Assembly (NCBI GenBank): GCA_021793575.1
Contig: JAJYSM010000009.1
Coordinates: 1 to 64,000 of the forward strand
Direction of reading: 5' to 3'
Source: Pseudomonadota bacterium
GTDB taxonomy: Bacteria; Pseudomonadota; Gammaproteobacteria; Xanthomonadales; Rhodanobacteraceae
DNA: 64,000 nucleotides
Shown: piece by piece, positions 1 through 64,000 of the stretch
Layout: each line of letters starts with the position of its first letter
How positions within the stretch are numbered: position 1 is the first letter of the stretch
Position numbers and translations under genes: made by a program
The notes under the pieces: generated by a model
What the model was told of the DNA's origin: nothing
The model's input: the letters and a program-made list of their open reading frames with translations, nothing else
Databases searched by the model: none

Positions 1-47
1 ACCCACACCGCCGGTCCGAAACCGCCCACCTTGCCTCGCCTGCCCAT
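1..47 (-). CDS. possible start of another gene (15 codons visible)
   Basis: An ATG at 47 on the minus strand is preceded by GGGAG at about the right distance and opens a frame beginning MGRRGKVGGFG that continues past the edge. It lies in a different frame from the integrase fragment and begins where integrase similarity has already faded, which would fit a truncated integrase followed by a new gene. Too little is visible to name it. Confidence 0.25.
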   Translation of the reverse strand, partial: MGRRGKVGGFGPAVW

Positions 48-421
48 CGCAGCGCTCCCGTGAAAACTGGTGCGCATCGAAGCAGTCTGGCTGGGCTGGG
101 AGAAAATGTGGCGGGCGGACGCTTACCTTCCATCGCCGCAGCCTGGGCGGCCTTGACTTCCTGCCGCTGGGTACCGGGGTCGATGCCGTCCGCCACCAGC
201 TTGCGGGCCTCGTCGCGGCGCTCACGGGCCTTGCGCAGGCTCACCTCGGGGAAGGTGCCTAGCGACAATGTATTGCGCTTGCGGGTGTCGGGGCGGCGGT
301 AGTCGAAGCGCCACCAGCGCGCGCCGTCCGGCTTCACCAGCAGGTACATCCCGCGTTCGTCGGTCAGCTTGTACGGCTTGGCTTGGGGCTTGGCGTTTGC
401 CACGGCAGACGGCGTGAGCAT
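1..421 (-). CDS. P4-type tyrosine integrase, N-terminal part (runs off the window, possibly degenerate)
   Basis: Reading leftwards from an ATG at 421 the frame stays open to the window edge (140 codons). The first ~100 residues match the N-terminal arm-binding domain (DUF4102) of P4-family integrases: LTPSAVANAKPQAKPYKL near the start, then WWRFDYRR, LSLGTFPEVSLRKARE and ADGIDPG. After about residue 103 the protein stops looking like an integrase: the usual TFE...REW stretch is missing and a Pro/Arg-rich sequence follows. The gene may be truncated there, or disrupted by an indel. It lies just past the 3' end of tRNA-Leu and points the same way, the standard arrangement of an integrative element in a tRNA gene. 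Only the N-terminal domain is visible, so activity cannot be judged; the family call is fairly secure, intactness is not. Confidence 0.7.
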   Translation of the reverse strand, partial: MLTPSAVANAKPQAKPYKLTDERGMYLLVKPDGARWWRFDYRRPDTRKRNTLSLGTFPEVSLRKARERRDEARKLVADGIDPGTQRQEVKAAQAAAMEGKRPPATFSPSPARLLRCAPVFTGALRWAGEARWAVSDRRCG

Positions 422-544
422 GACGGTAACCTCGCGGTGAGTTACCGGACGGGCGCCCGGCTACCGTCAAAGCTACCGCCAGAATTGCGGTAACTCAAGG
501 GGTCGCACGGGAGCTTGCGGGGCGAATTCTAGGACGTAGACAAG

Positions 545-570
545 AAAAAAGCCCCAAGAAACGGGGCTTT
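545..570 (-). terminator. rho-independent terminator after tRNA-Leu
   Basis: On the minus strand AAAGCCCC and GGGGCTTT pair around a 7-nt loop (GTTTCTT), followed by a run of six T. It lies 34 bases past the tRNA CCA end and would end transcription from the tpiA-secG-tRNA-Leu direction before the integrase. The rest of 422-603 shows no other signal I can support. Confidence 0.85.
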
Positions 571-603
571 AGGGGTGTTACGGGATGTTGCGTGATGTTC
601 AAT

Positions 604-688
604 TGGTGCCCGAGAGGGGACTCGAACCCCTACGACTTGCGTCGCTACCACCTCAAGGTAGTGCGTCTACCAGTTCCGCCACCCGGGC
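604..688 (-). tRNA. tRNA-Leu (anticodon GAG), CCA encoded
   Basis: The minus strand folds into a full class II tRNA of 85 nt. The acceptor pairs GCCCGGG with CTCGGGC, followed by discriminator A and a genomically encoded CCA. The D-arm contains the usual AACTGGTAGACGC. The anticodon stem CTACC/GGTAG holds the loop TTGAGGT, giving anticodon GAG (reads CUC and CUU). A long variable arm (GACGCAAGTCG) and T-arm AGGGG-TTCGAGT-CCCCT follow. It sits 11 bp past the secG stop, the same secG-tRNA-Leu(GAG) order as in many gammaproteobacteria, and its 3' end is a probable attachment site for the integrase next door. Confidence 0.97.
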
Positions 689-699
689 AGGTGTGTTGC

Positions 700-1143
700 C
701 TAGTGTTTTGCCGGCTCGGTAGGAGTCGGCACCGCGCCCTGCGTCTTGACGGGTGCGGGTGTTGCTGTCGGTACCAGCGGCTTGACTGCATTCGGCGCAG
801 CGGGCGGTACTTCCGATGCGGTCACGGCAGCAGGTACCGCTTTCACTGCGGCTGGCTGGCTTGCCAGCCCGGACATCACGCCCAAGCCTGCGGCGTTGCT
901 GTGCACTTCACCCTTGCTGTGCAGGTAGATGCCCATGCCGAGGCTGAGCAGGAAGAACAGCGTGGCGAGCACGCCGGTAGCGCGGGTAAGGAAAGTGGCT
1001 GAGCCACGTGCACCGAACACCGTGGCCGACGCACCGCTGCCGAAGCCGGAACCGGCATCGGCACCTGCGCCGTTCTGCAGCAGGATCAGCACGATCATTG
1101 CCGCAGCGATCAGGATGTAAAACACGCTGAAAATGACGAACAT
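700..1143 (-). CDS. secG: preprotein translocase subunit SecG
   Basis: SecG is the small inner-membrane subunit that joins SecY and SecE in the Sec protein-export channel. The 147-aa product starts MFVIFSVFYIL and has two membrane segments (about residues 3-22 and 55-74) separated by the Gly/Ser-rich loop with AGSGFGSGAS typical of the family. After residue 80 comes a 65-residue Ala/Pro/Val-rich tail that the core family lacks; such tails are common in xanthomonads. The ATG at 1143 is chosen because the SecG core begins there; a start at 1185 would add 14 unrelated residues inside tpiA. It follows tpiA by 5 bp and precedes tRNA-Leu, so the three are likely co-transcribed. Confidence 0.95.
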   Translation of the reverse strand: MFVIFSVFYILIAAAMIVLILLQNGAGADAGSGFGSGASATVFGARGSATFLTRATGVLATLFFLLSLGMGIYLHSKGEVHSNAAGLGVMSGLASQPAAVKAVPAAVTASEVPPAAPNAVKPLVPTATPAPVKTQGAVPTPTEPAKH

Positions 1144-1148
1144 GATTT

Positions 1149-1916
1149 CTATTGAGCCTGTAGCGCCTGGTGCGCCGCGGCGCATATGCCAAGGAAGTCG
1201 GATGCGGTCAGCGAGGCGCCGCCGATCAGTCCTCCGTCCACGTCCGCCTGTGCGAACAATTCAGCGGCATTGGCCGCCTTGACGCTGCCGCCATAAAGCA
1301 GTCGGGTCAGACGGGCAATCATAACATCTTCCTTTTCCAGTTGGCTACGAATGAAGGCGTGCACCCGCTGGGCGACTTCAGGGGTGGCGGTGCGGCCGGT
1401 ACCGATCGCCCAGATCGGCTCGTAGGCAATCAAGGCGGTATCGAAGCTGGCGATGCCGTTGATCTTCAACACCGCCTGCAGCTGCCGCGCGATGACCGAC
1501 TCGGTCTCGCCCGCCTCGTGCTGCTGCAGGGTCTCGCCCACGCACAGGATCGGCGTGAGTCCGCCGGCGCGGGCCGCGGCAAACTTGCGGGCGACCAGCT
1601 CATCGCTCTCGCCGTGGTACTGACGACGCTCGGAGTGGCCCACCAGCGCCCACTGCGCCCCGACATCGACCAGCATGGCGGCCGAGACCTCGCCGGTGTA
1701 CGCACCCTGCCCGGGGTGTTCGCTCACGTCCTGCGCACCAAAGCCCAGGCCGACGTCGGCGTGCTGCGCGGCCATGGCGGCGATGTAGGTGAACGGAGGA
1801 AACATCACCACGTCGATGGATGCCGGCCTGGCTGCGGCAATCTCGCTGACAAGCGCCGCCGCCATGGAACGGCTGCCGTGCATTTTCCAGTTGCCCGCCA
1901 CCAGTTTCGTGCGCAT
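1149..1916 (-). CDS. tpiA: triosephosphate isomerase
   Basis: Interconverts dihydroxyacetone phosphate and glyceraldehyde 3-phosphate in glycolysis and gluconeogenesis (cytosol). The 255-aa length is normal. Catalytic residues are visible: Lys11 in GNWKMHG, His94 in VGHSERRQ, and Glu166 in AYEPIWAIGTG; the phosphate-binding YGGSVK lies near residue 210. It heads the tpiA-secG-tRNA-Leu unit. Upstream, 1917-2043 is shared with a divergent short-chain dehydrogenase and contains only a small GCCGT-caaa-ACGGC hairpin (about 1932-1945); I see no clear promoter hexamers. Confidence 0.98.
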   Translation of the reverse strand: MRTKLVAGNWKMHGSRSMAAALVSEIAAARPASIDVVMFPPFTYIAAMAAQHADVGLGFGAQDVSEHPGQGAYTGEVSAAMLVDVGAQWALVGHSERRQYHGESDELVARKFAAARAGGLTPILCVGETLQQHEAGETESVIARQLQAVLKINGIASFDTALIAYEPIWAIGTGRTATPEVAQRVHAFIRSQLEKEDVMIARLTRLLYGGSVKAANAAELFAQADVDGGLIGGASLTASDFLGICAAAHQALQAQ

Positions 1917-2043
1917 CGCGCGTATCCGCTGCCGTCAAAACGGCAAGCTTAGCGAGGGGTGCGCCGGTCGGCAAACCTGTGAGCTGCTGGCGTGGCGACG
2001 TCTGCCCGGTCAAGAATGGCGATTCGCCGACAGGAACACCGCC

Positions 2044-2853
2044 ATGCCCGCTGCCCACCCACTCAGCCTGATCACCGGCGCCTCCGCCGGCATCGGCACA
2101 GCCTTTGCGCAGCAACTGGCCCTGCGCGGCCATGATCTGGTGCTGACCGCACGCCGGCTCGACCGCCTGGAAGCGCTGGCCGACGAGCTGCGCCAGCAGC
2201 ACGGCGTCCAGGTGACGGTGCTGCCGGATGATCTCGCCGATCCGGCGGCGCCGCAGCGGCTGTGCGACGAGCTGGCGCAGCGCGGGCTGCAGGTGGACTG
2301 GTTGATCAACAACGCCGGCTACGGCGTGCCCGGCACGTTCGGTGCGAACGACTGGTCCACCCATGCGGATTTTTTGCGCGTGCTGCTGGCCGCGCCGACC
2401 GAGCTGGCATGGCGACTGCTGCCAGGCATGCGCGCGCGGCGCTACGGTCGCATCATCAATGTGGCCTCGCTCGCCGGCCACGTGCCCGGGCCAGCCGGGC
2501 ACACGCTGTATGCCGCCGCCAAGGCGTACATGATCCGGTTTTCGGAATCGCTGGCGCTGGAAAACGGCGAGGCCGGCGTGCACGTGTGCGCGCTGTGCCC
2601 GGGTTTTACCTGGTCGGAGTTCCACGACATCACCGGCACCCGCGACAAGATGAACCAGCTGCCCGGCTTCATGTGGCTGAGCGCCGAGGAGGTGGTGCGC
2701 CAAGGCATCGCCGCGGTCGAACGCGGTGACGCGGTGCTCGTCACCGGGCGGGTCAATCGCCTGATCAAGACCGCCGTGCAGCTGATGCCCGACCGGCTGG
2801 CGCGGTGGCTGTCGGCACGCGAATCGAAGCGCTACCGCCATGCCAGCGAGTAG
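2044..2853 (+). CDS. short-chain dehydrogenase/reductase (SDR), classical type
   Basis: A 269-aa NAD(P)-dependent oxidoreductase of unknown substrate. The Rossmann cofactor motif TGASAGIG is at residues 11-18, NNAG is present in the NNAGYGVPG stretch, a catalytic Ser sits in NVASLAG, and YxxxK appears as YAAAK about residue 155. The closest family flavour is the DltE/YqjQ-like group. The start at 2044 is preferred because AGGA lies 8 bp upstream and the Rossmann fold begins at once; earlier in-frame ATGs would overlap tpiA antisense. Divergent from tpiA and convergent with the oxygenase gene, so probably a single-gene unit. Confidence 0.9.
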   Translation: MPAAHPLSLITGASAGIGTAFAQQLALRGHDLVLTARRLDRLEALADELRQQHGVQVTVLPDDLADPAAPQRLCDELAQRGLQVDWLINNAGYGVPGTFGANDWSTHADFLRVLLAAPTELAWRLLPGMRARRYGRIINVASLAGHVPGPAGHTLYAAAKAYMIRFSESLALENGEAGVHVCALCPGFTWSEFHDITGTRDKMNQLPGFMWLSAEEVVRQGIAAVERGDAVLVTGRVNRLIKTAVQLMPDRLARWLSARESKRYRHASE

Positions 2854-2871
2854 CCGCCGGCGCCGGCCGGA

Positions 2872-3807
2872 TCAGATCAGCTTGATCTCGCGCAGCCGCT
2901 GCATCAGATAGTCGTGCGCGGTGATCGAGCGGTCGTAGCGGCGCGGATTGTCCGGCGTGATGCAGGAGTCGAGCGGGTCGAGCACCACGTCCGGATTCGG
3001 ATGCAGGAAGAACGGCACCGAATAGCGCGGCTTGCGCGCGTTGGCGTTGGGTGGGTTCACCACACGGTGCGTGGTGGATGGAAACACATGGTTGCTGAGC
3101 CGCTGCAGCATGTCGCCGATGTTCACCACGATCGCGTCGCCCTCGGTGGTGATCGGCAGCCACTCGCCGTCGCTCAGCACTTCCAGGCCTTCGGCGCTGG
3201 CGCCGACCAGCAGGGTGATGAAATTGATGTCCTCGTGGGCGCCGGCACGCACATTCGGCATGCCGGTCCCATCTTCGATGGGCGGATAGTGGATCGGACG
3301 CAGAATCGAGTTGCCGAGGTCGGTCTTGTCCTCGAAGAAGCCTTCCGGCTGGCCGATGTGCAGTGCCAGTGCGCGCAGCACGCGCGTGCCCAGCTGATCC
3401 AGCGCCTCGTACAAGGCGTAGCCGCCGCGGCGAAAATCCGGCACCTCGGCGGGCCAGAGGTTGGCCGGCATCACGTCGGCGAAGCGCGAGTCGCGCGGAA
3501 TCTCGCGGCCGATATGCCAGAACTCCTTCAGGTCCGGATACTGGCTGTCCTTGGCCGTCTCCACCTTGAACGGCGTGTAGCCGCGCGCGCCGCCGCCGCC
3601 GGCCACGTGGTAACGCAGCTTGACTGCGGTGGGCAGCGCGAAGAACTGCACGAAGGCGTCGTAGGCATTGTCGATCAGCTCGCGCGCGATGCCGTGGCCG
3701 CGGATGCAGCAGAAGCCGAACCGCCGGTAGGCCGCGCCCAGCTCGGCCACGAACGCATCGCGATCGGTGTCGTAGCGACGGATGTCGAGGGTGGGAACCT
3801 GCCTCAC
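2872..3807 (-). CDS. isopenicillin-N-synthase-like Fe(II)/2-oxoglutarate oxygenase
   Basis: The 311-aa product belongs to the isopenicillin N synthase/gibberellin oxidase family of non-haem iron oxygenases. The DIOX_N domain spans about 1-115 ([14 protein letters not shown]). The iron facial triad is His191-x-Asp193 (HEDINF) and His247 (THRVVN), and the RxS cosubstrate motif is Arg261/Ser263 ([10 protein letters not shown]). No signal peptide. Its ATG overlaps the glmM stop by 4 nt (ATGA), so it is translationally coupled to an essential cell-wall precursor gene. Substrate unknown; this broad bacterial branch is rarely characterised. It is too short for, and lacks context of, beta-lactam biosynthesis, so antibiotic production is not implied. 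Confidence 0.88.
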
Positions 3808-5171
3808 GAGGCCTCCGCCACATGGCTGGCCGCGCCAGCCCGCACCGCGTCGGCGAGCCGATCGGCCAGCTGCTGCACTTCCGCCGCGTCGGCTGCCTCG
3901 ATGGTGACGCGCACCAGCGGCTCGGTGCCGGAGGCGCGCAGCACCACCCGGCCGCGGCCGTGCAGGATGCCTTCCACCTCGGCCAGCGCCGCCTGCACGA
4001 TGGCACCGGCCAAGGCCTCACGGGCACCCGTGGCGCGCACGTTGAGCATCACCTGCGGCATTTTTTTCAGCCCCTGGCGGGCCACGGCCAGATCCTGGCC
4101 GGACCGCACCAGCGCCTCCAGCACGGCCAGCGCGGCCACGATGCCGTCGCCGGTGGTGGCCCGATCCAGGCACAGGATGTGGCCGGAGGTTTCGCCGCCC
4201 AGCATGCCGTCGTGCTGCTGCAGCAGCTGCATCACGTAGCGATCGCCCACGTTGGCGCGCAGCAGCGGCACGCCGCACTCGGCCAGCGCCAGCTGCAGGC
4301 CGTAGTTACTCATCAGGGTGCCCACCACCGGCCCCTTCAGCAGGCCGCGCGACTGCAGGTTGCAGGCCAGCACGTAGAGAATGTCGTCGCCATCGGCCAG
4401 CTGGCCGTGCCGGTCGACCAGCATCACGCGATCGCCGTCGCCATCGAACGCGATGCCCAGATCCGCCGCGTGCGCCAGCACCGCCTGCTGCAGCGCCTCG
4501 GGATGGGTCGAGCCGACCTCGTGGTTGATGTTGAAACCGTCCGGCCTGTCGCCGATCGCCAGCACCTCGGCGCCCAGTTCGGCGAACACCTTCGGCGCCA
4601 CCTGATAGGTGGCGCCGTGCGCGCAGTCCAGCACGATCTTCCATCCTTGCAGGCTGAAGTCCTCCGCCACGGTGGCTTTGCAGAACTCGGCATAACGCGC
4701 CACCGCATCGCCGATGCGGATGGCCTTGCCCAGCCGCTCGGAGGCCACGGTGACGAAGGCCGCGTCGATTTCCTGCTCGATTGCCAGCTCGACCGCATCG
4801 GACAGCTTCTCGCCGCTGGCCGAAAAGAACTTGATGCCGTTGTCGTGATGCGGATTGTGCGACGCGCTGATCACGATGCCGGCGCTGGCGCGCATCGAGC
4901 GGGTCAGGAACGCCACCGCCGGCGTCGGCATCGGCCCGAGCAGCGCCACATCCACCCCAGCGGCGACCAGCCCGGCCTCCAGCGCCGATTCGAACATGTA
5001 GCCGGAGATGCGGGTGTCCTTGCCGATCAGCACCTTCGGTCGATCCATGCTGTCGCGCGCCAGCACGCTGCCCACGGCGCGCCCCAGCCGCAGCATGAAA
5101 TCCGCGCTGATCGGCCATTGCCCGACCAGCCCGCGGATACCGTCGGTACCGAAATATTTGCGCTGATTCAT
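3804..5171 (-). CDS. glmM: phosphoglucosamine mutase
   Basis: Converts glucosamine-6-phosphate to glucosamine-1-phosphate on the way to UDP-GlcNAc for peptidoglycan and LPS. The 455-aa protein shows the N-terminal FGTDGIRG, the phosphoserine loop [15 protein letters not shown] with Ser104, the Mg-binding FDGDGDR, and the C-terminal [10 protein letters not shown] phosphate-binding loop. All family landmarks are intact and the length matches E. coli GlmM (445 aa). It lies 85 bp after folP, the conserved folP-glmM pairing, and overlaps the following oxygenase by 4 nt. Confidence 0.98.
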
Positions 5172-5256
5172 GGTTCACGTCGTCCCGCGGCAAGCTGTCG
5201 CATCAGCAGAGCATAGCGCCGGGTCATCGTCGATCCGGCGTTCGACTGCCGGGTCT

Positions 5257-6168
5257 TCAATCGTCGTCCGGCCAGCGCGGTGCGGCCACGGCCTTGCGAT
5301 CGCGCTGCGGCACGCTATCCACCGCAAGCACCGCGCGCCACACTGCCAGCGCATCCACGGTGGCGACCACGTCGTGTACGCGCACCATACGGGCGCCGCG
5401 CTGCACGGCGATCAGCGCCGCCGCCGCCGAGCCGACCACGCGTGCGGACGGCTCGGCGCGACCAGTCAGCGCACCGATCATCGACTTGCGCGAGATCCCG
5501 GCGTAGACGCCGGAGCCGAGGCTGCCGAAGCGCTCCAGCGCAGCGAGCAGGGCCAGGTTGTGTTCCAGCGTCTTGCCGAAGCCGAAGCCCGGGTCGACCA
5601 TCACCTTGCGCCGGTCGATGCCAGCCAGCTCGCAGGCGAACAGCCGGTCGGTGAGAAAACGGTGCACCTCGCCGACCACGTCGTCATAGCGGGGATCGGC
5701 CTGCATGCTGCGCGGCTCGCCCAGCATGTGCATCAGGCACACCGGCACGCCCAGCTCGGCGACCGCTTCCATCGCGCCATCACGGCGCAGCGCGTACACA
5801 TCGTTGATCATGCCCGCACCGGCTGCCACCGCCGCGCGCATCACCTCGGGGCGGGAGGTGTCGATCGCGATCGGCAGCGCGGTGCGCGCGACCAGCTGCC
5901 CGATCACCGGCAGCACCCGGCGCAGCTCCTCCTCGACCGGCACCTCGCGCGCGCCGGGCCGGGTGGACTCGCCGCCCACATCCAGCATGTCGGCACCCTG
6001 TTCCGCCATCCGCAGCCCGTGCGCCACGGCAGCATCGACGTCGTGATACAGGCCGCCATCGGAGAACGAATCCGGCGTGACATTCAGGATGCCCACCACC
6101 CGCGCCCGGTCGAGCCGCAGCGGGCGGCCGGCGCAATCCAGCACTGGCGCAAACAGATCGATCGACAT
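5257..6168 (-). CDS. folP: dihydropteroate synthase
   Basis: Condenses p-aminobenzoate with hydroxymethyl-dihydropterin diphosphate in folate synthesis; target of sulfonamides. The 303-aa product shows the two family signatures: GILNVTPDSFSDGG near residue 25 and a second near ADMLDVGGESTRPGA, plus the phosphate-binding SRKSMIG near the C-terminal third. The ATG at 6168 is chosen because the TIM-barrel begins about 20 residues later; the frame is open further upstream but that would run into orn. It is followed by glmM and lies 53 bp after orn, so orn-folP-glmM-oxygenase may be one transcript. Confidence 0.97.
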   Translation of the reverse strand: MSIDLFAPVLDCAGRPLRLDRARVVGILNVTPDSFSDGGLYHDVDAAVAHGLRMAEQGADMLDVGGESTRPGAREVPVEEELRRVLPVIGQLVARTALPIAIDTSRPEVMRAAVAAGAGMINDVYALRRDGAMEAVAELGVPVCLMHMLGEPRSMQADPRYDDVVGEVHRFLTDRLFACELAGIDRRKVMVDPGFGFGKTLEHNLALLAALERFGSLGSGVYAGISRKSMIGALTGRAEPSARVVGSAAAALIAVQRGARMVRVHDVVATVDALAVWRAVLAVDSVPQRDRKAVAAPRWPDDD

Positions 6169-6221
6169 GCCTTTCCCCCACTTGTCCGGTGCCGCGCGCC
6201 GGTCGGCGCGCAGCCATCGCG

Positions 6222-6788
6222 TCACGCCGCAGGCGTGCCGCCCAGCGCACCCATATGCTGCCGGTAATGGCGCAGCTCCGCGATCGAGTCGCGGATGTCC
6301 GACAGCGCCGTGTGCGCCGACTCCTTGCCGAAGCCCTTGGCGATTTCCGGCGCCCAGCGCCGCGCCAGCTCCTTCAGGGTGGACACGTCCAGGTTGCGAT
6401 AGTGGAAATAACGCTCCAGCCGTGGCATCTGCCGATGCATGAAGCGCCGATCCTGGCAAATCGAATTGCCGCACATCGGCGACTTGCCCGGCGCCACCCA
6501 GGCGCGCAGAAACTCCACTGTGGCCTGCTCGGCCATCGCGTGATCGGTCTGCGAGATCAGCACCTGCCGCCACAGGCCGGATTTGTGGTGCTGGTTGGAG
6601 TTCCAGCTGTCCATCGATTCCAGCCGGTCGATCTCGTGGCGTATCGCGAACACCGGGCCATCGGCAAGCACATTGAGATCCTTGTCGGTGACCACCGTAG
6701 CAATCTCCAGGATCGAGTCGGCGTCGGTATCCAGGCCGGTCATTTCCAGATCGATCCAGATCAGGTTGTCGTCGTGAACGTGGCTCAT
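6222..6788 (-). CDS. orn: oligoribonuclease
   Basis: A 3'-5' exoribonuclease that degrades 2-5-nt RNA (including pGpG from c-di-GMP turnover) to mononucleotides. The 188-aa protein has the DEDDh residues: Asp13 and Glu15 in [10 protein letters not shown], a third Asp, and the His-x4-Asp of [11 protein letters not shown]. Length is typical (E. coli 181 aa). The start is the ATG at 6788 with GGAGAA upstream. It is head-to-head with sbcB across a 69-bp gap, so two DEDD exonucleases share one divergent control region. The neighbourhood also contains a c-di-GMP-type GGDEF-EAL protein further on, though nothing ties them directly. Confidence 0.97.
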
Positions 6789-6857
6789 GGGTTCTCCTTG
6801 TGCCGTCGAGTTTATCAGCCTTGCGGCCCGCGCTTTTGTCCGTGCGATGATGCGCCG

Positions 6858-8303
6858 ATGCAGACCTTTCTCTGGCATGACTACGAGACGTCCGGCGCCG
6901 ACCCGCGGCGCGACCGGCCGGTGCAGTTCGCCGGCATCCGTACCACGCCGGAGCTGGAGATCATCGGCGAGCCGGTGATGTTCTTCGCGCAGCCCGCGCT
7001 GGAGATGCCGCCGCATCCGGACGCCTGCATGATCACCGGCATCACGCCGCAGCAGGCCGAACGCGAGGGGCTGATCGAAGCCGAGTTCGCCGCCCGCGTG
7101 CACGAGCAGCTGGCAGCGCCGGGCACCTGCGGGGTGGGCTACAACTCGCTGCGCTTCGACGACGAGTTCACCCGGCAGATGCTTTATCGCAACTTCTACG
7201 AGCCCTACGGCCGCGAATGGGAAAACGGCAATTCGCGCTGGGACCTGATCGACCTGGTGCGCCTGTGCCAGGCGCTGCGGCCGGAAGGCATCGCCTGGCC
7301 GCTGCGCGACGACGGCTCGCCAAGCTTCAAGCTGGAGCATCTGGCCCGCGCGAATCAGCTCGCGCAGGAGCGCGCCCACGATGCGCTGTCGGACGTGCGC
7401 GCGCTGATCGAGCTGGCGCGGCTGATCCGCGTGCGCCAGCCGCGGCTGTGGGACTGGTACTACGGCCTGCGGCGCAAGCAGAAAGTGTTCGAGCTGCTCG
7501 ATGTGGTGCAGATGACGCCGGTGCTGCACGTGTCCTCGCGCTATCCGGCCAGCCGCCACTGCCTGGCCATGATCGCGCCGCTGGCGCCGCATCCCAGCCG
7601 CGCCGGCGAAGTGATCGTGTACGACCTGGCCTGCGACCCGCAGGCCTGGCTGGCGCTGGACGAGGACGACATCGCCGACCGCATTTTCACCGCGCGCGCT
7701 GACCTGCCCGAAGACGTCGAGCGCATTCCGCTGCGCACCGTGCGCGCCAACCATGCGCCGGCGCTGGCGCCGCTGTCGGTGCTGCAGGGCGTGGATCTGC
7801 AACGTCTGCAGCTCGATCCCGCGCGCTGCATGGCGCATCGCGACGCGCTGCGCGCCAGCGCCGGGCTGGCGGAAAAGCTGCGCCGGGTATTTCAGCGCGC
7901 GGCCGAACTGCCGCCGCCGGACGATCCCGAACTGGCGCTGTACGGCGGCGGCTTTCTGCCCGACGCGGACAAGCGGCTGCTGGCGCAGGTGCGCGCCACG
8001 CCGCCGGCGCAGCTGGGCGAACGCGCGTTGCCGTTCCGCGACCCGCGCTACCCGGAGCTGCTGTTCCGCTATCGGGCGCGCAACTGGCCGCAGACGCTGG
8101 ATGCCGACGAACGCCAGCGCTGGGAGCGCTTCCGCCAGGCGCGGCTGACCCGCCATACCGCGCTCACCGGCCTCACCCTCGACGACTATTTCGCCCGCAT
8201 CGCCGAGCTGCGCGCCGATCCGCAGGCGCAGGGCAAGCTGGCCCTGCTCGACAAGCTGCAGGCCTGGGGCGAACAGCTCGCCGCCGGCATCGACAGCCAC
8301 TGA
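6858..8303 (+). CDS. sbcB: exodeoxyribonuclease I
   Basis: SbcB is a processive 3'-5' single-strand DNA exonuclease used in recombination and mismatch repair. The 481-aa length matches E. coli ExoI (475 aa). The exonuclease domain starts at once with Asp8 and Glu10 in WHDYETSG and holds [19 protein letters not shown] and the HDALSDVRA box; the SH3-like and helical C-terminal regions follow. The ATG at 6858 is preferred because a frame opening at 6189 would overlap orn on the opposite strand. It is divergent from orn; a DUF2461 gene follows after 31 bp on the same strand. Confidence 0.97.
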
Positions 8304-8334
8304 GCCACCTTCACCATCGAGCCATCGACCGACC

Positions 8335-9021
8335 ATGTCCCACAGCTATTTCACCCCGGCCACCTTCCGCTTCCTGCACACACTCGATCGCCACAACAGT
8401 CGCGAGTGGTTTTCCGAGCACAAGGACGACTACGAGCGTCACGTGCGCGAGCCGTTCCTGCAGCTGATCACCGACCTGCAAGCGCCGCTGACGAAGATCA
8501 GCGCGCACTACCGTGCCGACCCGCGCAAGAGCGGCGGCTCACTGTTCCGCATCTTCCGCGACACCCGTTTCTCCAACAACAAGCTTCCCTACAAGACCTG
8601 GCAAGGTGCACATTTCAACCACGAGCGCCATCGCGAAATCCCTGCGCCGGTGTTCTACATGCACATCCAGCCCGGCGACTGCTTTGCCGGTGGCGGCACC
8701 TGGCACCCGGAAGCGGGCGCCTTGAAACACATCCGAGATTTTCTTGCTGACAATCCGGCAGCGTGGAAAAAAGCCACCCGGGGCAAGGCATTTCGCGAGC
8801 ATCTGCAATTGGGCGGCGAGTCGCTGACCCGCCCGCCGCGCGGCTACGACCCGGCGCATGAACTGATCGAGGACCTGAAACGCAAGGATTTCGTCGCCTC
8901 GGCCGGCTTCAGCGAGGAGCTCGCCTGCAGCGCCGAGCTGCTGCCGTGGACGCTGGCCACTTTCCGCCAGGTGGCACCGTTGCTGGACTACCTGTGCGCG
9001 GCGCAGGAACTGGAGTTCTAG
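8335..9021 (+). CDS. DUF2461 family protein
   Basis: A 228-aa protein of the DUF2461/TIGR02453 family. Hallmarks are [20 protein letters not shown] at residues 14-33, [18 protein letters not shown] around 75-95, and a [14 protein letters not shown] segment around 120-135, which together define the family. Soluble, no signal peptide or membrane segment. Function is not established for the family. It may be co-transcribed with sbcB (31-bp gap), and it converges with the EpmA fusion gene. Confidence 0.88.
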
Positions 9022-9129
9022 CGGCGCTCCCGTACGCTCTTCGAGTTGCGCCCAGTGACGACCAGGGCAAACGCCACGCTCATGTTAATGCGCAGCCGCG
9101 CCAGCCACATGGCACACGCTCCAGAGAAT

Positions 9130-10542
9130 TCAGGCGTCGGCAAACGGAAACGCCAGCACGTCGGCGATCGCGTCGGTATCGGCCAGGCACATCAGCAGGC
9201 GTTCCACGCCGAGCGCCACGCCGGCGCAGTCGGGCATCGCGTCGAGCACTGCCAGCAGGCGCGCGTCGATCGGCATCGGCGGCAGGCCGCGCGCGCGGCG
9301 CACCGCGCTGTCGCGCTCGAAGCGCGCGCGCTGCTCGGCGGCGTCGTTCAACTCGTGGTAGCCGTTGGCCAGCTCGTGCGCGCCAAGGTACAGCTCGAAG
9401 CGCTCGGCCAGCGGCGGCTCGCCGGGACGAATCCTGGCCAGCGCGCACTGCGTGGCCGGGTAATCGTGGATCACCGTGATGCGGTCGCGCGGAAACGCCG
9501 GCTGCAGGCGATGGGTGATCAGCAGGTCCAGCCAGTCGTCGCGCGTGAGTCCGTCCGCGTCGATGTGCTGCTCGGTCAGCGGCGCACGCAGGGCGTCGAG
9601 TGTGGCGTGCAACGGATCCAGCCCCAACTCATCCAGAAACAGCTGGCGATAGCTCTCGATCACCACTTCGGCGCGGCGTCCCCGCAGCGCCAGCGCGGCC
9701 TCGACCAGCGCGATGGTCTCCGCCATCAGGCGGCGGTGATCCCAGCCGACGCGGTACCACTCCAGCATGCTGAATTCGGGATTGTGCCGCGCCCCCGCCT
9801 CGCCGTTGCGAAACACCCGCCCCAGCTCGTAGCAGTCGCCCACGCCGGCGGCCAGCAGGCGCTTCAGCGGAAACTCCGGCGAGGTGCGCAGCCAGCGCTC
9901 GCTTGCCCCGGCATCGACGTGACCGCTGAAGCGCGTACTGAAACTCGCGATGTTCGGTTCGGTATTGCCCGCCGCCGACAGGATCGGCGTCTCCACCTCC
10001 AGCACGCGGCGCTCGGCGAAGAAGCCGCGGATGAGCGCGTAGAGCTGCGCTCGCAGCTGCAGCGATTGCGGCAGCGACCAGGGCTGCTGAATGGCGAGGG
10101 GCGCCCCCTCACCCCAGCCCTCTCCCCCGGCGCCGCCGGGGGAGAGGGGGCCAGAAGCCGGAATGGCGTTTCCCCCTCTCCCCCGGCGGCGCCGGGGGAG
10201 AGGGCTGGGGTGAGGGGGACGCTCTTCGCCCAAGGCCTGCATGATCGCCTCAAGCACAGCTTCGATACGCAACAGCGCGTCATCGTTCCAGAATCTCACG
10301 ACGCGAAAGCCGGCGGCGCGCAGATCCCGCGTGCGCTGTTCGTCGTAAGCGTGTTGATCAGCGTGATGACCGCCATCCAGCTCGATGATCAGCGCATGCT
10401 CCACACAGCAAAAATCCGCGTAATAACCCGCCACAGGATGCTGCCGGCGGAACTTCACGCCCAGTTGGGCGGCACGCAGGCGCGACCACAGCCGGAGTTC
10501 CGCATCGGTCGAAGTCTTGCGCAGTGACTTGGCGCGTTCCAT
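9130..10542 (-). CDS. epmA: DUF559 nuclease-like domain fused to EF-P lysine lysyltransferase EpmA
   Basis: One uninterrupted 470-codon frame. Residues 1-105 are a DUF559/very-short-patch-repair-like domain (FRRQHPVAGYYADFCC, IIELDGGHH, FRVVRFWNDD). Residues 106-150 are a low-complexity linker encoded by a perfect inverted repeat. Residues 151-470 are a complete EpmA (GenX/PoxA), a LysRS-like enzyme that adds beta-lysine to elongation factor P; TSPEFPLKRLL, RHNPEFSMLEWY and GVALGVERLLM are present. No ATG, GTG or TTG occurs in frame between the linker and EpmA residue ~180, so EpmA either is made as a fusion or starts at a rare ATT (10,092). The frame also continues upstream to an ATG at 10,635 that overlaps the ligA stop. 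DUF559-type genes are normally separate. EpmA call is secure; the fused protein is inferred from the frame. Confidence 0.85.
   Translation of the reverse strand: MERAKSLRKTSTDAELRLWSRLRAAQLGVKFRRQHPVAGYYADFCCVEHALIIELDGGHHADQHAYDEQRTRDLRAAGFRVVRFWNDDALLRIEAVLEAIMQALGEERPPHPSPLPRRRRGRGGNAIPASGPLSPGGAGGEGWGEGAPLAIQQPWSLPQSLQLRAQLYALIRGFFAERRVLEVETPILSAAGNTEPNIASFSTRFSGHVDAGASERWLRTSPEFPLKRLLAAGVGDCYELGRVFRNGEAGARHNPEFSMLEWYRVGWDHRRLMAETIALVEAALALRGRRAEVVIESYRQLFLDELGLDPLHATLDALRAPLTEQHIDADGLTRDDWLDLLITHRLQPAFPRDRITVIHDYPATQCALARIRPGEPPLAERFELYLGAHELANGYHELNDAAEQRARFERDSAVRRARGLPPMPIDARLLAVLDAMPDCAGVALGVERLLMCLADTDAIADVLAFPFADA
10104..10218. repeat. perfect 47-bp inverted repeat (REP/BIME-like) inside the DUF559-EpmA linker
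   Basis: The left arm 10,104-10,150 and right arm 10,172-10,218 are exact reverse complements, separated by 21 bp. Each arm starts CCCCCTCACCCCAGCC (or its complement) and contains a second palindrome around CTCCCCCGGCG/CGCCGGGGGAG. The pair resembles a bacterial interspersed mosaic element but lies inside a coding frame, encoding Pro/Gly/Arg-rich linker. Confidence 0.95.
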
Positions 10543-10583
10543 CGGTTGTCCGCCTGTGTATCGGGTGGAACAGCAAGAGCCAG

Positions 10584-10610
10584 CCCCCTCACCCCAGCTC
10601 TCCCCCGGCG
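10584..10610. repeat. partial third copy of the same repeat at the ligA end of the DUF559 segment
   Basis: CCCCCTCACCCCAGC-TCTCCCCCGGCG repeats the first half of the arm at 10,104, in the same orientation, with one triplet shortened. Together with 10,104-10,218 it brackets the DUF559-coding segment (about 10,220-10,580). Confidence 0.85.
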
Positions 10611-10631
10611 TTGCCAAGGGTGCCGGAATCA

Positions 10632-13241
<2,610 letters not shown>

Positions 13242-13243
13242 TC

Positions 13244-13870
13244 ATGCGCGCATCGCGATTTCCGGCAGTGCTCGCTGCCATGGTCATTTCCAGCCACGCC
13301 ATGGCCAGCGGCGGCCCGCTCGGCATCGACCACCGGCTGCATTACGACAACCGCGGCATCTGGAAGCGCAGCAACCAGGTGGCGCTGATGTACGGCACCA
13401 TCGCCACCGTGGGCATCGGCGCGCTGGCCTTCGGCGACCACGACAAACTGGGCGATACGTTCTGGCGTTCGGTCGATGCGATGGCCGTCTCCAGCCTCGG
13501 CGCCACCGCGATGAAATACACCTTCCAGCGCGAGCGCCCATCGCAGACCAGCGACCCCAACCGGTTCTTCCAGGGCACCCACGCGCAGAGTTTCCCCAGC
13601 GGCGAAGTCACCGCGATTTCCGCTGCGGTGACGCCGTTCATGGTCGCCTACGGCCGCGACCATCCGGCCGTCTATGCGCTGGCCCTGCTGCCGACCTACG
13701 ACGCGCTGGCGCGCATGAAAACCCGCGGCCACTGGCAGAGCGACGTGCTGGCGGGCGCCGCGCTGGGCACCGGCGTGGGCCTGTGGGCCGCGCACCGGCA
13801 CTCGCCGTTGATCCTCGGCTGGCTGCCGGGCGGTTTCCAGGTCGGCTTTGTGCATCGCTTCAAGCCCTGA
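13244..13870 (+). CDS. exported PAP2-family phosphatase-like protein with altered motif 2
   Basis: A 208-aa PAP2/acid-phosphatase-fold protein with an N-terminal signal peptide (cleavage likely after AMA at about residue 21). Motif 1 is Lys91...Arg98-Pro99 (KYTFQRERP), motif 2 is SFPSGE (119-121), motif 3 is Arg157-x5-His163-x3-Asp167. In motif 2 the usual catalytic-acid His of PSGH is Glu121; the other catalytic residues remain. Activity on lipid or nucleotide phosphates is therefore uncertain. GGGAGGA lies just upstream of the ATG. No obvious partners; it is divergent from ligA. Confidence 0.85.
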   Translation: MRASRFPAVLAAMVISSHAMASGGPLGIDHRLHYDNRGIWKRSNQVALMYGTIATVGIGALAFGDHDKLGDTFWRSVDAMAVSSLGATAMKYTFQRERPSQTSDPNRFFQGTHAQSFPSGEVTAISAAVTPFMVAYGRDHPAVYALALLPTYDALARMKTRGHWQSDVLAGAALGTGVGLWAAHRHSPLILGWLPGGFQVGFVHRFKP

Positions 13871-13994
13871 TGTCGTGACTGACATGCGTTTCGCAGGATG
13901 CGATCCGCACGATTCCATCAGCATGAAATGCGGCTGACTCGCCGCGCGCCGCGGCCGGAAATCTAGCTGTCACAGCAGGTATCATGCCGCGGTG

Positions 13995-15452
13995 ATGCCG
14001 ACCGCTGCCGCCGCTGTTCCTCCCACTGTCGCCGATGCAGCGACCGCGGCGCTGGCCGAGCCGTCCTCGCGCGAACGCTTCCGCGGCCTGCTGTGGCTGG
14101 TGGCCGCGGCGTTTTTCATGCAGGCGCTGGACTCCACCGTGGTCAACACCGCGGTGCCGGCGATGGCGCAGGCGCTGCACGTGTCGCCGCTGGGCATGCG
14201 CACGGCGCTGACCAGCTACGTGCTGACGCTGGCGATACTGATACCGGCCAGTCCGTGGCTGTGCGACCGGCTGGGCACGCGGCGGGTGTTCGGCCTCGCG
14301 ATCATGGTGTTCGGCGGTGGCTCGCTGCTGTGCGGCCTGGCGCAGAGCCTGCCGCAGCTGGTCGCCGCGCGGGTAGTGCAAGGCATCGGCGGCGCCGCGC
14401 TGATGCCGGTCGGCCGCTATGTGCTGGTACGCAGCATCGACCGCAGCGAGTTCGTGCGGGCCATGAGCACGGTGGCCACCTTCGGCCTGCTCGGCTCGGT
14501 GCTGGGGCCGCTGCTCGGCGGCGCGCTGGTGCAGTTCACCTCGTGGCGGCTGATCTTTCTGATCAACGTGCCGGTGGCGATCGCCGGCGTGTGGATGAAC
14601 CGGCGCGACATGCCCGACTACCGCATGGTGCAGGCGAACCGCTTCGACCTGTCCGGCTTTCTGCTGTTTGCGGCCGCCTCGGCGCTGCTGTTGACTGCCT
14701 CGGAGCTGGTCGGCAGCAGCCCGGCGCCGTGGGCCTGGATCGGCCTGGACAGCGCGCTGTCGGTGCTGCTGTGCGTGGTGTATGTGTGGCACAGCCGGCG
14801 CACCGCGTTTCCGGTGGCGGACCTGACCCTGCTGCGCGTGCGCAGCGTGTGGGTGTCGCTGGCCGGCGGGCTGTTCACCCGGCTCGGCATCTCCGGCATG
14901 TTTCTGCTGCTGATGCTGTTCCTGCAGGTGGGCTGCGGCTGGTCGCCACTGCTGGCCGGGCTGATGATGGTGCCGCAGGCGATCGGTTCGATCAGCGCCA
15001 AATGGGTGATCAACGGGGCGCTGGGCCATTTCGGCTACCGCCGCCTGCTGCTGGGCAACACGCTGATCGTGGCGGTGCTGCTGGCGGCGTTTGCGCTGCT
15101 GGGCCCGGCCTCGCCGATCTGGGCGATCACGCTGCTGATGTTTCTCTACGGCGCCTTCAGCGGCCTGCAGTACACGGCGATGAACACGCTGATCTATCAC
15201 GATCTGGAAGTGCGGCACGCGGCGATGGCCTCGTCGATGGCCTCGACCGCGCAGTATCTCGCGATGAGCTTCGGCATCGCCCTGGCCACCCTGCTGATGG
15301 AGGCATTTCTGCACGGCCACGCGCAGGCGTACTACGTCGCCGCGTTCCGCTGGACAGTGCTGCTGCTGGGCGCGATGACCGCGCTGGCCAGCGCGGTGTT
15401 TGGCCGGCTGCCGCACGATCGCCCGCTGCCGGCTGCGCCTGCGACCGGTTGA
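13995..15452 (+). CDS. MFS drug/solute exporter, DHA2 (14-helix) type
   Basis: An inner-membrane H+-coupled exporter, about 485 aa with roughly 14 hydrophobic segments. The DHA2 signature LDSTVVNTAVP is in helix 1, motif A appears as DRLGTRR in the first cytoplasmic loop, and the antiporter motif C as GSVLGPLLGG in helix 5. It resembles EmrB/QacA relatives but no EmrA membrane-fusion gene is adjacent, so it may act alone. Substrate unknown. ATG at 13,995 is used; a GTG immediately before it (13,992) is equally possible. The preceding 121 bp to the PAP2 gene show no clear signal. Confidence 0.92.
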   Translation: MPTAAAAVPPTVADAATAALAEPSSRERFRGLLWLVAAAFFMQALDSTVVNTAVPAMAQALHVSPLGMRTALTSYVLTLAILIPASPWLCDRLGTRRVFGLAIMVFGGGSLLCGLAQSLPQLVAARVVQGIGGAALMPVGRYVLVRSIDRSEFVRAMSTVATFGLLGSVLGPLLGGALVQFTSWRLIFLINVPVAIAGVWMNRRDMPDYRMVQANRFDLSGFLLFAAASALLLTASELVGSSPAPWAWIGLDSALSVLLCVVYVWHSRRTAFPVADLTLLRVRSVWVSLAGGLFTRLGISGMFLLLMLFLQVGCGWSPLLAGLMMVPQAIGSISAKWVINGALGHFGYRRLLLGNTLIVAVLLAAFALLGPASPIWAITLLMFLYGAFSGLQYTAMNTLIYHDLEVRHAAMASSMASTAQYLAMSFGIALATLLMEAFLHGHAQAYYVAAFRWTVLLLGAMTALASAVFGRLPHDRPLPAAPATG

Positions 15453-15530
15453 CGCCGCGCGTTGCCGGCAAGGGACAGTTTACGCTGCGTGTAGCATGCG
15501 GACTTCGCCAACCGCCGGGGCGCGCGCCGC

Positions 15531-16730
15531 ATGCATCACGCCAGCGACATCCTGTTCAGCCTGTTCATCGTGTTCCTCGCCGCCCAGCTGGGCGGCGAAC
15601 TGGCGCAACGTCTGAAGCTGCCCGGCGTGGTCGGCCAGATCGCCGCCGGCTGCGCGATCGGCCCCTCGCTGCTGGGCTGGATCACCCCCGCGCAGGTGGC
15701 CACCGGCACGCCGCTGGATGTGCTGGCCGAGATCGGCGTGGTGCTGCTGCTGTTTTCGGTGGGGCTGGAAACGCGGCTGGACGATCTGAAAAAGGTCGGC
15801 AAGGTGGCCGTGCTGGTGGGCGTACTGGGCGTGCTGGTGCCGTTCGGCATGGGCTCGCTGTGGGCGCACGGCAGCGGCTTCAGCTGGGACAAGTCGCTGT
15901 TCGTGGCGGCAGCGTTCGTGGCCACCTCGGCCGGCATCACGGCGCGCGTGCTGCAGGAGCTGGGCGCGCTGCAGCGGATCGAGAGCAAGGTGATCCTGGG
16001 CGCCGCGGTGATCGACGACATCCTCGCCATGCTGCTGCTCGGCGTGGTGGTGTCGCTGCAGAGCGGTGGCGGTTTCGACCCGGCCCACCTGCTGCTGGTG
16101 CTGGCCGGCGCGATCGGCTTCATCGCGGTGATCGGCTGGGGCGGCACGCGGGTGATGCGCTGGAACTCCGGCTGGCTGGAGAAGCCGCTCGATCCGCATT
16201 CGCCGCTGGTGATCGTGCTGGCGCTGTGCCTGGGGCTGGCGTGGCTGTCCACCCTGGTCGGACTGGCCGCGATCATCGGCGCCTTCCTGGCCGGCATGAT
16301 TGCCTCGGAAACGCGCCAGCAGCACACGCTGGAACAACAGGCGATGCCGCTGCTGGCGCTGCTCACGCCGTTCTTCTTCGTGATCACCGGCAGCAAGATC
16401 GACCTGCACGAACTGGCCAGCCCCGCGGCGCTGCTGATGCTCGCCGCGGTCACCGCGATCGCGATCGTGTCCAAGCTGATCGGCGGCTGGCTGGGCGCGC
16501 TGTCGCTGGGCCGGCGCAGCGCCACCATCGTCGGTTTCGGCATGGTGCCGCGCGGCGAGGTGGGCGTGGTGATTGCCAGCCTCGGGCTGGCGGCGGGCGT
16601 GTTCAACGACCGCATCTACGCGATCATTGTGGCGATGTCGCTGCTCACCGCGATGGTCACGCCGCCGCTGCTGGCCTGGCTGCTGCGGCGCGCCGGGCGT
16701 GCTGGCGTCGAGCCGCAGGCGGACGCGTGA
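15531..16730 (+). CDS. cation:proton antiporter, CPA2/Kef type
   Basis: A 399-aa inner-membrane protein with about 12 hydrophobic segments. The Na+/H+ exchanger core is clear: LPGVVGQIAAGCAIGP in an early helix, VAAAFVATSAGITARVL and IDDILAMLLLGVV around the ion-binding aspartates, and FGMVPRGEVGVVIA near the C-terminus. It lacks the C-terminal TrkA-N domain of KefB/KefC, so gating by nucleotides is not expected. K+ or Na+ specificity cannot be read from sequence. It follows the MFS gene by 78 bp and converges with the DUF455 gene. Confidence 0.9.
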   Translation: MHHASDILFSLFIVFLAAQLGGELAQRLKLPGVVGQIAAGCAIGPSLLGWITPAQVATGTPLDVLAEIGVVLLLFSVGLETRLDDLKKVGKVAVLVGVLGVLVPFGMGSLWAHGSGFSWDKSLFVAAAFVATSAGITARVLQELGALQRIESKVILGAAVIDDILAMLLLGVVVSLQSGGGFDPAHLLLVLAGAIGFIAVIGWGGTRVMRWNSGWLEKPLDPHSPLVIVLALCLGLAWLSTLVGLAAIIGAFLAGMIASETRQQHTLEQQAMPLLALLTPFFFVITGSKIDLHELASPAALLMLAAVTAIAIVSKLIGGWLGALSLGRRSATIVGFGMVPRGEVGVVIASLGLAAGVFNDRIYAIIVAMSLLTAMVTPPLLAWLLRRAGRAGVEPQADA

Positions 16731-16748
16731 GCGTGTGTTGCGGCGCGG

Positions 16749-17552
16749 TCAGGGCGCCAGCGCGGCCAGCCGGTCGAGCTCGGCGGCCACGAAGCCGGCC
16801 TCGAGCCGCGCCGGCCGGTTGAACGGTCCGCGCAAGTTCACGCCCATGTAGTCGCGCAGCAGCGCGAAGAAGGTTTCCACCGGCTCCACGCCGTCGCGCG
16901 CGCAGCAGTGCAGGTACCAGCGCGTGCCGGCGGCGACGTGGGCCACCTCCTCGCGCAGGATCACTTCCAGGATCGCCACCGTGCGCATATCGCCCAGCTG
17001 CCGCAGGCGCTCGATCATGCCCGGCGTCACGTCCAGCCCGCGCGCTTCCAGCACGCGCGGCACCAGCGCCATGCGCGCGGTGTCGCGATGCGCCGTTCGC
17101 TCGGCCATGGCCCACAGGCCGTCGTGCGCAGCGAAGTCGCCGTAGCCGTGGCCCAGTTCGGCGAGGCGCGCGGCCAGCAGCGCGAAGTGACGCGCCTCGT
17201 CGTTGGCGCAGCTGGCCCAGTCGCGGTAATACGCCTCGGGCATGCCGCGGTAGCGGTACACCGCATCCCACGCCAGGTTGATCGCGTTGAATTCGATATG
17301 CGCCACCGCGTGCACCAGCGCAGCGCGACCCTCCGCGCTGCCGAGTCCGCGCTGCGGCACTTCACGCGCGTTGACCAGCTGCGGCCGCGCCGGCCGGCCG
17401 GGCGCAGTGATGGGTTCGGCCGGCGGCGCCTGCGGATCAATCGCCAGCTCGCCCGCCTGCAGCGCCTGCCAGGTGGCATGCGTCAGCCGCAGCTTGTCGG
17501 CCGGATCGGTGGCGTCGAGGCAGCGCCGGGCGGCGGCGTGGAGATCGGTCAT
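16749..17552 (-). CDS. DUF455 family ferritin-like protein
   Basis: A 267-aa helical protein of the DUF455 family, which adopts a ferritin-like four-helix bundle. Carboxylate/His pairs typical of di-iron proteins are visible: HIEFNAINLAWDA, CANDEARHF and REEVAHVAAGTRWY. It may be a di-iron oxygenase or storage-type protein, but no function is proven for this group. Cytosolic, no signal peptide. It follows purF by 46 bp on the same strand, so it could be the last gene of the folC-dedD-cvpA-purF unit. Confidence 0.87.
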   Translation of the reverse strand: MTDLHAAARRCLDATDPADKLRLTHATWQALQAGELAIDPQAPPAEPITAPGRPARPQLVNAREVPQRGLGSAEGRAALVHAVAHIEFNAINLAWDAVYRYRGMPEAYYRDWASCANDEARHFALLAARLAELGHGYGDFAAHDGLWAMAERTAHRDTARMALVPRVLEARGLDVTPGMIERLRQLGDMRTVAILEVILREEVAHVAAGTRWYLHCCARDGVEPVETFFALLRDYMGVNLRGPFNRPARLEAGFVAAELDRLAALAP

Positions 17553-17598
17553 GGCGTTTCCTGCGCGCGCTCGCGCCGCGCGTCCATCGGTCAGCCCG

Positions 17599-19074
17599 TC
17601 ACGCGCTGCGCCGCGCCGCCTTGGCGTCGTCGGAGCGCAGCAGCTGGATCTGCGCCAGATAGCGCTGGTCGAGGCCGGTGACGTACTCGCCGGAGAAGCA
17701 CGAGGTGTCGAACTGGCGCAGGTCCTCGTTGCCGTCCTGCACCGCCCGGATCAGGTCCTGCAGGTCCTGGTAGATCAGCCAGTCGGCGCCGAGCATCGTC
17801 TCCACTTCCTGCTCGGTATGCCCGGCAGCGACCAGCTCCGAGGCCGACGGCATGTCGATGCCGTAGATGTTCGGGTAGCGCACCGGCGGCGCGGCGGAGG
17901 CGAAGTAGACGTTCTTCGCGCCGGCGTCGCGGGCCATCTGGATGATCTGCCGCGAGGTGGTGCCGCGCACGATCGAGTCGTCCACCAGCAGCACGTTCTT
18001 GTTGCGGAACTCCAGGTCGATCGCATTGAGCTTGCGGCGCACCGACTTCACCCGTTCACCCTGCCCCGGCATGATGAAGGTGCGGCCGATGTAACGGTTC
18101 TTGACGAAGCCCTCGCGGAACGGCACGCCCAGCGCGCCGGCCAGGGCGCTGGCTGCGGTGCGCGCGGTGTCGGGAATCGGGATCACCGCGTCGATGCCGT
18201 GTTCCGGCCGCGCGCGCAGGATCTTCTCGGCCAGCTTCTCGCCCATGCGCAGGCGTGCCTTGTACACCGAGACGTCCTCGATCATCGAGTCCGGCCGCGC
18301 CAGGTACACGTACTCGAAGATGCACGGCGTGTGCGCAGCGCCCTCGGCGCAGCGGCGGCTGTACAGCTGGCCGCCGTCGGTGATGATCACCGCCTCGCCC
18401 GGCATGATGTCGCGCACGCGCTTGAAGCCGAGCACGTCGAACGCCACTGATTCCGACGCCACCGCGTACTCGGTGCCTTCGGCGGTGACGCGTTCACCCA
18501 GCACCAGCGGGCGGATGCCGTGCGGATCGCGGAACGCGACCAGGCCGTAGCCCAGCACCAGCGCCACGCAGGCGTAGCCGCCGATGGCGCGCGCATGCAC
18601 GCCGGCCACCGCCTTGAAGATGTGATCCGGGGTGAGCGCCATCCGCTCCTGGATCTGCAGCTCGTGCGCCAGCACGTTCAGCAGCACCTCCGAATCGGAC
18701 TCGGTATTGATGTGGCGGCGGTCGTCCTCGAACATCTCGCGGCGCAGCGCATCGGTGTTGACCAGGTTGCCGTTGTGCGCAAACGCGATGCCGTAGGGCG
18801 AGTTGACGTAGAACGGCTGCGCCTCGGCCGAACCCTCCGAGCCGGCGGTGGGGTAGCGGCAGTGGCCGATGCCGATGCGCCCGCGCAACCCGCTCATGGC
18901 GGCCTGGCCGAACACGTCGCGCACCAGCCCGTTGCCCTTGTGCAGGCGCAGCCGCGCCCCGTCCACGGTGGCGATGCCGGCTGCGTCCTGACCGCGATGC
19001 TGCAGCACGGTCAGGCCGTCATAGAGCGCCGATGCCACTTCGGTGGTACCGACAATGCCGATGATTCCGCACAT
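17599..19074 (-). CDS. purF: amidophosphoribosyltransferase
   Basis: First committed enzyme of purine synthesis, transferring glutamine amide nitrogen to PRPP. The 491-aa product begins MCGIIGIVG, exposing the catalytic Cys2 of the Ntn glutaminase domain; HNGNLVN lies in that domain. The C-terminal phosphoribosyltransferase domain carries the PRPP loop [16 protein letters not shown]. Length is normal. It is downstream of cvpA (65-bp gap), the classic cvpA-purF order. No PurR-like operator was recognised. Confidence 0.98.
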
Positions 19075-19139
19075 GGTTTGCTGCCCGTTTCAGAAAGGTT
19101 GTTTCGCGAAAGCGCGGTGTCTCGAAAGCGCACGGCCGC

Positions 19140-19769
19140 TCAAAAAGTCGTGGGGTGACGCATCGTGCTGGTGGCCGCCGCCGGCGCGGCGGCATGGGTC
19201 GAGGCCGCGGACGCGGGCTCACTCCCCGAGATGGGGGTGGGCAGCGCGGCGCGCAAGCGCGACAGCTGCTCGTGCACGGCCTGCGGATGCAGGTGCTCGC
19301 GCACGCCGGCCGGCACGCGCTGCTCCAGCCACGCCGCCACCCGCTCGAACTGCGGCAGCAGCGCCGACTGCTGCCACCACGGGTCGCGCGTGAACGCGGT
19401 AAAGCCCAGCAGAAACACCAGCAAAGTCACCAGCAGCACGCCCCGCGCCAGGCCGAACACCATGCCCAGCAGGCGATCGGTGCCGGACAGGCCGGTGCTC
19501 TCGACCAGCCGGCCGATCACGAAGCGCAGCAGCGCGCCGAGCAGCAGCACGGCGATGAAGCACAGCCCATAGCCGACGATGATGCGCGCCGAAGGCAGCT
19601 TGATCAGCGAATCGAAATGCGCCGCCACCGTGGGGCCGAACGTCCACGCCACCCAGAACGCGGCGATCCAGATCGCCAGCGCCAGCACTTCGGAGATCAG
19701 TCCGCGCCACAGCCCGACCAGTACCGACAAGGCCAGCACACAAATAATGATGTAGTCAGTCCAGTTCAT
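19140..19769 (-). CDS. cvpA: CvpA family inner-membrane protein
   Basis: A 209-aa membrane protein with four hydrophobic segments in the first ~160 residues (MNWTDYIIICVLALSVLVG onward), the RG...SE..ALAIWI arrangement and GLARGVLLV near the fourth helix that mark CvpA. E. coli CvpA (162 aa) is needed for colicin V export and envelope integrity; the mechanism is unclear. Here a ~45-residue Ala/Pro/Ser-rich tail is added. It sits between the SPOR gene and purF in the conserved cluster. Confidence 0.94.
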   Translation of the reverse strand: MNWTDYIIICVLALSVLVGLWRGLISEVLALAIWIAAFWVAWTFGPTVAAHFDSLIKLPSARIIVGYGLCFIAVLLLGALLRFVIGRLVESTGLSGTDRLLGMVFGLARGVLLVTLLVFLLGFTAFTRDPWWQQSALLPQFERVAAWLEQRVPAGVREHLHPQAVHEQLSRLRAALPTPISGSEPASAASTHAAAPAAATSTMRHPTTF

Positions 19770-19808
19770 CCGCTCACCTGCCCGACTCGTGTGCTGTTGC
19801 GCGCATGC

Positions 19809-20852
19809 TCAGGGCACCGCGACGATATTGCCGTCGATACCCAGTTTTGCCTTGATCTGGTCGTGCAACTGCTGCGCGTCGGCGCGCTGGGTCTGCGGGC
19901 CGGCACGCACGCGCCACAGCCGCTTGCCGCCGGCCTGCACCGAATCGACGAAGCCATCGAAACCGTTGGCGCGCAGCTTGTCGCGCAGCGCATTGGCGTC
20001 GCTCTGGCTGCTCATCGCGGCCAGCTGCACGGCCCAGCCGCCGGCCCTCGCCGCGCCCGACGCAGCGGGCGCGGCTGCGGCCGATGGCGTGCTGTCGACG
20101 CTGGCATCCTGCTGCAGCCGCGCGGGCACACCGGGGATCGACTGGGTGATCCTGAGTCGCGCCGCCTCGGCCGCGGTGCGCGTCTCGAACGGGCCGGCGA
20201 TCACCAACGTGCGCTGCTGGCCGGCCTGGCTCAGCGGATGGCCGCTGACCGGATAGCCCAGCGCGCGCACGCGGCGCTCCAGGTTCGCGGCACCGGCGGC
20301 GCTGGCGTAGGCGCTGAGGTTGAGCGTGTAGCTGCCGCGCGCCGCGCTGGCGGCAGGCGCCGCCGCGGCGGTCACCGGCGCGGGGCGCACAGCCGGCACC
20401 ACGGGCGTCGGCCGGGGTTTGGACGGGGTGGGTTTTGCGGCGATCGGGCTGCTGCCGGGCTTGGGCTGCATCGGGATCACCGGCTGGCTGGGCGAATCAC
20501 CCGATCCGGTGGTGACGCTGGTCGGCGCAAACTTCTGGCTGGCGCCGGCATCGGTCTGCACATCCGACGGGCGACGCGAGCCGATGTTCACGGTGGCCAG
20601 CCGGTCGCCCGAGCCGGGGATCACCGTGGCGTTCGGCTGGCCGGTGCTGGCGGCAGGGGCCGGCGTGCCCACGGCGGCGTCCGGTGTGAGGCTCATGGTG
20701 CGCGTTTGCAGATCGCCGCCCGGCGCCGGCGGAATGGCCAGGCTCACGCTCTGGTCGCCTCCGGCGGTGGGCGATTTGCCGGTAAAGATCATGGGCAGGA
20801 ACACGGCCGCCAGGATTAACAGGACGGCGGCTCCCAGCAGGCGTGTTTTCAA
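19809..20852 (-). CDS. DedD-like protein with two SPOR domains
   Basis: An inner-membrane protein with a short cytoplasmic start, one membrane segment (about residues 5-21), a long Pro/Ala/Ser-rich periplasmic linker, and two SPOR domains that bind denuded septal peptidoglycan. The last, GGWAVQLAAMSSQSDANALR ... WRVRAGP, is canonical; another SPOR-like domain precedes it (GSYTLNLSAYASAAGAANLE). E. coli DedD has one SPOR domain. The TTG at 20,852 is chosen because it gives the family start KTRLLGAAVLL and has GGAG seven bases upstream; an ATG at 20,873 would add MPPWSEV. Gene order folC-dedD-cvpA-purF matches E. coli. Confidence 0.88.
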   Translation of the reverse strand: MKTRLLGAAVLLILAAVFLPMIFTGKSPTAGGDQSVSLAIPPAPGGDLQTRTMSLTPDAAVGTPAPAASTGQPNATVIPGSGDRLATVNIGSRRPSDVQTDAGASQKFAPTSVTTGSGDSPSQPVIPMQPKPGSSPIAAKPTPSKPRPTPVVPAVRPAPVTAAAAPAASAARGSYTLNLSAYASAAGAANLERRVRALGYPVSGHPLSQAGQQRTLVIAGPFETRTAAEAARLRITQSIPGVPARLQQDASVDSTPSAAAAPAASGAARAGGWAVQLAAMSSQSDANALRDKLRANGFDGFVDSVQAGGKRLWRVRAGPQTQRADAQQLHDQIKAKLGIDGNIVAVP

Positions 20853-20940
20853 GACTTCGCTCCAGGGCGGCAAACGCGGCAGTGACCGCGGCGATTATAC
20901 CCGCCTGCGCCGCCGGCCATGACCGCAGCGGTCCGGTCGC

Positions 20941-22221
20941 TCAGGGCAGGCGTTCAGCGATCACCGCGGCGGCCACGAAGAATGAGCCGAACGCCAGGAT
21001 GCAGTCGCCCGGCGCGGTCGCCGCGCGCGCCGCCGCCAGCGCATCGGCGACATCAGCGTGCCTATCGAACGCGGCCTGCGGCAGCGTCTGCTGCAGGATC
21101 GTGCCGAGCGCCGCCGCGCTCAGCCCGCGCGGGGTGGCGTGCTGCAGCCCGGCCAGGTGCCAGTGCTGGATGCGCGCGCCCAGCGCGGCGATCACGCCGG
21201 CTACGTCCTTGTCCGCCAGCGCGCCGTATACCGCGTGCACGCGCGACGGTGGCTGCGCCTGCAGCCACTCGGCCAGCGCGCGCGCCGCCTGCGGGTTGTG
21301 GCCGACATCGACGATCAGCGGCGGGTCGCCGCCGAGCGACTGCAGCCGCGCTGGCGCACGCACCGCGCGCAGGCCGGCCACGATCGCGGCGAACCGGTCC
21401 CGTGGCGCCAGCGACCGGTCGCCTGCGAACAGCGCATGCAGCGCGGCCACCGCGGCCGCCGCATTGGCGAACTGCACCGGCGCGGCCAGCGCCGGATCCG
21501 GCAGCGCCATCGCGCTGCCGTCGCGGTGGTGCCAGTGCCAGCCGGTGGCGTGGCGCTCGGCGCTGAAATCGATTCCGATGCGCTCGACCCGGGCCGCGTG
21601 CGCCGCCAGCGCATCGAGCAGACCTGCCGGTGAATCAAGCTCGCCAACGATCACCGGCCGCCCTGCCCGCGCGATGCCGGCCTTCTCGCGGCCGATGCTG
21701 TCGCGATCCGGCCCCAGCCATTCCATGTGATCGAGGTCGACGGTGGTGATCACCGCCACGTCGGCGTCGATGATGTTGACCGCATCCAGCCGCCCGCCCA
21801 GCCCCACTTCCAGCAGCGCCACGTCAAGCGGCGCGCGGGCGAACAGATCCAGCGCGGCCAGCGCGCCGAACTCGAAATAGGTCAGCGGCGTGTCGCCGCG
21901 CGCCGCCTCGATCCGCTCGAACGCGCCGACCAGCGCGGCATCGTCGGCATCCGCGCCGTCGATGCGCACCCGCTCGTTGTAGGCCAGCAGGTGCGGCGAG
22001 GTGAAGGCGCCCACGCGCAGGTCGGCGGCGCGCAGCATCGCTTCCAGCAAGGCCACGGTGGAACCCTTGCCGTTGGTGCCGCCGACCGTGATCACCCGCC
22101 GCGCCGGCGCCGGCGCGCCCATCCGCTGCCACACCGTGCGCACGCGCTCGAGCCCCAGCTCGATGCTGCGCGGGTTGATGCGTTCCTGATACGCCAGCCA
22201 TTCGGCGAGGGTGCGGGACAT
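20941..22221 (-). CDS. folC: bifunctional folylpolyglutamate/dihydrofolate synthase
   Basis: Adds glutamate to dihydropteroate and to folates in an ATP-dependent ligation. The 426-aa Mur-ligase-type protein has the ATP loop VGGTNGKGSTV near residue 45, SPHLLAYNERVRIDG, YFEFGALAALDLFA, and DLDHMEWLG in the central domain; the C-terminal domain shows VDVGHNPQAARAL. The ATG at 22,221 gives the normal N-terminus; an upstream in-frame start would be non-homologous. It lies 67 bp before the DedD-like gene and starts the conserved folC-dedD-cvpA-purF group. Confidence 0.97.
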   Translation of the reverse strand: MSRTLAEWLAYQERINPRSIELGLERVRTVWQRMGAPAPARRVITVGGTNGKGSTVALLEAMLRAADLRVGAFTSPHLLAYNERVRIDGADADDAALVGAFERIEAARGDTPLTYFEFGALAALDLFARAPLDVALLEVGLGGRLDAVNIIDADVAVITTVDLDHMEWLGPDRDSIGREKAGIARAGRPVIVGELDSPAGLLDALAAHAARVERIGIDFSAERHATGWHWHHRDGSAMALPDPALAAPVQFANAAAAVAALHALFAGDRSLAPRDRFAAIVAGLRAVRAPARLQSLGGDPPLIVDVGHNPQAARALAEWLQAQPPSRVHAVYGALADKDVAGVIAALGARIQHWHLAGLQHATPRGLSAAALGTILQQTLPQAAFDRHADVADALAAARAATAPGDCILAFGSFFVAAAVIAERLP

Positions 22222-22294
22222 GGGTGACTTCGTGTGGGTATGGGCGACTCGGGCAGAAAAGCTTAAGGCATCCCTGCCCGGCGATGGATCGTCC

Positions 22295-24877
22295 TCACGC
22301 GGGCCGATCACCGCCCAGCGGCACGTGGCGCAGCCGCAGCGCGTTGCTGACCACCGACACCGAGCTCAGGCTCATCGCCAGCGCCGCCACCATCGGCGAC
22401 AGCATCAGGCCCAGCCACGGATACAGCACGCCGGCCGCCAGCGGGATGCCCACCGCGTTGTAGATGAAGGCGAAAAACAGGTTCTGGTGGATGTTGCGCA
22501 CGGTGGCGCGCGACAGCGTCCGCGCCCGCGCGATGGCGCCGAGATCGCCCTTGACCAGGGTGACCTGCGCGCTTTCCATCGCCACGTCGGTGCCGCTGCC
22601 CATCGCAATGCCGACATCCGCCGCCGCCAGCGCCGGCGCATCGTTGATGCCGTCGCCGGCCATCGCCACGCGGCGACCCTCGGCCTTCAGCGACGCGACC
22701 ACCGCCGCCTTGTCGGCCGGCGACACGTCGGCATGCACCTCGTCGATGCCCAGCTCGCGCGCCACCGCCTGCGCGGTGGTGGCGTTGTCACCGGTGAGCA
22801 TCACGATGCGCAAGCCGTCGCGATGCAGCGCCGCGATCACCTTGGCCGTATCCGGCTTGATGCGGTCGGCCACCGCCAGCAGTCCGGCCAGCGCGCCGTC
22901 GACGGCGAGAAACATCACCGTGGCGCCATCGCCGCGCAGCTGCTCGGCCTGCGTCGAGGCCTGCGCGTCGGGCGCGATGTCCAGCTCCTGCAGCAGCCGC
23001 GCGTTGCCCAGCGCCACCGCGCTGCCGTCGACGCGGCCCTGCACGCCGCGCCCGGTCAGCGTGCGGAAGTCGTCTACCTTGGGCAAGGTCTCGCCAGCAG
23101 CGGCGTTGACGATCGCGCGCGCCAGCGGATGCTCGCTCGGCTGCTCCAGCGCGGCGGCCAGCTGCAGCAGGCGCTCGCGCGGCAGCGCGCCAAGTACGAC
23201 CACCTGCTGCAGCGCGGGCTTGCCCTCGGTCAGCGTGCCGGTCTTGTCCAGCACCAGCGTGTCGATGTCGCGCAGCGCCTCGATCGCGCCGGCGTCCTTG
23301 AACAGCACGCCGTGCTGCGCGCCGCGACCGCTGGCGACCATGATCGAGATCGGCGTGGCCAGCCCCAGCGCGCAGGGACAGGCGATGATCAGCACCGACA
23401 CCGCCGCGATCAGTGCGTGCGCCAGCTTCGGATCGGGCCCCAGCCACGCCCACGCGGCGAACGCCAGCACGGCGCTGGCCACCACCGCCGGCACGAACCA
23501 CGCGGCCACCTTGTCGGCGACGCGCTGCAGCGGCGCGCGGCTGCGCTGGGCCTGCGCCACCATCGCCACGATCTGCGCCAGCATCGTCTGCGCGCCGACC
23601 CGCTCCGCGCGCATCGTGAGCGCGCCGTCCTGATTGAGCGTGCCGCCGGTGAGCTTGTCGTCTTTCTGCTTGGCCACCGGCATCGGCTCGCCGGTGAGCA
23701 TTGACTCATCCACGTGGCTTGCGCCGTCGGTCACCACGCCATCGACCGGCACCTTCTCGCCGGGACGCACGCGCAGGGTGTCGCCGCTGCGCACCGCGTC
23801 CAGCGCCACTTCGGACTCGCTGCCATCCGCACCCAGACGGTGCGCCGTCTTCGGCGCCAGCCCGAGCAGGGCCTTCAGCGCCGCGCCGGTGCGGCGGCGC
23901 GCGCGCAGTTCCAGGAAATCGCCCAGCGTGACCAGGGTGACGATCACCGCCGCCGATTCAAAATACACCGCGACGTGGGCGTGCATGTCGCGGAAGCTGG
24001 CCGGAAACAGGCCAGGCGCCAGGAACGCCACCGCGCTGTAGACCCAAGCCACGCCGGTGCCCAGCGCGATCAGCGTGTACATGTTCGGGTTCCACGGCCG
24101 CAGCGAACGCCAGCCGCGCTGGAAGAACGGCGCCCCGCCCCACAGCACCACCACGCTGCCCAGCAGCGCCTCGATCCAGCCGCTGATGCGATCCCACGGC
24201 ATGGGCAGCTGCCAGCCGAACAGGTGCGGCCCCATTGCCAGCGCGAACACCGGCACGGTGAGTGCGGCCAGCGTCCGGAAGCGGCGCGTCATCGCGCGCA
24301 GCTCGCCGCCGTCGTCGGCGTCCGCGCTGGGCAGCATCGGCTCCAGCGCCATGCCGCAGATCGGGCAGTGGCCGGGGCCGACCTGCTGTATCTGCGGATG
24401 CATCGGGCAGGTGTAGAGGGTGCCGGCCGCCACCGCTGGTGCCGCCGCGGTGGCCTCGCCAAGATACTTTGCCGGCTCGGCGACAAACTTCTCGCGGCAG
24501 CGCGCCGCGCAGAAATAGTACGTGTGGCCGGCATGCCCGGCCTGCTGCGTGGCCGTATGCGGGTCCACCGTCATGCCGCAGACCGGATCCCTCACCGCGT
24601 TCACGCCGGTCGCGAGTGCGTGCGGCTCATGCGCGGGCGGTGCCGGCTTGGCGCAACAGCCGCCCATCGCCACCGGCGCCGCGGACAGATACGCGGCGGG
24701 TGAAGCCACGAACTTCGCCTTGCAGCCGGCGCAGCAGAAATGGAACATCTGGCCCGCATGCACGGCGCTGTGTCTGGCCGTGGCCGGATCGACCCGCATG
24801 CCGCAGACCGGATCGGTGGCGGAAGCCGCCGGCGCCGGCGGGCCGCCCTGGCAGCAGGAGCCTTGTTCGCTGTTCAT
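22295..24877 (-). CDS. copper/silver-exporting P1B-type ATPase with YHS-type metal-binding N-terminus
   Basis: An 860-aa inner-membrane ATPase that pumps Cu+ or Ag+ out of the cytosol. The N-terminus has no CxxC HMA domain. It carries instead two YHS domains (DPVCGMRVD at ~22 and DPVCGMTVD at ~95, each with a C-x2/3-C pair) and a heavy-metal-binding segment (YTCPMHPQ ... [10 protein letters not shown] at ~155-180). The ATPase core is complete: TGEPMPV, membrane CPC motif ([12 protein letters not shown], about residue 500), DKTGT phosphorylation site (about 545), SEHPLARAI, and [10 protein letters not shown]. The ATG at 24,877 overlaps the stop of the MerR-type regulator by 4 nt, so the pair forms one metal-induced operon. 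Confidence 0.94.
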
Positions 24878-25299
24878 GACGTCACCTCGGTATCGTTGAG
24901 TGCGCGCAGGATCGGGCACTGCTCCGGCGCACCGTGGCCGGGGCAGACCCGGATCAGCTGTGCCAGCCCGTCGCGCACCCGCTGCAGCTCGGCCATGCGC
25001 GCGTCGATCGCCGCCAGCCGGTGCTGCGCGCGCTGCTTCACCGCCTTCACGCCCAGCTGGCGATCGTGCGACAGCGCCAGCAGCTCGCGGATCTCCTCCA
25101 GCGTGAAGCCGAGCTGCTTGGCGCGGCGGATGAAGCGCAGCTGCGCGATCGCGCCCTCGCCGTAACTTCGATAGCCCGAGGCGCGACGCTGCGGCGCGGG
25201 CAGCAGGCCCTCGCGCTCGTAGTAACGAATGGTGTCGATCGGCACGCCGACGCGCTTGGCGACGGCACCGATGGTGAGGGAGTGGACGAGTGCGTTCAT
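24874..25299 (-). CDS. MerR-family heavy-metal regulator (CueR-like)
   Basis: A 141-aa MerR activator that bends the operator DNA when metal binds. The winged helix is at residues 8-45 ([26 protein letters not shown]), the dimer coiled coil at ~80-112, and the metal loop [12 protein letters not shown] at ~119-130, with Cys spaced eight residues apart rather than seven as in E. coli CueR. At the position of CueR Ser77 / ZntR Cys79 a Val appears to align, favouring a monovalent metal such as Cu+. It lies upstream of and overlapping the copper ATPase. The predicted -10 box ends six bases before the ATG, so the message may be leaderless. Confidence 0.92.
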
Positions 25300-25305
25300 G
25301 GCGCC

Positions 25306-25337
25306 AGTCTAGACCCTTGATAGAGGTCCAGAGTCAA
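25306..25337 (-). promoter_or_regulatory. MerR-type promoter/operator for the regulator-copper ATPase operon
   Basis: On the minus strand -35 TTGACT (25,337-25,332) and -10 TAGACT (25,311-25,306) are 20 bp apart; reading CTAGAC as the -10 makes it 19. Such long spacers are the hallmark of MerR-family promoters. The spacer holds an imperfect dyad, CTGGACC ... GGGTCTAG. The -10 ends six bases before the regulator ATG. Confidence 0.7.
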
Positions 25338-25339
25338 GC

Positions 25340-25359
25340 GCCCGCACGATCGTGCGGGC
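25340..25359. repeat. perfect 20-bp palindrome GCCCGCACGATCGTGCGGGC
   Basis: A fully self-complementary 20-mer adjoining the -35 of the metal operon, in the 252-bp gap before the GH39 gene. It has no loop and no T-run, so it is more like a protein-binding site than a terminator. Nothing else in 25,360-25,551 stands out. Confidence 0.85.
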
Positions 25360-25551
25360 CGGAAGCCTGTCGGGCCAGCGCGCCGGGTCATGCCGACGCT
25401 GCCGCGGCGCCAGCGCATCACCACGCATACACGGCGCCGCGGCGAGGATGCCTGGTGATGCGCGAGCAACCGCGGAGCCGCCCTGCGCGGGGCCGCTGAT
25501 GCCGGCATCGAATCCCCTCCCCATCCACCGACGCAGCAGGAACGATCGAGC

Positions 25552-26985
25552 ATGAGCGCAACCTTCACTGGCGATCTCGACGGCAAGGCCACCCCGTTGC
25601 CGCATTTCTGGGAGCACACGGTGGGCAGCGGCCACGCCACGCTGGCCCTGCGCGCCGACTGGCAGGCGCAGCTGCGGCGCGCGCACGACGAACTCGGCAT
25701 GCGCCACGTGCGCTTCCACGGCATCCTGTGCGACGACATGGGCACGCTGATCTGCCAGAGCGACGAGCTGCTTTATTCCTTCTTCAACGCCGACCAGATC
25801 TTCGACTTTCTGCTGTCGATCGGCATGAAGCCCTTCGTCGAACTGAGCTTCATGCCCTCGGCGCTGTCCTCCAGCGGCCAGACGATCTTCCACTACCGGG
25901 CCAACGTCAGCGCGCCGAAGGATCTGGCGCAGTGGTCGGTGCTGATCCACAAGCTGGTCAGCCACTGGGTCGATCGCTACGGCCTCGACGAGGTGCGGCA
26001 GTGGTTCTTCGAGGTCTGGAACGAACCCAACCTCACCGCGTTCGGCAGCGGCAGCCAGAGCGACTATTTCGCGCTGTACCGCTACACCGTCGAGGCGATC
26101 AAGACCGTGGACAGCGCGCTGCAGGTCGGCGGTCCGGCCACGGCAGACAACGCGTGGGTCACCGATTTCCTCGATTTCTGCACCACCAACGCGCTGCCGG
26201 CCGACTTCGTCAGCACCCATCACTATCCGACCGATTCGTTCGGCCAGCCGGGCGACGACACCGTAACCCAGCTGGCGGAAAGCACGCGCAGCGCGCTGCG
26301 CGAGGAGGCGCGCGCGGTGCGCAAGCAGGCCGGCACGCTGCCGCTGTACTACACCGAGTGGTGCACGTCATCGAATCCGCGCGACCCGATGCATGACGAT
26401 CCCTACGCCGCCGCGTTCATCGTCAAGACCGTGCTTGAGGCCAACGGCCTGATGCAGGGCTACAGCTACTGGACGTTCTCGGACATCTTCGAGGAAAACT
26501 ATTTCCCCTCCGTACCCTTCCACGGCGGCTTCGGCCTGCTGAACATCCACGGCATCGCCAAACCGGCTTACCGCGCCTTCGAACTGCTGCATGGCCTGGG
26601 CAGCGCGCTGATGCCGGTGCAAGGCACGCACCCCACGGTCGACGCATGGCTGGTCCGCGGCGAAAAATCGGCCGCGGTCGTGCTCACGAATTTCGCGCTG
26701 CCGCGCCATCCGATCGCGAACGAAACGGTGTCGTTCACGCTCACCAGGGGCGCCAGCCAGGCTTCCGGCTCGCTGCAGCGGATCGACCTGGAACATGCCA
26801 ACGCCAAGCGTCGCTGGGAACAGATGGGCAAGCCCGACTACCTCAGCGCAGCGCTGGTCGACGAATTGCACGAGGTGTCGAAACTGCAGACCGAGCCGCT
26901 GCAGTTCGCCGACACGGGTGGCAGCCATCTGATCGAACTGGAGCTGCCGCCGCAATCGGTGGCGGTGATCCACTTCGACTGCTGA
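25552..26985 (+). CDS. glycoside hydrolase family 39 (beta-xylosidase-like), cytoplasmic
   Basis: A 477-aa (alpha/beta)8-barrel glycosidase. Clan A landmarks are visible: acid/base Glu158 in FEVWNEPNL and nucleophile Glu269 in YYTEW, with STHHYPTD between them. The N-terminal RHVRFHGIL and C-terminal HGGFGLLN ... KPAYRAFELL segments match GH39 xylan 1,4-beta-xylosidases. A beta-sandwich follows the barrel. No signal peptide, so it acts on sugars already imported. Specificity (xyloside, iduronide or other) cannot be read from the sequence. It opens the sugar-oxidation island and converges with the VOC gene. Confidence 0.88.
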   Translation: MSATFTGDLDGKATPLPHFWEHTVGSGHATLALRADWQAQLRRAHDELGMRHVRFHGILCDDMGTLICQSDELLYSFFNADQIFDFLLSIGMKPFVELSFMPSALSSSGQTIFHYRANVSAPKDLAQWSVLIHKLVSHWVDRYGLDEVRQWFFEVWNEPNLTAFGSGSQSDYFALYRYTVEAIKTVDSALQVGGPATADNAWVTDFLDFCTTNALPADFVSTHHYPTDSFGQPGDDTVTQLAESTRSALREEARAVRKQAGTLPLYYTEWCTSSNPRDPMHDDPYAAAFIVKTVLEANGLMQGYSYWTFSDIFEENYFPSVPFHGGFGLLNIHGIAKPAYRAFELLHGLGSALMPVQGTHPTVDAWLVRGEKSAAVVLTNFALPRHPIANETVSFTLTRGASQASGSLQRIDLEHANAKRRWEQMGKPDYLSAALVDELHEVSKLQTEPLQFADTGGSHLIELELPPQSVAVIHFDC

Positions 26986-27007
26986 AGTTGCGCCTGTCGC
27001 CTGTCAC

Positions 27008-27067
27008 CCTTCGACTTCGCTTCGCTACGCTCAGGGCGAACGAGCGATGGGCGATGAGCGATGGGCG
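27008..27067. repeat. dispersed repeat CCCTTCGACTTCGC...GGGCGAACG plus short tandem repeat
   Basis: Positions 27,008-27,042 carry a dispersed motif of the type found in many proteobacterial intergenic spaces, with CCTTCG and CGAACG arms. Directly after it a 14-mer GAGCGATGGGCGAT is repeated (27,042-27,055, and the first 12 bases at 27,056-27,067). It fills the gap between two convergent genes. Confidence 0.6.
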
Positions 27068-27082
27068 CAGTTTGCGGCCATC

Positions 27083-27964
27083 TCAACCCGCTGCAACGAT
27101 CAGCAGCCGATGGCCGTCGGGATCGGCCAGCGCCTGCGGCTCGCGCGCGCAGGATGGCCTGATGGACATGCCGTGCGCCTGCCATAGCAACCGCGTTGCC
27201 GCGATGTCGCTGTCGCGCACCGGGATGGGTGCGCGTCGCTGCATGCGCCGATAGCACAGCAGCTCCAGGTGCGGCGTGGCCTGCTCCGCGGCCAGCGCGG
27301 TCACCTCGACCTGCGGCTCGGGCAGGCCATCGAGGCTGGCCTGCTCCGCGCCGGCATTCGTCGAAGCGCCCGTCACGCGCAGCCCCAGCGCCTGATAGAA
27401 AGCCATGCTGCGTGCGCCGTCGGACACGCTGATCGCCGAATGGTCGATGCCGAGGCATGGATCGGTGCCGGACGCGCGCTGCCAGTAATCCGGCAGCGTG
27501 GCCGCCGGAAAAGCCAGCAGTTCCAGCGGATGGCCTTCCGGATCGCGAAACTTGAAAGCGGTCACCCCGCCGGAGCTGGCCGGCAGCCGCTGCGGACCGT
27601 GCTCCGAAATGGCCGTCCATCCACCGGCCGCCGACAAGCGGCGCAAAGCCTCGTCCATGTCGCTCACGACCACCGCGCAATGCTGGAACAGCAGATCCGA
27701 GGCCAGCGTGTCGGCAGGATACGGCCGCCCGGGATGCGCAAACTGCAGCAGCTCGATGCGCTGGGAGCCCAGCTCCAGCGTGATGCTCAGCGCCCCGCCC
27801 GCCACCCCCATCGCTGCCGTGAAAGCGGCGCCCGCGCGATGCGCCAGCGCCAGTCGCCGGCAGCCCAGCGCCTCCTCGTAAAACGTCGCCAGCCGCTCGG
27901 CATCGCGGCTGATCAGGATGCAACGCAAGAGCCGGCACAGCTGCGGCGAGCCGCTGGCCGTCAC
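27083..27964 (-). CDS. two-domain VOC (glyoxalase/dioxygenase-fold) protein
   Basis: A 293-aa protein made of two vicinal-oxygen-chelate domains. The first begins LRCILISRDAERLATFYEEA and ends FRDPEGHPLELLAF; the second begins IDHSAISVSDGARSMAFYQA and ends LADPDGHRLLIV. Possible metal ligands are the His/Glu of these strands. Function could be an isomerase, lyase or binding protein for an oxidised sugar; not determinable. The GTG at 27,964 is chosen because it overlaps the lactonase stop (GTGA), as in the other junctions of this operon, and the fold starts soon after. Confidence 0.8.
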   Translation of the reverse strand: MTASGSPQLCRLLRCILISRDAERLATFYEEALGCRRLALAHRAGAAFTAAMGVAGGALSITLELGSQRIELLQFAHPGRPYPADTLASDLLFQHCAVVVSDMDEALRRLSAAGGWTAISEHGPQRLPASSGGVTAFKFRDPEGHPLELLAFPAATLPDYWQRASGTDPCLGIDHSAISVSDGARSMAFYQALGLRVTGASTNAGAEQASLDGLPEPQVEVTALAAEQATPHLELLCYRRMQRRAPIPVRDSDIAATRLLWQAHGMSIRPSCAREPQALADPDGHRLLIVAAG

Positions 27965-28863
27965 CACCGCAAGGCACCACGTCGATTCAGGAAGATCGCG
28001 TACAGCGTGTGCGAGCCGCCGATGAACAGGCGATCGCGCCGCGGTCCGCCGAAGGTGAGGTTCGACACCCGGTACGGCACCAGCAGCTTGCCCAGCAGCC
28101 GCCCGTCGGGGGCGATGCAATGCACGCCATCGGCCGCGCTCGCCCACAGGTTGCCATCCTCGTCGACGCACAGGCCATCGGCATAGCCGGGCGCGACCTT
28201 GTGGAAGATGCCACCGCCGCTCAGCGTGCCATCGGCGGCGACATCGAACGCGCGGATGTATTGCCGCGCATCGTCGCGCGTCTGATCGCCGGTTTCGCTC
28301 ACATACAGCCGGCGCTCGTCCGGTGAAAACGCCAGGCCGTTGGGGCCGTCAAAATCGTCTGCCATTTGCGTGAGCTGGCCCGAGGCCGGATCGAGCCGAT
28401 ACAGCGCCGGCGGCTGCTCGGAGGGCTGGCGGCCACCTTCGTAGTCGGTCTGGATGCCGTACAGCGGATCGGTGAACCAGATCGAGCCGTCCGACTTCAC
28501 CGTCACGTCGTTCGGCGCGTTGAGCCGACGCCCCGCATGCCGATCGATCAGCAGGCTCAGGCTGCCGTCGAGCTCGGTGCGGTAGAGGCAGCGATCGCGA
28601 TGCGAACAGGAAATCAGCCGACCCTGCCGATCGCGGCACTGGCCGTTGGCGTAGTGCGACGGCGCGCGATAGACCGACACCCCGGCATCCTCGATCCAGC
28701 GCAGGGTGCAGTTGCGCGGCAGATCCTGAAACAGCAGGCAGCCGGCGTCACCCATCCACACCAGCCCCTCGATCCAGCGGAAGCCGCCGGCGAGTTCCTC
28801 CAGCGTGGCGTTGGCCAGCAGGTAATGCGCAAAAACCGGATCGACGATCTCGACGCCGTCCAT
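27961..28863 (-). CDS. SMP-30/gluconolactonase-family lactonase
   Basis: A 300-aa six-bladed beta-propeller that hydrolyses sugar lactones to acids. Family marks include the metal-site Glu in WIEGLVW, NAPNDVTVKSDGSIWFTDP with Asn and Asp ligands, FDGPNGLAFSPDE, and GYADGLCVDEDGNLW near residue 230. Length is normal; no signal peptide. It lies 6 bp after the cupin-like gene and overlaps the VOC gene by 4 nt. A glucose-1-dehydrogenase-like SDR is encoded divergently about 1.1 kb away, so this enzyme is a natural candidate to open the lactone it produces. Confidence 0.92.
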   Translation of the reverse strand: MDGVEIVDPVFAHYLLANATLEELAGGFRWIEGLVWMGDAGCLLFQDLPRNCTLRWIEDAGVSVYRAPSHYANGQCRDRQGRLISCSHRDRCLYRTELDGSLSLLIDRHAGRRLNAPNDVTVKSDGSIWFTDPLYGIQTDYEGGRQPSEQPPALYRLDPASGQLTQMADDFDGPNGLAFSPDERRLYVSETGDQTRDDARQYIRAFDVAADGTLSGGGIFHKVAPGYADGLCVDEDGNLWASAADGVHCIAPDGRLLGKLLVPYRVSNLTFGGPRRDRLFIGGSHTLYAIFLNRRGALRW

Positions 28864-28869
28864 CGCCGA

Positions 28870-29313
28870 TCACCGGAAACCGCAGGGCGATGCGGGCGCC
28901 AGCGCATCGTCAAGCTGGATCACCAACAGCACCGCCGGCACGTCACCCAGCGTGCCGGAACGGTGACCCTTGCGTCCGTCCACCTCGCGACAAGCCTGAT
29001 CGCCGCCGAACGACCATTCGCCGGCAGCCATCTCCGTCCGCACGCCGTCCATCGACTCGACAAACCAGCGTCCTGCCAGCGGCACGATCCACTGCGGCTT
29101 CGGGTTCTCGTGCCACTCGCCGATCCAGCCGACCGGCTGCACCGTCAGCAGCATCGTCATCGCGCCGTGCCGCGGCTTGCCCTGCCACTGCGGCGCGGCC
29201 GGCGGCTGCATGGATTTCATGGCGAATTCGGTCATGGCGCAGCGCCGCTGGCGGCTCACGCCATCGGCGTCGGTCCACAGATGCCAGTAAGGCACGCTCG
29301 GCTGGTCAGTCAT
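28870..29313 (-). CDS. small cupin-like protein
   Basis: A 147-aa soluble protein with a cupin-type beta-barrel pattern: GEWHENPKPQWIVPLAGRWFVES followed by MAAGEWSFGGD and GHRSGTLGD. His residues in WHENP and GHRSG are possible metal ligands. Proteins of this length and pattern occur beside SMP-30 and SDR genes, but no activity is established. Overlaps the DoxX-like stop by 4 nt (ATGA) and precedes the lactonase by 6 bp, so it is tightly coupled to both. Confidence 0.72.
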   Translation of the reverse strand: MTDQPSVPYWHLWTDADGVSRQRRCAMTEFAMKSMQPPAAPQWQGKPRHGAMTMLLTVQPVGWIGEWHENPKPQWIVPLAGRWFVESMDGVRTEMAAGEWSFGGDQACREVDGRKGHRSGTLGDVPAVLLVIQLDDALAPASPCGFR

Positions 29314-29831
29314 GGCGAGTGTCCCGGATCGGTCAGCGCATACGGATGCGAGGAGGCCAGCGGGTGCGCCAGGAAGCGCAGCACGCCCGCGGCCGTGCCG
29401 CCCGTCGTCAGCAGCAGGAATCCGCCCGCCAGCGCAAGGTTTTTCAGAAAGTCCCAGAACACGTCACGGCCCTGGCTGACGCCCCGGAGACGAAAATCCG
29501 GGGCCTTCCAGAACGGCTTCCACAGCAGCGCGGTGACGATGCAGTAGCCGGCGAGAATGAACGCAGCCAGCCGATCCGCCACGCCGCTGAGGATCGCCAG
29601 CGACATGCCCACTTCGACGGCCAGACCCAGCCAGATCATCGCCGACGCCAGCGCCGCCGAACCCACGCCCTGCCGCGCCTGCTCCACGGCCTGCCGGCGG
29701 TTGAGGAGCTTGTCCAGCGCGCTGAAGGGCAGAAACAGCAGCACCAGCAGGCCGCGCACCAGGAACGCAAGCATCACCACGATCACGCCGGTCACATCGA
29801 TCTCCCGCTGTCGCCGAGTAGCGGTCACCAT
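29310..29831 (-). CDS. DoxX-family membrane protein
   Basis: A 173-aa inner-membrane protein with four hydrophobic segments (about residues 15-35, 62-85, 90-105 and 130-148) and the DoxX/YphA pattern: RGLLVLLFLPFSALDKL, MIWLGLAVEVG, and FWDFLKNLALAGGFLLL. DoxX relatives associate with oxidoreductases or quinone-linked electron transfer, though most are uncharacterised. It is first in a four-gene leftward operon with the cupin-like, lactonase and VOC genes. It is divergent from the SDR-GMC pair. Confidence 0.82.
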   Translation of the reverse strand: MVTATRRQREIDVTGVIVVMLAFLVRGLLVLLFLPFSALDKLLNRRQAVEQARQGVGSAALASAMIWLGLAVEVGMSLAILSGVADRLAAFILAGYCIVTALLWKPFWKAPDFRLRGVSQGRDVFWDFLKNLALAGGFLLLTTGGTAAGVLRFLAHPLASSHPYALTDPGHSP

Positions 29832-29908
29832 GCACGGGCAGCGGTGAACGCGGCGTGGCAGAGCGTGCCTCGGGCGCGCATGAAATTGCGGCCCTCATGT
29901 GCAGGCCG

Positions 29909-29929
29909 GCGGCGCGGCGAACGCGCCGC
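29909..29929. repeat. 8-bp inverted repeat in the divergent control region
   Basis: GCGGCGCG and CGCGCCGC pair around GCGAA in the 171-bp gap between the DoxX-like and SDR genes. No T-run follows on either strand. It could be an operator for the two divergent units; no -10 hexamer is recognisable nearby. Confidence 0.55.
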
Positions 29930-30002
29930 GCTCACGCCCGCGCGACAGCAATCGCGCCACAGTGCACATCGGCCCGTTGTCCCTTCCCAAGGATCGTCTC
30001 CC

Positions 30003-30854
30003 GTGAATGCTGCCGCTCCGTCCACTTCATCCACCGCGCCGGTGGTGCCCGCTTATCCGCTGCTCACCGGCCAGAAGGCGCTGGTCACCGGCGCCAACTC
30101 CGGCATCGGACGCGGCGTGGCGATTGCCATGGGGCAGGCCGGCGCCGATGTGTGCGTCAACTACGTCGATGGTGACGAGGCGGCCAACGCGGTGGTGACC
30201 GAGCTGCTCGGCTTCGGCGTCAAGGCGTTCGCGTACAAGGCCGATGTGTCCGACGAGCAGCAGGTGGCGGCGATGTTTCGCGCCGCGGTCGCGCAGTTCG
30301 GCACCGTCGACATCCTGGTCGCCAACGCCGGCCTGCAGCGCGATTCGGCGTTTCACCAGATGACGCTGGCGCAGTGGAACACCGTCATCGGCGTCAACCT
30401 CACCGGGCAATTCCTGTGCGCCCGCGAAGCCGTGCGCGAATTCGTGCGGCGCGGCGTGGTGCCGGCGGTCTCCCGTGCGGCCGGCAAGATCATCTGCATG
30501 AGTTCGGTGCATCAGGAAATTCCCTGGGCCGGGCATGCCAACTACGCGACCTCCAAGGGCGGCATCAAGCTGCTGATGGAGAGCCTGGCGCAGGAGGTCG
30601 CGCAGCAGCGCATCCGCGTCAATGCGATCGCGCCCGGAGCCATCCGCACGCCGATCAACACCAGCGCATGGAACACGCCCGAAGCCTACCGACAGCTGAT
30701 GACGCTGGTGCCCTATGGCCGCATCGGCGAGCCGGAGGACATCGCCCGGGCCGCCGTGTGGCTGGCCTCGGATCAGTCCGACTACGTGGTCGGCACCACG
30801 CTGTTCGTCGACGGCGGCATGACGCTGTATCCGGGCTTCGCCACCGGCGGCTGA
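30003..30854 (+). CDS. glucose-1-dehydrogenase-like short-chain dehydrogenase
   Basis: A 283-aa classical SDR. The cofactor loop is TGANSGIG (29-36), followed by NAG (108-110), Ser168 in CMSSVHQE, and Tyr181/Lys185 in YATSKGG. The EIPWAGHANYATSKGGIKLL segment closely resembles Bacillus glucose 1-dehydrogenases, so oxidation of glucose or a related aldose to its lactone is likely. About 18 extra N-terminal residues precede the fold. GTG start at 30,003 is supported by AAGGA nine bases upstream. It is followed by the GMC oxidoreductase gene after 39 bp. Confidence 0.9.
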   Translation: MNAAAPSTSSTAPVVPAYPLLTGQKALVTGANSGIGRGVAIAMGQAGADVCVNYVDGDEAANAVVTELLGFGVKAFAYKADVSDEQQVAAMFRAAVAQFGTVDILVANAGLQRDSAFHQMTLAQWNTVIGVNLTGQFLCAREAVREFVRRGVVPAVSRAAGKIICMSSVHQEIPWAGHANYATSKGGIKLLMESLAQEVAQQRIRVNAIAPGAIRTPINTSAWNTPEAYRQLMTLVPYGRIGEPEDIARAAVWLASDQSDYVVGTTLFVDGGMTLYPGFATGG

Positions 30855-30893
30855 TGCCGGCGCCACCCATGCCTGCGCAGTGAGGAATCGACC

Positions 30894-32459
30894 GTGGCAG
30901 ACGCCCATTACGACCTGATCGTCATCGGCAGCGGCCCCGGCGGGGCGTCGCTGGCGCACAAGCTGGCGCCGATCGGCAAACGCATCCTGCTGCTCGAACG
31001 CGGCGACTACCTGCCGCGCTCGCCGGCCAACTGGGATGCGCAGACCGTGTTCGTCGACGGCGCCTATCAGGCCAACGAAACCTGGTACGGAAAAAACGGC
31101 GAGGCCTTTCATCCCGGCCTGCATTACTGCGTCGGCGGCAATTCCAAGGTCTATGGTGCCGCGCTGTTCCGCCTGCGCGAGCGGGACTTCGACGAAGTGC
31201 GGCACAAGGATGGCGTCTCCCCCGCCTGGCCGCTGAAGTACGCCGCGTTCGAGCCGTATTACGCCGAAGCCGAGCGGCTGTACCACGTGCACGGTCAGCG
31301 CGACGAGGATCCGCACGAGCCGCCGTCGAGCGGCCCGTTTCCCTACCCGCCGGTAGCGCACGAGCCACGCATCGAGGCGCTCAGCGCCAGCCTGCGCAGC
31401 GCCGGGCTGCACCCGTTCCACCTGCCGCTGGGCATCCTGCTCGACGAGAAAAATGGCAAGCCCACGCCCACCAGCATCTGCATCCGCTGCGACGCGTTCG
31501 ACGGCTTCCCCTGCCTGCTGAACGGCAAGGCGGATGCGCAGGTGATCTGCGTCGACCCCGCTTTGCAAGCCAACCCGCAGCTCAGCCTGCTCACCGGCGC
31601 CTATGTGTCGACGCTGGAAACCGATGCCGCCGGGAAAACCGTGACGGGCGTGCGCGTCACCCGCGACGGCCGGCAGGAATGCTATTCGGCCGACATCGTG
31701 GTGGTGGCCTGCGGGGCGCTGTCATCGGCGCTGCTGCTGCTGCGCTCGGCCAATGCGCGCCATCCCGACGGGCTGGCCAACGGTTCCGGCCAGCTCGGGC
31801 GCAACTACATGCGTCACCAGCAGTCGATCCTGATGGCGCTGATGCGCGAACCGAACGAGACGGTGTTCCAGAAGACGCTCGCGCTGAGCGACTACTACTT
31901 CGGCGCCGACGACTGGGACTATCCGCTCGGCCTGATCCAGATGTGTGCCACCTCGCACGGCGCGCAGATCCGTGGCGAAGCGCTGCCGGGCTGGCTGGAG
32001 TGGATGCCGAAGATGCCGTTCGAGCAGATGGCGCGCCACTCGATGGATTTCTGGCTGTCCAGCGAAGACCTGCCGCGTGCGGAAAACCGCATCCGCTACG
32101 ACGGCGGGCGCGTCGTGCTGGACCTCACCGAAGGCGATCAGGAAGCGCATCATCGACTCAGAAAAAAACTCGAGTTGATGCTGGACCAGGCTGGCGCGCA
32201 TCCGCTGCTGCTGGATCGCAGCCTGTACCTGGGCAAGGGCATCCCCATCGGCGGCACCGCGCATCAGGCCGGCACCGCCCGCTTCGGCAACGATCCGGCC
32301 ACCTCGGTACTCGATCTCGACTGCAAGGCGCACCAGCTCGACAACCTGTACCTCACCGACGCCAGCTTCTTTCCGTCGATCGGCGCGGTCAATCCCACGC
32401 TGACGATCATTGCCAACGCGCTGCGCGTGGCCGATCGGATCAGGCAGCGGTTGGCCTGA
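30894..32459 (+). CDS. FAD-dependent GMC-family oxidoreductase
   Basis: A 521-aa glucose-methanol-choline family flavoprotein. The FAD-binding loop VIGSGPGGASLA is at residues 10-21, LHYCVGGNSKVYGAALFR follows, and the catalytic His lies in GTAHQAGTARFG with the second site Asn in GAVNPTLTI. It resembles glucoside 3-dehydrogenase and sorbitol-dehydrogenase-like GMC enzymes but substrate cannot be fixed. No signal peptide. GTG start at 30,894. With the SDR it forms a rightward pair; the DoxX-like membrane protein of the opposite operon could accept or relay electrons, which is inference only. Confidence 0.92.
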   Translation: MADAHYDLIVIGSGPGGASLAHKLAPIGKRILLLERGDYLPRSPANWDAQTVFVDGAYQANETWYGKNGEAFHPGLHYCVGGNSKVYGAALFRLRERDFDEVRHKDGVSPAWPLKYAAFEPYYAEAERLYHVHGQRDEDPHEPPSSGPFPYPPVAHEPRIEALSASLRSAGLHPFHLPLGILLDEKNGKPTPTSICIRCDAFDGFPCLLNGKADAQVICVDPALQANPQLSLLTGAYVSTLETDAAGKTVTGVRVTRDGRQECYSADIVVVACGALSSALLLLRSANARHPDGLANGSGQLGRNYMRHQQSILMALMREPNETVFQKTLALSDYYFGADDWDYPLGLIQMCATSHGAQIRGEALPGWLEWMPKMPFEQMARHSMDFWLSSEDLPRAENRIRYDGGRVVLDLTEGDQEAHHRLRKKLELMLDQAGAHPLLLDRSLYLGKGIPIGGTAHQAGTARFGNDPATSVLDLDCKAHQLDNLYLTDASFFPSIGAVNPTLTIIANALRVADRIRQRLA

Positions 32460-32602
32460 GCGGCTGAGAAAAATCGCCCACCCACTGCGACCGCCGCCAA
32501 ACACCCGTGCCGGCGGCCGACGTGCGGGACTCGCAAGGTGGATGCAGGACACAGCAATCGTTGCATACTGGTGCATCACCAGGCGGCGCCTATAGACCCT
32601 TC

Positions 32603-35422
32603 ATGTCACCGATCCCACCTCCTTCGCCCGCGCCTGCGGCGACCAGCGGCCACGTGGAAAGCCTGTATGCGGCGCTGGCCGACATCGGCGACCTGGTCGC
32701 CGCGTTGCCCCGCCCGCCGGCGCTGTATGCGGGGATCGCGCAGATACTCGAGCGCCATGTCGGCGCCTTGCTGGTGCTGGCCGGCGAGATCGACTACGAG
32801 GCCGGCGTGCTGTGGCGGCGCGCACCCGACCCGGTACCGTCAGGACTGGAGGACATCTACCCGGCATCGGTGCCGATCGCGATTGCCAGCCCGTCGTTCT
32901 GGACTGGCCAGATCGACGTCGAACCGAACATCATCGATGCGCCTGGCCGCGAGGCTTGGCGCCCGGCGTATGCCCGCCATGGCATCCGCGCCTCGGCGGC
33001 CGTGCCGGTGTCGTGCTTCGGCAAGGTGCATGCGGCGCTGATCCTGCGCTCGCGCGATCCGGCCTTTTTCTCGGCACCGCTGCTGCAGCTGCTGGAGCGG
33101 GCCGCGCTGAGCATCGGACACGCACTCGAAGGCGACGCGCGGCGCAGCCAGCTTGATCACAGCCTGCTTGCGGCCGAGCGCAGCCAGCGCGCGCTGCGCC
33201 TGCTGAGCGAGACGCTGAAGGCGGCCACCCACGCCGACACGGAGGATGCACTGTTTGCCGAAGCCTGCCGCGTGGTGGTCGACACCGGCGGCTATCCGGT
33301 GTGCTGGATGGGCCTGCTCGAACCCACCCAGCCCCCCGCGCTGGCGCTGCGGGGGCATGCGGGACGTGGCGCGGCCTACTATCACGATTTCCGCATCCAA
33401 CTCGACGACCCCAGCGTGTCGACCAGCGTCAGCACGGCGGTGATCCACACCGTCAAGCCAGTGGTGAAACTGCCGCGCGAGGGCGGCGCGGAAAGTTGGG
33501 CCACCGATGCGCGCGGCATGGGGCTGGGCGCCATGCTCGGACTGCCGCTGTGTCTGCTGGGCCAACTGACCGGCGTGCTGGTGATCGGTGCCGAGCATGA
33601 GGACGCGTTCACCACAGCGGAGATCGGCATCTTCGAGGAGATGGCGCAGGAGTTGAGTCTGGGACTGGAGCGCCTGCGCGCACGTCAGGCGCAGACGCTG
33701 GCCGAGCAGGAACTGCGCCTCAACCTGCGTCGTTTCCAGGCGATCCTGGCGAACCGTTATGCGGGCATCCTGGTGATGGACGTGAGCGATCGCGTACAGT
33801 TTTGCAACGCCACGTTCTGCCGGCTGTTCGATCTGGACGAAGCGCCGGAGCAGCTGGTCGGCATGTGCTCGGTGACGTTGCAGGAGCGCACTCGCCCGGC
33901 CTATGCCAACCCCGAGCGCGAGCTTGAGCGCGTGCGCGCCCTGCTGCTTGGTGGTGTACCGATAGAAGGTGACGAGCTGCTGATGAGCCGCGGCCGCACC
34001 TATCTGCGCAGCTTCGCGCCAATCATCATCGACCAGCAGCCGCATGGCCGCGTGTGGCATCACGTCGACATCACCGAGAGCAAGGCGCAGGCCGCCGAGG
34101 TCGAGCGGCTGGCCTACTACGATGCGGTCACCGGCCTGCCCAACCGGCGGCTGTTCCTGGAATGGCTGGAGCGCTGCCTGGGCCTGGCGCGGCGGCATCA
34201 CACGCTGCTCGGGGTGGGCGTACTGAACCTGGACGGCTTCAAGCACATCAACGACCAGCTCGGCCATGCCGCCGCCGACGAGGTGCTGCGCGAAGTCGCC
34301 CGCCGCATCACCGCCGCGCTGCGTGATGGCGACGTGGTGGCTCGGCTCGGTGGCGACGAATTCGCACTGCTGCTGGCCGATCTCGCCAGCGATCAGGAAA
34401 GGCAGCAGCTGAGCAGCGGCCTGCTGGTGGCGATGCGCGAGCCGCTGCCGTGGAGCGGCGGGCAGCTGCGGCTGTCCGCCAGCATCGGCTGGACCGTGTA
34501 TCCGGTGGACGACGCAGTGGCGGAGACGCTGATGCGCCATGCCGACTACGCCATGTACGCCGCCAAGGAGATGGGGCGTGACCGCAGCCTGCTGTATTCC
34601 GCGGCGCTGGAGCAGGTCGACGCCGAGCAGCGCTTGATGCGCGCGCGCATCATCAGCGCGCTTGACGACGGCAGCCTGGTGCTGCTGTTTCAGCCGATCG
34701 TGGCCATCGACGCCGACCGCGGTGGCCGCGTGATGGGCGCCGAGGCGCTGCTGCGCCTGCGCGACGGCGCACGGAGCCTGCTGTCGCCGGCGCTGTTCCA
34801 GCACGCGCTGGACGACGCCGTGCTGGCACGCCCGATCGGCCGCTTCGTGCTCGATGCCGCCTTGCGCACCTGCGCCGGCTGGCTCGCGGCGGGACTGCGG
34901 CTGCCGGTGGCGGTCAACATCAGCACGCGGCATCTGATGCATCCGGATTTCGTGCAGGATCTACAGCAGGCGCTCGCCGCGCACCCTGAAGTCGAGGCGG
35001 GCATGCTGGGCATCGAGATCACCGAGACCGGCCCGCTGCTCGATCCGGCGCGCGCGCACCTGGTGATCGAACAGTGCCGTGCATGCGGCGTGCAGGTCAG
35101 CCTGGACGACTTCGGCACCGGCAGCGCCTCGCTCAGCCATATCCAGCAGATGGACGTGGGCACGCTGAAGATCGACCAGAGCTTCGTGCGCGATATCCAG
35201 GTGGAATCGCGCAACATCGCCATCGCCGCCGGCATCATCACCACCGCGCGGCTGCTCGGCATCACCGTGATCGCCGAGGGCGTCGAAACCGAGGCGCAGG
35301 GCAAGCTGCTGCTCTCGCTGGGCTGCCGCCAGCTGCAGGGCTACGTGATCGCCCAGCCGATGCCGGCGCCGGCGATCCCGGCATGGGCGGCCGCCTGGAC
35401 ACCGCCGGCGTCGTGGTCGTGA
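32603..35422 (+). CDS. c-di-GMP signalling protein: GAF-GAF-PAS-GGDEF-EAL
   Basis: A 939-aa cytoplasmic sensor with no membrane segment. Two GAF-like domains (about 5-175 and 190-365), a PAS domain (375-500), then GGDEF and EAL. The diguanylate cyclase site is intact (RLGGDEFALL, about residue 582) and an RxxD inhibitory site (RDGD) lies five residues before it. The phosphodiesterase site is also intact: EALLRL (~713), EITETGPLL, DDFGTGSASL, LKIDQSFV and AEGVETEAQ. Both making and breaking c-di-GMP are possible; GTP or ligand sensing by GAF/PAS would decide. ATG at 32,603 begins the protein just before the first GAF domain. It is monocistronic and converges with the ABC gene. Confidence 0.92.
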   Translation: MSPIPPPSPAPAATSGHVESLYAALADIGDLVAALPRPPALYAGIAQILERHVGALLVLAGEIDYEAGVLWRRAPDPVPSGLEDIYPASVPIAIASPSFWTGQIDVEPNIIDAPGREAWRPAYARHGIRASAAVPVSCFGKVHAALILRSRDPAFFSAPLLQLLERAALSIGHALEGDARRSQLDHSLLAAERSQRALRLLSETLKAATHADTEDALFAEACRVVVDTGGYPVCWMGLLEPTQPPALALRGHAGRGAAYYHDFRIQLDDPSVSTSVSTAVIHTVKPVVKLPREGGAESWATDARGMGLGAMLGLPLCLLGQLTGVLVIGAEHEDAFTTAEIGIFEEMAQELSLGLERLRARQAQTLAEQELRLNLRRFQAILANRYAGILVMDVSDRVQFCNATFCRLFDLDEAPEQLVGMCSVTLQERTRPAYANPERELERVRALLLGGVPIEGDELLMSRGRTYLRSFAPIIIDQQPHGRVWHHVDITESKAQAAEVERLAYYDAVTGLPNRRLFLEWLERCLGLARRHHTLLGVGVLNLDGFKHINDQLGHAAADEVLREVARRITAALRDGDVVARLGGDEFALLLADLASDQERQQLSSGLLVAMREPLPWSGGQLRLSASIGWTVYPVDDAVAETLMRHADYAMYAAKEMGRDRSLLYSAALEQVDAEQRLMRARIISALDDGSLVLLFQPIVAIDADRGGRVMGAEALLRLRDGARSLLSPALFQHALDDAVLARPIGRFVLDAALRTCAGWLAAGLRLPVAVNISTRHLMHPDFVQDLQQALAAHPEVEAGMLGIEITETGPLLDPARAHLVIEQCRACGVQVSLDDFGTGSASLSHIQQMDVGTLKIDQSFVRDIQVESRNIAIAAGIITTARLLGITVIAEGVETEAQGKLLLSLGCRQLQGYVIAQPMPAPAIPAWAAAWTPPASWS

Positions 35423-35489
35423 GGCGGTAGCGGCAGTTCGCCTGCGCGCAACGGAGCGAAGTCCAGGCTGTGCCGACCCGCCATGGCGC

Positions 35490-37334
35490 CTACGCCAGCG
35501 CGTCCTCCGCCGCCACGAAGCCGCCGGTCTGACGCGCCCACAGCCGCGCATACAGCCCTTCGTGCGCGATCAGCTCGGCGTGGGTGCCGCTCTCCACGAT
35601 GCGGCCCTTGTCCAGCACCACCAACCGGTCCATGCGGGCGATGGTGGAGAGGCGGTGCGCGATCGCGATCACCGTTTTGCCCTGCATCAGCAGGTCGAGG
35701 CTGTCCTGGATCGCCGCCTCGGCTTCGGAGTCGAGTGCCGAGGTGGCTTCGTCGAGCACCAGGATCGGCGCATCCTTCAGCAGCACGCGGGCGATCGCGA
35801 TGCGCTGGCGCTGGCCGCCGCTGAGCTTGACGCCGCGCTCGCCGACCAATGCGTCGTAACCATGGCGGCCCTCGCTGTCGAGCAGCTGCGGAATGAACTC
35901 GTCCGCGCGCGCCTTGCGCACGGCGTCGAGGATCTGCGCCTCGCTCGCGTCCGGACGGCCATATAGGAGGTTGTCGCGGATCGAGCGGTGCAGCAGCGAG
36001 GTGTCCTGGGTGACCACGCCAATCTGCGAGCGCAGGCTTTCCTGGCTGACCTGGGCCACGTCCTGGCCGTCGATCAGGATGCGCCCGCCCTCCAGGTCGT
36101 ACAGCCGCAGCAGCACGTTGACGAGGGTGGACTTGCCCGCGCCCGACGGCCCGACCACGCCGATCTTCTCGCCCGCGCGCACGGCCAGGTCCAGCCCCGC
36201 GATCACCCCGCCCTGCTTGCCATAATGGAAGTGGATGTGCTCGAAGCGCACCGCGCCGTGGGTCACTTGCAGCGGCAGCGCGCCGTCGCGGTCCTGCACC
36301 GCGCGCGGCTGCGCGATGGTGGTGAGGCCGTCCTGCACGGTGCCCACGTTCTCGAAGATGCCGTTGACCACCCACATGATCCAGCCAGACATGTTGTTGA
36401 TGCGGATCACCAGCCCGGTCGACAGCGCGATCGCGCCCACCGTCACCTTGCCCTCGCTCCACAGCCAGATCGCCAGCCCCGAGGTGCCGGTGATCAGGAA
36501 GCCGTTGAGGATGGTGATGCTGGCGTCCATCGCAGTGGTGAGGCGGGTCATGCCGCGCAGCTTGCCGGTCTGCTCGGCCATCGCCTCGGCCACGTAGGCC
36601 TCCTCGCGCCGCGTATGCGCGAACAGCTTCAGCGTGAGCACGTTGCTGTAGCCGTCGACGATGCGCCCCATCAGCTTCGACTTCGCCTCCGACGCCTTCC
36701 ACGAGCGCTGCTTGATGCGCGGGATGAACCACGCCAGCAGCCCCACGTAGCCCGCCACCCACACCACCAGCGGCAGCGCCAGCCACACGTCGGCCTGGGC
36801 GAACAGCACGATCGCGCTGCCGGTGTAGATGATCACGTACCACAGCGCGTCGACGATCTGCACCGCCGACTCGCGCAGGCTGGCGCCGGTCTGCATGATG
36901 CGGTTGGCGATGCGCCCGGCGTAGTCGTTCTGGAAGAAGCCCAGGCTCTGACGGATCACGTAGCGGTGGTTCTGCCAGCGGATGCGGTTGGTCAGGCTGG
37001 GCACGATCGCCTGGTTCACCAGCAGGTCGTGCAGGCTGTTCAGCAGCGGCCGCGCGAACAGCGCCACCGCGCCCATCCACAGCAGCTCGCGCCCGTGCTG
37101 GCGGAAGAACGCCGCGCCCGGCACGCCGCGGGTCATGTCGACGATGCTGCCGATGAAGCCGAACAGCGACACCTCGACGATCGCCACGCCGAAACCCACC
37201 ACGATGGTGGCCGCGAACACCGGCCACACCTGGCGCAGGTAGAACGCGTAGAAGCGCCACACCGACGCCGGCGGCATGGCGTCGGACGGCTCCCTGAAGG
37301 CGTCGATGAGCGATTCGAACCAGCGGAAGATCAT
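35490..37334 (-). CDS. ABC transporter, fused permease-ATPase (exporter type)
   Basis: A 614-aa half-transporter: five to six membrane helices (about 25-335) followed by a nucleotide-binding domain. Walker A is GPSGAGKST, the signature is LSGGQRQRIAIARVLL, Walker B is ILVLDEATSALDSE, and the switch His lies in IAIAHRLSTI. It resembles MsbA/MdlB-type multidrug and lipid exporters and would act as a homodimer. Substrate unknown. ATG at 37,334 leaves a normal N-terminus. It is divergent from the MscS gene (168-bp gap, nothing recognisable in it). Confidence 0.94.
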   Translation of the reverse strand: MIFRWFESLIDAFREPSDAMPPASVWRFYAFYLRQVWPVFAATIVVGFGVAIVEVSLFGFIGSIVDMTRGVPGAAFFRQHGRELLWMGAVALFARPLLNSLHDLLVNQAIVPSLTNRIRWQNHRYVIRQSLGFFQNDYAGRIANRIMQTGASLRESAVQIVDALWYVIIYTGSAIVLFAQADVWLALPLVVWVAGYVGLLAWFIPRIKQRSWKASEAKSKLMGRIVDGYSNVLTLKLFAHTRREEAYVAEAMAEQTGKLRGMTRLTTAMDASITILNGFLITGTSGLAIWLWSEGKVTVGAIALSTGLVIRINNMSGWIMWVVNGIFENVGTVQDGLTTIAQPRAVQDRDGALPLQVTHGAVRFEHIHFHYGKQGGVIAGLDLAVRAGEKIGVVGPSGAGKSTLVNVLLRLYDLEGGRILIDGQDVAQVSQESLRSQIGVVTQDTSLLHRSIRDNLLYGRPDASEAQILDAVRKARADEFIPQLLDSEGRHGYDALVGERGVKLSGGQRQRIAIARVLLKDAPILVLDEATSALDSEAEAAIQDSLDLLMQGKTVIAIAHRLSTIARMDRLVVLDKGRIVESGTHAELIAHEGLYARLWARQTGGFVAAEDALA

Positions 37335-37502
37335 GGGCCGTCCAGCGTTGCGCGGACGGGCATTGTGCTTGAAGCCGCCTGCGCGTGGGCCCGCTGGCCG
37401 AGCGCGGCGGCAGTTCGGCAGCCTGAATGCCAACCGCCGCGCGATGCCTCACATCGGCTCACGGCGATTGACCCGCTGCGGCTGCGCTCCGATCATGCCC
37501 GG

Positions 37503-39905
37503 ATGCCCAACCTGCCGCGTTACTTCCTGCTGTTGCTGCTGACCCTTGGCCTCACGCCGCTGCATGCGCAGAGCAGCAGTCCGTCCGCCACCGCCCCGGC
37601 GGCCACCCCGGCGCAGAGTCTGGATCAGCTCGGTCACCAGCTGGACGCGGTGCGCAGCGCATTGAAAGACAAGGGCGCCGAGGCGCCGCTGGCGGATCTG
37701 CGCAACACCGCACTCACCGTGCAGGATCACGCCAGCGAGCTGGCCAGCAGCCTGGCGCCGCAGATGTCGGCGCTGCAGGCGCAGCTGACCGTGCTGGGGC
37801 CGCCGCCGGCCAAGGGCGCGCCGGCCGAGGCGCCGAGCGTGAGCGCACAGCGGCGCCAGTTGAACAGGGCCAGCGCCGACCTGGACGCACAGATCAAGCA
37901 GGCGCAGCTGCTGAGCCAGAATGCGCTGCAGCTGGCCGCGCAGATCACCGGCATGCGCAACGACCAGTTTCAGGCGCGGCTGGCATCGCGCACCGCCTCG
38001 CCCTTCAGCAGCGCGTTCTGGGCCGAACCGGCGCGCACCTTTCCGGACGACCGGCTGCGCCTGCAGGAGCTTGGTACGCGCTGCCGCGATGCCTGGAACG
38101 AGGCGTGGCTGCCGCCCAATCGCCTGCCCTTGTTGCTGTGCCTGATCGCTGCCGCGCTGCTGCTCGGCGTGGGCCGCTGGCTGCTGGAGCGGATGCTGCG
38201 CGTGCTGGCCACGCGCCGCGTGCCGGACGGCCGCCTGCGCCGCAGCGCGATGGCCACCGCAGTGGCGCTGAGCTCGGTGATCACCACCGGGCTGGCCGCG
38301 CAGCTGGTGTACCTTGGCATCAACTGGAACGACATCCTCGACCCGGATCTGGACACGCTCGCCGCGGCGCTGGTGCGACTGGTGTTTTTCGCCGCGTTTG
38401 TGACCGGGTTGGGCCGCGCGCTGCTCTCGGCCAAGCGGCCCAGCTGGCGGCTGCCGCCAATGTCGGACCGCACCGCGCAGCGGCTGCGGCCGTTTCCGTG
38501 GCTGCTGGGCGCGTCGGCCCTGCTGCTCGGGCTGTTCGAACGGGTCAGCCGCACGATCGGCTCCAGCCTGCCTGCCACGGTGGCCGCGCGCGGTCTGATC
38601 GCGCTGGTGATCAGCGGCCTGTTCGGCGTGGCGCTGCTGCGCCTGCGTCGCCCGCACCACGCACTGCTCGCCGACGAGGCCGTACCGGCGCAGCGGCACC
38701 TGTGGGTGGGGCTGCTGGGCATCGCCGCCGCAGTCGGCGTGGTCATCAGCTGGCTCGGCGTGGCCACCGGTTTCATCGCACTGGCCTATTTCGTGGCGCG
38801 GCAGATGCTGTGGGTCGGCGTGATCGTGAGCACGCTGTACCTGCTGATCCACCTGGTGCAGGACCTGTTCGATACCCTGCTGTCGCCGCAGGGCCGCAGC
38901 GGCCAGCGGCTGCAGGCGGCGTTCGCGCTGTCGCCGAACACGCTGGAGCAGGCGGCGATCGTGCTCGGCGGCGTCAGCCGCATCCTGCTGCTGTTGCTGG
39001 CCGCCGCCATCGTGCTGGCGCCGTTCGGCGCCGGCCCCAGCGACCTGATCGCCAGCGCCATGCAGACCTTCGGCAGCCTCAAGCTGGGCGACCTGCCGAT
39101 CGAGCCGGGCAGCATCCTCACTGGCGTGCTGGTGTTCGCGGTGGGGCTGGCCCTGCTGCGCACGCTCAAGCGCTGGCTGACCGACCAGTTGCTGCCGACC
39201 ACCACGATGGAACGTGGCATGCAGGACTCCGTCGTCACCCTGCTCGGCTACCTCGGCGGCATGCTGGTGTTCGTGCTGACGCTCGCCGCGCTGCATGTGG
39301 ACCTGAAGAGCATCGCGTGGATCGTCAGCGCGCTGTCGGTGGGCATCGGCTTCGGCCTGCAGGCGATCGTGCAGAACTTCATCTCCGGGCTGATCCTGCT
39401 GGCCGAGCGGCCGGTGAAGGTGGGCGACTGGGTCAGCCTCAACGGCGTCGAGGGCGACATCCGCCGCATCAACGTGCGCGCCACCGAGATCCAGCTGTGG
39501 GACCGCTCCACCATGATCGTGCCGAACTCGCAGCTGATCACCCAGAACGTGCGCAACGTGACGCTGGCCAACGCGCTCGGACGGGTGAGCTTCAAGCTGC
39601 CGATGCCGCTGGATACCGACGCCAACCGCGCGCGCACCATCATCCTGGAAGCCCTGCACGAGCACGACGTCACCCTGGGCGCGCCCGCGCCGCTGGTGCA
39701 GCTGGACAGCATCGACGCCAACTGCATGGTGTTCAGCGCCTACGCCTATACCAACAGCCCGCGCGACGCCAGCGGGGTCAAGAGCGATCTGTTGTTCCGC
39801 ATCCTGGAGCGGCTGCGCGAGGAGAAACTGCCGCTGATCCGGCCGCAGGACATGCTGGTGCGCACGCTGCCCGCCAGCAGCGCCGAGCCCATCGACAAGC
39901 CATAG
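37503..39905 (+). CDS. DUF3772-MscS family mechanosensitive channel
   Basis: An 800-aa exported-and-inner-membrane protein. Signal peptide 1-22 (LLLLLLTLGLTPLHA), periplasmic DUF3772 region with coiled-coil segments (about 35-160), about ten membrane helices (205-590) and a C-terminal MscS pore and beta domain. The pore helix and hinge appear as LSVGIGFGLQAIVQNFISGL, then AERPVKVGDWV and STMIVPNSQLIT. Such large MscS-like proteins open on membrane tension and release solutes. ATG at 37,503 gives the signal peptide; earlier ATGs are in another frame. Confidence 0.93.
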   Translation: MPNLPRYFLLLLLTLGLTPLHAQSSSPSATAPAATPAQSLDQLGHQLDAVRSALKDKGAEAPLADLRNTALTVQDHASELASSLAPQMSALQAQLTVLGPPPAKGAPAEAPSVSAQRRQLNRASADLDAQIKQAQLLSQNALQLAAQITGMRNDQFQARLASRTASPFSSAFWAEPARTFPDDRLRLQELGTRCRDAWNEAWLPPNRLPLLLCLIAAALLLGVGRWLLERMLRVLATRRVPDGRLRRSAMATAVALSSVITTGLAAQLVYLGINWNDILDPDLDTLAAALVRLVFFAAFVTGLGRALLSAKRPSWRLPPMSDRTAQRLRPFPWLLGASALLLGLFERVSRTIGSSLPATVAARGLIALVISGLFGVALLRLRRPHHALLADEAVPAQRHLWVGLLGIAAAVGVVISWLGVATGFIALAYFVARQMLWVGVIVSTLYLLIHLVQDLFDTLLSPQGRSGQRLQAAFALSPNTLEQAAIVLGGVSRILLLLLAAAIVLAPFGAGPSDLIASAMQTFGSLKLGDLPIEPGSILTGVLVFAVGLALLRTLKRWLTDQLLPTTTMERGMQDSVVTLLGYLGGMLVFVLTLAALHVDLKSIAWIVSALSVGIGFGLQAIVQNFISGLILLAERPVKVGDWVSLNGVEGDIRRINVRATEIQLWDRSTMIVPNSQLITQNVRNVTLANALGRVSFKLPMPLDTDANRARTIILEALHEHDVTLGAPAPLVQLDSIDANCMVFSAYAYTNSPRDASGVKSDLLFRILERLREEKLPLIRPQDMLVRTLPASSAEPIDKP

Positions 39906-40040
39906 ACACACGGACTACTTCGGCGGTGCTTGCAGCATCTCGCCGATGTTGACCCAGCGGCACCGCTGGCTTCTCGGCGAATTCCCGGCTCAAGACACCG
40001 AGGCGGCGCGGGCAAGCCAGCGCGGAAGTTCGACCGCACC

Positions 40041-40069
40041 CAGCCCCGCTCCCGGCGGGCGAGGGGCTG
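40041..40069. repeat. REP-like palindrome related to the EpmA-linker repeat
   Basis: CAGCCCC (40,041) and GGGGCTG (40,063) pair around CTCCCGGCGGGCGA; with flanking ACC and GGGT the stem reaches ten pairs with one mismatch. The core CAGCCC...CTCCCGGCG resembles the repeat at 10,104. It lies in the 262-bp gap between convergent genes; the rest of that gap shows nothing else. Confidence 0.75.
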
Positions 40070-40167
40070 GGGTGACGGTTCGGAACGAAGCGATAGCGGC
40101 ATCCGGCCAGGTGCCCAGGTCACAGTGTGATCAGGCCATCATTCATCGCTTCGCGCCAGCCTCAGGC

Positions 40168-41808
40168 TCACGGCGCCGGCGCGCGCAGGGTCGAATGCGG
40201 ACGGGCGATGGCGTACATCTGCCAGCTGATCTGCTTCAGCAGGCCCTGGCGGTCGTTGCCGATGGTGTACAGGTCGAAGTGCGTGCGCCCGGGCAGGAAA
40301 TGGAAGCTCGACTTCGCGTGCAGGCCGTCCAGCACGGCCTGCAGCCTGTGCGCGGCGCCGTCCAAATAGAAGGTGTCGGCGGTGCCCACGTAGAGGTGGA
40401 TCTTGCCGTCGAGGTCCGGCTTCAACTGCGGCCAGTCGTGCTGCAGCCGCCACGCGATGTCGTAGTGGTCGCGCCAGTAGGCGACCACCGCCGGATCGAC
40501 GGCGCCGGTGTCGCGGTTGAACATCGACTCCGGCCGGCCGTCCTTGCCGCGCGGCGAGAACACCCAGTCGAACGAGGAGAGCTGGCCGCCGTAGGAGCCC
40601 AGCACGCGCTCGAGTCTGGCGAACTGCTCGAAGGTGCCGAGCACCTTGGCGTGATCGCGCACCAGCGGCCAGGGCGAGCCGTCGGGCCGGTGGTAGACGT
40701 TGGCCTGCGGCGCGTACAGGTCGATGCTGGTGAAGTCGTGGAAGTCGCTGGGATCGGGTGAGGTCGACCAGGTGCCGCCGAAGATTTTCGGGTAGCGCGT
40801 CTGCAGCCACAGCGTGGCCCAGCCACCGGAGGAATGGCCGTTGAGGAAACGGCCGTCTGGACGGCCATCCATGCGGTACTGCGACTCCAGCTGCGGAATC
40901 AGTTCGGCAGTCAGCGCATGGCCCCACGGCCCGTTGTTGACCGAGTCGGCGAACTCGTGCGTGCCGGTGGGGCTGGACTCGTCCAGGAACACCCAGATCA
41001 TCGGCGGCATCTGACGCTTGGCCATCGCGCTGTAGACCTCGCTGAGCGGCTCAGTCACGCGGTCGTTGTTGCCGCCGAAGCCCTGCGTGTAATACACCAC
41101 GGGATAGCGCCTGGCCGCCTTCGCATCGTAGCCCGGCGGCGTCAGCACCCAGCCCTTCATGGCGATCGGGCGACCCCAGAAGGCGCTCAGCGACGGGCTG
41201 GTGAAATCGATCAGCGTGGCATGTCGATGCGCCGTGGCCAGCGCTACGCGCTCGCCCGCGGACGCCGTGGCGGGCAGTTCCCAGGGATCCTCCACCGGCA
41301 GCGCCTTGACCAGGGTCAGGGTGGGGATGCTGGCGGTGGGCAGGTGGATCTTTTCCACCGCGCTGACCAGGTCGCCGGCACTGCGCCCCAGATAGTTGTA
41401 GCTGTGGTCGACGTCGAGCACCGCCTGCACGTAGTAGTCGCCCGGCGGCAGCTGCGAGTAGCCGGCCGGAAACGCCCGCTGGTCAGCGTCCAGGTCGATC
41501 GTCTGCCCCGGCACCCAGCGGCTCACCTCGCGCGCGGCCACGCTGGTCTGGGTGGCGCGGAACGGATTGGCGTCGACGTCGTCCACCGCGCTGCTCTTGC
41601 CGCCGGATTCGGCGCGCGCCTCAGCCTCGGCGGTTTTCGCGTCCATTGCGAACAGCAGCAGGCGTCCGGCGGTGGGCCGGGTAAAGGCCGCGCCCAGCTG
41701 CAGATGGAAAAAGCGGTGGGTCGGCACGGCCTCGGTGCGCGCCTGGGCCGCGCCGATCAGCCATCCAAACGCCAGCAGCACGGCAACCACATGACGACGG
41801 TAACGCAT
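40168..41808 (-). CDS. exported esterase-D-fold alpha/beta hydrolase
   Basis: A 546-aa secreted or periplasmic hydrolase. Signal peptide about 1-24 (VVAVLLAFGWLIGAAQA). The C-terminal two thirds are an esterase D/Fes-type fold (PF00756) with nucleophile Ser in NGHSSGGWAT, an Asp further on, and His in PGRTHFDLYTIG. The N-terminal third is a beta-rich region of unknown role. Related enzymes include feruloyl and enterochelin esterases, but the substrate is unknown. It lies 67 bp upstream of the beta-lactamase-fold gene end, same strand; their co-transcription is likely. Confidence 0.82.
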   Translation of the reverse strand: MRYRRHVVAVLLAFGWLIGAAQARTEAVPTHRFFHLQLGAAFTRPTAGRLLLFAMDAKTAEAEARAESGGKSSAVDDVDANPFRATQTSVAAREVSRWVPGQTIDLDADQRAFPAGYSQLPPGDYYVQAVLDVDHSYNYLGRSAGDLVSAVEKIHLPTASIPTLTLVKALPVEDPWELPATASAGERVALATAHRHATLIDFTSPSLSAFWGRPIAMKGWVLTPPGYDAKAARRYPVVYYTQGFGGNNDRVTEPLSEVYSAMAKRQMPPMIWVFLDESSPTGTHEFADSVNNGPWGHALTAELIPQLESQYRMDGRPDGRFLNGHSSGGWATLWLQTRYPKIFGGTWSTSPDPSDFHDFTSIDLYAPQANVYHRPDGSPWPLVRDHAKVLGTFEQFARLERVLGSYGGQLSSFDWVFSPRGKDGRPESMFNRDTGAVDPAVVAYWRDHYDIAWRLQHDWPQLKPDLDGKIHLYVGTADTFYLDGAAHRLQAVLDGLHAKSSFHFLPGRTHFDLYTIGNDRQGLLKQISWQMYAIARPHSTLRAPAP

Positions 41809-41875
41809 GGTGGATTTCCCCTGAAGAAGGCGATGCAGCGTAGCAGCACCGGCGGCCGGCGCGCCGGAGGATGGC

Positions 41876-43552
41876 TCAGTCGGAAGCCGCCGCTGTGGCC
41901 GGCACCGGCACCAGCCGCAGGTCCTGGAAGTCGAAGCTGAAATCGGTCCGCGGCGAGATCGGCTGCATGCGCATCGCGGTGATCACCCCGTCGGCATCCA
42001 GTGCAAAGCTGACGAAGGCATCGGCGTTGAGCGCGCGGTCGTCCCAGCGCACCACGAAGCTGTCGTGCTGCCACGGCGTCAGCGTGCCGATCAGCTGCGC
42101 GGTCTTGCTGAAGCGCAGGCGCAGCTTGCCGCCTTCGTCGCGGATGACGACGTCGCCGTACCAGGGGTCGCGGTAGGTGCCGGCGTACTTTGCCAGCGGC
42201 AGCGACGGCTGGCTGGCCTTGTCGCGATCCTTTGCATGCGTCGCCAGGCTGTTGTCGGCGCTGGCATCGAACTTTTTCACCGCCTTGGCGTACACCGCGA
42301 CCCAGTCGGTCTTCGTGCCCGGGTTGAGGTAGGCATCGAGCACGCGCCAGGTCACCGCGTTGAAGGCGGCGCCGGACTCCTGGTTGGTCAGCACCACCAC
42401 GCCCAGATGCAGGCCCGGCACCAGCGTCACCCGCGAGACCATGCCCGGCCAGCCGCCGGTATGCCAGACCAGTCGCTGGCCGCGGTAGTCGGACAGGAAC
42501 CAGCCCTCGCCGTAGCCGTAGAAGTCCGGCATCAGCGGCGCCAGCTCGGGGATCGGCGGCTTGCCGATGTCGATCGGCGTCAGCATCGACCACATCTGGT
42601 GGCGACTCGCCGCGGAAAACAGCCGGCGCGGCTTGCCGTCGGCCGCCGCCGGCAGCGCGCCAGCGGCCAGCTGCACGTTCATCCATTTGGCCATGTCGTG
42701 CACGCTGGCGTAGATGCCGCCGGCACCGGGATCGTTGAGCCAGGCCATCGGCGGCACCGGTTCGAGCCGCGTGAAGTCGGCCATCGCATGGCCCATCGCC
42801 ACGTCCATGCCAGGCTTGAGGTAGGTCTTGTCGATCAGCGACTCGTGCATGCCGACCGGCTGGAAGATGTGCTGGCGCACGTAGTCGGCGTAGCTCTGGC
42901 CAGAGGCCTGCTCGATCACCAGCGTGGCCACCGCGAACAGGATGTTGTCGTACGCGTAATGGCTGCGGAAGCCGTGTGCCAGCGGTACGTGGCGCAGTCG
43001 TTGGACCACCTCTTTGGTGGTGTAGGACGTGGGCGGCCAGTACAGCAGGTCGCCTGCGCCCAGCGACAGGCCGCTGCGATGCGCCAGCAGGTCGCGGATG
43101 CGCATCTCGTGGGTGACGTACGGATCGGACATGCGGAACCACGGCAAGTGGTCGATCACGCGGTCGTCCATCTTCAGCTTGCCCTGCTCGGCCAGCTGCT
43201 GCAGCGCCGCGGCGGTGAACGCCTTGGTGTTGGAGGCGATCGCGAACAGCGTGTGCGCATCGACGCGTGCCGGCTGGCCCATCTCGCGCCGGCCGAAACC
43301 CTGCTCCATCACCACCTGGCCGTCCTTGACGATCGCCACCGCGATGCCGGGCACGTCGAAGGTCTTGCGCACGCGCTCGACGTAGGCGTCGAAGTCCTGC
43401 AGCTGCGCGGGCAGCAGCGGCCGCACCGTGTCGCGCATGCTGATCGGCAATGTCGCGGGCGGCGCTGCCGGCGCCCGCGCCCAGGCGCCGGCAGTCAGGG
43501 CCAGCAGGGCGCAGCAGGCGGCCACGCGCGGGGACAGGCTTCGCAGGGACAT
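41876..43552 (-). CDS. exported class C beta-lactamase-fold serine hydrolase with DUF3471
   Basis: A 558-aa serine hydrolase with a signal peptide (about 1-26). The active-site SxxK is SNTK (in IASNTKAF), the YxN is YAYDN, and HTG appears as WHTGGWPG. The C-terminal DUF3471 domain follows (AKYAGTYRDPWYGD). Such EstB/LACTB-like proteins hydrolyse esters, D-peptides or lactams; true beta-lactam resistance cannot be inferred. ATG at 43,552 is the start that gives a signal peptide. Followed downstream by the esterase gene. Confidence 0.88.
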   Translation of the reverse strand: MSLRSLSPRVAACCALLALTAGAWARAPAAPPATLPISMRDTVRPLLPAQLQDFDAYVERVRKTFDVPGIAVAIVKDGQVVMEQGFGRREMGQPARVDAHTLFAIASNTKAFTAAALQQLAEQGKLKMDDRVIDHLPWFRMSDPYVTHEMRIRDLLAHRSGLSLGAGDLLYWPPTSYTTKEVVQRLRHVPLAHGFRSHYAYDNILFAVATLVIEQASGQSYADYVRQHIFQPVGMHESLIDKTYLKPGMDVAMGHAMADFTRLEPVPPMAWLNDPGAGGIYASVHDMAKWMNVQLAAGALPAAADGKPRRLFSAASRHQMWSMLTPIDIGKPPIPELAPLMPDFYGYGEGWFLSDYRGQRLVWHTGGWPGMVSRVTLVPGLHLGVVVLTNQESGAAFNAVTWRVLDAYLNPGTKTDWVAVYAKAVKKFDASADNSLATHAKDRDKASQPSLPLAKYAGTYRDPWYGDVVIRDEGGKLRLRFSKTAQLIGTLTPWQHDSFVVRWDDRALNADAFVSFALDADGVITAMRMQPISPRTDFSFDFQDLRLVPVPATAAASD

Positions 43553-43648
43553 CGCATACGCTCCGCGGGGATCAAGGCGCATGACTATCGCGGCAAATCA
43601 CAGCCGACGCCAGCAACGGGAGGGCATCTCGAATCATCCAGCCCTCCA

Positions 43649-43727
43649 GTGGGAGCGACTTCAGTCGCGATACTCCTGCTTTGATGCCACCGAAGTGCCA
43701 AAACAGCGCGACTGAAGTCGCTCCCAC
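43649..43727. repeat. perfect 21-bp inverted repeat pair (REP/BIME-like)
   Basis: GTGGGAGCGACTTCAGTCGCG at 43,649-43,669 and its exact reverse complement at 43,707-43,727, 37 bp apart. Each arm contains the internal palindrome GCGACTTCAGTCGC. Located in the divergent gap between the beta-lactamase-fold and PAP2 genes. The form is that of a dispersed Xanthomonadales repeat; the other copies, if any, are outside the visible unique genes. Confidence 0.92.
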
Positions 43728-43804
43728 CACTGCCCGGGCTGCGCCTCGACTGGCGCCGATCCGTCGCCGATCATACCGGGTCACCCATCGCCCACGGAGT
43801 TTGC

Positions 43805-44584
43805 ATGGAACAGTCTGCCGCATGGATCAGCCGCCACGCGCTGCCACTGGCGGCGGCGCTGCTGATCGCGGTGTCACTGGGTGCCGGCCTGGCCTGGCGA
43901 CCGCGCGCGCCGCATGCCGACCACCAGCGCACGCGCGGGGCGCAGCTGGCGGCACGCGCGCTGGCCGCGCTGGTCATGCTGCTGCTTTTCATCGTGCTGG
44001 CGGTGGGCGTGCAGCAGCATGCCGGGTTGGTGCGCTTCGATATCGCGCTGGCGCAGCAGCTGCATCAGGCACTGCCGTTGCCGGCGCTGCGGATCATCGC
44101 CTCGCTCACGGAAGTGGGCGATCCGAAGCTGCTGGCGCTGGCGGCCGCGGTCGTCGCTGGATGGTTGGCCGTGGCTCGCCACTGGCGGCAGTTGGCATTA
44201 TGGTGCTTCACGCTGGCCGGCATCGTGCTGCTGGATGAATCGCTCAAGGCGTGCTTCCGGCGCCCCCGTCCGCTGGACGGGCATGGTTACATGGTTGCCT
44301 CCGGCTGGAGTTTTCCCAGTGGACATGCGGCCGGTTCGCTGGTGTTCTACGGCCTGCTGGCGCATCTGCTGCTGCGGCAGATCGAGCCGGGGCGGCAGCG
44401 CCTGCTGATCGCCACGGCCGCCATGCTAGTGGCGCTGACCGGGCTCAGCCGGATTCTGCTGCAGGTGCACTACCTGAGTGACGTGCTGGCGGGCTACGCG
44501 CTCGCAGCGGCATGGCTGATCGCCTGCCTCAGCATGGCCGAGCGGTGGCCGCCGCGCGCGACGTGGCGCCACGGCAGCCGTTGA
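43805..44584 (+). CDS. PAP2-family membrane phosphatase
   Basis: A 259-aa inner-membrane protein with about six hydrophobic segments. PAP2 motifs are complete: KACFRRPRP, SFPSGHAAG (with the catalytic His that the exported PAP2 protein at 13,244 lacks), and SRILLQVHYLSD. Likely removes a phosphate from lipid or undecaprenyl diphosphate carriers on the outer face of the inner membrane. Neighbours do not narrow its role. Confidence 0.9.
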   Translation: MEQSAAWISRHALPLAAALLIAVSLGAGLAWRPRAPHADHQRTRGAQLAARALAALVMLLLFIVLAVGVQQHAGLVRFDIALAQQLHQALPLPALRIIASLTEVGDPKLLALAAAVVAGWLAVARHWRQLALWCFTLAGIVLLDESLKACFRRPRPLDGHGYMVASGWSFPSGHAAGSLVFYGLLAHLLLRQIEPGRQRLLIATAAMLVALTGLSRILLQVHYLSDVLAGYALAAAWLIACLSMAERWPPRATWRHGSR

Positions 44585-44612
44585 ATGCCGGCACGTCGCG
44601 GCGCCGAACGAC

Positions 44613-44981
44613 TCAACCGGTGCAGAACACGTTGAGTTTGTGGCCTTCCGGATCGCGGAAGTAGCCGGCGTAGAAGCCGCCGCCGCGATCGCCCGGCGCG
44701 CCCTCGTCGCTGCCGCCCAGCGCGAGTGCCTTCGCGTGCAGGCGATCGACCTTGTCGCGGCCATCCACCACCAGCGCCACCATGCCGCCGTTGCCGATGG
44801 TGGCCGGCGCACCGTCGAACGGCGTGATCACGCACAGGCTGGGCTGTTGCATCGAGACGCCCCAGAAAATGTAGCGCCCGGTTTCCATCAGCCGGGTGGC
44901 GCCCAGTTCGCCCAGCAACGCGTCATAGAACGTGGCGGCAGCCGCCAGGTCGTTGCTGCCGAGGGTGACGTAACCGATCAT
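44613..44981 (-). CDS. single-domain VOC (glyoxalase-like) protein
   Basis: A 122-aa VOC protein: MIGYVTLGSNDLAAAATFYDALL at the start and YFRDPEGHKLNVFC at the end, as in the YaeR/PhnB group. Metal ligands could be His/Glu on strands 1 and 4. Function not predictable. ATG at 44,981. It converges with the PAP2 gene and is divergent from the RNase gene. Confidence 0.85.
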   Translation of the reverse strand: MIGYVTLGSNDLAAAATFYDALLGELGATRLMETGRYIFWGVSMQQPSLCVITPFDGAPATIGNGGMVALVVDGRDKVDRLHAKALALGGSDEGAPGDRGGGFYAGYFRDPEGHKLNVFCTG

Positions 44982-45111
44982 GGCGAAGGCCTGCGCTGGC
45001 GCTGTGGAGGTGCGCCAGCATCCGGCAATCGCGCAGCGCTGTCACCTGCCGGTTGATCGGCAGCGGCTGTCGCATCAAGCTCGGCTCCGTTTTCCCTGCC
45101 GGCGAATCCGC

Positions 45112-45513
45112 ATGCGTCGTCTCAACTCTGTGCTGCTGCTCGTTGCGATGGTGGTGGCCGGAGTGCTGTGGCAGCAGCATGGCGCGGCGCCGGCCGGCGC
45201 CGCGGCCGGCACCACCACGGCCGACACGACTTCGGGGCGACTGGCGTTCCTGCCGCCGGAGGCCACGGCCACGCTGGCCGCGATCGCCCGCGGCGGCCCG
45301 TTCGCGTATCGGCAGGACGGCATGGTGTTCGGCAACTACGAGCACCGGCTGCCAGCGCAGCCGCGCGGCTACTACCGCGAATACACGGTGCCGACGCCCG
45401 GCGCCGGCACCCGCGGGGCGCGGCGCATCATCACCGGCGGCACGCCGCCGGCGGTCTACTACTACACCGACGATCACTACCGCAGCTTCCGCCGCTTCGG
45501 GAGGCGCCAATGA
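45112..45513 (+). CDS. exported barnase/RNase-Sa-like ribonuclease
   Basis: A 133-aa protein with a signal peptide or anchor (about 1-20) and the microbial RNase (PF00545) fold. The catalytic trio is recognisable: Glu in YREYTVPTP, Arg in GARRIITGG, and His in YTDDHYRSF, which closely mirrors the barnase C-terminus TTDHYQTF. A secreted guanyl-preferring endoribonuclease, used for RNA scavenging or against other cells, is the likely role. The stop overlaps the following barstar start by 4 nt (ATGA), the toxin-then-inhibitor order of a cytoplasmic self-protection pair. Confidence 0.87.
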   Translation: MRRLNSVLLLVAMVVAGVLWQQHGAAPAGAAAGTTTADTTSGRLAFLPPEATATLAAIARGGPFAYRQDGMVFGNYEHRLPAQPRGYYREYTVPTPGAGTRGARRIITGGTPPAVYYYTDDHYRSFRRFGRRQ

Positions 45514-46220
45514 GTGCGCGCGGCTTTGATCCGGAGCTGACCCGGCCAGCCCAGAACGGCGTCTACTTCGTCGGCGACGACGATCTCGGACGGCTGGCGC
45601 GCACCGCCGCCCGCGACGAACTGCAGGTATGCCGCATCGATCTGGACGGTTGCCACGACCGCCACGTGCTGTTGCAGCGACTGGCGCTGGCGCTTACCTT
45701 GCCCGCCAGCTTCGGCCACAACTGGGATGCGCTGGCCGACTGCCTGCGCGACCTCGGCTGGCTGCCGGCGTGGGGCCACGTGCTGCTGTTCGAGCATGCC
45801 GACGGGCTGCGCCGCGCGGCCGCGGCGGATTTCGAGATCCTGCTGGGCATCCTGGATGACGCGGCGACGTTTGCCGGTGAGCAGGACAAACCCTGGTTCG
45901 CGTTTCTGGCACTGCCGGATGATGTCAGCGGCAGATCACCTGCTGCCGCGCCGAAAGCGTGCGATCCTGAGCCATTCTCTGAAAGCCGGAAAACCATGCA
46001 AAACATCGAATTCGAACTCGAAGGCGACTACGTCGAACTGAACATGCTGATCAAGTTGACGGGCCTGTGCGACAGCGGTGGTGCCGGCAAGGCGATCGTG
46101 GCCAGCGGTGCGGTGACGGTGGACGGCAAGATGGAGCTGCGCAAGACCTGCAAGATTCACGCGGGCCAGCAGGTGGTCCTCGGTGAGGTGGCGATCCAGG
46201 TGCTGGCTGACTCGCGCTGA
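45510..46220 (+). CDS. barstar-family RNase inhibitor, in frame with an S4 RNA-binding domain (YbcJ-like)
   Basis: One open frame of 236 codons. Residues 1-~145 are a barstar domain: ELQVCRIDLDGCHDRH, LPASFGHNWDALADCLRDLG, and a C-terminal helix-strand region; the central helix would plug the RNase active site. Residues 163-236 are an S4-type RNA-binding domain resembling E. coli YbcJ (LIKLTGLCDSGGAGKAIVAS, TVDGKMELRKTCKI). The two parts share the frame with no stop between; an internal ATG at 45,996 with upstream GGA could also let the S4 part be made alone. YbcJ is normally a separate ~70-aa protein. Either a real fusion or an overlapping start; sequence alone cannot decide. Confidence 0.82.
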   Translation: MSARGFDPELTRPAQNGVYFVGDDDLGRLARTAARDELQVCRIDLDGCHDRHVLLQRLALALTLPASFGHNWDALADCLRDLGWLPAWGHVLLFEHADGLRRAAAADFEILLGILDDAATFAGEQDKPWFAFLALPDDVSGRSPAAAPKACDPEPFSESRKTMQNIEFELEGDYVELNMLIKLTGLCDSGGAGKAIVASGAVTVDGKMELRKTCKIHAGQQVVLGEVAIQVLADSR

Positions 46221-46305
46221 GCCACATACAGGAATGACGCGACCTCCCTGCGCATGCCAGGGGCAGCCGCGGATTGCACTCGTGCGCGTTCACGTTTTCC
46301 ACGCA

Positions 46306-46325
46306 CCGGAGCACGGATGCTCCGG
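46306..46325. promoter_or_regulatory. leader hairpin upstream of the Nramp-related gene
   Basis: CCGGAGC and GCTCCGG pair around ACGGAT, 76 bases before the ATG. No T-run follows, so not a terminator of the barstar gene. It does not match any riboswitch consensus I recognise. It could be a small transcriptional or post-transcriptional regulatory structure. Confidence 0.4.
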
Positions 46326-46400
46326 CCACCTGGGGTATTCCATCCCGTACGCCAAGCTCGGTGCGGCGCTGGTGCCGGACCACGCAGCGGAGACAGTTTC

Positions 46401-47687
46401 ATGGACACGCAAGGCGACCACCAGGACAGCGAGTCGGACACCCGCTTCTTGGGTAAATTGAATGCCGGGCTGATCAGCGGCGCGGCGGACGACGACCCCA
46501 GCGGCATCGCCACCTACTCGCAAGTGGGCGCAGCCTTCGGCTACGGCATGCTGTGGTGCATCGTGCTGACGATGCCACTGATGATCGCGATCCAGGCGAT
46601 CAGCGCCGGCATCGGGCGGGTCACCGGCCACGGCCTGCTCGACGGCATGCGCAAGCACTATCCGCATCCGCTGGTGTACACGTTGGCGGTGTCGATCTTC
46701 GTGGCCAACGTGATCAATCTGGCGGCGGACATCGGTGCCATGGGCGCCGCCTTGAAGCTGCTGATCGGCGGCCCGGCGCTGGCCTATGCCGCAGGCTTCG
46801 CGGTGGTGTCACTGGTGCTGCAGATCTTCATTCCGTTCTCGCGCTATTCGCCGATCCTCAAGCTGCTCACGCTGAGCCTGTTCGCCTACGTGGGGACGGT
46901 GCTGGTGATCCACGTGCCGTGGCCGGACGTGCTGAAAAGCGTGGTGCTGCCGCCGATCACCTGGAGCGCCGCCTATGCGGTCGGCCTGGTCGCCCTGCTC
47001 GGCACCACCATCAGCCCCTATCTTTTCTGCTGGCAGGCCTCGCAGGAGGTCGAGGAGATCGGCACGACCCGGTTGCGCAAGTCGCTGCGACGGGCACCGA
47101 AGCAGGCACCGAACGCGCTGCGCCGCATCGGCATCGACACCACGGTGGGCATGATCTATTCCAACCTGATCGCGTTTTTCATCATCCTCACCGCGGCGGT
47201 GGTGCTGCATGCGCACGGCAAGACCGACATCCAGTCCTCTTCGCAGGCAGCCGAGGCGTTGCGGCCGCTGGCCGGCGACCTGGCGTTCGCGCTGTTCGCC
47301 GCCGGCATCATCGGCACCGGCCTGCTGGCGGTACCTGTTCTGGCAGGCGCAACCGCCTATGCGGCATCCGGCGCATTCGGCAAGCGCAGCGGACTGGAGC
47401 ACAAGCCGCATCAGGCGAAGTTCTTCTACGGCGTGTTGATCGTGGCCAGCCTCGCCGGCATGGCGCTCAACCTGACCCCGCTCGATCCGATCAAGGCGCT
47501 GTACTGGAGCGCGGTGGTCAACGGCGTCACCGCCGTGCCACTGATGATCGTGATGATGCTGATGAGCTCGCACAAGCAGGTGATGGGCAAGTTCACCATT
47601 GGCTGGCCGCTGAAGATCTTCGGCTGGCTGGCCACCGCCGCGATGGGCGCAGCCGCCGTCGTGATGTTCGCCACCTGGGGGCATTAG
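46401..47687 (+). CDS. Nramp-related metal transporter (NRMT-like branch)
   Basis: A 428-aa inner-membrane protein with about 11 helices and the Nramp fold. Helix 1 carries DDDPSGIATYSQ (canonical Nramp: DPGN) and helix 6 region TTISPYLFCWQASQEVEE where classic Nramps have the metal-binding Met. These substitutions mark the Nramp-related branch whose studied members carry Mg2+ rather than Mn2+/Fe2+. Specificity here is inferred only. ATG at 46,401. It converges with the receiver gene and shares its leader with a small hairpin. Confidence 0.88.
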   Translation: MDTQGDHQDSESDTRFLGKLNAGLISGAADDDPSGIATYSQVGAAFGYGMLWCIVLTMPLMIAIQAISAGIGRVTGHGLLDGMRKHYPHPLVYTLAVSIFVANVINLAADIGAMGAALKLLIGGPALAYAAGFAVVSLVLQIFIPFSRYSPILKLLTLSLFAYVGTVLVIHVPWPDVLKSVVLPPITWSAAYAVGLVALLGTTISPYLFCWQASQEVEEIGTTRLRKSLRRAPKQAPNALRRIGIDTTVGMIYSNLIAFFIILTAAVVLHAHGKTDIQSSSQAAEALRPLAGDLAFALFAAGIIGTGLLAVPVLAGATAYAASGAFGKRSGLEHKPHQAKFFYGVLIVASLAGMALNLTPLDPIKALYWSAVVNGVTAVPLMIVMMLMSSHKQVMGKFTIGWPLKIFGWLATAAMGAAAVVMFATWGH

Positions 47688-47704
47688 AGCGCCCCATGCG
47701 GCGG

Positions 47705-48079
47705 TCAGGCCGTCAGCGACTGCGCCTGCTCGATGGCCTGCAGCAGATCGTCGCCACCAAACGGTTTGCGCAGATAAACGCTGTGCCCGGGCAGCAGCTC
47801 CAGGTCGATCTTCGGGTCGGCGGAGATCACTACCAGGGCGACCTGCGGATGCTGGCGCCGGGCCCGGTGACAGATCTCGATGCCGTTGATTTCACCGGTC
47901 AGGATCACGTCGGCGATCACGATATCGACGCGCGTGTGCGCCGACAGGCAGTGGGTGGCATCGTGCGAACCCACCGCACAGTACACGCGGAAGCCGCCCT
48001 TGCCCTCCAGCAGCATCTGCATCGTTTCCAGCACCGCATGATCGTCATCGACGATCAGCACGATCCGTTCGGCGTCCAT
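47705..48079 (-). CDS. stand-alone response-regulator receiver domain
   Basis: A 124-aa single REC domain. Acidic pocket DDD near residue 11, phospho-Asp in IADVILTGEING (about 56), the conserved Ser/Thr in VVISADP, and Lys in YLRKPFGG. No output domain, so it acts by protein contact (as CheY or Spo0F do). It lies 2 bp after the DUF3025 gene in the rimO operon; no histidine kinase is in the window. Confidence 0.9.
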   Translation of the reverse strand: MDAERIVLIVDDDHAVLETMQMLLEGKGGFRVYCAVGSHDATHCLSAHTRVDIVIADVILTGEINGIEICHRARRQHPQVALVVISADPKIDLELLPGHSVYLRKPFGGDDLLQAIEQAQSLTA

Positions 48080-48081
48080 GG

Positions 48082-49029
48082 TCACCCTTCCCAATCGGTG
48101 TGTGAGCCGGCCAAGGCTTGCCATGGCGTGAGTTCAAGGTTTTCAGTGTACTCGCCCGACAACCCGCCGTCGGAACTGCGCACGCCGGCGCACGCGACCG
48201 CCGTCACACCATTGCGCGCTGCAAGTTCCTGCGGCGGTGGATAGCTTCGCCCGGGCCGACGCGGCTGGTAGCACGCGGCGTTGAGATGAAACGCCTCCGC
48301 CTCGCTGTCGGCGCGCCAGCCCGGGATGCCCGACAGTGGCAGAGGCCGCAGCTGCAGCGGGTCGCTCAGCACCACCCCGGCGTCGATCGCCTGTGTACAG
48401 GCAGCGCGCAGCTGCCCGATATCGGCATCGCTGTTGGCCACAAAAACCAGCGCCTTGCCGACCAGCAGCTTGTCCGGAGTCAGGGCGTGCTCCAGCAGCG
48501 CATGGCCGAACACGTCGATCTTGATCGCGCCGTCCAGCCATGCCTGCCGCCGGCGCCAGAACAGGCCGTGCCAGTCGTGCGCGTCCCACAGCGCCAGCAG
48601 TGCGGGATCGCGCAGCAGCACCAACACGCCGGCCTCGTCGAAATGCGTCATGGCGTATTGCGCGCGTGAGCGCAGCTTGGGACCGACGCGGGCAACCTCG
48701 GCCATCTGCCGGCGGTTCAGTGCCTGCTTGATGGCCGGATGGCGCAGCCAGACCAGCGCGTTCAGCAGGTCGTGCCAGTTGCCGGCGCGGGTGGCGATCT
48801 GGCCGCGCTCGGCGATGCGCTGCTCGTAGTGCAGGCCATCGGCGAGCAGTGCCGGCGTCTGCGCCACGAAGCGCGTCGCCGCCGCCGCGGGCAGTTGGTC
48901 GTTGAGACGCTGCATGGACGGCCATTCGGCGTCTTCGAGCCATGCCGCGTAGTCACGCCACGCCGCCAGCGGCAGCCGCGCAAACACCGCCGGATCCACC
49001 GCTACGCGGGCGGGTGCGTGGTAGCGCAT
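48082..49029 (-). CDS. DUF3025 domain protein
   Basis: A 315-aa soluble protein of the DUF3025 family, uncharacterised. Family features include YEQRIAERGQIATR, NWHDLLNALVWLRHP near residues 85-100 and HFDEAGVLVL near 128. No signal peptide. It is 3 bp downstream of rimO and 2 bp upstream of the receiver gene, all on the minus strand. Confidence 0.85.
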   Translation of the reverse strand: MRYHAPARVAVDPAVFARLPLAAWRDYAAWLEDAEWPSMQRLNDQLPAAAATRFVAQTPALLADGLHYEQRIAERGQIATRAGNWHDLLNALVWLRHPAIKQALNRRQMAEVARVGPKLRSRAQYAMTHFDEAGVLVLLRDPALLALWDAHDWHGLFWRRRQAWLDGAIKIDVFGHALLEHALTPDKLLVGKALVFVANSDADIGQLRAACTQAIDAGVVLSDPLQLRPLPLSGIPGWRADSEAEAFHLNAACYQPRRPGRSYPPPQELAARNGVTAVACAGVRSSDGGLSGEYTENLELTPWQALAGSHTDWEG

Positions 49030-49032
49030 GGC

Positions 49033-50367
49033 TCAGCCGGCGAGATGCGCGTGCAGGTCGTGCTCGCTGGCGCTTTCCACCAGCACCTCGACGAACTGGC
49101 CTGGCCTGAGCTTCTGGCCGTCTGAAATATGCACGCTGCCGTCGATCTCCGGCGCATCCGCGGCCGAGCGTGCCACCGCGCCATCGGCGCCAGCCGTATC
49201 GACCAGCACGGTGATGCGGCGACCGAGCTTGCGCTGCAGCTTGGCGGCGGAGATTTCCGCCTGCACTGCCATGAACTGTTCGAGGCGATCCTCCTTCAGC
49301 TCCTCGCTGACCGGATCGGGCAGCGCGTTGGCCCTGGCGCCATCCACCGGCGAGTACGCGAACGCGCCCACGCGGTCGAGTTCGGCCTCGCGCAGGAAGT
49401 CGAGCAGCTGCTCGAACTCGGCATCGGTCTCGCCCGGAAAACCCACGATGAAGGTGCTGCGCAGGGTGATGTCCGGCACCGCCCTGCGCCAGTTCTGGAT
49501 GCGCTCCAGCGTGCGGTCGATATTGCCCGGGCGTTTCATCAGTTTCAGGATGCGCGGGCTGGCGTGCTGGAACGGGATGTCCAGGTACGGCAGGATCTTT
49601 GGCATGCCGTTATGGTTCTGCGCCATCAGCGGCATCAGCTCGTCCACGTGCGGATACGGGTAGACATAGTGCAGCCGCGTCCATGCGCCCAGCTCGGACA
49701 GGCCTTCGCACAGCTCGGTCATGCGCGTGCGATATGTCTTGCCGCGCCACGGGCGCTCGGCGTATTTCACATCGACGCCATAGGCGCTGGTGTCCTGCGA
49801 GATCACCAGCAGCTCCTTCACGCCGCCCTTGACCAGCCGCTCGGCTTCCAGCAGCACCTCGTCCACCGGTCGCGACACCAGATCGCCACGCATGGAAGGA
49901 ATGATGCAGAAGCTGCAGCGGTGATTGCAGCCTTCGGAGATCTTCAGGTAGGCATAGTGCTTCGGGGTCAGCTTCACCCCTGTGTCGGGCACGATGTCGA
50001 TGAACTTGTTGCGCCTGGGCGGCAACGCCTGGTGCACCGCATTCATCACGCTGGCGTAGTCCTGCGGGCCGCTGATCGAGAGCACCTCGGGATAGGCTTC
50101 GCGGATCAGCGCCTCGCGCTTGCCCAGGCAGCCGGTGACGATCACCTTGCCGTTCTCGTGCAGCGCGGTACCGATCGAGTCGAGCGACTCCTGCACCGCC
50201 GCGTCGATGAAGCCGCAGGTGTTCACCACCACGGCATCGGCCTCGCCGTAGCTGGGCACGATCTGGTAGCCCTCGACCTTGAGCTGGGTCAGGATTCGCT
50301 CCGAATCGACCAGCGCCTTGGGGCAACCAAGGCTGACGAAACCGATCTTGTGTGCCGCCTGGGACAT
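49033..50367 (-). CDS. rimO: ribosomal protein S12 methylthiotransferase RimO
   Basis: A radical-SAM enzyme that adds a methylthio group to Asp89 of ribosomal protein S12. The 444-aa protein has UPF0004 ([21 protein letters not shown]), the radical-SAM site CNHRCSFC and a C-terminal TRAM domain (about 380-444). Starts [10 protein letters not shown] at 50,367. It begins a three-gene leftward unit rimO-DUF3025-REC and is divergent from the dienelactone hydrolase gene. Confidence 0.97.
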
Positions 50368-50474
50368 GGGTTTGGGTTACCGTGAAAGCGTGCGAACAGC
50401 CGCCGATTATACGTGAGCGCGACATGCCTGCCCGGCAGCTAAGATCAACGCCCCGACCACCACGAGATTCACCC

Positions 50475-51143
50475 ATGGGCCAGCAGATCCATCTCCCCAC
50501 CACGCGCACCCAGTGCATCGGCGCGTATCTGGCCGAGCCGCAGGGCACCCCGAAAGGCGGCATCGTGGTGATCCAGGAGATCTTCGGCGTCAATGCGCAC
50601 ATGCGCCGGGTGGTCGACCGCTTCGCCGAGCACGGCTATACCGCGATCGCGCCGGCGTTCTTCGATCATCTGGAAACCGGGGTGGAGCTGGACTACGACG
50701 AGGCCGGCTTCGCCAAGGGCAAGCAGCTGGTCGGCGAACTGGGGCTGGAGCGCGCGCTGGAAGACGTCGCCAGCGCGGCGCAGGCGATTTCGTCGGCGGG
50801 AAAGATCGGCACCGTCGGCTACTGCTGGGGCGGCACCGTGGCGCTGCTGGCCGCGTTGCGTCTGGGCTTGCCGTCGGTGAGCTACTACGGCGCGCGCAAT
50901 CTGCCGTTCCTGCACGAGCCGCCGCAGGCGCCGCTGATGTTCCACTTCGGTGAACTCGACCGGCACATCCCGCCGGAGATGGTGGCCAGGCACCGCGAGC
51001 TGCTGCCACAGATGCCCGTCTTCACCTACCCGGCCGACCACGGCTTCAACCGCGACGTCGGCCCGCAGTACGACGAGGCCAGCGCCGGGCTGGCGCTGCA
51101 GCGCACGCTGGGGTTCTTCGCGCAGCATCTGGCCGGCGCATGA
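50475..51143 (+). CDS. dienelactone hydrolase-family protein
   Basis: A 222-aa alpha/beta hydrolase. The nucleophile is Cys in GYCWGGTVA and the catalytic His in ADHGFNR; Asp in FGELDRHIP. In aromatic degradation these enzymes open dienelactones, but a stand-alone copy at the head of a pyroglutamate operon may have another substrate. Its stop overlaps the HIT gene by 4 nt (ATGA), making it the first gene of the eight-gene unit. ATG at 50,475. Confidence 0.9.
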   Translation: MGQQIHLPTTRTQCIGAYLAEPQGTPKGGIVVIQEIFGVNAHMRRVVDRFAEHGYTAIAPAFFDHLETGVELDYDEAGFAKGKQLVGELGLERALEDVASAAQAISSAGKIGTVGYCWGGTVALLAALRLGLPSVSYYGARNLPFLHEPPQAPLMFHFGELDRHIPPEMVARHRELLPQMPVFTYPADHGFNRDVGPQYDEASAGLALQRTLGFFAQHLAGA

Positions 51144-51565
51144 GCGGGCGCGATTTCAGCCTCGATCCGCGGCTGGCCGCCGACAGCTGCGCGGTCGCCG
51201 CGCTGCCGCTGTGCGAGGTACGGCTGATGCACGACGCGCGCTACCCGTGGCTGATCCTGGTGCCGCGGCAGGCCGGCCTGGTCGAGATCAGCGACCTCGC
51301 CGCCGCCGAACAGACCCGGCTGTGGCAGGAGGTGAACCAGGCCGCCGCGGCGCTGCGTGCGGTGGCGCCGTGCGACAAGCTCAATCTCGGTGCGCTGGGC
51401 AACATCGTGCGCCAGCTGCACGTGCACATCGTCGCGCGCTGCATCGGCGATGCCGCGTGGCCCGGCCCGGTGTGGGGCTACGGCGCGGCGCTGGCCTATG
51501 CGCATGAGGAGCTGGCGGCGCGGCGGGAAGCGCTGCGCCAGGCCCTGCTGCACCCGGCGACGTAA
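51140..51565 (+). CDS. HIT-domain protein with an incomplete histidine triad
   Basis: A 141-aa histidine-triad-fold protein. [19 protein letters not shown] contains HVHIVA where the canonical motif is HxHxHxx, so the third (nucleophilic) His appears to be Val. A sub-branch with this pattern ending in W-PGPVWG is common, so it may bind rather than hydrolyse a nucleotide. Overlaps the upstream hydrolase by 4 nt and precedes pxpB by 7 bp. Confidence 0.85.
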
Positions 51566-51572
51566 GCTGCCG

Positions 51573-52280
51573 ATGGCGCCGCCCATCCAGTTCGAGGCGC
51601 TGGCCGAGGATGCCCTGCTGCTGCGCTTCGGCGAGCGCATCGACGCCGATCTCAACGATCGCGTGCATGCCGCCATGGCCTGCCTGTGCCAGCGTCTGCC
51701 GGCACTGGAATGCGTGCCCGCCTATGCCAGCCTGCTGCTGCGCTTCGATCCGCTGGCGTGGCGTGGGCCGCACGGCGAGCCGGGCCATCGACACCTGCAG
51801 GCGGCCGTGGTGGACGCACTCGACGGGCACGCCGCGGCGGCTGGCGCGTCACGCGAAGTGCGCATTCCGGTGTGCTACGGCGGCGATGGCGGCCCCGATC
51901 TGGACGACGTGGCGGCGCACTGCGGGCTGCGCCGCGACGAGGTGATCGCCTGCCACACCGCCGCCGACTACCGCGTGGCGATGCTCGGCTTCGCGCCGGG
52001 CTTTCCCTACCTGCTCGGGCTCGATCCGCGGCTGGCGATGCCGCGCCGCGCCGACCCGCGCCAGCGCGTGCCGGCCGGCAGCGTGGCGATCGGCGGCAGC
52101 CAGACTGGCATCTATCCCGACGTGCTGCCGGGCGGCTGGCAGTTGCTCGGGCGCACGCCGCTGCGCCTGTTCGATGCCCGCCGCGCCACGCCGGCGCTGC
52201 TGGCCCCCGGCGACCGCGTGCGCTTCGTGGCGATCGACGCCGGCGCGTTCGCGGCGCTGGCCACCGAGCGCGACGCATGA
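51573..52280 (+). CDS. pxpB: 5-oxoprolinase subunit PxpB
   Basis: The KipI-like subunit of the bacterial ATP-dependent 5-oxoprolinase, which opens pyroglutamate to glutamate together with PxpC and PxpA. The 235-aa product shows [21 protein letters not shown], the [21 protein letters not shown] core ([15 protein letters not shown]), [16 protein letters not shown], and [14 protein letters not shown], all family landmarks. Gap of 7 bp after the HIT gene. It overlaps pxpC by 4 nt (ATGA). Confidence 0.94.
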
Positions 52281-53275
52281 GCGTGCGCGTGCTCAAGCCG
52301 GGGCTGCTCAGCAGCCTGCAGGATGGCGGGCGCCCCGGCCACGCCGCGCTGGGCGTGGGGCGCGCCGGCGCGATGGACGCACCGGCCTGGCGGCTGGTCA
52401 ACGCGTTGGTCGGCAATACCCGCGGCGAGGCCGCCATCGAATGCACCCTGCTCGGCCCCACCCTGCGCTTCGATCAGCCTGCCGTGATCGCGCTGGGCGG
52501 CGCGGCGATCGTGGCCCATGTCGGCGGCGTCGCCATCCCGATGTGGACGCATTGCGCGCTGCCGGCCGGCAGCGTGCTGACACTGGGCGGCATCGCCGTG
52601 GGCTGCCGCGCGTATCTGGCCGTGCGCGGCGGCTTCGACGTGCCGCCGCTGCTCGGCAGCCGCAGCAGCGACCTGCATGCGCGGCTCGGCCATGCGCACG
52701 GCCGTGCCCTGCGCGCCGGCGACGTGCTGCCGCTCGGCAGCGCCGCCGCACCGCCCATGCGCGCCGGCGACGAGGCAATCCGCATGCTGCCCTGGAGCCT
52801 CGACCCGCAGCCGTGGTTCGATTTTCGCCAGCGGCCACTGGCGCTGCTGCGCGGCAGCCACTTCGACCGGCTGGAGGCCGGCTCGCAGGAGCGGCTTTAC
52901 CGCGCCAGGTTCGTGCTGAGCAAGGACAGCAACCGCACGGCCGGCCGTCTGGACGGCCATACACTGCGCCTGCAGGCGCCGCTGGAACTGATCTCCGAGG
53001 CGGCGCTGCCCGGCACGCTGCAGCTGCCGCCGTCCGGCCAGCCGATCGCGCTGCTGGCCGAGGCGCCGGTGACCGGCGGCTATCCGCGCATCGGCCAGAT
53101 CGCCGCGGTGGACCTGCCGCTGCTGGCGCAACGCCGGCCCGGCGATACCGTATGCTTTCGCGAGAGCACGCTGGACGAGGCGCTGGCGCGGCTGGCCGCG
53201 CGCGAGCAGCGGCTGCAGCGCTTGCTGACCGTCATCGCCCGGCGACTGGCATCGAGCGAGGAGTATTCGCCCTGA
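52277..53275 (+). CDS. pxpC: 5-oxoprolinase subunit PxpC
   Basis: The KipA/AHS2-type subunit of 5-oxoprolinase. The 332-aa protein shows [19 protein letters not shown] near the start, NRTAGRLDG, and [21 protein letters not shown] near the end. Length is standard. ATG at 52,277 overlaps the pxpB stop. It is 13 bp before pxpA. Confidence 0.95.
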
Positions 53276-53288
53276 TGAAGCACCCCGC

Positions 53289-54053
53289 ATGAAGCGCATC
53301 GACCTCAACTGCGACCTCGGCGAATCGTTCGGGGCCTGGCGCATGGGCGACGACGACGCGCTGCTCGCGCTGATCAGCTCGGCGAATATCGCCTGCGGCT
53401 TCCATGCCGGCGATCCGTCGATCATGCGCGACACGGTGGCGCAGGCGGTAGCCCACGGGGTGGCGCTCGGTGCGCACGTGTCGCTGCCCGACCTGCAGGG
53501 TTTCGGCCGCCGCGAGATGAGCGTGACGCCGGCCGAAGCGCACGCGCTGACGCTGTACCAGATTGGCGCGCTGCATGCGTTTGCGCGCGCCGCCGGCACC
53601 CGGCTGGCGCACGTGAAGCCGCACGGTGCGCTGTACAACATGGCCGCGCGCGATCGCCTGCTGGCCGACGCGATTGCCCACGCGGTGCGCGCCTTCGATC
53701 CGCGGCTGCGGCTGTTCGGGCTGGCCGGCTCGGCCCTGCTCGAGGCCGGCCGCGCGCTAGGCCTGCCGCTGGCGGCCGAGGCGTTCGCCGACCGCCGTTA
53801 TCGCGCCGACGGCTCGCTGCAGCCGCGGCGCGAGACCGGCGCAGTGATCGAGGATGTCGCCGAGGCGACCGCGCAGGCGCTCGGCATGGTGCGCGAGGGC
53901 GCGGTGCCGACGGTCGACGGCGGCCGCATGCGGCTGCAGGCGGACACCTTGTGCCTGCACGGCGACAGCGCCCACGCGGTGCTGTTTGCCGGCACGCTGC
54001 GCCAGGCGCTGGAAAGCGCCGGCGTGCGCATCGTCGCGCCGGACGCGGCATGA
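53289..54053 (+). CDS. pxpA: 5-oxoprolinase subunit PxpA (LamB/YcsF)
   Basis: The YcsF/LamB-type catalytic subunit of 5-oxoprolinase. Begins KRIDLNCDLGESFGAW, and shows CGFHAGDPSIMRDTV, GAHVSLPDLQGFGRR, HVKPHGALYNMA, and CLHGDSAHAV, all conserved in the family. 254 aa is usual length. Followed 31 bp later by the DUF969 gene. Confidence 0.96.
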   Translation: MKRIDLNCDLGESFGAWRMGDDDALLALISSANIACGFHAGDPSIMRDTVAQAVAHGVALGAHVSLPDLQGFGRREMSVTPAEAHALTLYQIGALHAFARAAGTRLAHVKPHGALYNMAARDRLLADAIAHAVRAFDPRLRLFGLAGSALLEAGRALGLPLAAEAFADRRYRADGSLQPRRETGAVIEDVAEATAQALGMVREGAVPTVDGGRMRLQADTLCLHGDSAHAVLFAGTLRQALESAGVRIVAPDAA

Positions 54054-54084
54054 TTTCCTTTCCCTCCCGCAGCAAGAGGCACGC

Positions 54085-54780
54085 ATGAATTACTGGCCGC
54101 TGCTCGGCGTCGCGGTAATCGTGGTGGGCTTCGCGCTGCGCTTCAACGCGGTGCCGGTGGTGGTGTGCGCGGCGCTGCTCAGCGGCCTGCTGGCCGGCCT
54201 GCCGCTGCCGGTGCTGCTGGCCTTGCTGGGCAAGAGCTTCGTCTCCGGCCGCATGCTGCTGCTGTTCGTGCTGACGCTGCCGGCGATCGGCCTGCTCGAA
54301 CGCGCCGGCCTGCGCGAACACGCGCAGCGCTGGATGGCGCGGCTGCAGGGAATGACGCTGGCGCGGCTGCTGATCGGCTATCTGCTGCTGCGCCAGCTGC
54401 TGGCCATGCTCGGCCTCACCGGCGTGGCCGGTGCGGCGCAGACGGTGCGCCCACTGCTGGCGCCGATGACCGAGGCGGCAGCGGAGAAGATCCTGCCGAC
54501 GCTGGACGACACCGACCGCGACGAGCTGCGCGCGATCGCCGCGGCCACCGACAACATCGGCCGCTTCTTCGGCGAGGACGTGTTCATCGCGCTGGGCGCG
54601 GTGCTGCTGATCCAGGGTTTCTACGCGCAGCACGGCATCGCGCTGACCCCGCTGGCGATCGCGCTGTGGGCGCTGCCCACCGCGATCGCCGCGTTCGTGA
54701 TCCAGTCGGTGCGGGTGTGGCTGGTGCAGCGCCGGCTGCAGCGCCGCGCCGCGCGCGTGCGCGCCGGCGAGGCGAGCTGA
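54085..54780 (+). CDS. DUF969 family membrane protein (likely pyroglutamate transporter half)
   Basis: A 231-aa protein with about six hydrophobic segments and the DUF969 pattern (GLLERAGLREHAQRWMARL, TDNIGRFFGEDVFIALGAVLLIQGF). DUF969 and DUF979 genes regularly occur as a pair beside pxpA/pxpB/pxpC, and a role in importing 5-oxoproline is a standing inference. Two bp separate its stop from the DUF979 start. Confidence 0.88.
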   Translation: MNYWPLLGVAVIVVGFALRFNAVPVVVCAALLSGLLAGLPLPVLLALLGKSFVSGRMLLLFVLTLPAIGLLERAGLREHAQRWMARLQGMTLARLLIGYLLLRQLLAMLGLTGVAGAAQTVRPLLAPMTEAAAEKILPTLDDTDRDELRAIAAATDNIGRFFGEDVFIALGAVLLIQGFYAQHGIALTPLAIALWALPTAIAAFVIQSVRVWLVQRRLQRRAARVRAGEAS

Positions 54781-54782
54781 GC

Positions 54783-55751
54783 ATGCTGCGCATCGAATAC
54801 GCCTACTGGCTGATCGCCGCGTTCCTGATCTACGCCGGCTGGCGCAACCTGCGCGACCGCCACCTGTGGCACGCGGCCTTCTGGCTGCTGCTCGGCGTGC
54901 TGTTCGGCGGCGGCGACTACGTGCTGGCGCAGCAGGCCGCGGGCAACGCGCTGCCGGCGCAGCTCGCCGGGGCCGGGGTGATCATGCTGGCGCTGCTGGC
55001 GCCGCGGCTGCGGCGCCAGGCGCACCCCGAGAGCAGCAGCCCGGCGCAGCGGCTGGCGTCGGCGATCCGGCTGGGGCATCGGCTGTTCGTGCCGGCGCTG
55101 CTGATTCCGCTGGTGACCCTGCTGGTGGCGCTGTTTGGCGCGTACCTGGTGATCGCCGGCCACGCCGTGTTTGCCGCGCCGCAGATGACCCTGACCGGGC
55201 TGGCGCTGGCCTGCGTGGTGGCGCTGTTCGCCGCATCGCGGGTGGCGCACGTGCCGATGCGCGAGGGCGTGGCCGAAGGCCGGCGCCTGCTCGACGCGAT
55301 CGGCTGGGCCGCGCTGCTGCCGCTGCTGCTGGCCGCGCTGGGCCAGGTCTTCACGCAGAGCGGGGTGGGCGCGGCCATCGCCGGACTGGCCGGCATGCTG
55401 CTGCCCACCGGCAGCGCGCTGGCCTGCCTGCTCGCCTTCGCGCTGGGCATGGTGCTGTTCACCGTGATCATGGGCAACGCGTTCGCCGCGTTTCCGGTGA
55501 TGATGGCCGGCATCGGCCTGCCGCTGCTGATCCGCCAGTACGGCGCGGACCCGGCGATACTCGGCTCGATGGGCATGCTGTGCGGCTACTGCGGTACCCT
55601 GCTGACGCCGATGGCGGCCGATTTCAACCTGGTGCCGGCGGCGCTGCTGGAGCTGCGCAGCCCCTACGGCGTGATCCGCGCCCAGGTGGGCAGCGCGCTG
55701 GCGATACTCGCCACCACCATCGTGCTGATGTGGCTGCTGGTGTTCCGCTGA
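54783..55751 (+). CDS. DUF979 family membrane protein (likely pyroglutamate transporter half)
   Basis: A 322-aa membrane protein with about 10 hydrophobic segments and the DUF979 pattern (GVGAAIAGLAGMLLPTGSALA, VIMGNAFAAFPVMMAGIGLPLLIRQYGADP, LCGYCGTLLTPMAADFN). It most likely pairs with the DUF969 protein. Stop is 19 bp before pcp. Confidence 0.88.
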   Translation: MLRIEYAYWLIAAFLIYAGWRNLRDRHLWHAAFWLLLGVLFGGGDYVLAQQAAGNALPAQLAGAGVIMLALLAPRLRRQAHPESSSPAQRLASAIRLGHRLFVPALLIPLVTLLVALFGAYLVIAGHAVFAAPQMTLTGLALACVVALFAASRVAHVPMREGVAEGRRLLDAIGWAALLPLLLAALGQVFTQSGVGAAIAGLAGMLLPTGSALACLLAFALGMVLFTVIMGNAFAAFPVMMAGIGLPLLIRQYGADPAILGSMGMLCGYCGTLLTPMAADFNLVPAALLELRSPYGVIRAQVGSALAILATTIVLMWLLVFR

Positions 55752-55770
55752 ATCGACTGACGAGGCCATC

Positions 55771-56427
55771 ATGGGTACCTCCCTGCCGCGCATCCTGCTG
55801 ACCGGGTTCGATCCGTTCGGCGGCGAACATCTCAACCCCTCATGGGAGGCGGTGCGCAGCCTGTACGGCCAGCGCCTCGGCGGCCACCTGATCGTGGCGC
55901 GCCAGCTGCCGACCGAGTTCGCCGGATCGCTGCGCGTGCTGAAGGCGGCGCTGCGCGAGGTGGCGCCGGCGATCGTGCTCGGCGTGGGCCAGGCCGGCGG
56001 CCGGCACCAGCTGTCGATCGAGCGGGTGGCGATCAACGTGCAGGACGCGCGCATCCCCGACAACGCCGGCGCGCAGCCGCTGGACGAGCCGGTGATCGCG
56101 GGCGGCCCGGCCGCCTACTTCAGCACGCTGCCGATCAAGGCGATGCTGGCGGCCCTGCACGCGCAGGGCCTGCCCGCCGAGATCTCGAACAGCGCCGGCA
56201 CCTACGTCTGCAACCACATCGCCTACGCCATGCTGCACCTGGCGGCGAAACGGCGCGGCATGCGCGCCGGCTTCATCCATATCCCGTTTCTGCCGGAGCA
56301 GGCCGCACGGCGCCACGGCGCCGCCAGCATGGCGCAGGCCGACGTGGAGCGCGCGCTGCGGATCGCGCTGCGCACGGCCGCCGGCACCACCCTCGACCAC
56401 CGCCTCGGCGCCGGCGCGCTGGATTGA
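55771..56427 (+). CDS. pcp: pyroglutamyl-peptidase I (family C15)
   Basis: A 218-aa cytosolic peptidase that removes N-terminal pyroglutamate from peptides. The catalytic Glu is in the SIERVAINVQDARIPDN segment, Cys in SNSAGTYVCNHIAY, and His in GFIHIPFLPEQ. Length matches the family (213-215 aa). It ends the pyroglutamate operon: Pcp liberates the substrate that PxpABC hydrolyses. A REP-like repeat lies between its stop and the convergent pseudouridine synthase. Confidence 0.96.
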   Translation: MGTSLPRILLTGFDPFGGEHLNPSWEAVRSLYGQRLGGHLIVARQLPTEFAGSLRVLKAALREVAPAIVLGVGQAGGRHQLSIERVAINVQDARIPDNAGAQPLDEPVIAGGPAAYFSTLPIKAMLAALHAQGLPAEISNSAGTYVCNHIAYAMLHLAAKRRGMRAGFIHIPFLPEQAARRHGAASMAQADVERALRIALRTAAGTTLDHRLGAGALD

Positions 56428-56454
56428 GCCAAGTCACCGGCGCGCGATTCCGTG

Positions 56455-56478
56455 GTGGGAGCGAGGCTCGCAGCGAGA
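56455..56478. repeat. REP-like element at a convergent gene end
   Basis: GTGGGAGCGAGGCTCGCAGCGAG shares its first nine bases with the 43,649 repeat and contains CTCGC/GCGAG palindromes. It lies between pcp and the pseudouridine synthase gene. Confidence 0.6.
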
Positions 56479-56479
56479 G

Positions 56480-57370
56480 TCATGCAGGCTGGCCTGAAAG
56501 CCGCAGCGCAGTCTCAAACCGCCGCGGCTGGCCGGAGAGCGGATCGGCAAACGCCAGGCTGTGCGCCAGAAGCTGCAGCGGACGCTGGTAGTCATCGGCG
56601 ACCCTGTCCGCCAGCTGCGGATACCACGGGTCGTGCAGGATCGGCGCGCCCAGCGCGGCCATCTGCACGCGCAGCTGGTGCTTCCGCCCGGTGACCGGAT
56701 ACAGCGCGTAGCGCCAGTGGTCGTCGCTGCGGCCGATCACCTCGAGGCGCGTCTCGCTGTTCGCCTCGCCGTCCACTTCGCGCATGCGAAAAAACGGCTC
56801 GCCCGCCACGATGCGCGAGCAGCGCCGCAGCGGCATCGCCAGCCCCGGCAGCGATGCCGCCAGCGCCTCGTAGCGCTTGACGATCGCGCGCTCGCGAAAC
56901 AGCGCCTGGTAGGCCGCACGGCTGGCCGGGTTGATCGAGAACAGCACCAGCCCCGCGGTTAGCCGATCGATCCGGTGCAGCGGCACCGGGTCGGCATGGC
57001 CGCGCCGGATCAGCCGCTGCAGCAGGCACTGCTCGACAAACCCGCCGGCCGGAGTCACCGGCAGGAAGTGTGGTTTGTCCGCCACCAGCAGGTGCTCGTC
57101 GACATGCAGCACGCTTTCGATGAACGGGATCGGCACCTCGTCCACCACCTCGCGGTAGTAGTGGATGCGCAGCCCGGCGCGGTACGGCGTGTGCGGCGTG
57201 ATCGCGACGCCCTGCGCGTCCAGCACCCGCCCCCGAGCGATCCGGTCCAGCCACTGCTCGCGGCCGATCGCGGCGAACCGGGCGCACAGCGCGTCGAGCA
57301 CGCTGGCCCAGTCACCGGTCGGCAGATGCACGGTGCTGGCGCGGCTGGCCGGGGCGGTGGACGAAGGCAT
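56480..57370 (-). CDS. RluA-family pseudouridine synthase
   Basis: A 296-aa tRNA/rRNA pseudouridine synthase. An S4-like N-terminal region (VLDALCARF ... RGRVLDAQG) precedes the catalytic core; the active Asp is in LHRIDRLTAGLVLFS. TGRKHQLRVQMAALGAPIL is the conserved C-terminal motif. Target site unknown. ATG at 57,370. It is divergent from yaeQ and convergent with pcp. Confidence 0.93.
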   Translation of the reverse strand: MPSSTAPASRASTVHLPTGDWASVLDALCARFAAIGREQWLDRIARGRVLDAQGVAITPHTPYRAGLRIHYYREVVDEVPIPFIESVLHVDEHLLVADKPHFLPVTPAGGFVEQCLLQRLIRRGHADPVPLHRIDRLTAGLVLFSINPASRAAYQALFRERAIVKRYEALAASLPGLAMPLRRCSRIVAGEPFFRMREVDGEANSETRLEVIGRSDDHWRYALYPVTGRKHQLRVQMAALGAPILHDPWYPQLADRVADDYQRPLQLLAHSLAFADPLSGQPRRFETALRLSGQPA

Positions 57371-57443
57371 GGAGCGCGAGTGTAGTCCGCGCGCACAAGC
57401 TGCCGTCGCCTTCCACCCAAACTTCCGTATCGCCGCACGCGCG

Positions 57444-57449
57444 TACAAT
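57444..57449 (+). promoter_or_regulatory. -10 box (TACAAT) for yaeQ
   Basis: TACAAT in an otherwise GC-rich gap, 28 bp before the yaeQ start. TTCCGT 15 bp upstream is a poor -35. The position supports a promoter for the yaeQ-CDF pair. Confidence 0.4.
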
Positions 57450-57477
57450 ATTCGGCTGTTGTCCCGAGGCACGCCCC

Positions 57478-58035
57478 ATGGCACTCAACGCCACCATCTA
57501 CAAAGTCGAACTGCAGATCAGCGACATGGACCGGCACTACTACGCCACCCATGCGCTGACCCTGGCCCGCCATCCGTCGGAAACCGAGGAGCGCCTGATG
57601 CTGCGGCTGCTGGCGTTCGCGCTCTACGCGGACGACCGGCTGGAATTCGGCAAGGGCCTCAGCGACGAGGACGAACCGGCGCTGTGGCGCAAGGCGTATA
57701 CCGACGAGATCGAGCTGTGGATCGAGGTCGGCCAGCCGGACGAGACGCGCATCCGCAAGGCCTGCGGCCGCGCGCGGCAGGTGGTGGTGATCAGCTACGG
57801 CGGCCACGCGGCGGAGCTGTGGTGGAACAAGGTCGGCGCGTCGCTTGGGCGCAACCGCAACCTCACCGTGCTGGACATCCCGGCCGCCACCGTCGCCGAA
57901 CTGGTCGCGCTGCTGCAGCGTGGCATGCGCCTGCAGTGCCTGATTCAGGACGGCCAGCTGCAGCTGATGAACGATGCTGACGCGGTCGCGGTGGATCCGC
58001 TGACGCGCATGGCCATCGCCGAAACGGTGAGCTGA
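57478..58035 (+). CDS. YaeQ family protein
   Basis: A 185-aa soluble protein of the YaeQ family (PD-(D/E)XK-like fold). Family features: NATIYKVELQISDMDRHYY, HPSETEERLMLRLLAF, DEPALWRKAYTDEIELWIEVGQP, and the Cys/Arg-rich RKACGRARQVVV. E. coli YaeQ can partly substitute for RfaH, but the mechanism is not established. It adjoins the CDF gene (stop TGA then GTG). Confidence 0.93.
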   Translation: MALNATIYKVELQISDMDRHYYATHALTLARHPSETEERLMLRLLAFALYADDRLEFGKGLSDEDEPALWRKAYTDEIELWIEVGQPDETRIRKACGRARQVVVISYGGHAAELWWNKVGASLGRNRNLTVLDIPAATVAELVALLQRGMRLQCLIQDGQLQLMNDADAVAVDPLTRMAIAETVS

Positions 58036-58644
58036 GTGACCGCGGCGGCCCCTACCGATCACGGGCTGCGCCGCGCCGTGGGGCTGGTGGCCCTGCTCAA
58101 CCTCAGCTACTTCGGCATCGAGTTCGCCGTGGCGCTGGCGATCGGCGCGGTCTCGCTGTTCGCCGACAGCGTGGATTTTCTGGAAGACGCCTCGGTCAAT
58201 CTGCTGATCCTGCTCGCGCTGGGCTGGAGCCTGCGCGCGCGGGCGCGCGTGGGCATGGGGCTGGCGGCAATCCTGCTGGTACCGGCGCTGGCCACGCTGT
58301 GGGCGCTGTGGGGCAAGCTGCAGCTGCCGATCCCGCCGGCATCCGTGCCGCTGACGCTGACCGGCCTGGGCGCGCTCGCCGTCAATTTTGGCTGCGCGCT
58401 GCTGCTCACGCGCTATCGCCACCACGGCGGCAGCCTCACCCGTGCAGCCTTTCTGTCGGCACGCAACGACGTGTTCGCCAACATCGCCATCGTGATCGCC
58501 GGCGTGATCACCGCCCTCGCGCCCTCGGTCTGGCCAGACGTGGTGGTAGGCGCGGGCATCATGCTGATGAACGCCGACGCCGCGCGCGAGGTGTGGCAAG
58601 CGGCGCGCGACGAACATCGCAGCGCCACCGATGCGCCGGCGTGA
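58036..58644 (+). CDS. short cation-diffusion-facilitator-like membrane protein
   Basis: A 202-aa membrane protein with six hydrophobic segments and the CDF helix 2 motif (LFADSVDFLEDASVNLL) and helix 5 motif (SARNDVFANIAIVIAG). It lacks the C-terminal cytoplasmic metal-binding domain of full-length CDF transporters (~300 aa). The usual HxxxD metal site is partly altered. Such truncated 'cation transporter' proteins occur widely. GTG start at 58,036 immediately follows the yaeQ stop. Confidence 0.82.
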   Translation: MTAAAPTDHGLRRAVGLVALLNLSYFGIEFAVALAIGAVSLFADSVDFLEDASVNLLILLALGWSLRARARVGMGLAAILLVPALATLWALWGKLQLPIPPASVPLTLTGLGALAVNFGCALLLTRYRHHGGSLTRAAFLSARNDVFANIAIVIAGVITALAPSVWPDVVVGAGIMLMNADAAREVWQAARDEHRSATDAPA

Positions 58645-58742
58645 ATTCCCGACAGCGCGCGGACCGACCACGCCAGCGTTTGATTGCCGGATAATCCCCG
58701 CTCCGATCTGCCTGTTTCTTCTATCCCTTTAAGGAGTCACCC

Positions 58743-59177
58743 ATGCGCTGGTTGCTTGCCCTGCTCGCCCTGCTCGCTCTCGCCGCCTGCACCGTCGCAT
58801 CGCAGGCGCAGGCCTCCGGGCAGGTCGACAAGCTCAGCGTGATCGACCAGAAGATCGGCACCGGCGCCGAGGCCAAGCCAGGCATGAAGGTCACCGTGCA
58901 ATACACCGGCTGGCTCTACGACGACCTGGCCAGCAACAAGCACGGCACCGAGTTCGACAGCTCGCGCGGCCACGGCGAGCCGTTCTCCTTCACCCTCGGC
59001 GAGGGCAGCGTGATCGCCGGCTGGGACCAGGGCGTAGTCGGCATGCGTGTGGGCGGCAAGCGTACGTTGCTGATCCCTGCGGCGCTCGGCTACGGCGCCG
59101 ACGGCGCCGGCAGCGACATCCCGCCGAATGCCTCGCTGGTCTTCGATGTGGAACTGCTGGACGCCAGCGCACCCTGA
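58743..59177 (+). CDS. FKBP-type peptidyl-prolyl isomerase, lipoprotein-like
   Basis: A 144-aa PPIase. The N-terminus is a lipoprotein signal (LLALAAC lipobox, Cys at about 17), placing the domain in the periplasm. The FKBP core has VTVQYTGWLYDD, FDSSRG, GEGSVIAGWDQGVVGMRVGGKR and SLVFDVELLD. It would speed proline isomerisation during folding. AAGGAG lies seven bases before the ATG. Followed by a terminator. Confidence 0.95.
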   Translation: MRWLLALLALLALAACTVASQAQASGQVDKLSVIDQKIGTGAEAKPGMKVTVQYTGWLYDDLASNKHGTEFDSSRGHGEPFSFTLGEGSVIAGWDQGVVGMRVGGKRTLLIPAALGYGADGAGSDIPPNASLVFDVELLDASAP

Positions 59178-59234
59178 CTTCGCGGTCTCACGCTGCAGCC
59201 GCTCGCACTGAAAGGCAGCTGGCTTCAATACAGC

Positions 59235-59263
59235 AAAGCTCGCGGTTTGCGCCGCGGGCTTTT
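59235..59263 (+). terminator. rho-independent terminator after the FKBP gene
   Basis: AAAGCTCGCGG pairs with CCGCGGGCTTT (one U-G pair) around TTTGCG, then four T. It lies 58 bp after the FKBP stop. Confidence 0.8.
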
Positions 59264-59284
59264 GCATGAAACCGGACGGACGGA

Positions 59285-59776
59285 TCAGTGATGCGACGGA
59301 TCGTAGGCGCCGCCGCTGGCATCCTTGCCTTGCTGATGCTCGTCCATCTTCATCGGCGCGTGATGATCTTCCAGCGCGCGCGCCTTGGTCTCGACCGGGT
59401 TGATTTCCTTCAGCGTGCCGCCGTCGTCGTAATAGGCCTGGAAGCCGTAGTCGAGCTGCATGCGCGCCAGATACTGCAGGTGCGTCTTGCGGATTTTCGA
59501 CTCGTCGCTGCGCAGCAGCAGCACGGTTTTAGGCAGCCGCCCCTGATCGCGCAGGTAGGCGAAGTGGCTGCCGGTATCGACGGCCGACAGCAGCGCACCG
59601 TCGACGAGGAACTGGCCGTCCTTGTACGCCTCGATGGTGACGCCGAATTTGCCCTTCTCCGAGGCAGCGGTGATGTTGTCCTTGGTGCCGCCGAAGTGGC
59701 AGCCGGCCAGCAGCAGCAGGCTGCCGAGCATGATCGCGGTGGCGGTTCGGGTCAGCAGTGTGGAAAAACGGATCAT
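59285..59776 (-). CDS. hypothetical lipoprotein
   Basis: A 163-aa protein with a lipoprotein signal (LLLLAGC, Cys26) and a mainly polar mature part rich in charged residues. I recognise no family. It holds HFAYLRDQGRLPKTVLLLRS and a C-terminal run of His/Asp/Met (DHHAPMKMDEHQQ, DPSHH) that might bind metal. Downstream of dcd by 115 bp on the same strand. Confidence 0.78.
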   Translation of the reverse strand: MIRFSTLLTRTATAIMLGSLLLLAGCHFGGTKDNITAASEKGKFGVTIEAYKDGQFLVDGALLSAVDTGSHFAYLRDQGRLPKTVLLLRSDESKIRKTHLQYLARMQLDYGFQAYYDDGGTLKEINPVETKARALEDHHAPMKMDEHQQGKDASGGAYDPSHH

Positions 59777-59891
59777 GCGGGTCTCCTGGCGATCAAGCGG
59801 TTCAGTGCGGGAAGTGTAACGCCGGCCGAGGCGCCGGCAGCAGCGCGGCGCGGGCGCCGTTCAGGCGCATCCGCGCGACGCTGCGGTTCGC

Positions 59892-60458
59892 TCAGGTGCG
59901 CGGCAGCGTCACGCCCTGCTGGCCCTGGTACTTGCCGCCGCGATCCTTGTAGCTGGTCTCGCATTCCTCGTCCGATTCGAGGAACAGCATCTGCGCCACG
60001 CCCTCGTTGGCGTAGATCTTGGCGGGCAGCGGCGTGGTGTTGGAGAACTCCAGCGTCACGTGGCCCTCCCATTCCGGCTCCAGCGGCGTCACGTTGACGA
60101 TGATGCCGCAGCGCGCGTAGGTGCTCTTGCCCAGGCAGATCGTGAGCACCTGGCGCGGGATGCGGAAGAACTCCACCGTGCGCGCCAGCGCGAACGAGTT
60201 GGGCGGAATGATGCACACGTCCGCCTCCACGTCGACGAAGCTGGACGGATCGAACGCCTTCGGATCGACGATGGTGGAGTTGATGTTGGTGAAGATCTTG
60301 AACTCACGCGCGCAGCGCACGTCGTAGCCGTAGCTGGAGGTGCCGTAGGACACCAGCTTCTGGCCGTCGCGCAGCTTGACCTGACCGGCCTCGAACGGCT
60401 CGATCATGCCGTGCTGCTGCGCCATGCGGCGGATCCACCTGTCGGATTTGATGCTCAC
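59892..60458 (-). CDS. dcd: dCTP deaminase
   Basis: Deaminates dCTP to dUTP for dTTP synthesis. The 188-aa protein has [42 protein letters not shown]-type loop ([24 protein letters not shown]), and GYxMLF-type end ([11 protein letters not shown]). GTG start at 60,458 with GGGAG upstream; the frame is open further up but not conserved. Downstream of apbC by 93 bp, a common pairing. Confidence 0.97.
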
Positions 60459-60551
60459 GCGCACTCCCGTCTCGATATCAGGCGCGGCCGCTGCACCGGC
60501 CGCGCCAAAGATGCGCAAAGTAGCACGGCGCGGCCGGCGCGCCGGTCGCGC

Positions 60552-61646
60552 TCATGCAGCCGGCGTGCCCTGCACCACGATCTTGCCCAGCCCCAGCGAC
60601 TTGTTGCGCGGCTGAAGCGACAGCCGGCCGGCGGTGTTGCGGGCGATGGCGCGATAACGCACGGTGAGTTCGGAATCGGGCATTGCCACCACCGTCGGCG
60701 TGCCGCCGTCGGCCTGCTCGCGGATGCGGATGTCCAGCGGCAGCGAACCCAGGTACGGCACCCCGTACTGCGCAGCCATGCGCGCACCGCCGCCTTCGCC
60801 GAAGATGTGCTCCTCGTGGCCACAGTTCGAACAGACATGAGTGGCCATGTTCTCCACGATACCGAGCACCGGCACCTCGACCTTCCTGAACATCTTCAGC
60901 GCCTTGCGCGCATCCAGCAGGGCGATGTCCTGCGGCGTGGTGACGATCACCGCACCGGCCACCGGCACCTTCTGCGACAGCGTGAGCTGGATGTCGCCGG
61001 TACCCGGCGGCAGGTCGACGATCAGGTAGTCGAGTTGCTCCCACTGGGTGTCGGTGAGCAGTTGCATCATCGCCTGAGTCACCATCGGGCCGCGCCAGAT
61101 CATCGGCGTGTCCTCCTCGACCAGGAAGCCGATCGACATCACCGCCAGCCCGTGCGCCTGCATCGGCGTGATGTGCTTGCCGTCCGGCGACTCCGGCCGG
61201 CCACCGACGCCGAGCATGCGCGGCTGGCTGGGGCCGTAGATGTCGGCATCCAGCACGCCGACTTTGGCGCCCTCGGCCTGCAGCGCCAGCGCCAGGTTGG
61301 CCGATACGGTGGACTTGCCCACGCCGCCCTTGCCCGAGGCCACCACGATGATGTTCTTCACGTTGGGCAGCGGCGCCAGTGTGCCCTGCACCTTGTGCAT
61401 GTGAATGCGACTGCTGATCGAAACAACCGCCGATGCGATTGCCGGGTCCGCCTCCAGCGCCTGGCGCACCTGCGCGGTGAGGCTGTCGATCGCGCCGGCC
61501 GCCGGATAGCCGAGCTGCAGATCCACCGACACCCGCGCGCCGTCCACGCCGATCGCGCGCACGCTGTCGAGCACCGGCGCGCCGGTGTGAGGGTCGATCA
61601 GCGCGCCAAGCAGCTGGCGGATCAGGGCTTCGTTCGCCTGGCTCAT
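60552..61646 (-). CDS. apbC: Mrp/ApbC-family Fe-S carrier ATPase
   Basis: A 364-aa P-loop protein that carries or delivers Fe-S clusters. The N-terminal MIP18 domain (about 1-75) is followed by the deviant Walker A KGGVGKST at about residue 106, DADIYGPSQPRMLGV, MIWRGPMVTQAM, DLPPGTGD, and CSNCGHEEHIFGEGG with the CxxC that holds the bridging cluster. Length typical. Divergent from the DUF2147 gene. Confidence 0.96.
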   Translation of the reverse strand: MSQANEALIRQLLGALIDPHTGAPVLDSVRAIGVDGARVSVDLQLGYPAAGAIDSLTAQVRQALEADPAIASAVVSISSRIHMHKVQGTLAPLPNVKNIIVVASGKGGVGKSTVSANLALALQAEGAKVGVLDADIYGPSQPRMLGVGGRPESPDGKHITPMQAHGLAVMSIGFLVEEDTPMIWRGPMVTQAMMQLLTDTQWEQLDYLIVDLPPGTGDIQLTLSQKVPVAGAVIVTTPQDIALLDARKALKMFRKVEVPVLGIVENMATHVCSNCGHEEHIFGEGGGARMAAQYGVPYLGSLPLDIRIREQADGGTPTVVAMPDSELTVRYRAIARNTAGRLSLQPRNKSLGLGKIVVQGTPAA

Positions 61647-61839
61647 GGGGACTCGCACAGTCAGTGGGGACTGCGCATTATGCCAGCGTGCCGCCATGCA
61701 CGGCCTGACGCATATCAGCGCGGATCGCATGGCGAAGGCGATCGCAGCCGCGCTTCGCATGGTTGGCGCAATGCAGCTTGACGCCTGTGCCGATCCTCGC
61801 CAGTCTCCCATCCATACGCTTTCGTACGGGAGGATCACC

Positions 61840-62304
61840 ATGAAGCAACTGTTCCGCCTCACCCTCGCCACCGGCCTGCTGCTGGCCGCCGGCACCGCCA
61901 TCGCCGCCAACGACACCCCGGTGGGCACCTGGAAAACCATCGACGACGCCACCCACCAACCGAAGTCGATCGTGCAGATCACCGACAGCAACGGCCAGTT
62001 GCAGGCAAAGATCCTGAAGCTGCTGAACCGCACGCCGGAAGCGATCGCGAAGGACGGCGAGCACCCGCTGTGCACCAAGTGCGACGGCGAGCGCAAGAAC
62101 CAGCCGATCGAGGGCATGACGATCATGTGGGGCGTGAGCAAGGATGGCGACGTGTGGGACGGCGGCAAGATCCTCGACCCGAAAAGCGGCAAGGTTTACA
62201 AGGTGAAGCTCACCGTCACCGACGGCGGACAGAAGCTCGACGTGCACGGCTACATCGGCTTCTCGCTGTTCGGCCGCAGCCAGGTGTGGGAACGCCAGCC
62301 GTAG
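61840..62304 (+). CDS. exported DUF2147 family protein
   Basis: A 154-aa secreted or periplasmic protein. Signal peptide about 1-22 (LATGLLLAAGTAIAA). DUF2147 features: PVGTWKTIDDATHQPKSIVQI, GMTIMWGVSKDGDVWDGGKILDP, and LDVHGYIGFSLFGRSQVW. Role unknown; the fold is lipocalin-like. GGGAGG precedes the ATG at 61,840. A terminator follows the stop. Confidence 0.93.
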   Translation: MKQLFRLTLATGLLLAAGTAIAANDTPVGTWKTIDDATHQPKSIVQITDSNGQLQAKILKLLNRTPEAIAKDGEHPLCTKCDGERKNQPIEGMTIMWGVSKDGDVWDGGKILDPKSGKVYKVKLTVTDGGQKLDVHGYIGFSLFGRSQVWERQP

Positions 62305-62331
62305 GCCGGGCAGCCGCTGCCGTCAGCGTTC

Positions 62332-62362
62332 AAAAAAGGCGCACCGCGAGGCGCGCCTTTTT
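62332..62362 (+). terminator. rho-independent terminator after the DUF2147 gene
   Basis: AAAAAAGGCGC and GCGCCTTTTT pair around a short GC-rich loop, giving a stem with flanking A and T runs. It lies 27 bp after the stop and would also isolate metG. Confidence 0.85.
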
Positions 62363-62442
62363 CGTATCGGCAGTCCACGCACGCGGCCATGGATTTGGAC
62401 GGCCATGCCATAATCGCCAGTCGTCCATCCTGATGGTCTGCC

Positions 62443-64000
62443 ATGCCCCGCCGCCTGCTCGTCACCCACGCCCTGCCCTATGCCAACGGCCCGCTGCACC
62501 TGGGCCACCTGCTGGGCTACATCCAGACCGACATCTGGGTGCGCGCGCAGCGGATGATGGGCAACGCGGTGGTTTTCGTCAGCGCGGACGATGCGCACGG
62601 CACGCCGATCATGCTGGCGGCGGAAAAGGCCGGCATGACGCCGGAGGCCTTCATCGCCGGCATCCGCGCCGGCCACGAGGCCGACTTCGCCGATTTCCAC
62701 TTCAGCTTCGACCACTACCACACCACTCACTCCGAAGAAAATCGCGAGCTGGCCTCGCTGATCTACACGCGGCTGCGCGACGCAGGCTACATCGCCAAAC
62801 GCAGCATCCAGCAACTGTACGATCCGGAAAAGGACATGTTCCTGCCCGATCGCTACATCAAGGGCGTGTGCCCGAACTGCGGCACGCCCGACCAGTACGG
62901 CGACAACTGCGAGCACTGCGGCGCCACCTACGCGCCCACCGACCTGATCAATCCGACGTCGGTGATGTCCGGCGCCACCCCGGTGCTGCGCGATTCGGAG
63001 CACTACTTCTTCGAGCTGTCGAAGTTCGAGACGCTGCTGCGCGACTGGTTCGCCGGCAGGTTCACGCAGGGCGCGCCGGTGGCCAACAGCGGCGTGGCGG
63101 CGAAGCTGCGCGAGTGGCTGGACGGCGGCCTGAAGGACTGGGACATCTCGCGCGACGCGCCCTACTTCGGCTTCCCCATACCCGATGCCCCGGGCAAGTT
63201 TTTCTACGTGTGGCTGGATGCGCCGGTGGGCTACCTGGCCAGCTTCAAGGCACTGTGCGATCGCACCGGGATGAAGTTTGACGATTTCCTCGGCAAGGAC
63301 AGCACGGCCGAGATGCACCACTTCATCGGCAAGGACATCATCAACTTCCACGGCCTGTTCTGGCCGGCGATGCTGCACGGCGCGGGCTTCCGCACGCCCA
63401 CCGCGCTGCACGTCAACGGCTACCTGACGGTGAACGGCGCCAAGATGTCCAAATCGCGCGGCACCTTCATCCAGGCGCGCACCTATCTCGATTCGGACTT
63501 GAACCCAGAAGCCCTGCGCTACTACTTCGCCAGCATGCTTGGCTCCGCGCCGGTGGACGTGGATCTGGACCTGAAGACGTTCGAGGAGCGCGTCAACTCG
63601 CACCTGATCGGCAAGTGGGTGAACATCGCCAGCCGCACCGCGGGCTTCGTGCAGAAGTTTTTCGACGGCCGGCTGGCCGATCGCTTCGACACCGAGGAAG
63701 CCGAAATCTGGCGTGTCCTGCTGTCGCACTACGACGATGTGCCAACCCTTTACGAGCACGGCGAATTCGCCGAAGTCACGCGCAAGTTCGTCCTGATGGC
63801 GGATCTCGTCAACGGCTACATCGCCGCCAAGGCGCCGTGGGCCATCGCCAGGGATGAAACCCGCCGCAACGAACTGCAGCAGGTATGCACGCTGGCGCTG
63901 AGCGGATTCCGCCTGCTCGCCGGCCTGCTGAAACCCGTGCTGCCGGCCACCGTGGCCGCCGCCGAGCAGTTCCTCGCCGCGCCGATCAATCATTTCGATG
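62443..64000 (+). CDS. metG: methionyl-tRNA synthetase (N-terminal 519 codons)
   Basis: Charges tRNA-Met. The visible part holds the Rossmann HIGH-type motif ([10 protein letters not shown] near residue 16), the connective-peptide zinc Cys ([18 protein letters not shown], about 146-163), [12 protein letters not shown] and KMSKSRG (about 337), and the start of the anticodon-binding helices. The C-terminus lies off the window. ATG at 62,443. A possible -10 CATAAT at 62,409 has no convincing -35. Confidence 0.96.

Follow-up and report, generated by a model that had tools for sequence, protein, structure and literature searches.

The DNA that we analyzed (hereafter the window) is a stretch of 64,000 nucleotides from a genome of the family Rhodanobacteraceae. 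On its minus strand, a reading frame stays open from an ATG at 10635 to a stop codon at 9130-9132 and encodes 501 amino acids, joining a DUF559 domain, a linker, and an EpmA domain (Table 1). EpmA, also called GenX, PoxA, or YjeA, is the beta-lysine ligase of elongation factor P (EF-P) and is represented by the profile TIGR00462 and the structures PDB 3a5y and 3a5z. An alignment of the starts of eight fused proteins indicates that the ATG at 10542 (MERAK...) is the one conserved among relatives, and we number residues of the predicted protein from it unless the 501-residue frame is named. The upstream neighbor is presumably ligA, a name we assign from its sequence; ligA also lies to the left of epmA in most of the relatives examined. 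Because many relatives with a plain, unfused epmA begin this gene at the ligA stop, the ATGATG overlapping that stop in the window is likely the ancestral epmA start context.

Table 1. Features of the ligA-epmA region of the window, in the order in which they are read on the minus strand
Feature	Position	Strand	Basis and remarks
ligA (presumed; NAD-dependent DNA ligase), upstream neighbor	10632..13157	-	ORF; served as anchor
ATGATG overlapping ligA stop	10630..10635	-	Likely ancestral epmA start context (inferred)
Degenerate repeat copy upstream of DUF559	10584..10616	+	Match 10587-10606, 2 mismatches
Predicted DUF559-EpmA fusion gene with repeat-coded linker	9130..10542	-	470 aa; ORF, translation
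DUF559 (Vsr-like PD-(D/E)XK) domain	10231..10539	-	Pfam PF04480, whole-genome match, alignment
Linker, 56 residues, without canonical start codon	10063..10230	-	Two palindromic repeat copies plus old EpmA N-terminus
Repeat copy directly after DUF559	10172..10218	-	Inverted versus EpmA-side copy; exact match 10196-10215
Repeat copy adjoining EpmA	10104..10150	+	CCCCTCACCCC tail plus CCCTCTCCCCC hairpin; exact match 10107-10126
ATT (Ile) codon at expected EpmA start	10090..10092	-	Alignment, sequence
Complete EpmA (GenX) catalytic domain	9148..10062	-	TIGR00462; alignment to E. coli GenX

Both domains are matched in full. Pfam places DUF559 at residues 33-135 of the 501-residue frame (E 7.3e-35), and at 119.6 bits the PF04480 match exceeds the gathering score and covers profile positions 5-108 of 109. 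TIGR00462 matches residues 192-496 of the same frame with 361.1 bits, against an equivalog cut-off of 286.9, and in a profile search of the genome the fused EpmA was the sole match over that cut-off. E. coli GenX (PDB 3a5y) aligns over residues 152-466 of the 470-residue protein. The stretches FRN.E.G..HNPEF.MLEWYR and GVALGV.RL, which we take to contain the class II synthetase catalytic motif residues, are retained in this alignment. Further Pfam matches in 9130-10542 were to tRNA-synt_2 and, below its cut-off, to REase_MTES_1575. The best 50 matches listed by a PDB fold search were GenX and LysRS, the one PHROGs match fell within the EpmA part, and the PADLOC models returned no family for the fusion protein at E 0.01. 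The ORF, Pfam, and TIGR00462 results bear out an earlier reading made from the sequence only, which described an unbroken frame from DUF559 through a linker into EpmA; its figure of 45 residues for the linker is corrected to 56, the number of residues between the DUF559 and EpmA matches. Judged from its sequence, 9130-10542 is most likely a genuine in-frame fusion gene, and one protein probably carries both DUF559 and EpmA.

The linker is mostly encoded by two opposed copies of a palindromic genomic repeat (CCCCTCACCCCAGCCCTCTCCCCC plus a hairpin), and the degenerate third copy upstream of DUF559 runs opposite to the copy that directly follows the domain. At up to 2 mismatches, the 20-base core of the repeat occurs at 24 sites in the genome, three of them at the fusion locus; the reversed control occurs at none.

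We examined where translation of EpmA could begin. In-frame canonical start codons are found at 10635 (ATG), 10632 (ATG), 10617 (TTG), and 10542 (ATG), as well as at several positions within DUF559. The last one in DUF559 is a TTG at 10233 and the next is a GTG at 10005, already within the EpmA core, so the earlier statement that no in-frame ATG, GTG, or TTG stands from the linker until far into EpmA is correct. The E. coli GenX alignment begins at the residue following the ATT at 10092, which identifies this codon as the place of EpmA's own start. The codon at the same place is ATG in genome G046 and ATC in G012, G023, and G180. We surveyed 114 distinct plain loci, taken from the family and from elsewhere in the order. 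No more than 20 codons separate a canonical start from the EpmA core in 111 of them, the exceptions being G012, G023, and G127; the same holds for all 83 further plain family loci, a set that partly repeats organisms or records of the 114. Only three of the 16 fused loci described below have such a start (ATG in G046 and G239, TTG in G258), 2-9 codons before the core. This difference confirms the suspicion, first raised for the window, that EpmA's own canonical start is gone. Canonical starts are entirely absent from half of the fused linkers (8 of 16), of which three (L059, L061, and L137) also lack ATT, ATC, ATA, and CTG.

The sequence-only reading had proposed ATT 10092 as a possible EpmA start. 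The codon and its position stand, but ATT is absent from that place in all 15 other fused loci, and initiation at ATT is thus not a general answer. By the same reading, a fusion would be contradicted if some relative had an in-frame canonical start immediately ahead of the core. Such starts are present in the three fused loci named above, where the joining frame is nevertheless kept; judging from the codons present, a separate EpmA could be made from them in addition.

DUF559 precedes epmA in 17 of the 162 family genomes (out of 233) in which we examined the region upstream of epmA, 3 of the 162 (G036, G245, and G267) having less than 400 bp of upstream DNA. The 17 are G000 (the window genome), G008, G046, G130, G161, G162, G189, G190, G191, G192, G236, G239, G249, G258, G266, G268, and G269. 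Sixteen of them, under eight genus labels, carry in-frame, stop-free fusions; the exception is G192. Fused isolates include Rhodanobacter fulvus Jip2 (G008), which has the same genus label as the window genome, Dyella tabacisoli L4-6 (G046), and Dyella ginsengisoli LA-4 (G161). The fusion is also found in Rhodanobacter sp. C06 (G239), a Frateuria metagenome-assembled genome (MAG) (G191), a Proteobacteria MAG (G258), and Tahibacter aquaticus (G266). We therefore rejected a recent, strain-specific insertion, as the sequence-only reading had envisaged, given an arrangement common to 16 genomes whose linked DUF559 domains form one clade under purifying selection. Outside the family, no DUF559-EpmA fusion appeared among the matches listed in an order-wide (398 genomes) and a class-wide (369 genomes) search, a ranking that also passed over five family loci with DUF559 (G008, G191, G192, G266, and G268), which were found only through the position of DUF559 or the upstream DNA. 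DUF559 was likewise upstream of epmA in none of 18 non-family genomes chosen for an EpmA match that starts suspiciously early, and we found no paper on this architecture among open-licence PMC papers.

The frame that joins the two domains is conserved. The 16 fused linkers measure 114-318 nt, in 15 distinct lengths, and in every one the end of DUF559 and the EpmA core share one frame; the remaining two frames of the same linkers are interrupted by stops in 8 and 12 cases. For comparison, we sampled 41 other DUF559 domains from the family: in 40, a stop follows no more than 34 codons after the domain, and the remaining one (L082) is a fusion of its own, to a GDSL lipase. In G192 (L308), DUF559 and its repeats lie between ligA and epmA, separated from EpmA by a gap whose length is not divisible by three. 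Stops close both reading frames there, and EpmA retains an ATG 13 codons before its core. G192 likely represents the pre-fusion state, and this exception is consistent with the fusion reading because the EpmA that is not joined keeps its own start.

We then considered whether the two parts are likely to be functional. The reported pairs, which are limited to those with a DUF559 pS below 0.62 and include many dS values near or above 1, gave dN/dS of 0.10-0.37 in DUF559 and 0.08-0.32 in EpmA. We rejected a decaying DUF559 on this basis, as the values correspond to purifying selection. Residues E15, D43, E54, D56, and H60 are invariant in eight fused proteins. A mapping by eye tentatively pairs this set with E73, D102, D115, and H119 of VsrA (PMC12907096), whereas no invariant counterpart of D124 was found. 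VsrA is a DUF559 protein of Caulobacter that is reported to be responsible for an SOS response when a methyltransferase is missing, and its nicking of DNA in mismatch repair is put forward as a hypothesis by its authors (PMC12907096). On the EpmA side, we tested 15 fused genomes (all but G266), and in each the fused copy is the single EpmA over the cut-off, which rejects a second EpmA that would free the fused one. The same 15 genomes all contain EpmB and an EF-P with the sequence PGKGQA, which places a Lys at the loop tip. From these features, the EpmA part should still beta-lysylate EF-P, and the DUF559 part should remain a folded, Vsr-like nuclease, tethered to EpmA and probably active. An AlphaFold2 model (8 sequences) had a mean pLDDT of 60.7, with residues 181-257 of the EpmA part below 50, and was too weak for domain contacts; in this model, linker residues 110-157 look disordered.

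To reconstruct the history of the arrangement, we compared trees of the two domains. In a tree of distinct DUF559 domains of at least 90 residues from the fetched loci, mostly best-scoring matches, the EpmA-linked domains form one clade (18 of 59 rows, support 99/96) that roughly follows genera. When G192 was added, it was placed near the base of the clade, and the linked domains still fell on one side of a branch, with support 69/83. DUF559 and EpmA distances correlate across 16 loci (Mantel r 0.68, p 0.0004). The EpmA tree came from a quick search that omitted G192 and counted G162 twice, so that the 16 fused loci appear as 17 rows; on it, the fused state requires 12 changes, of which no fewer than 7 are forced. 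Fused and plain loci are sisters at its tips (G000/G016, G046/G180, and G008/G001), and the plain sisters mostly have a tight ligA-epmA junction with no scar.

Other plain loci do appear to bear a scar. G012 (L033) and G023 (L052) have no DUF559 before EpmA and retain a repeat-like in-frame segment, with an Ile (ATC) at the old start in a context, AI(Q/R)(Q/P)P, like that of the window; their nearest canonical starts lie 30 and 38 codons from the core. In this L033/L052 set, the in-frame ATG 38 codons upstream falls inside the end of ligA. In G180, the sister of the fused G046, the junction is long and an Ile occupies the old-start position. We read the repeat-like segment with Ile in G012 and G023, and the long junction with Ile in G180, as traces of DUF559 loss. 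The fusion is most likely fairly old and patchily distributed; the other scatter may reflect further losses, plain alleles that took the place of fused ones, or more than one gain.

Based on these observations, we think it likely that the fusion gene arose from an ancestral placement of DUF559 before epmA, yields one chain of about 470 amino acids from the DUF559 ATG, and reached its present distribution by largely vertical descent with many losses. In an ancestor within the Rhodanobacteraceae, a repeat-flanked DUF559 gene would have been placed between ligA and epmA, the two remaining separate genes as in G192. In the lineage that was to carry the fusion, the repeat downstream of DUF559 would have become open in the joining frame and turned into a probably disordered linker, after which EpmA's own start codon would have decayed. 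EpmA would since have been made as the C-terminal part of the chain begun at 10542, an arrangement inherited largely vertically and then lost in many lineages. We infer the order of events, the single chain, the activity of both domains, and a tether that amounts to no more than co-production. What this history explains poorly is the scarless, tight junction of most plain sisters, since it calls for many independent losses there. Their state, the 12 changes on the EpmA tree, and the fused-plain sister pairs at its tips would fit a site-preferring, homing-like DUF559 element that, possibly using the repeats, had entered the ligA-epmA junction several times, which would yield the same protein product. 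DUF559 genes are indeed often framed by inverted repeats, and Vsr-like (EDxHD) homing endonucleases exist as a named family that is tied to Vsr. However, repeated entry sits badly with linked DUF559 domains that form one clade and whose distances track those of EpmA, with linkers that are strongly diverged, and with scar-like segments that suggest loss in at least G012 and G023. Seen as a homing endonuclease, the element shows patchy presence at one site, yet also this distance tracking and these scar-like segments, and we accord recurrent insertion a real but minor chance.

The alternatives to a single product concern translation and the assembly itself. EpmA might be translated separately from a noncanonical start (ATT 10092 here and other codons elsewhere), with DUF559 merely sharing its frame. 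The ATT lies exactly at the EpmA N-terminus with a G-rich stretch upstream, the corresponding codon is ATC in G012, G023, and G180, and canonical starts lie near the core in three fused loci. GTG codons in the linkers of G269 and G130, like the ATT of the window, mean that EpmA alone could start there, which counts against the fusion being the only product. Separate translation would nevertheless have to operate in the eight linkers without a canonical start, including the three that lack the four near-cognate codons as well. It also leaves unexplained why 16 of 17 loci are in frame and stop-free while the out-of-frame G192 kept its ATG, a pattern that selection for a joint product predicts. 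We regard it as quite improbable. An assembly or frameshift artefact might be suspected from the palindromic repeats at the junction and from the fragmentation of the assembly into 123 contigs. The same arrangement recurs in 15 other genomes, among them named isolates and the single-contig G190, and we rejected an assembly error, the likelihood of which is negligible.

The repeats are associated with DUF559 well beyond epmA. The repeat pattern (up to 3 mismatches) is present on both sides of DUF559 in 28 of 59 rows, compared with 4 of 4,000 control placements drawn from 134 other loci. With the same tolerance, the upstream copy is recognized in 11 of the 18 rows with a linked DUF559 and in 18 of the 41 others, and 13 of these 41 match the pattern on neither side. 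We also aligned locally the two 250-base flanks of each gene, using shifted placements within the same loci as controls. Among linked loci, the alignment exceeded the 95% control level at 11 of 17; the figures were 28 of 39 for other loci of the family and 19 of 23 for class-wide ones, the last being a set of 30 best-scoring matches, not a random draw, from which 7 were omitted for short flanks. DUF559 genes sampled across the Gammaproteobacteria thus tend to sit between inverted repeats, and the class-wide result indicates a broader tie between the two. We found no paper tying DUF559 genes to inverted repeats among open-licence papers. The flanking inverted repeats differ in sequence between lineages (class-wide, L276-L305; family, L081-L108 and L213-L238). 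The window genome has a second DUF559 gene (L001, G000:C69:5434-5745) that is 49% identical to the fused one and has no match to the repeat pattern at up to 3 mismatches.

Several known systems resemble the fusion in part. It shares with EpmA the complete catalytic domain, in a genome that also has EpmB and the lysine-bearing EF-P, but differs in about 150 extra N-terminal residues (DUF559 plus linker) and in the lost canonical start. Compared with DUF559/Vsr-like PD-(D/E)XK nucleases (PF04480; PDB 3hrl by sequence; VsrA, PMC12907096), the domain is full and its acidic and His residues are conserved. The repeat context is common to many other DUF559 members, whereas those sampled end soon after the domain and the window frame continues into EpmA. 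RAYT transposases are associated with REP elements. Here, too, a small nuclease gene is framed by inverted short palindromes that are also dispersed in the genome, but DUF559 is not a RAYT protein, Pfam found no RAYT transposase domain in the repeat-framed gene, and mobility of the fusion locus would be putative. The closest parallel in construction is L082 (817-1827, minus strand, genome G236), in which DUF559 is joined to a GDSL lipase-like domain, likewise through a repeat-like coded linker; the partner enzyme differs, and its DUF559 belongs to another branch of the DUF559 tree than the EpmA-linked domains.

The predicted product would be a chimeric protein with a genomic repeat as its linker, and the stages of its history are apparently preserved, from plain epmA through separate DUF559 (G192) and fusions to nuclease-less loci with a translated repeat-like segment and a dead start (G012 and G023). 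Because a Vsr-like nuclease is joined to the EF-P modification pathway, it becomes testable whether DUF559 is a passenger or has relevance to EpmA. We also considered a general partnership of repeat and nuclease, in which DUF559 acts on the palindromes that frame it across the Gammaproteobacteria, in the manner of RAYTs on REPs, an in-frame repeat permits fusion to neighboring genes, of which EpmA would be the best-preserved case, and the nuclease is kept in a fixed ratio with EpmA and possibly guided by it. This proposal is speculative, and we consider it unlikely as a whole.

Two further arrangements were seen between ligA and epmA. G162 (L058, C3:275814-277118) has three tandem DUF559 copies upstream of epmA, exactly 501 bp apart, and the last alone is fused. 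About 409-412 bp separate the ligA stop and the EpmA core in L049, L020, and L240-L242 (G049, G043, G187, G188, and G163); the gap in L049 contains a YycE-like/glyoxalase gene, and L020 appears similar.
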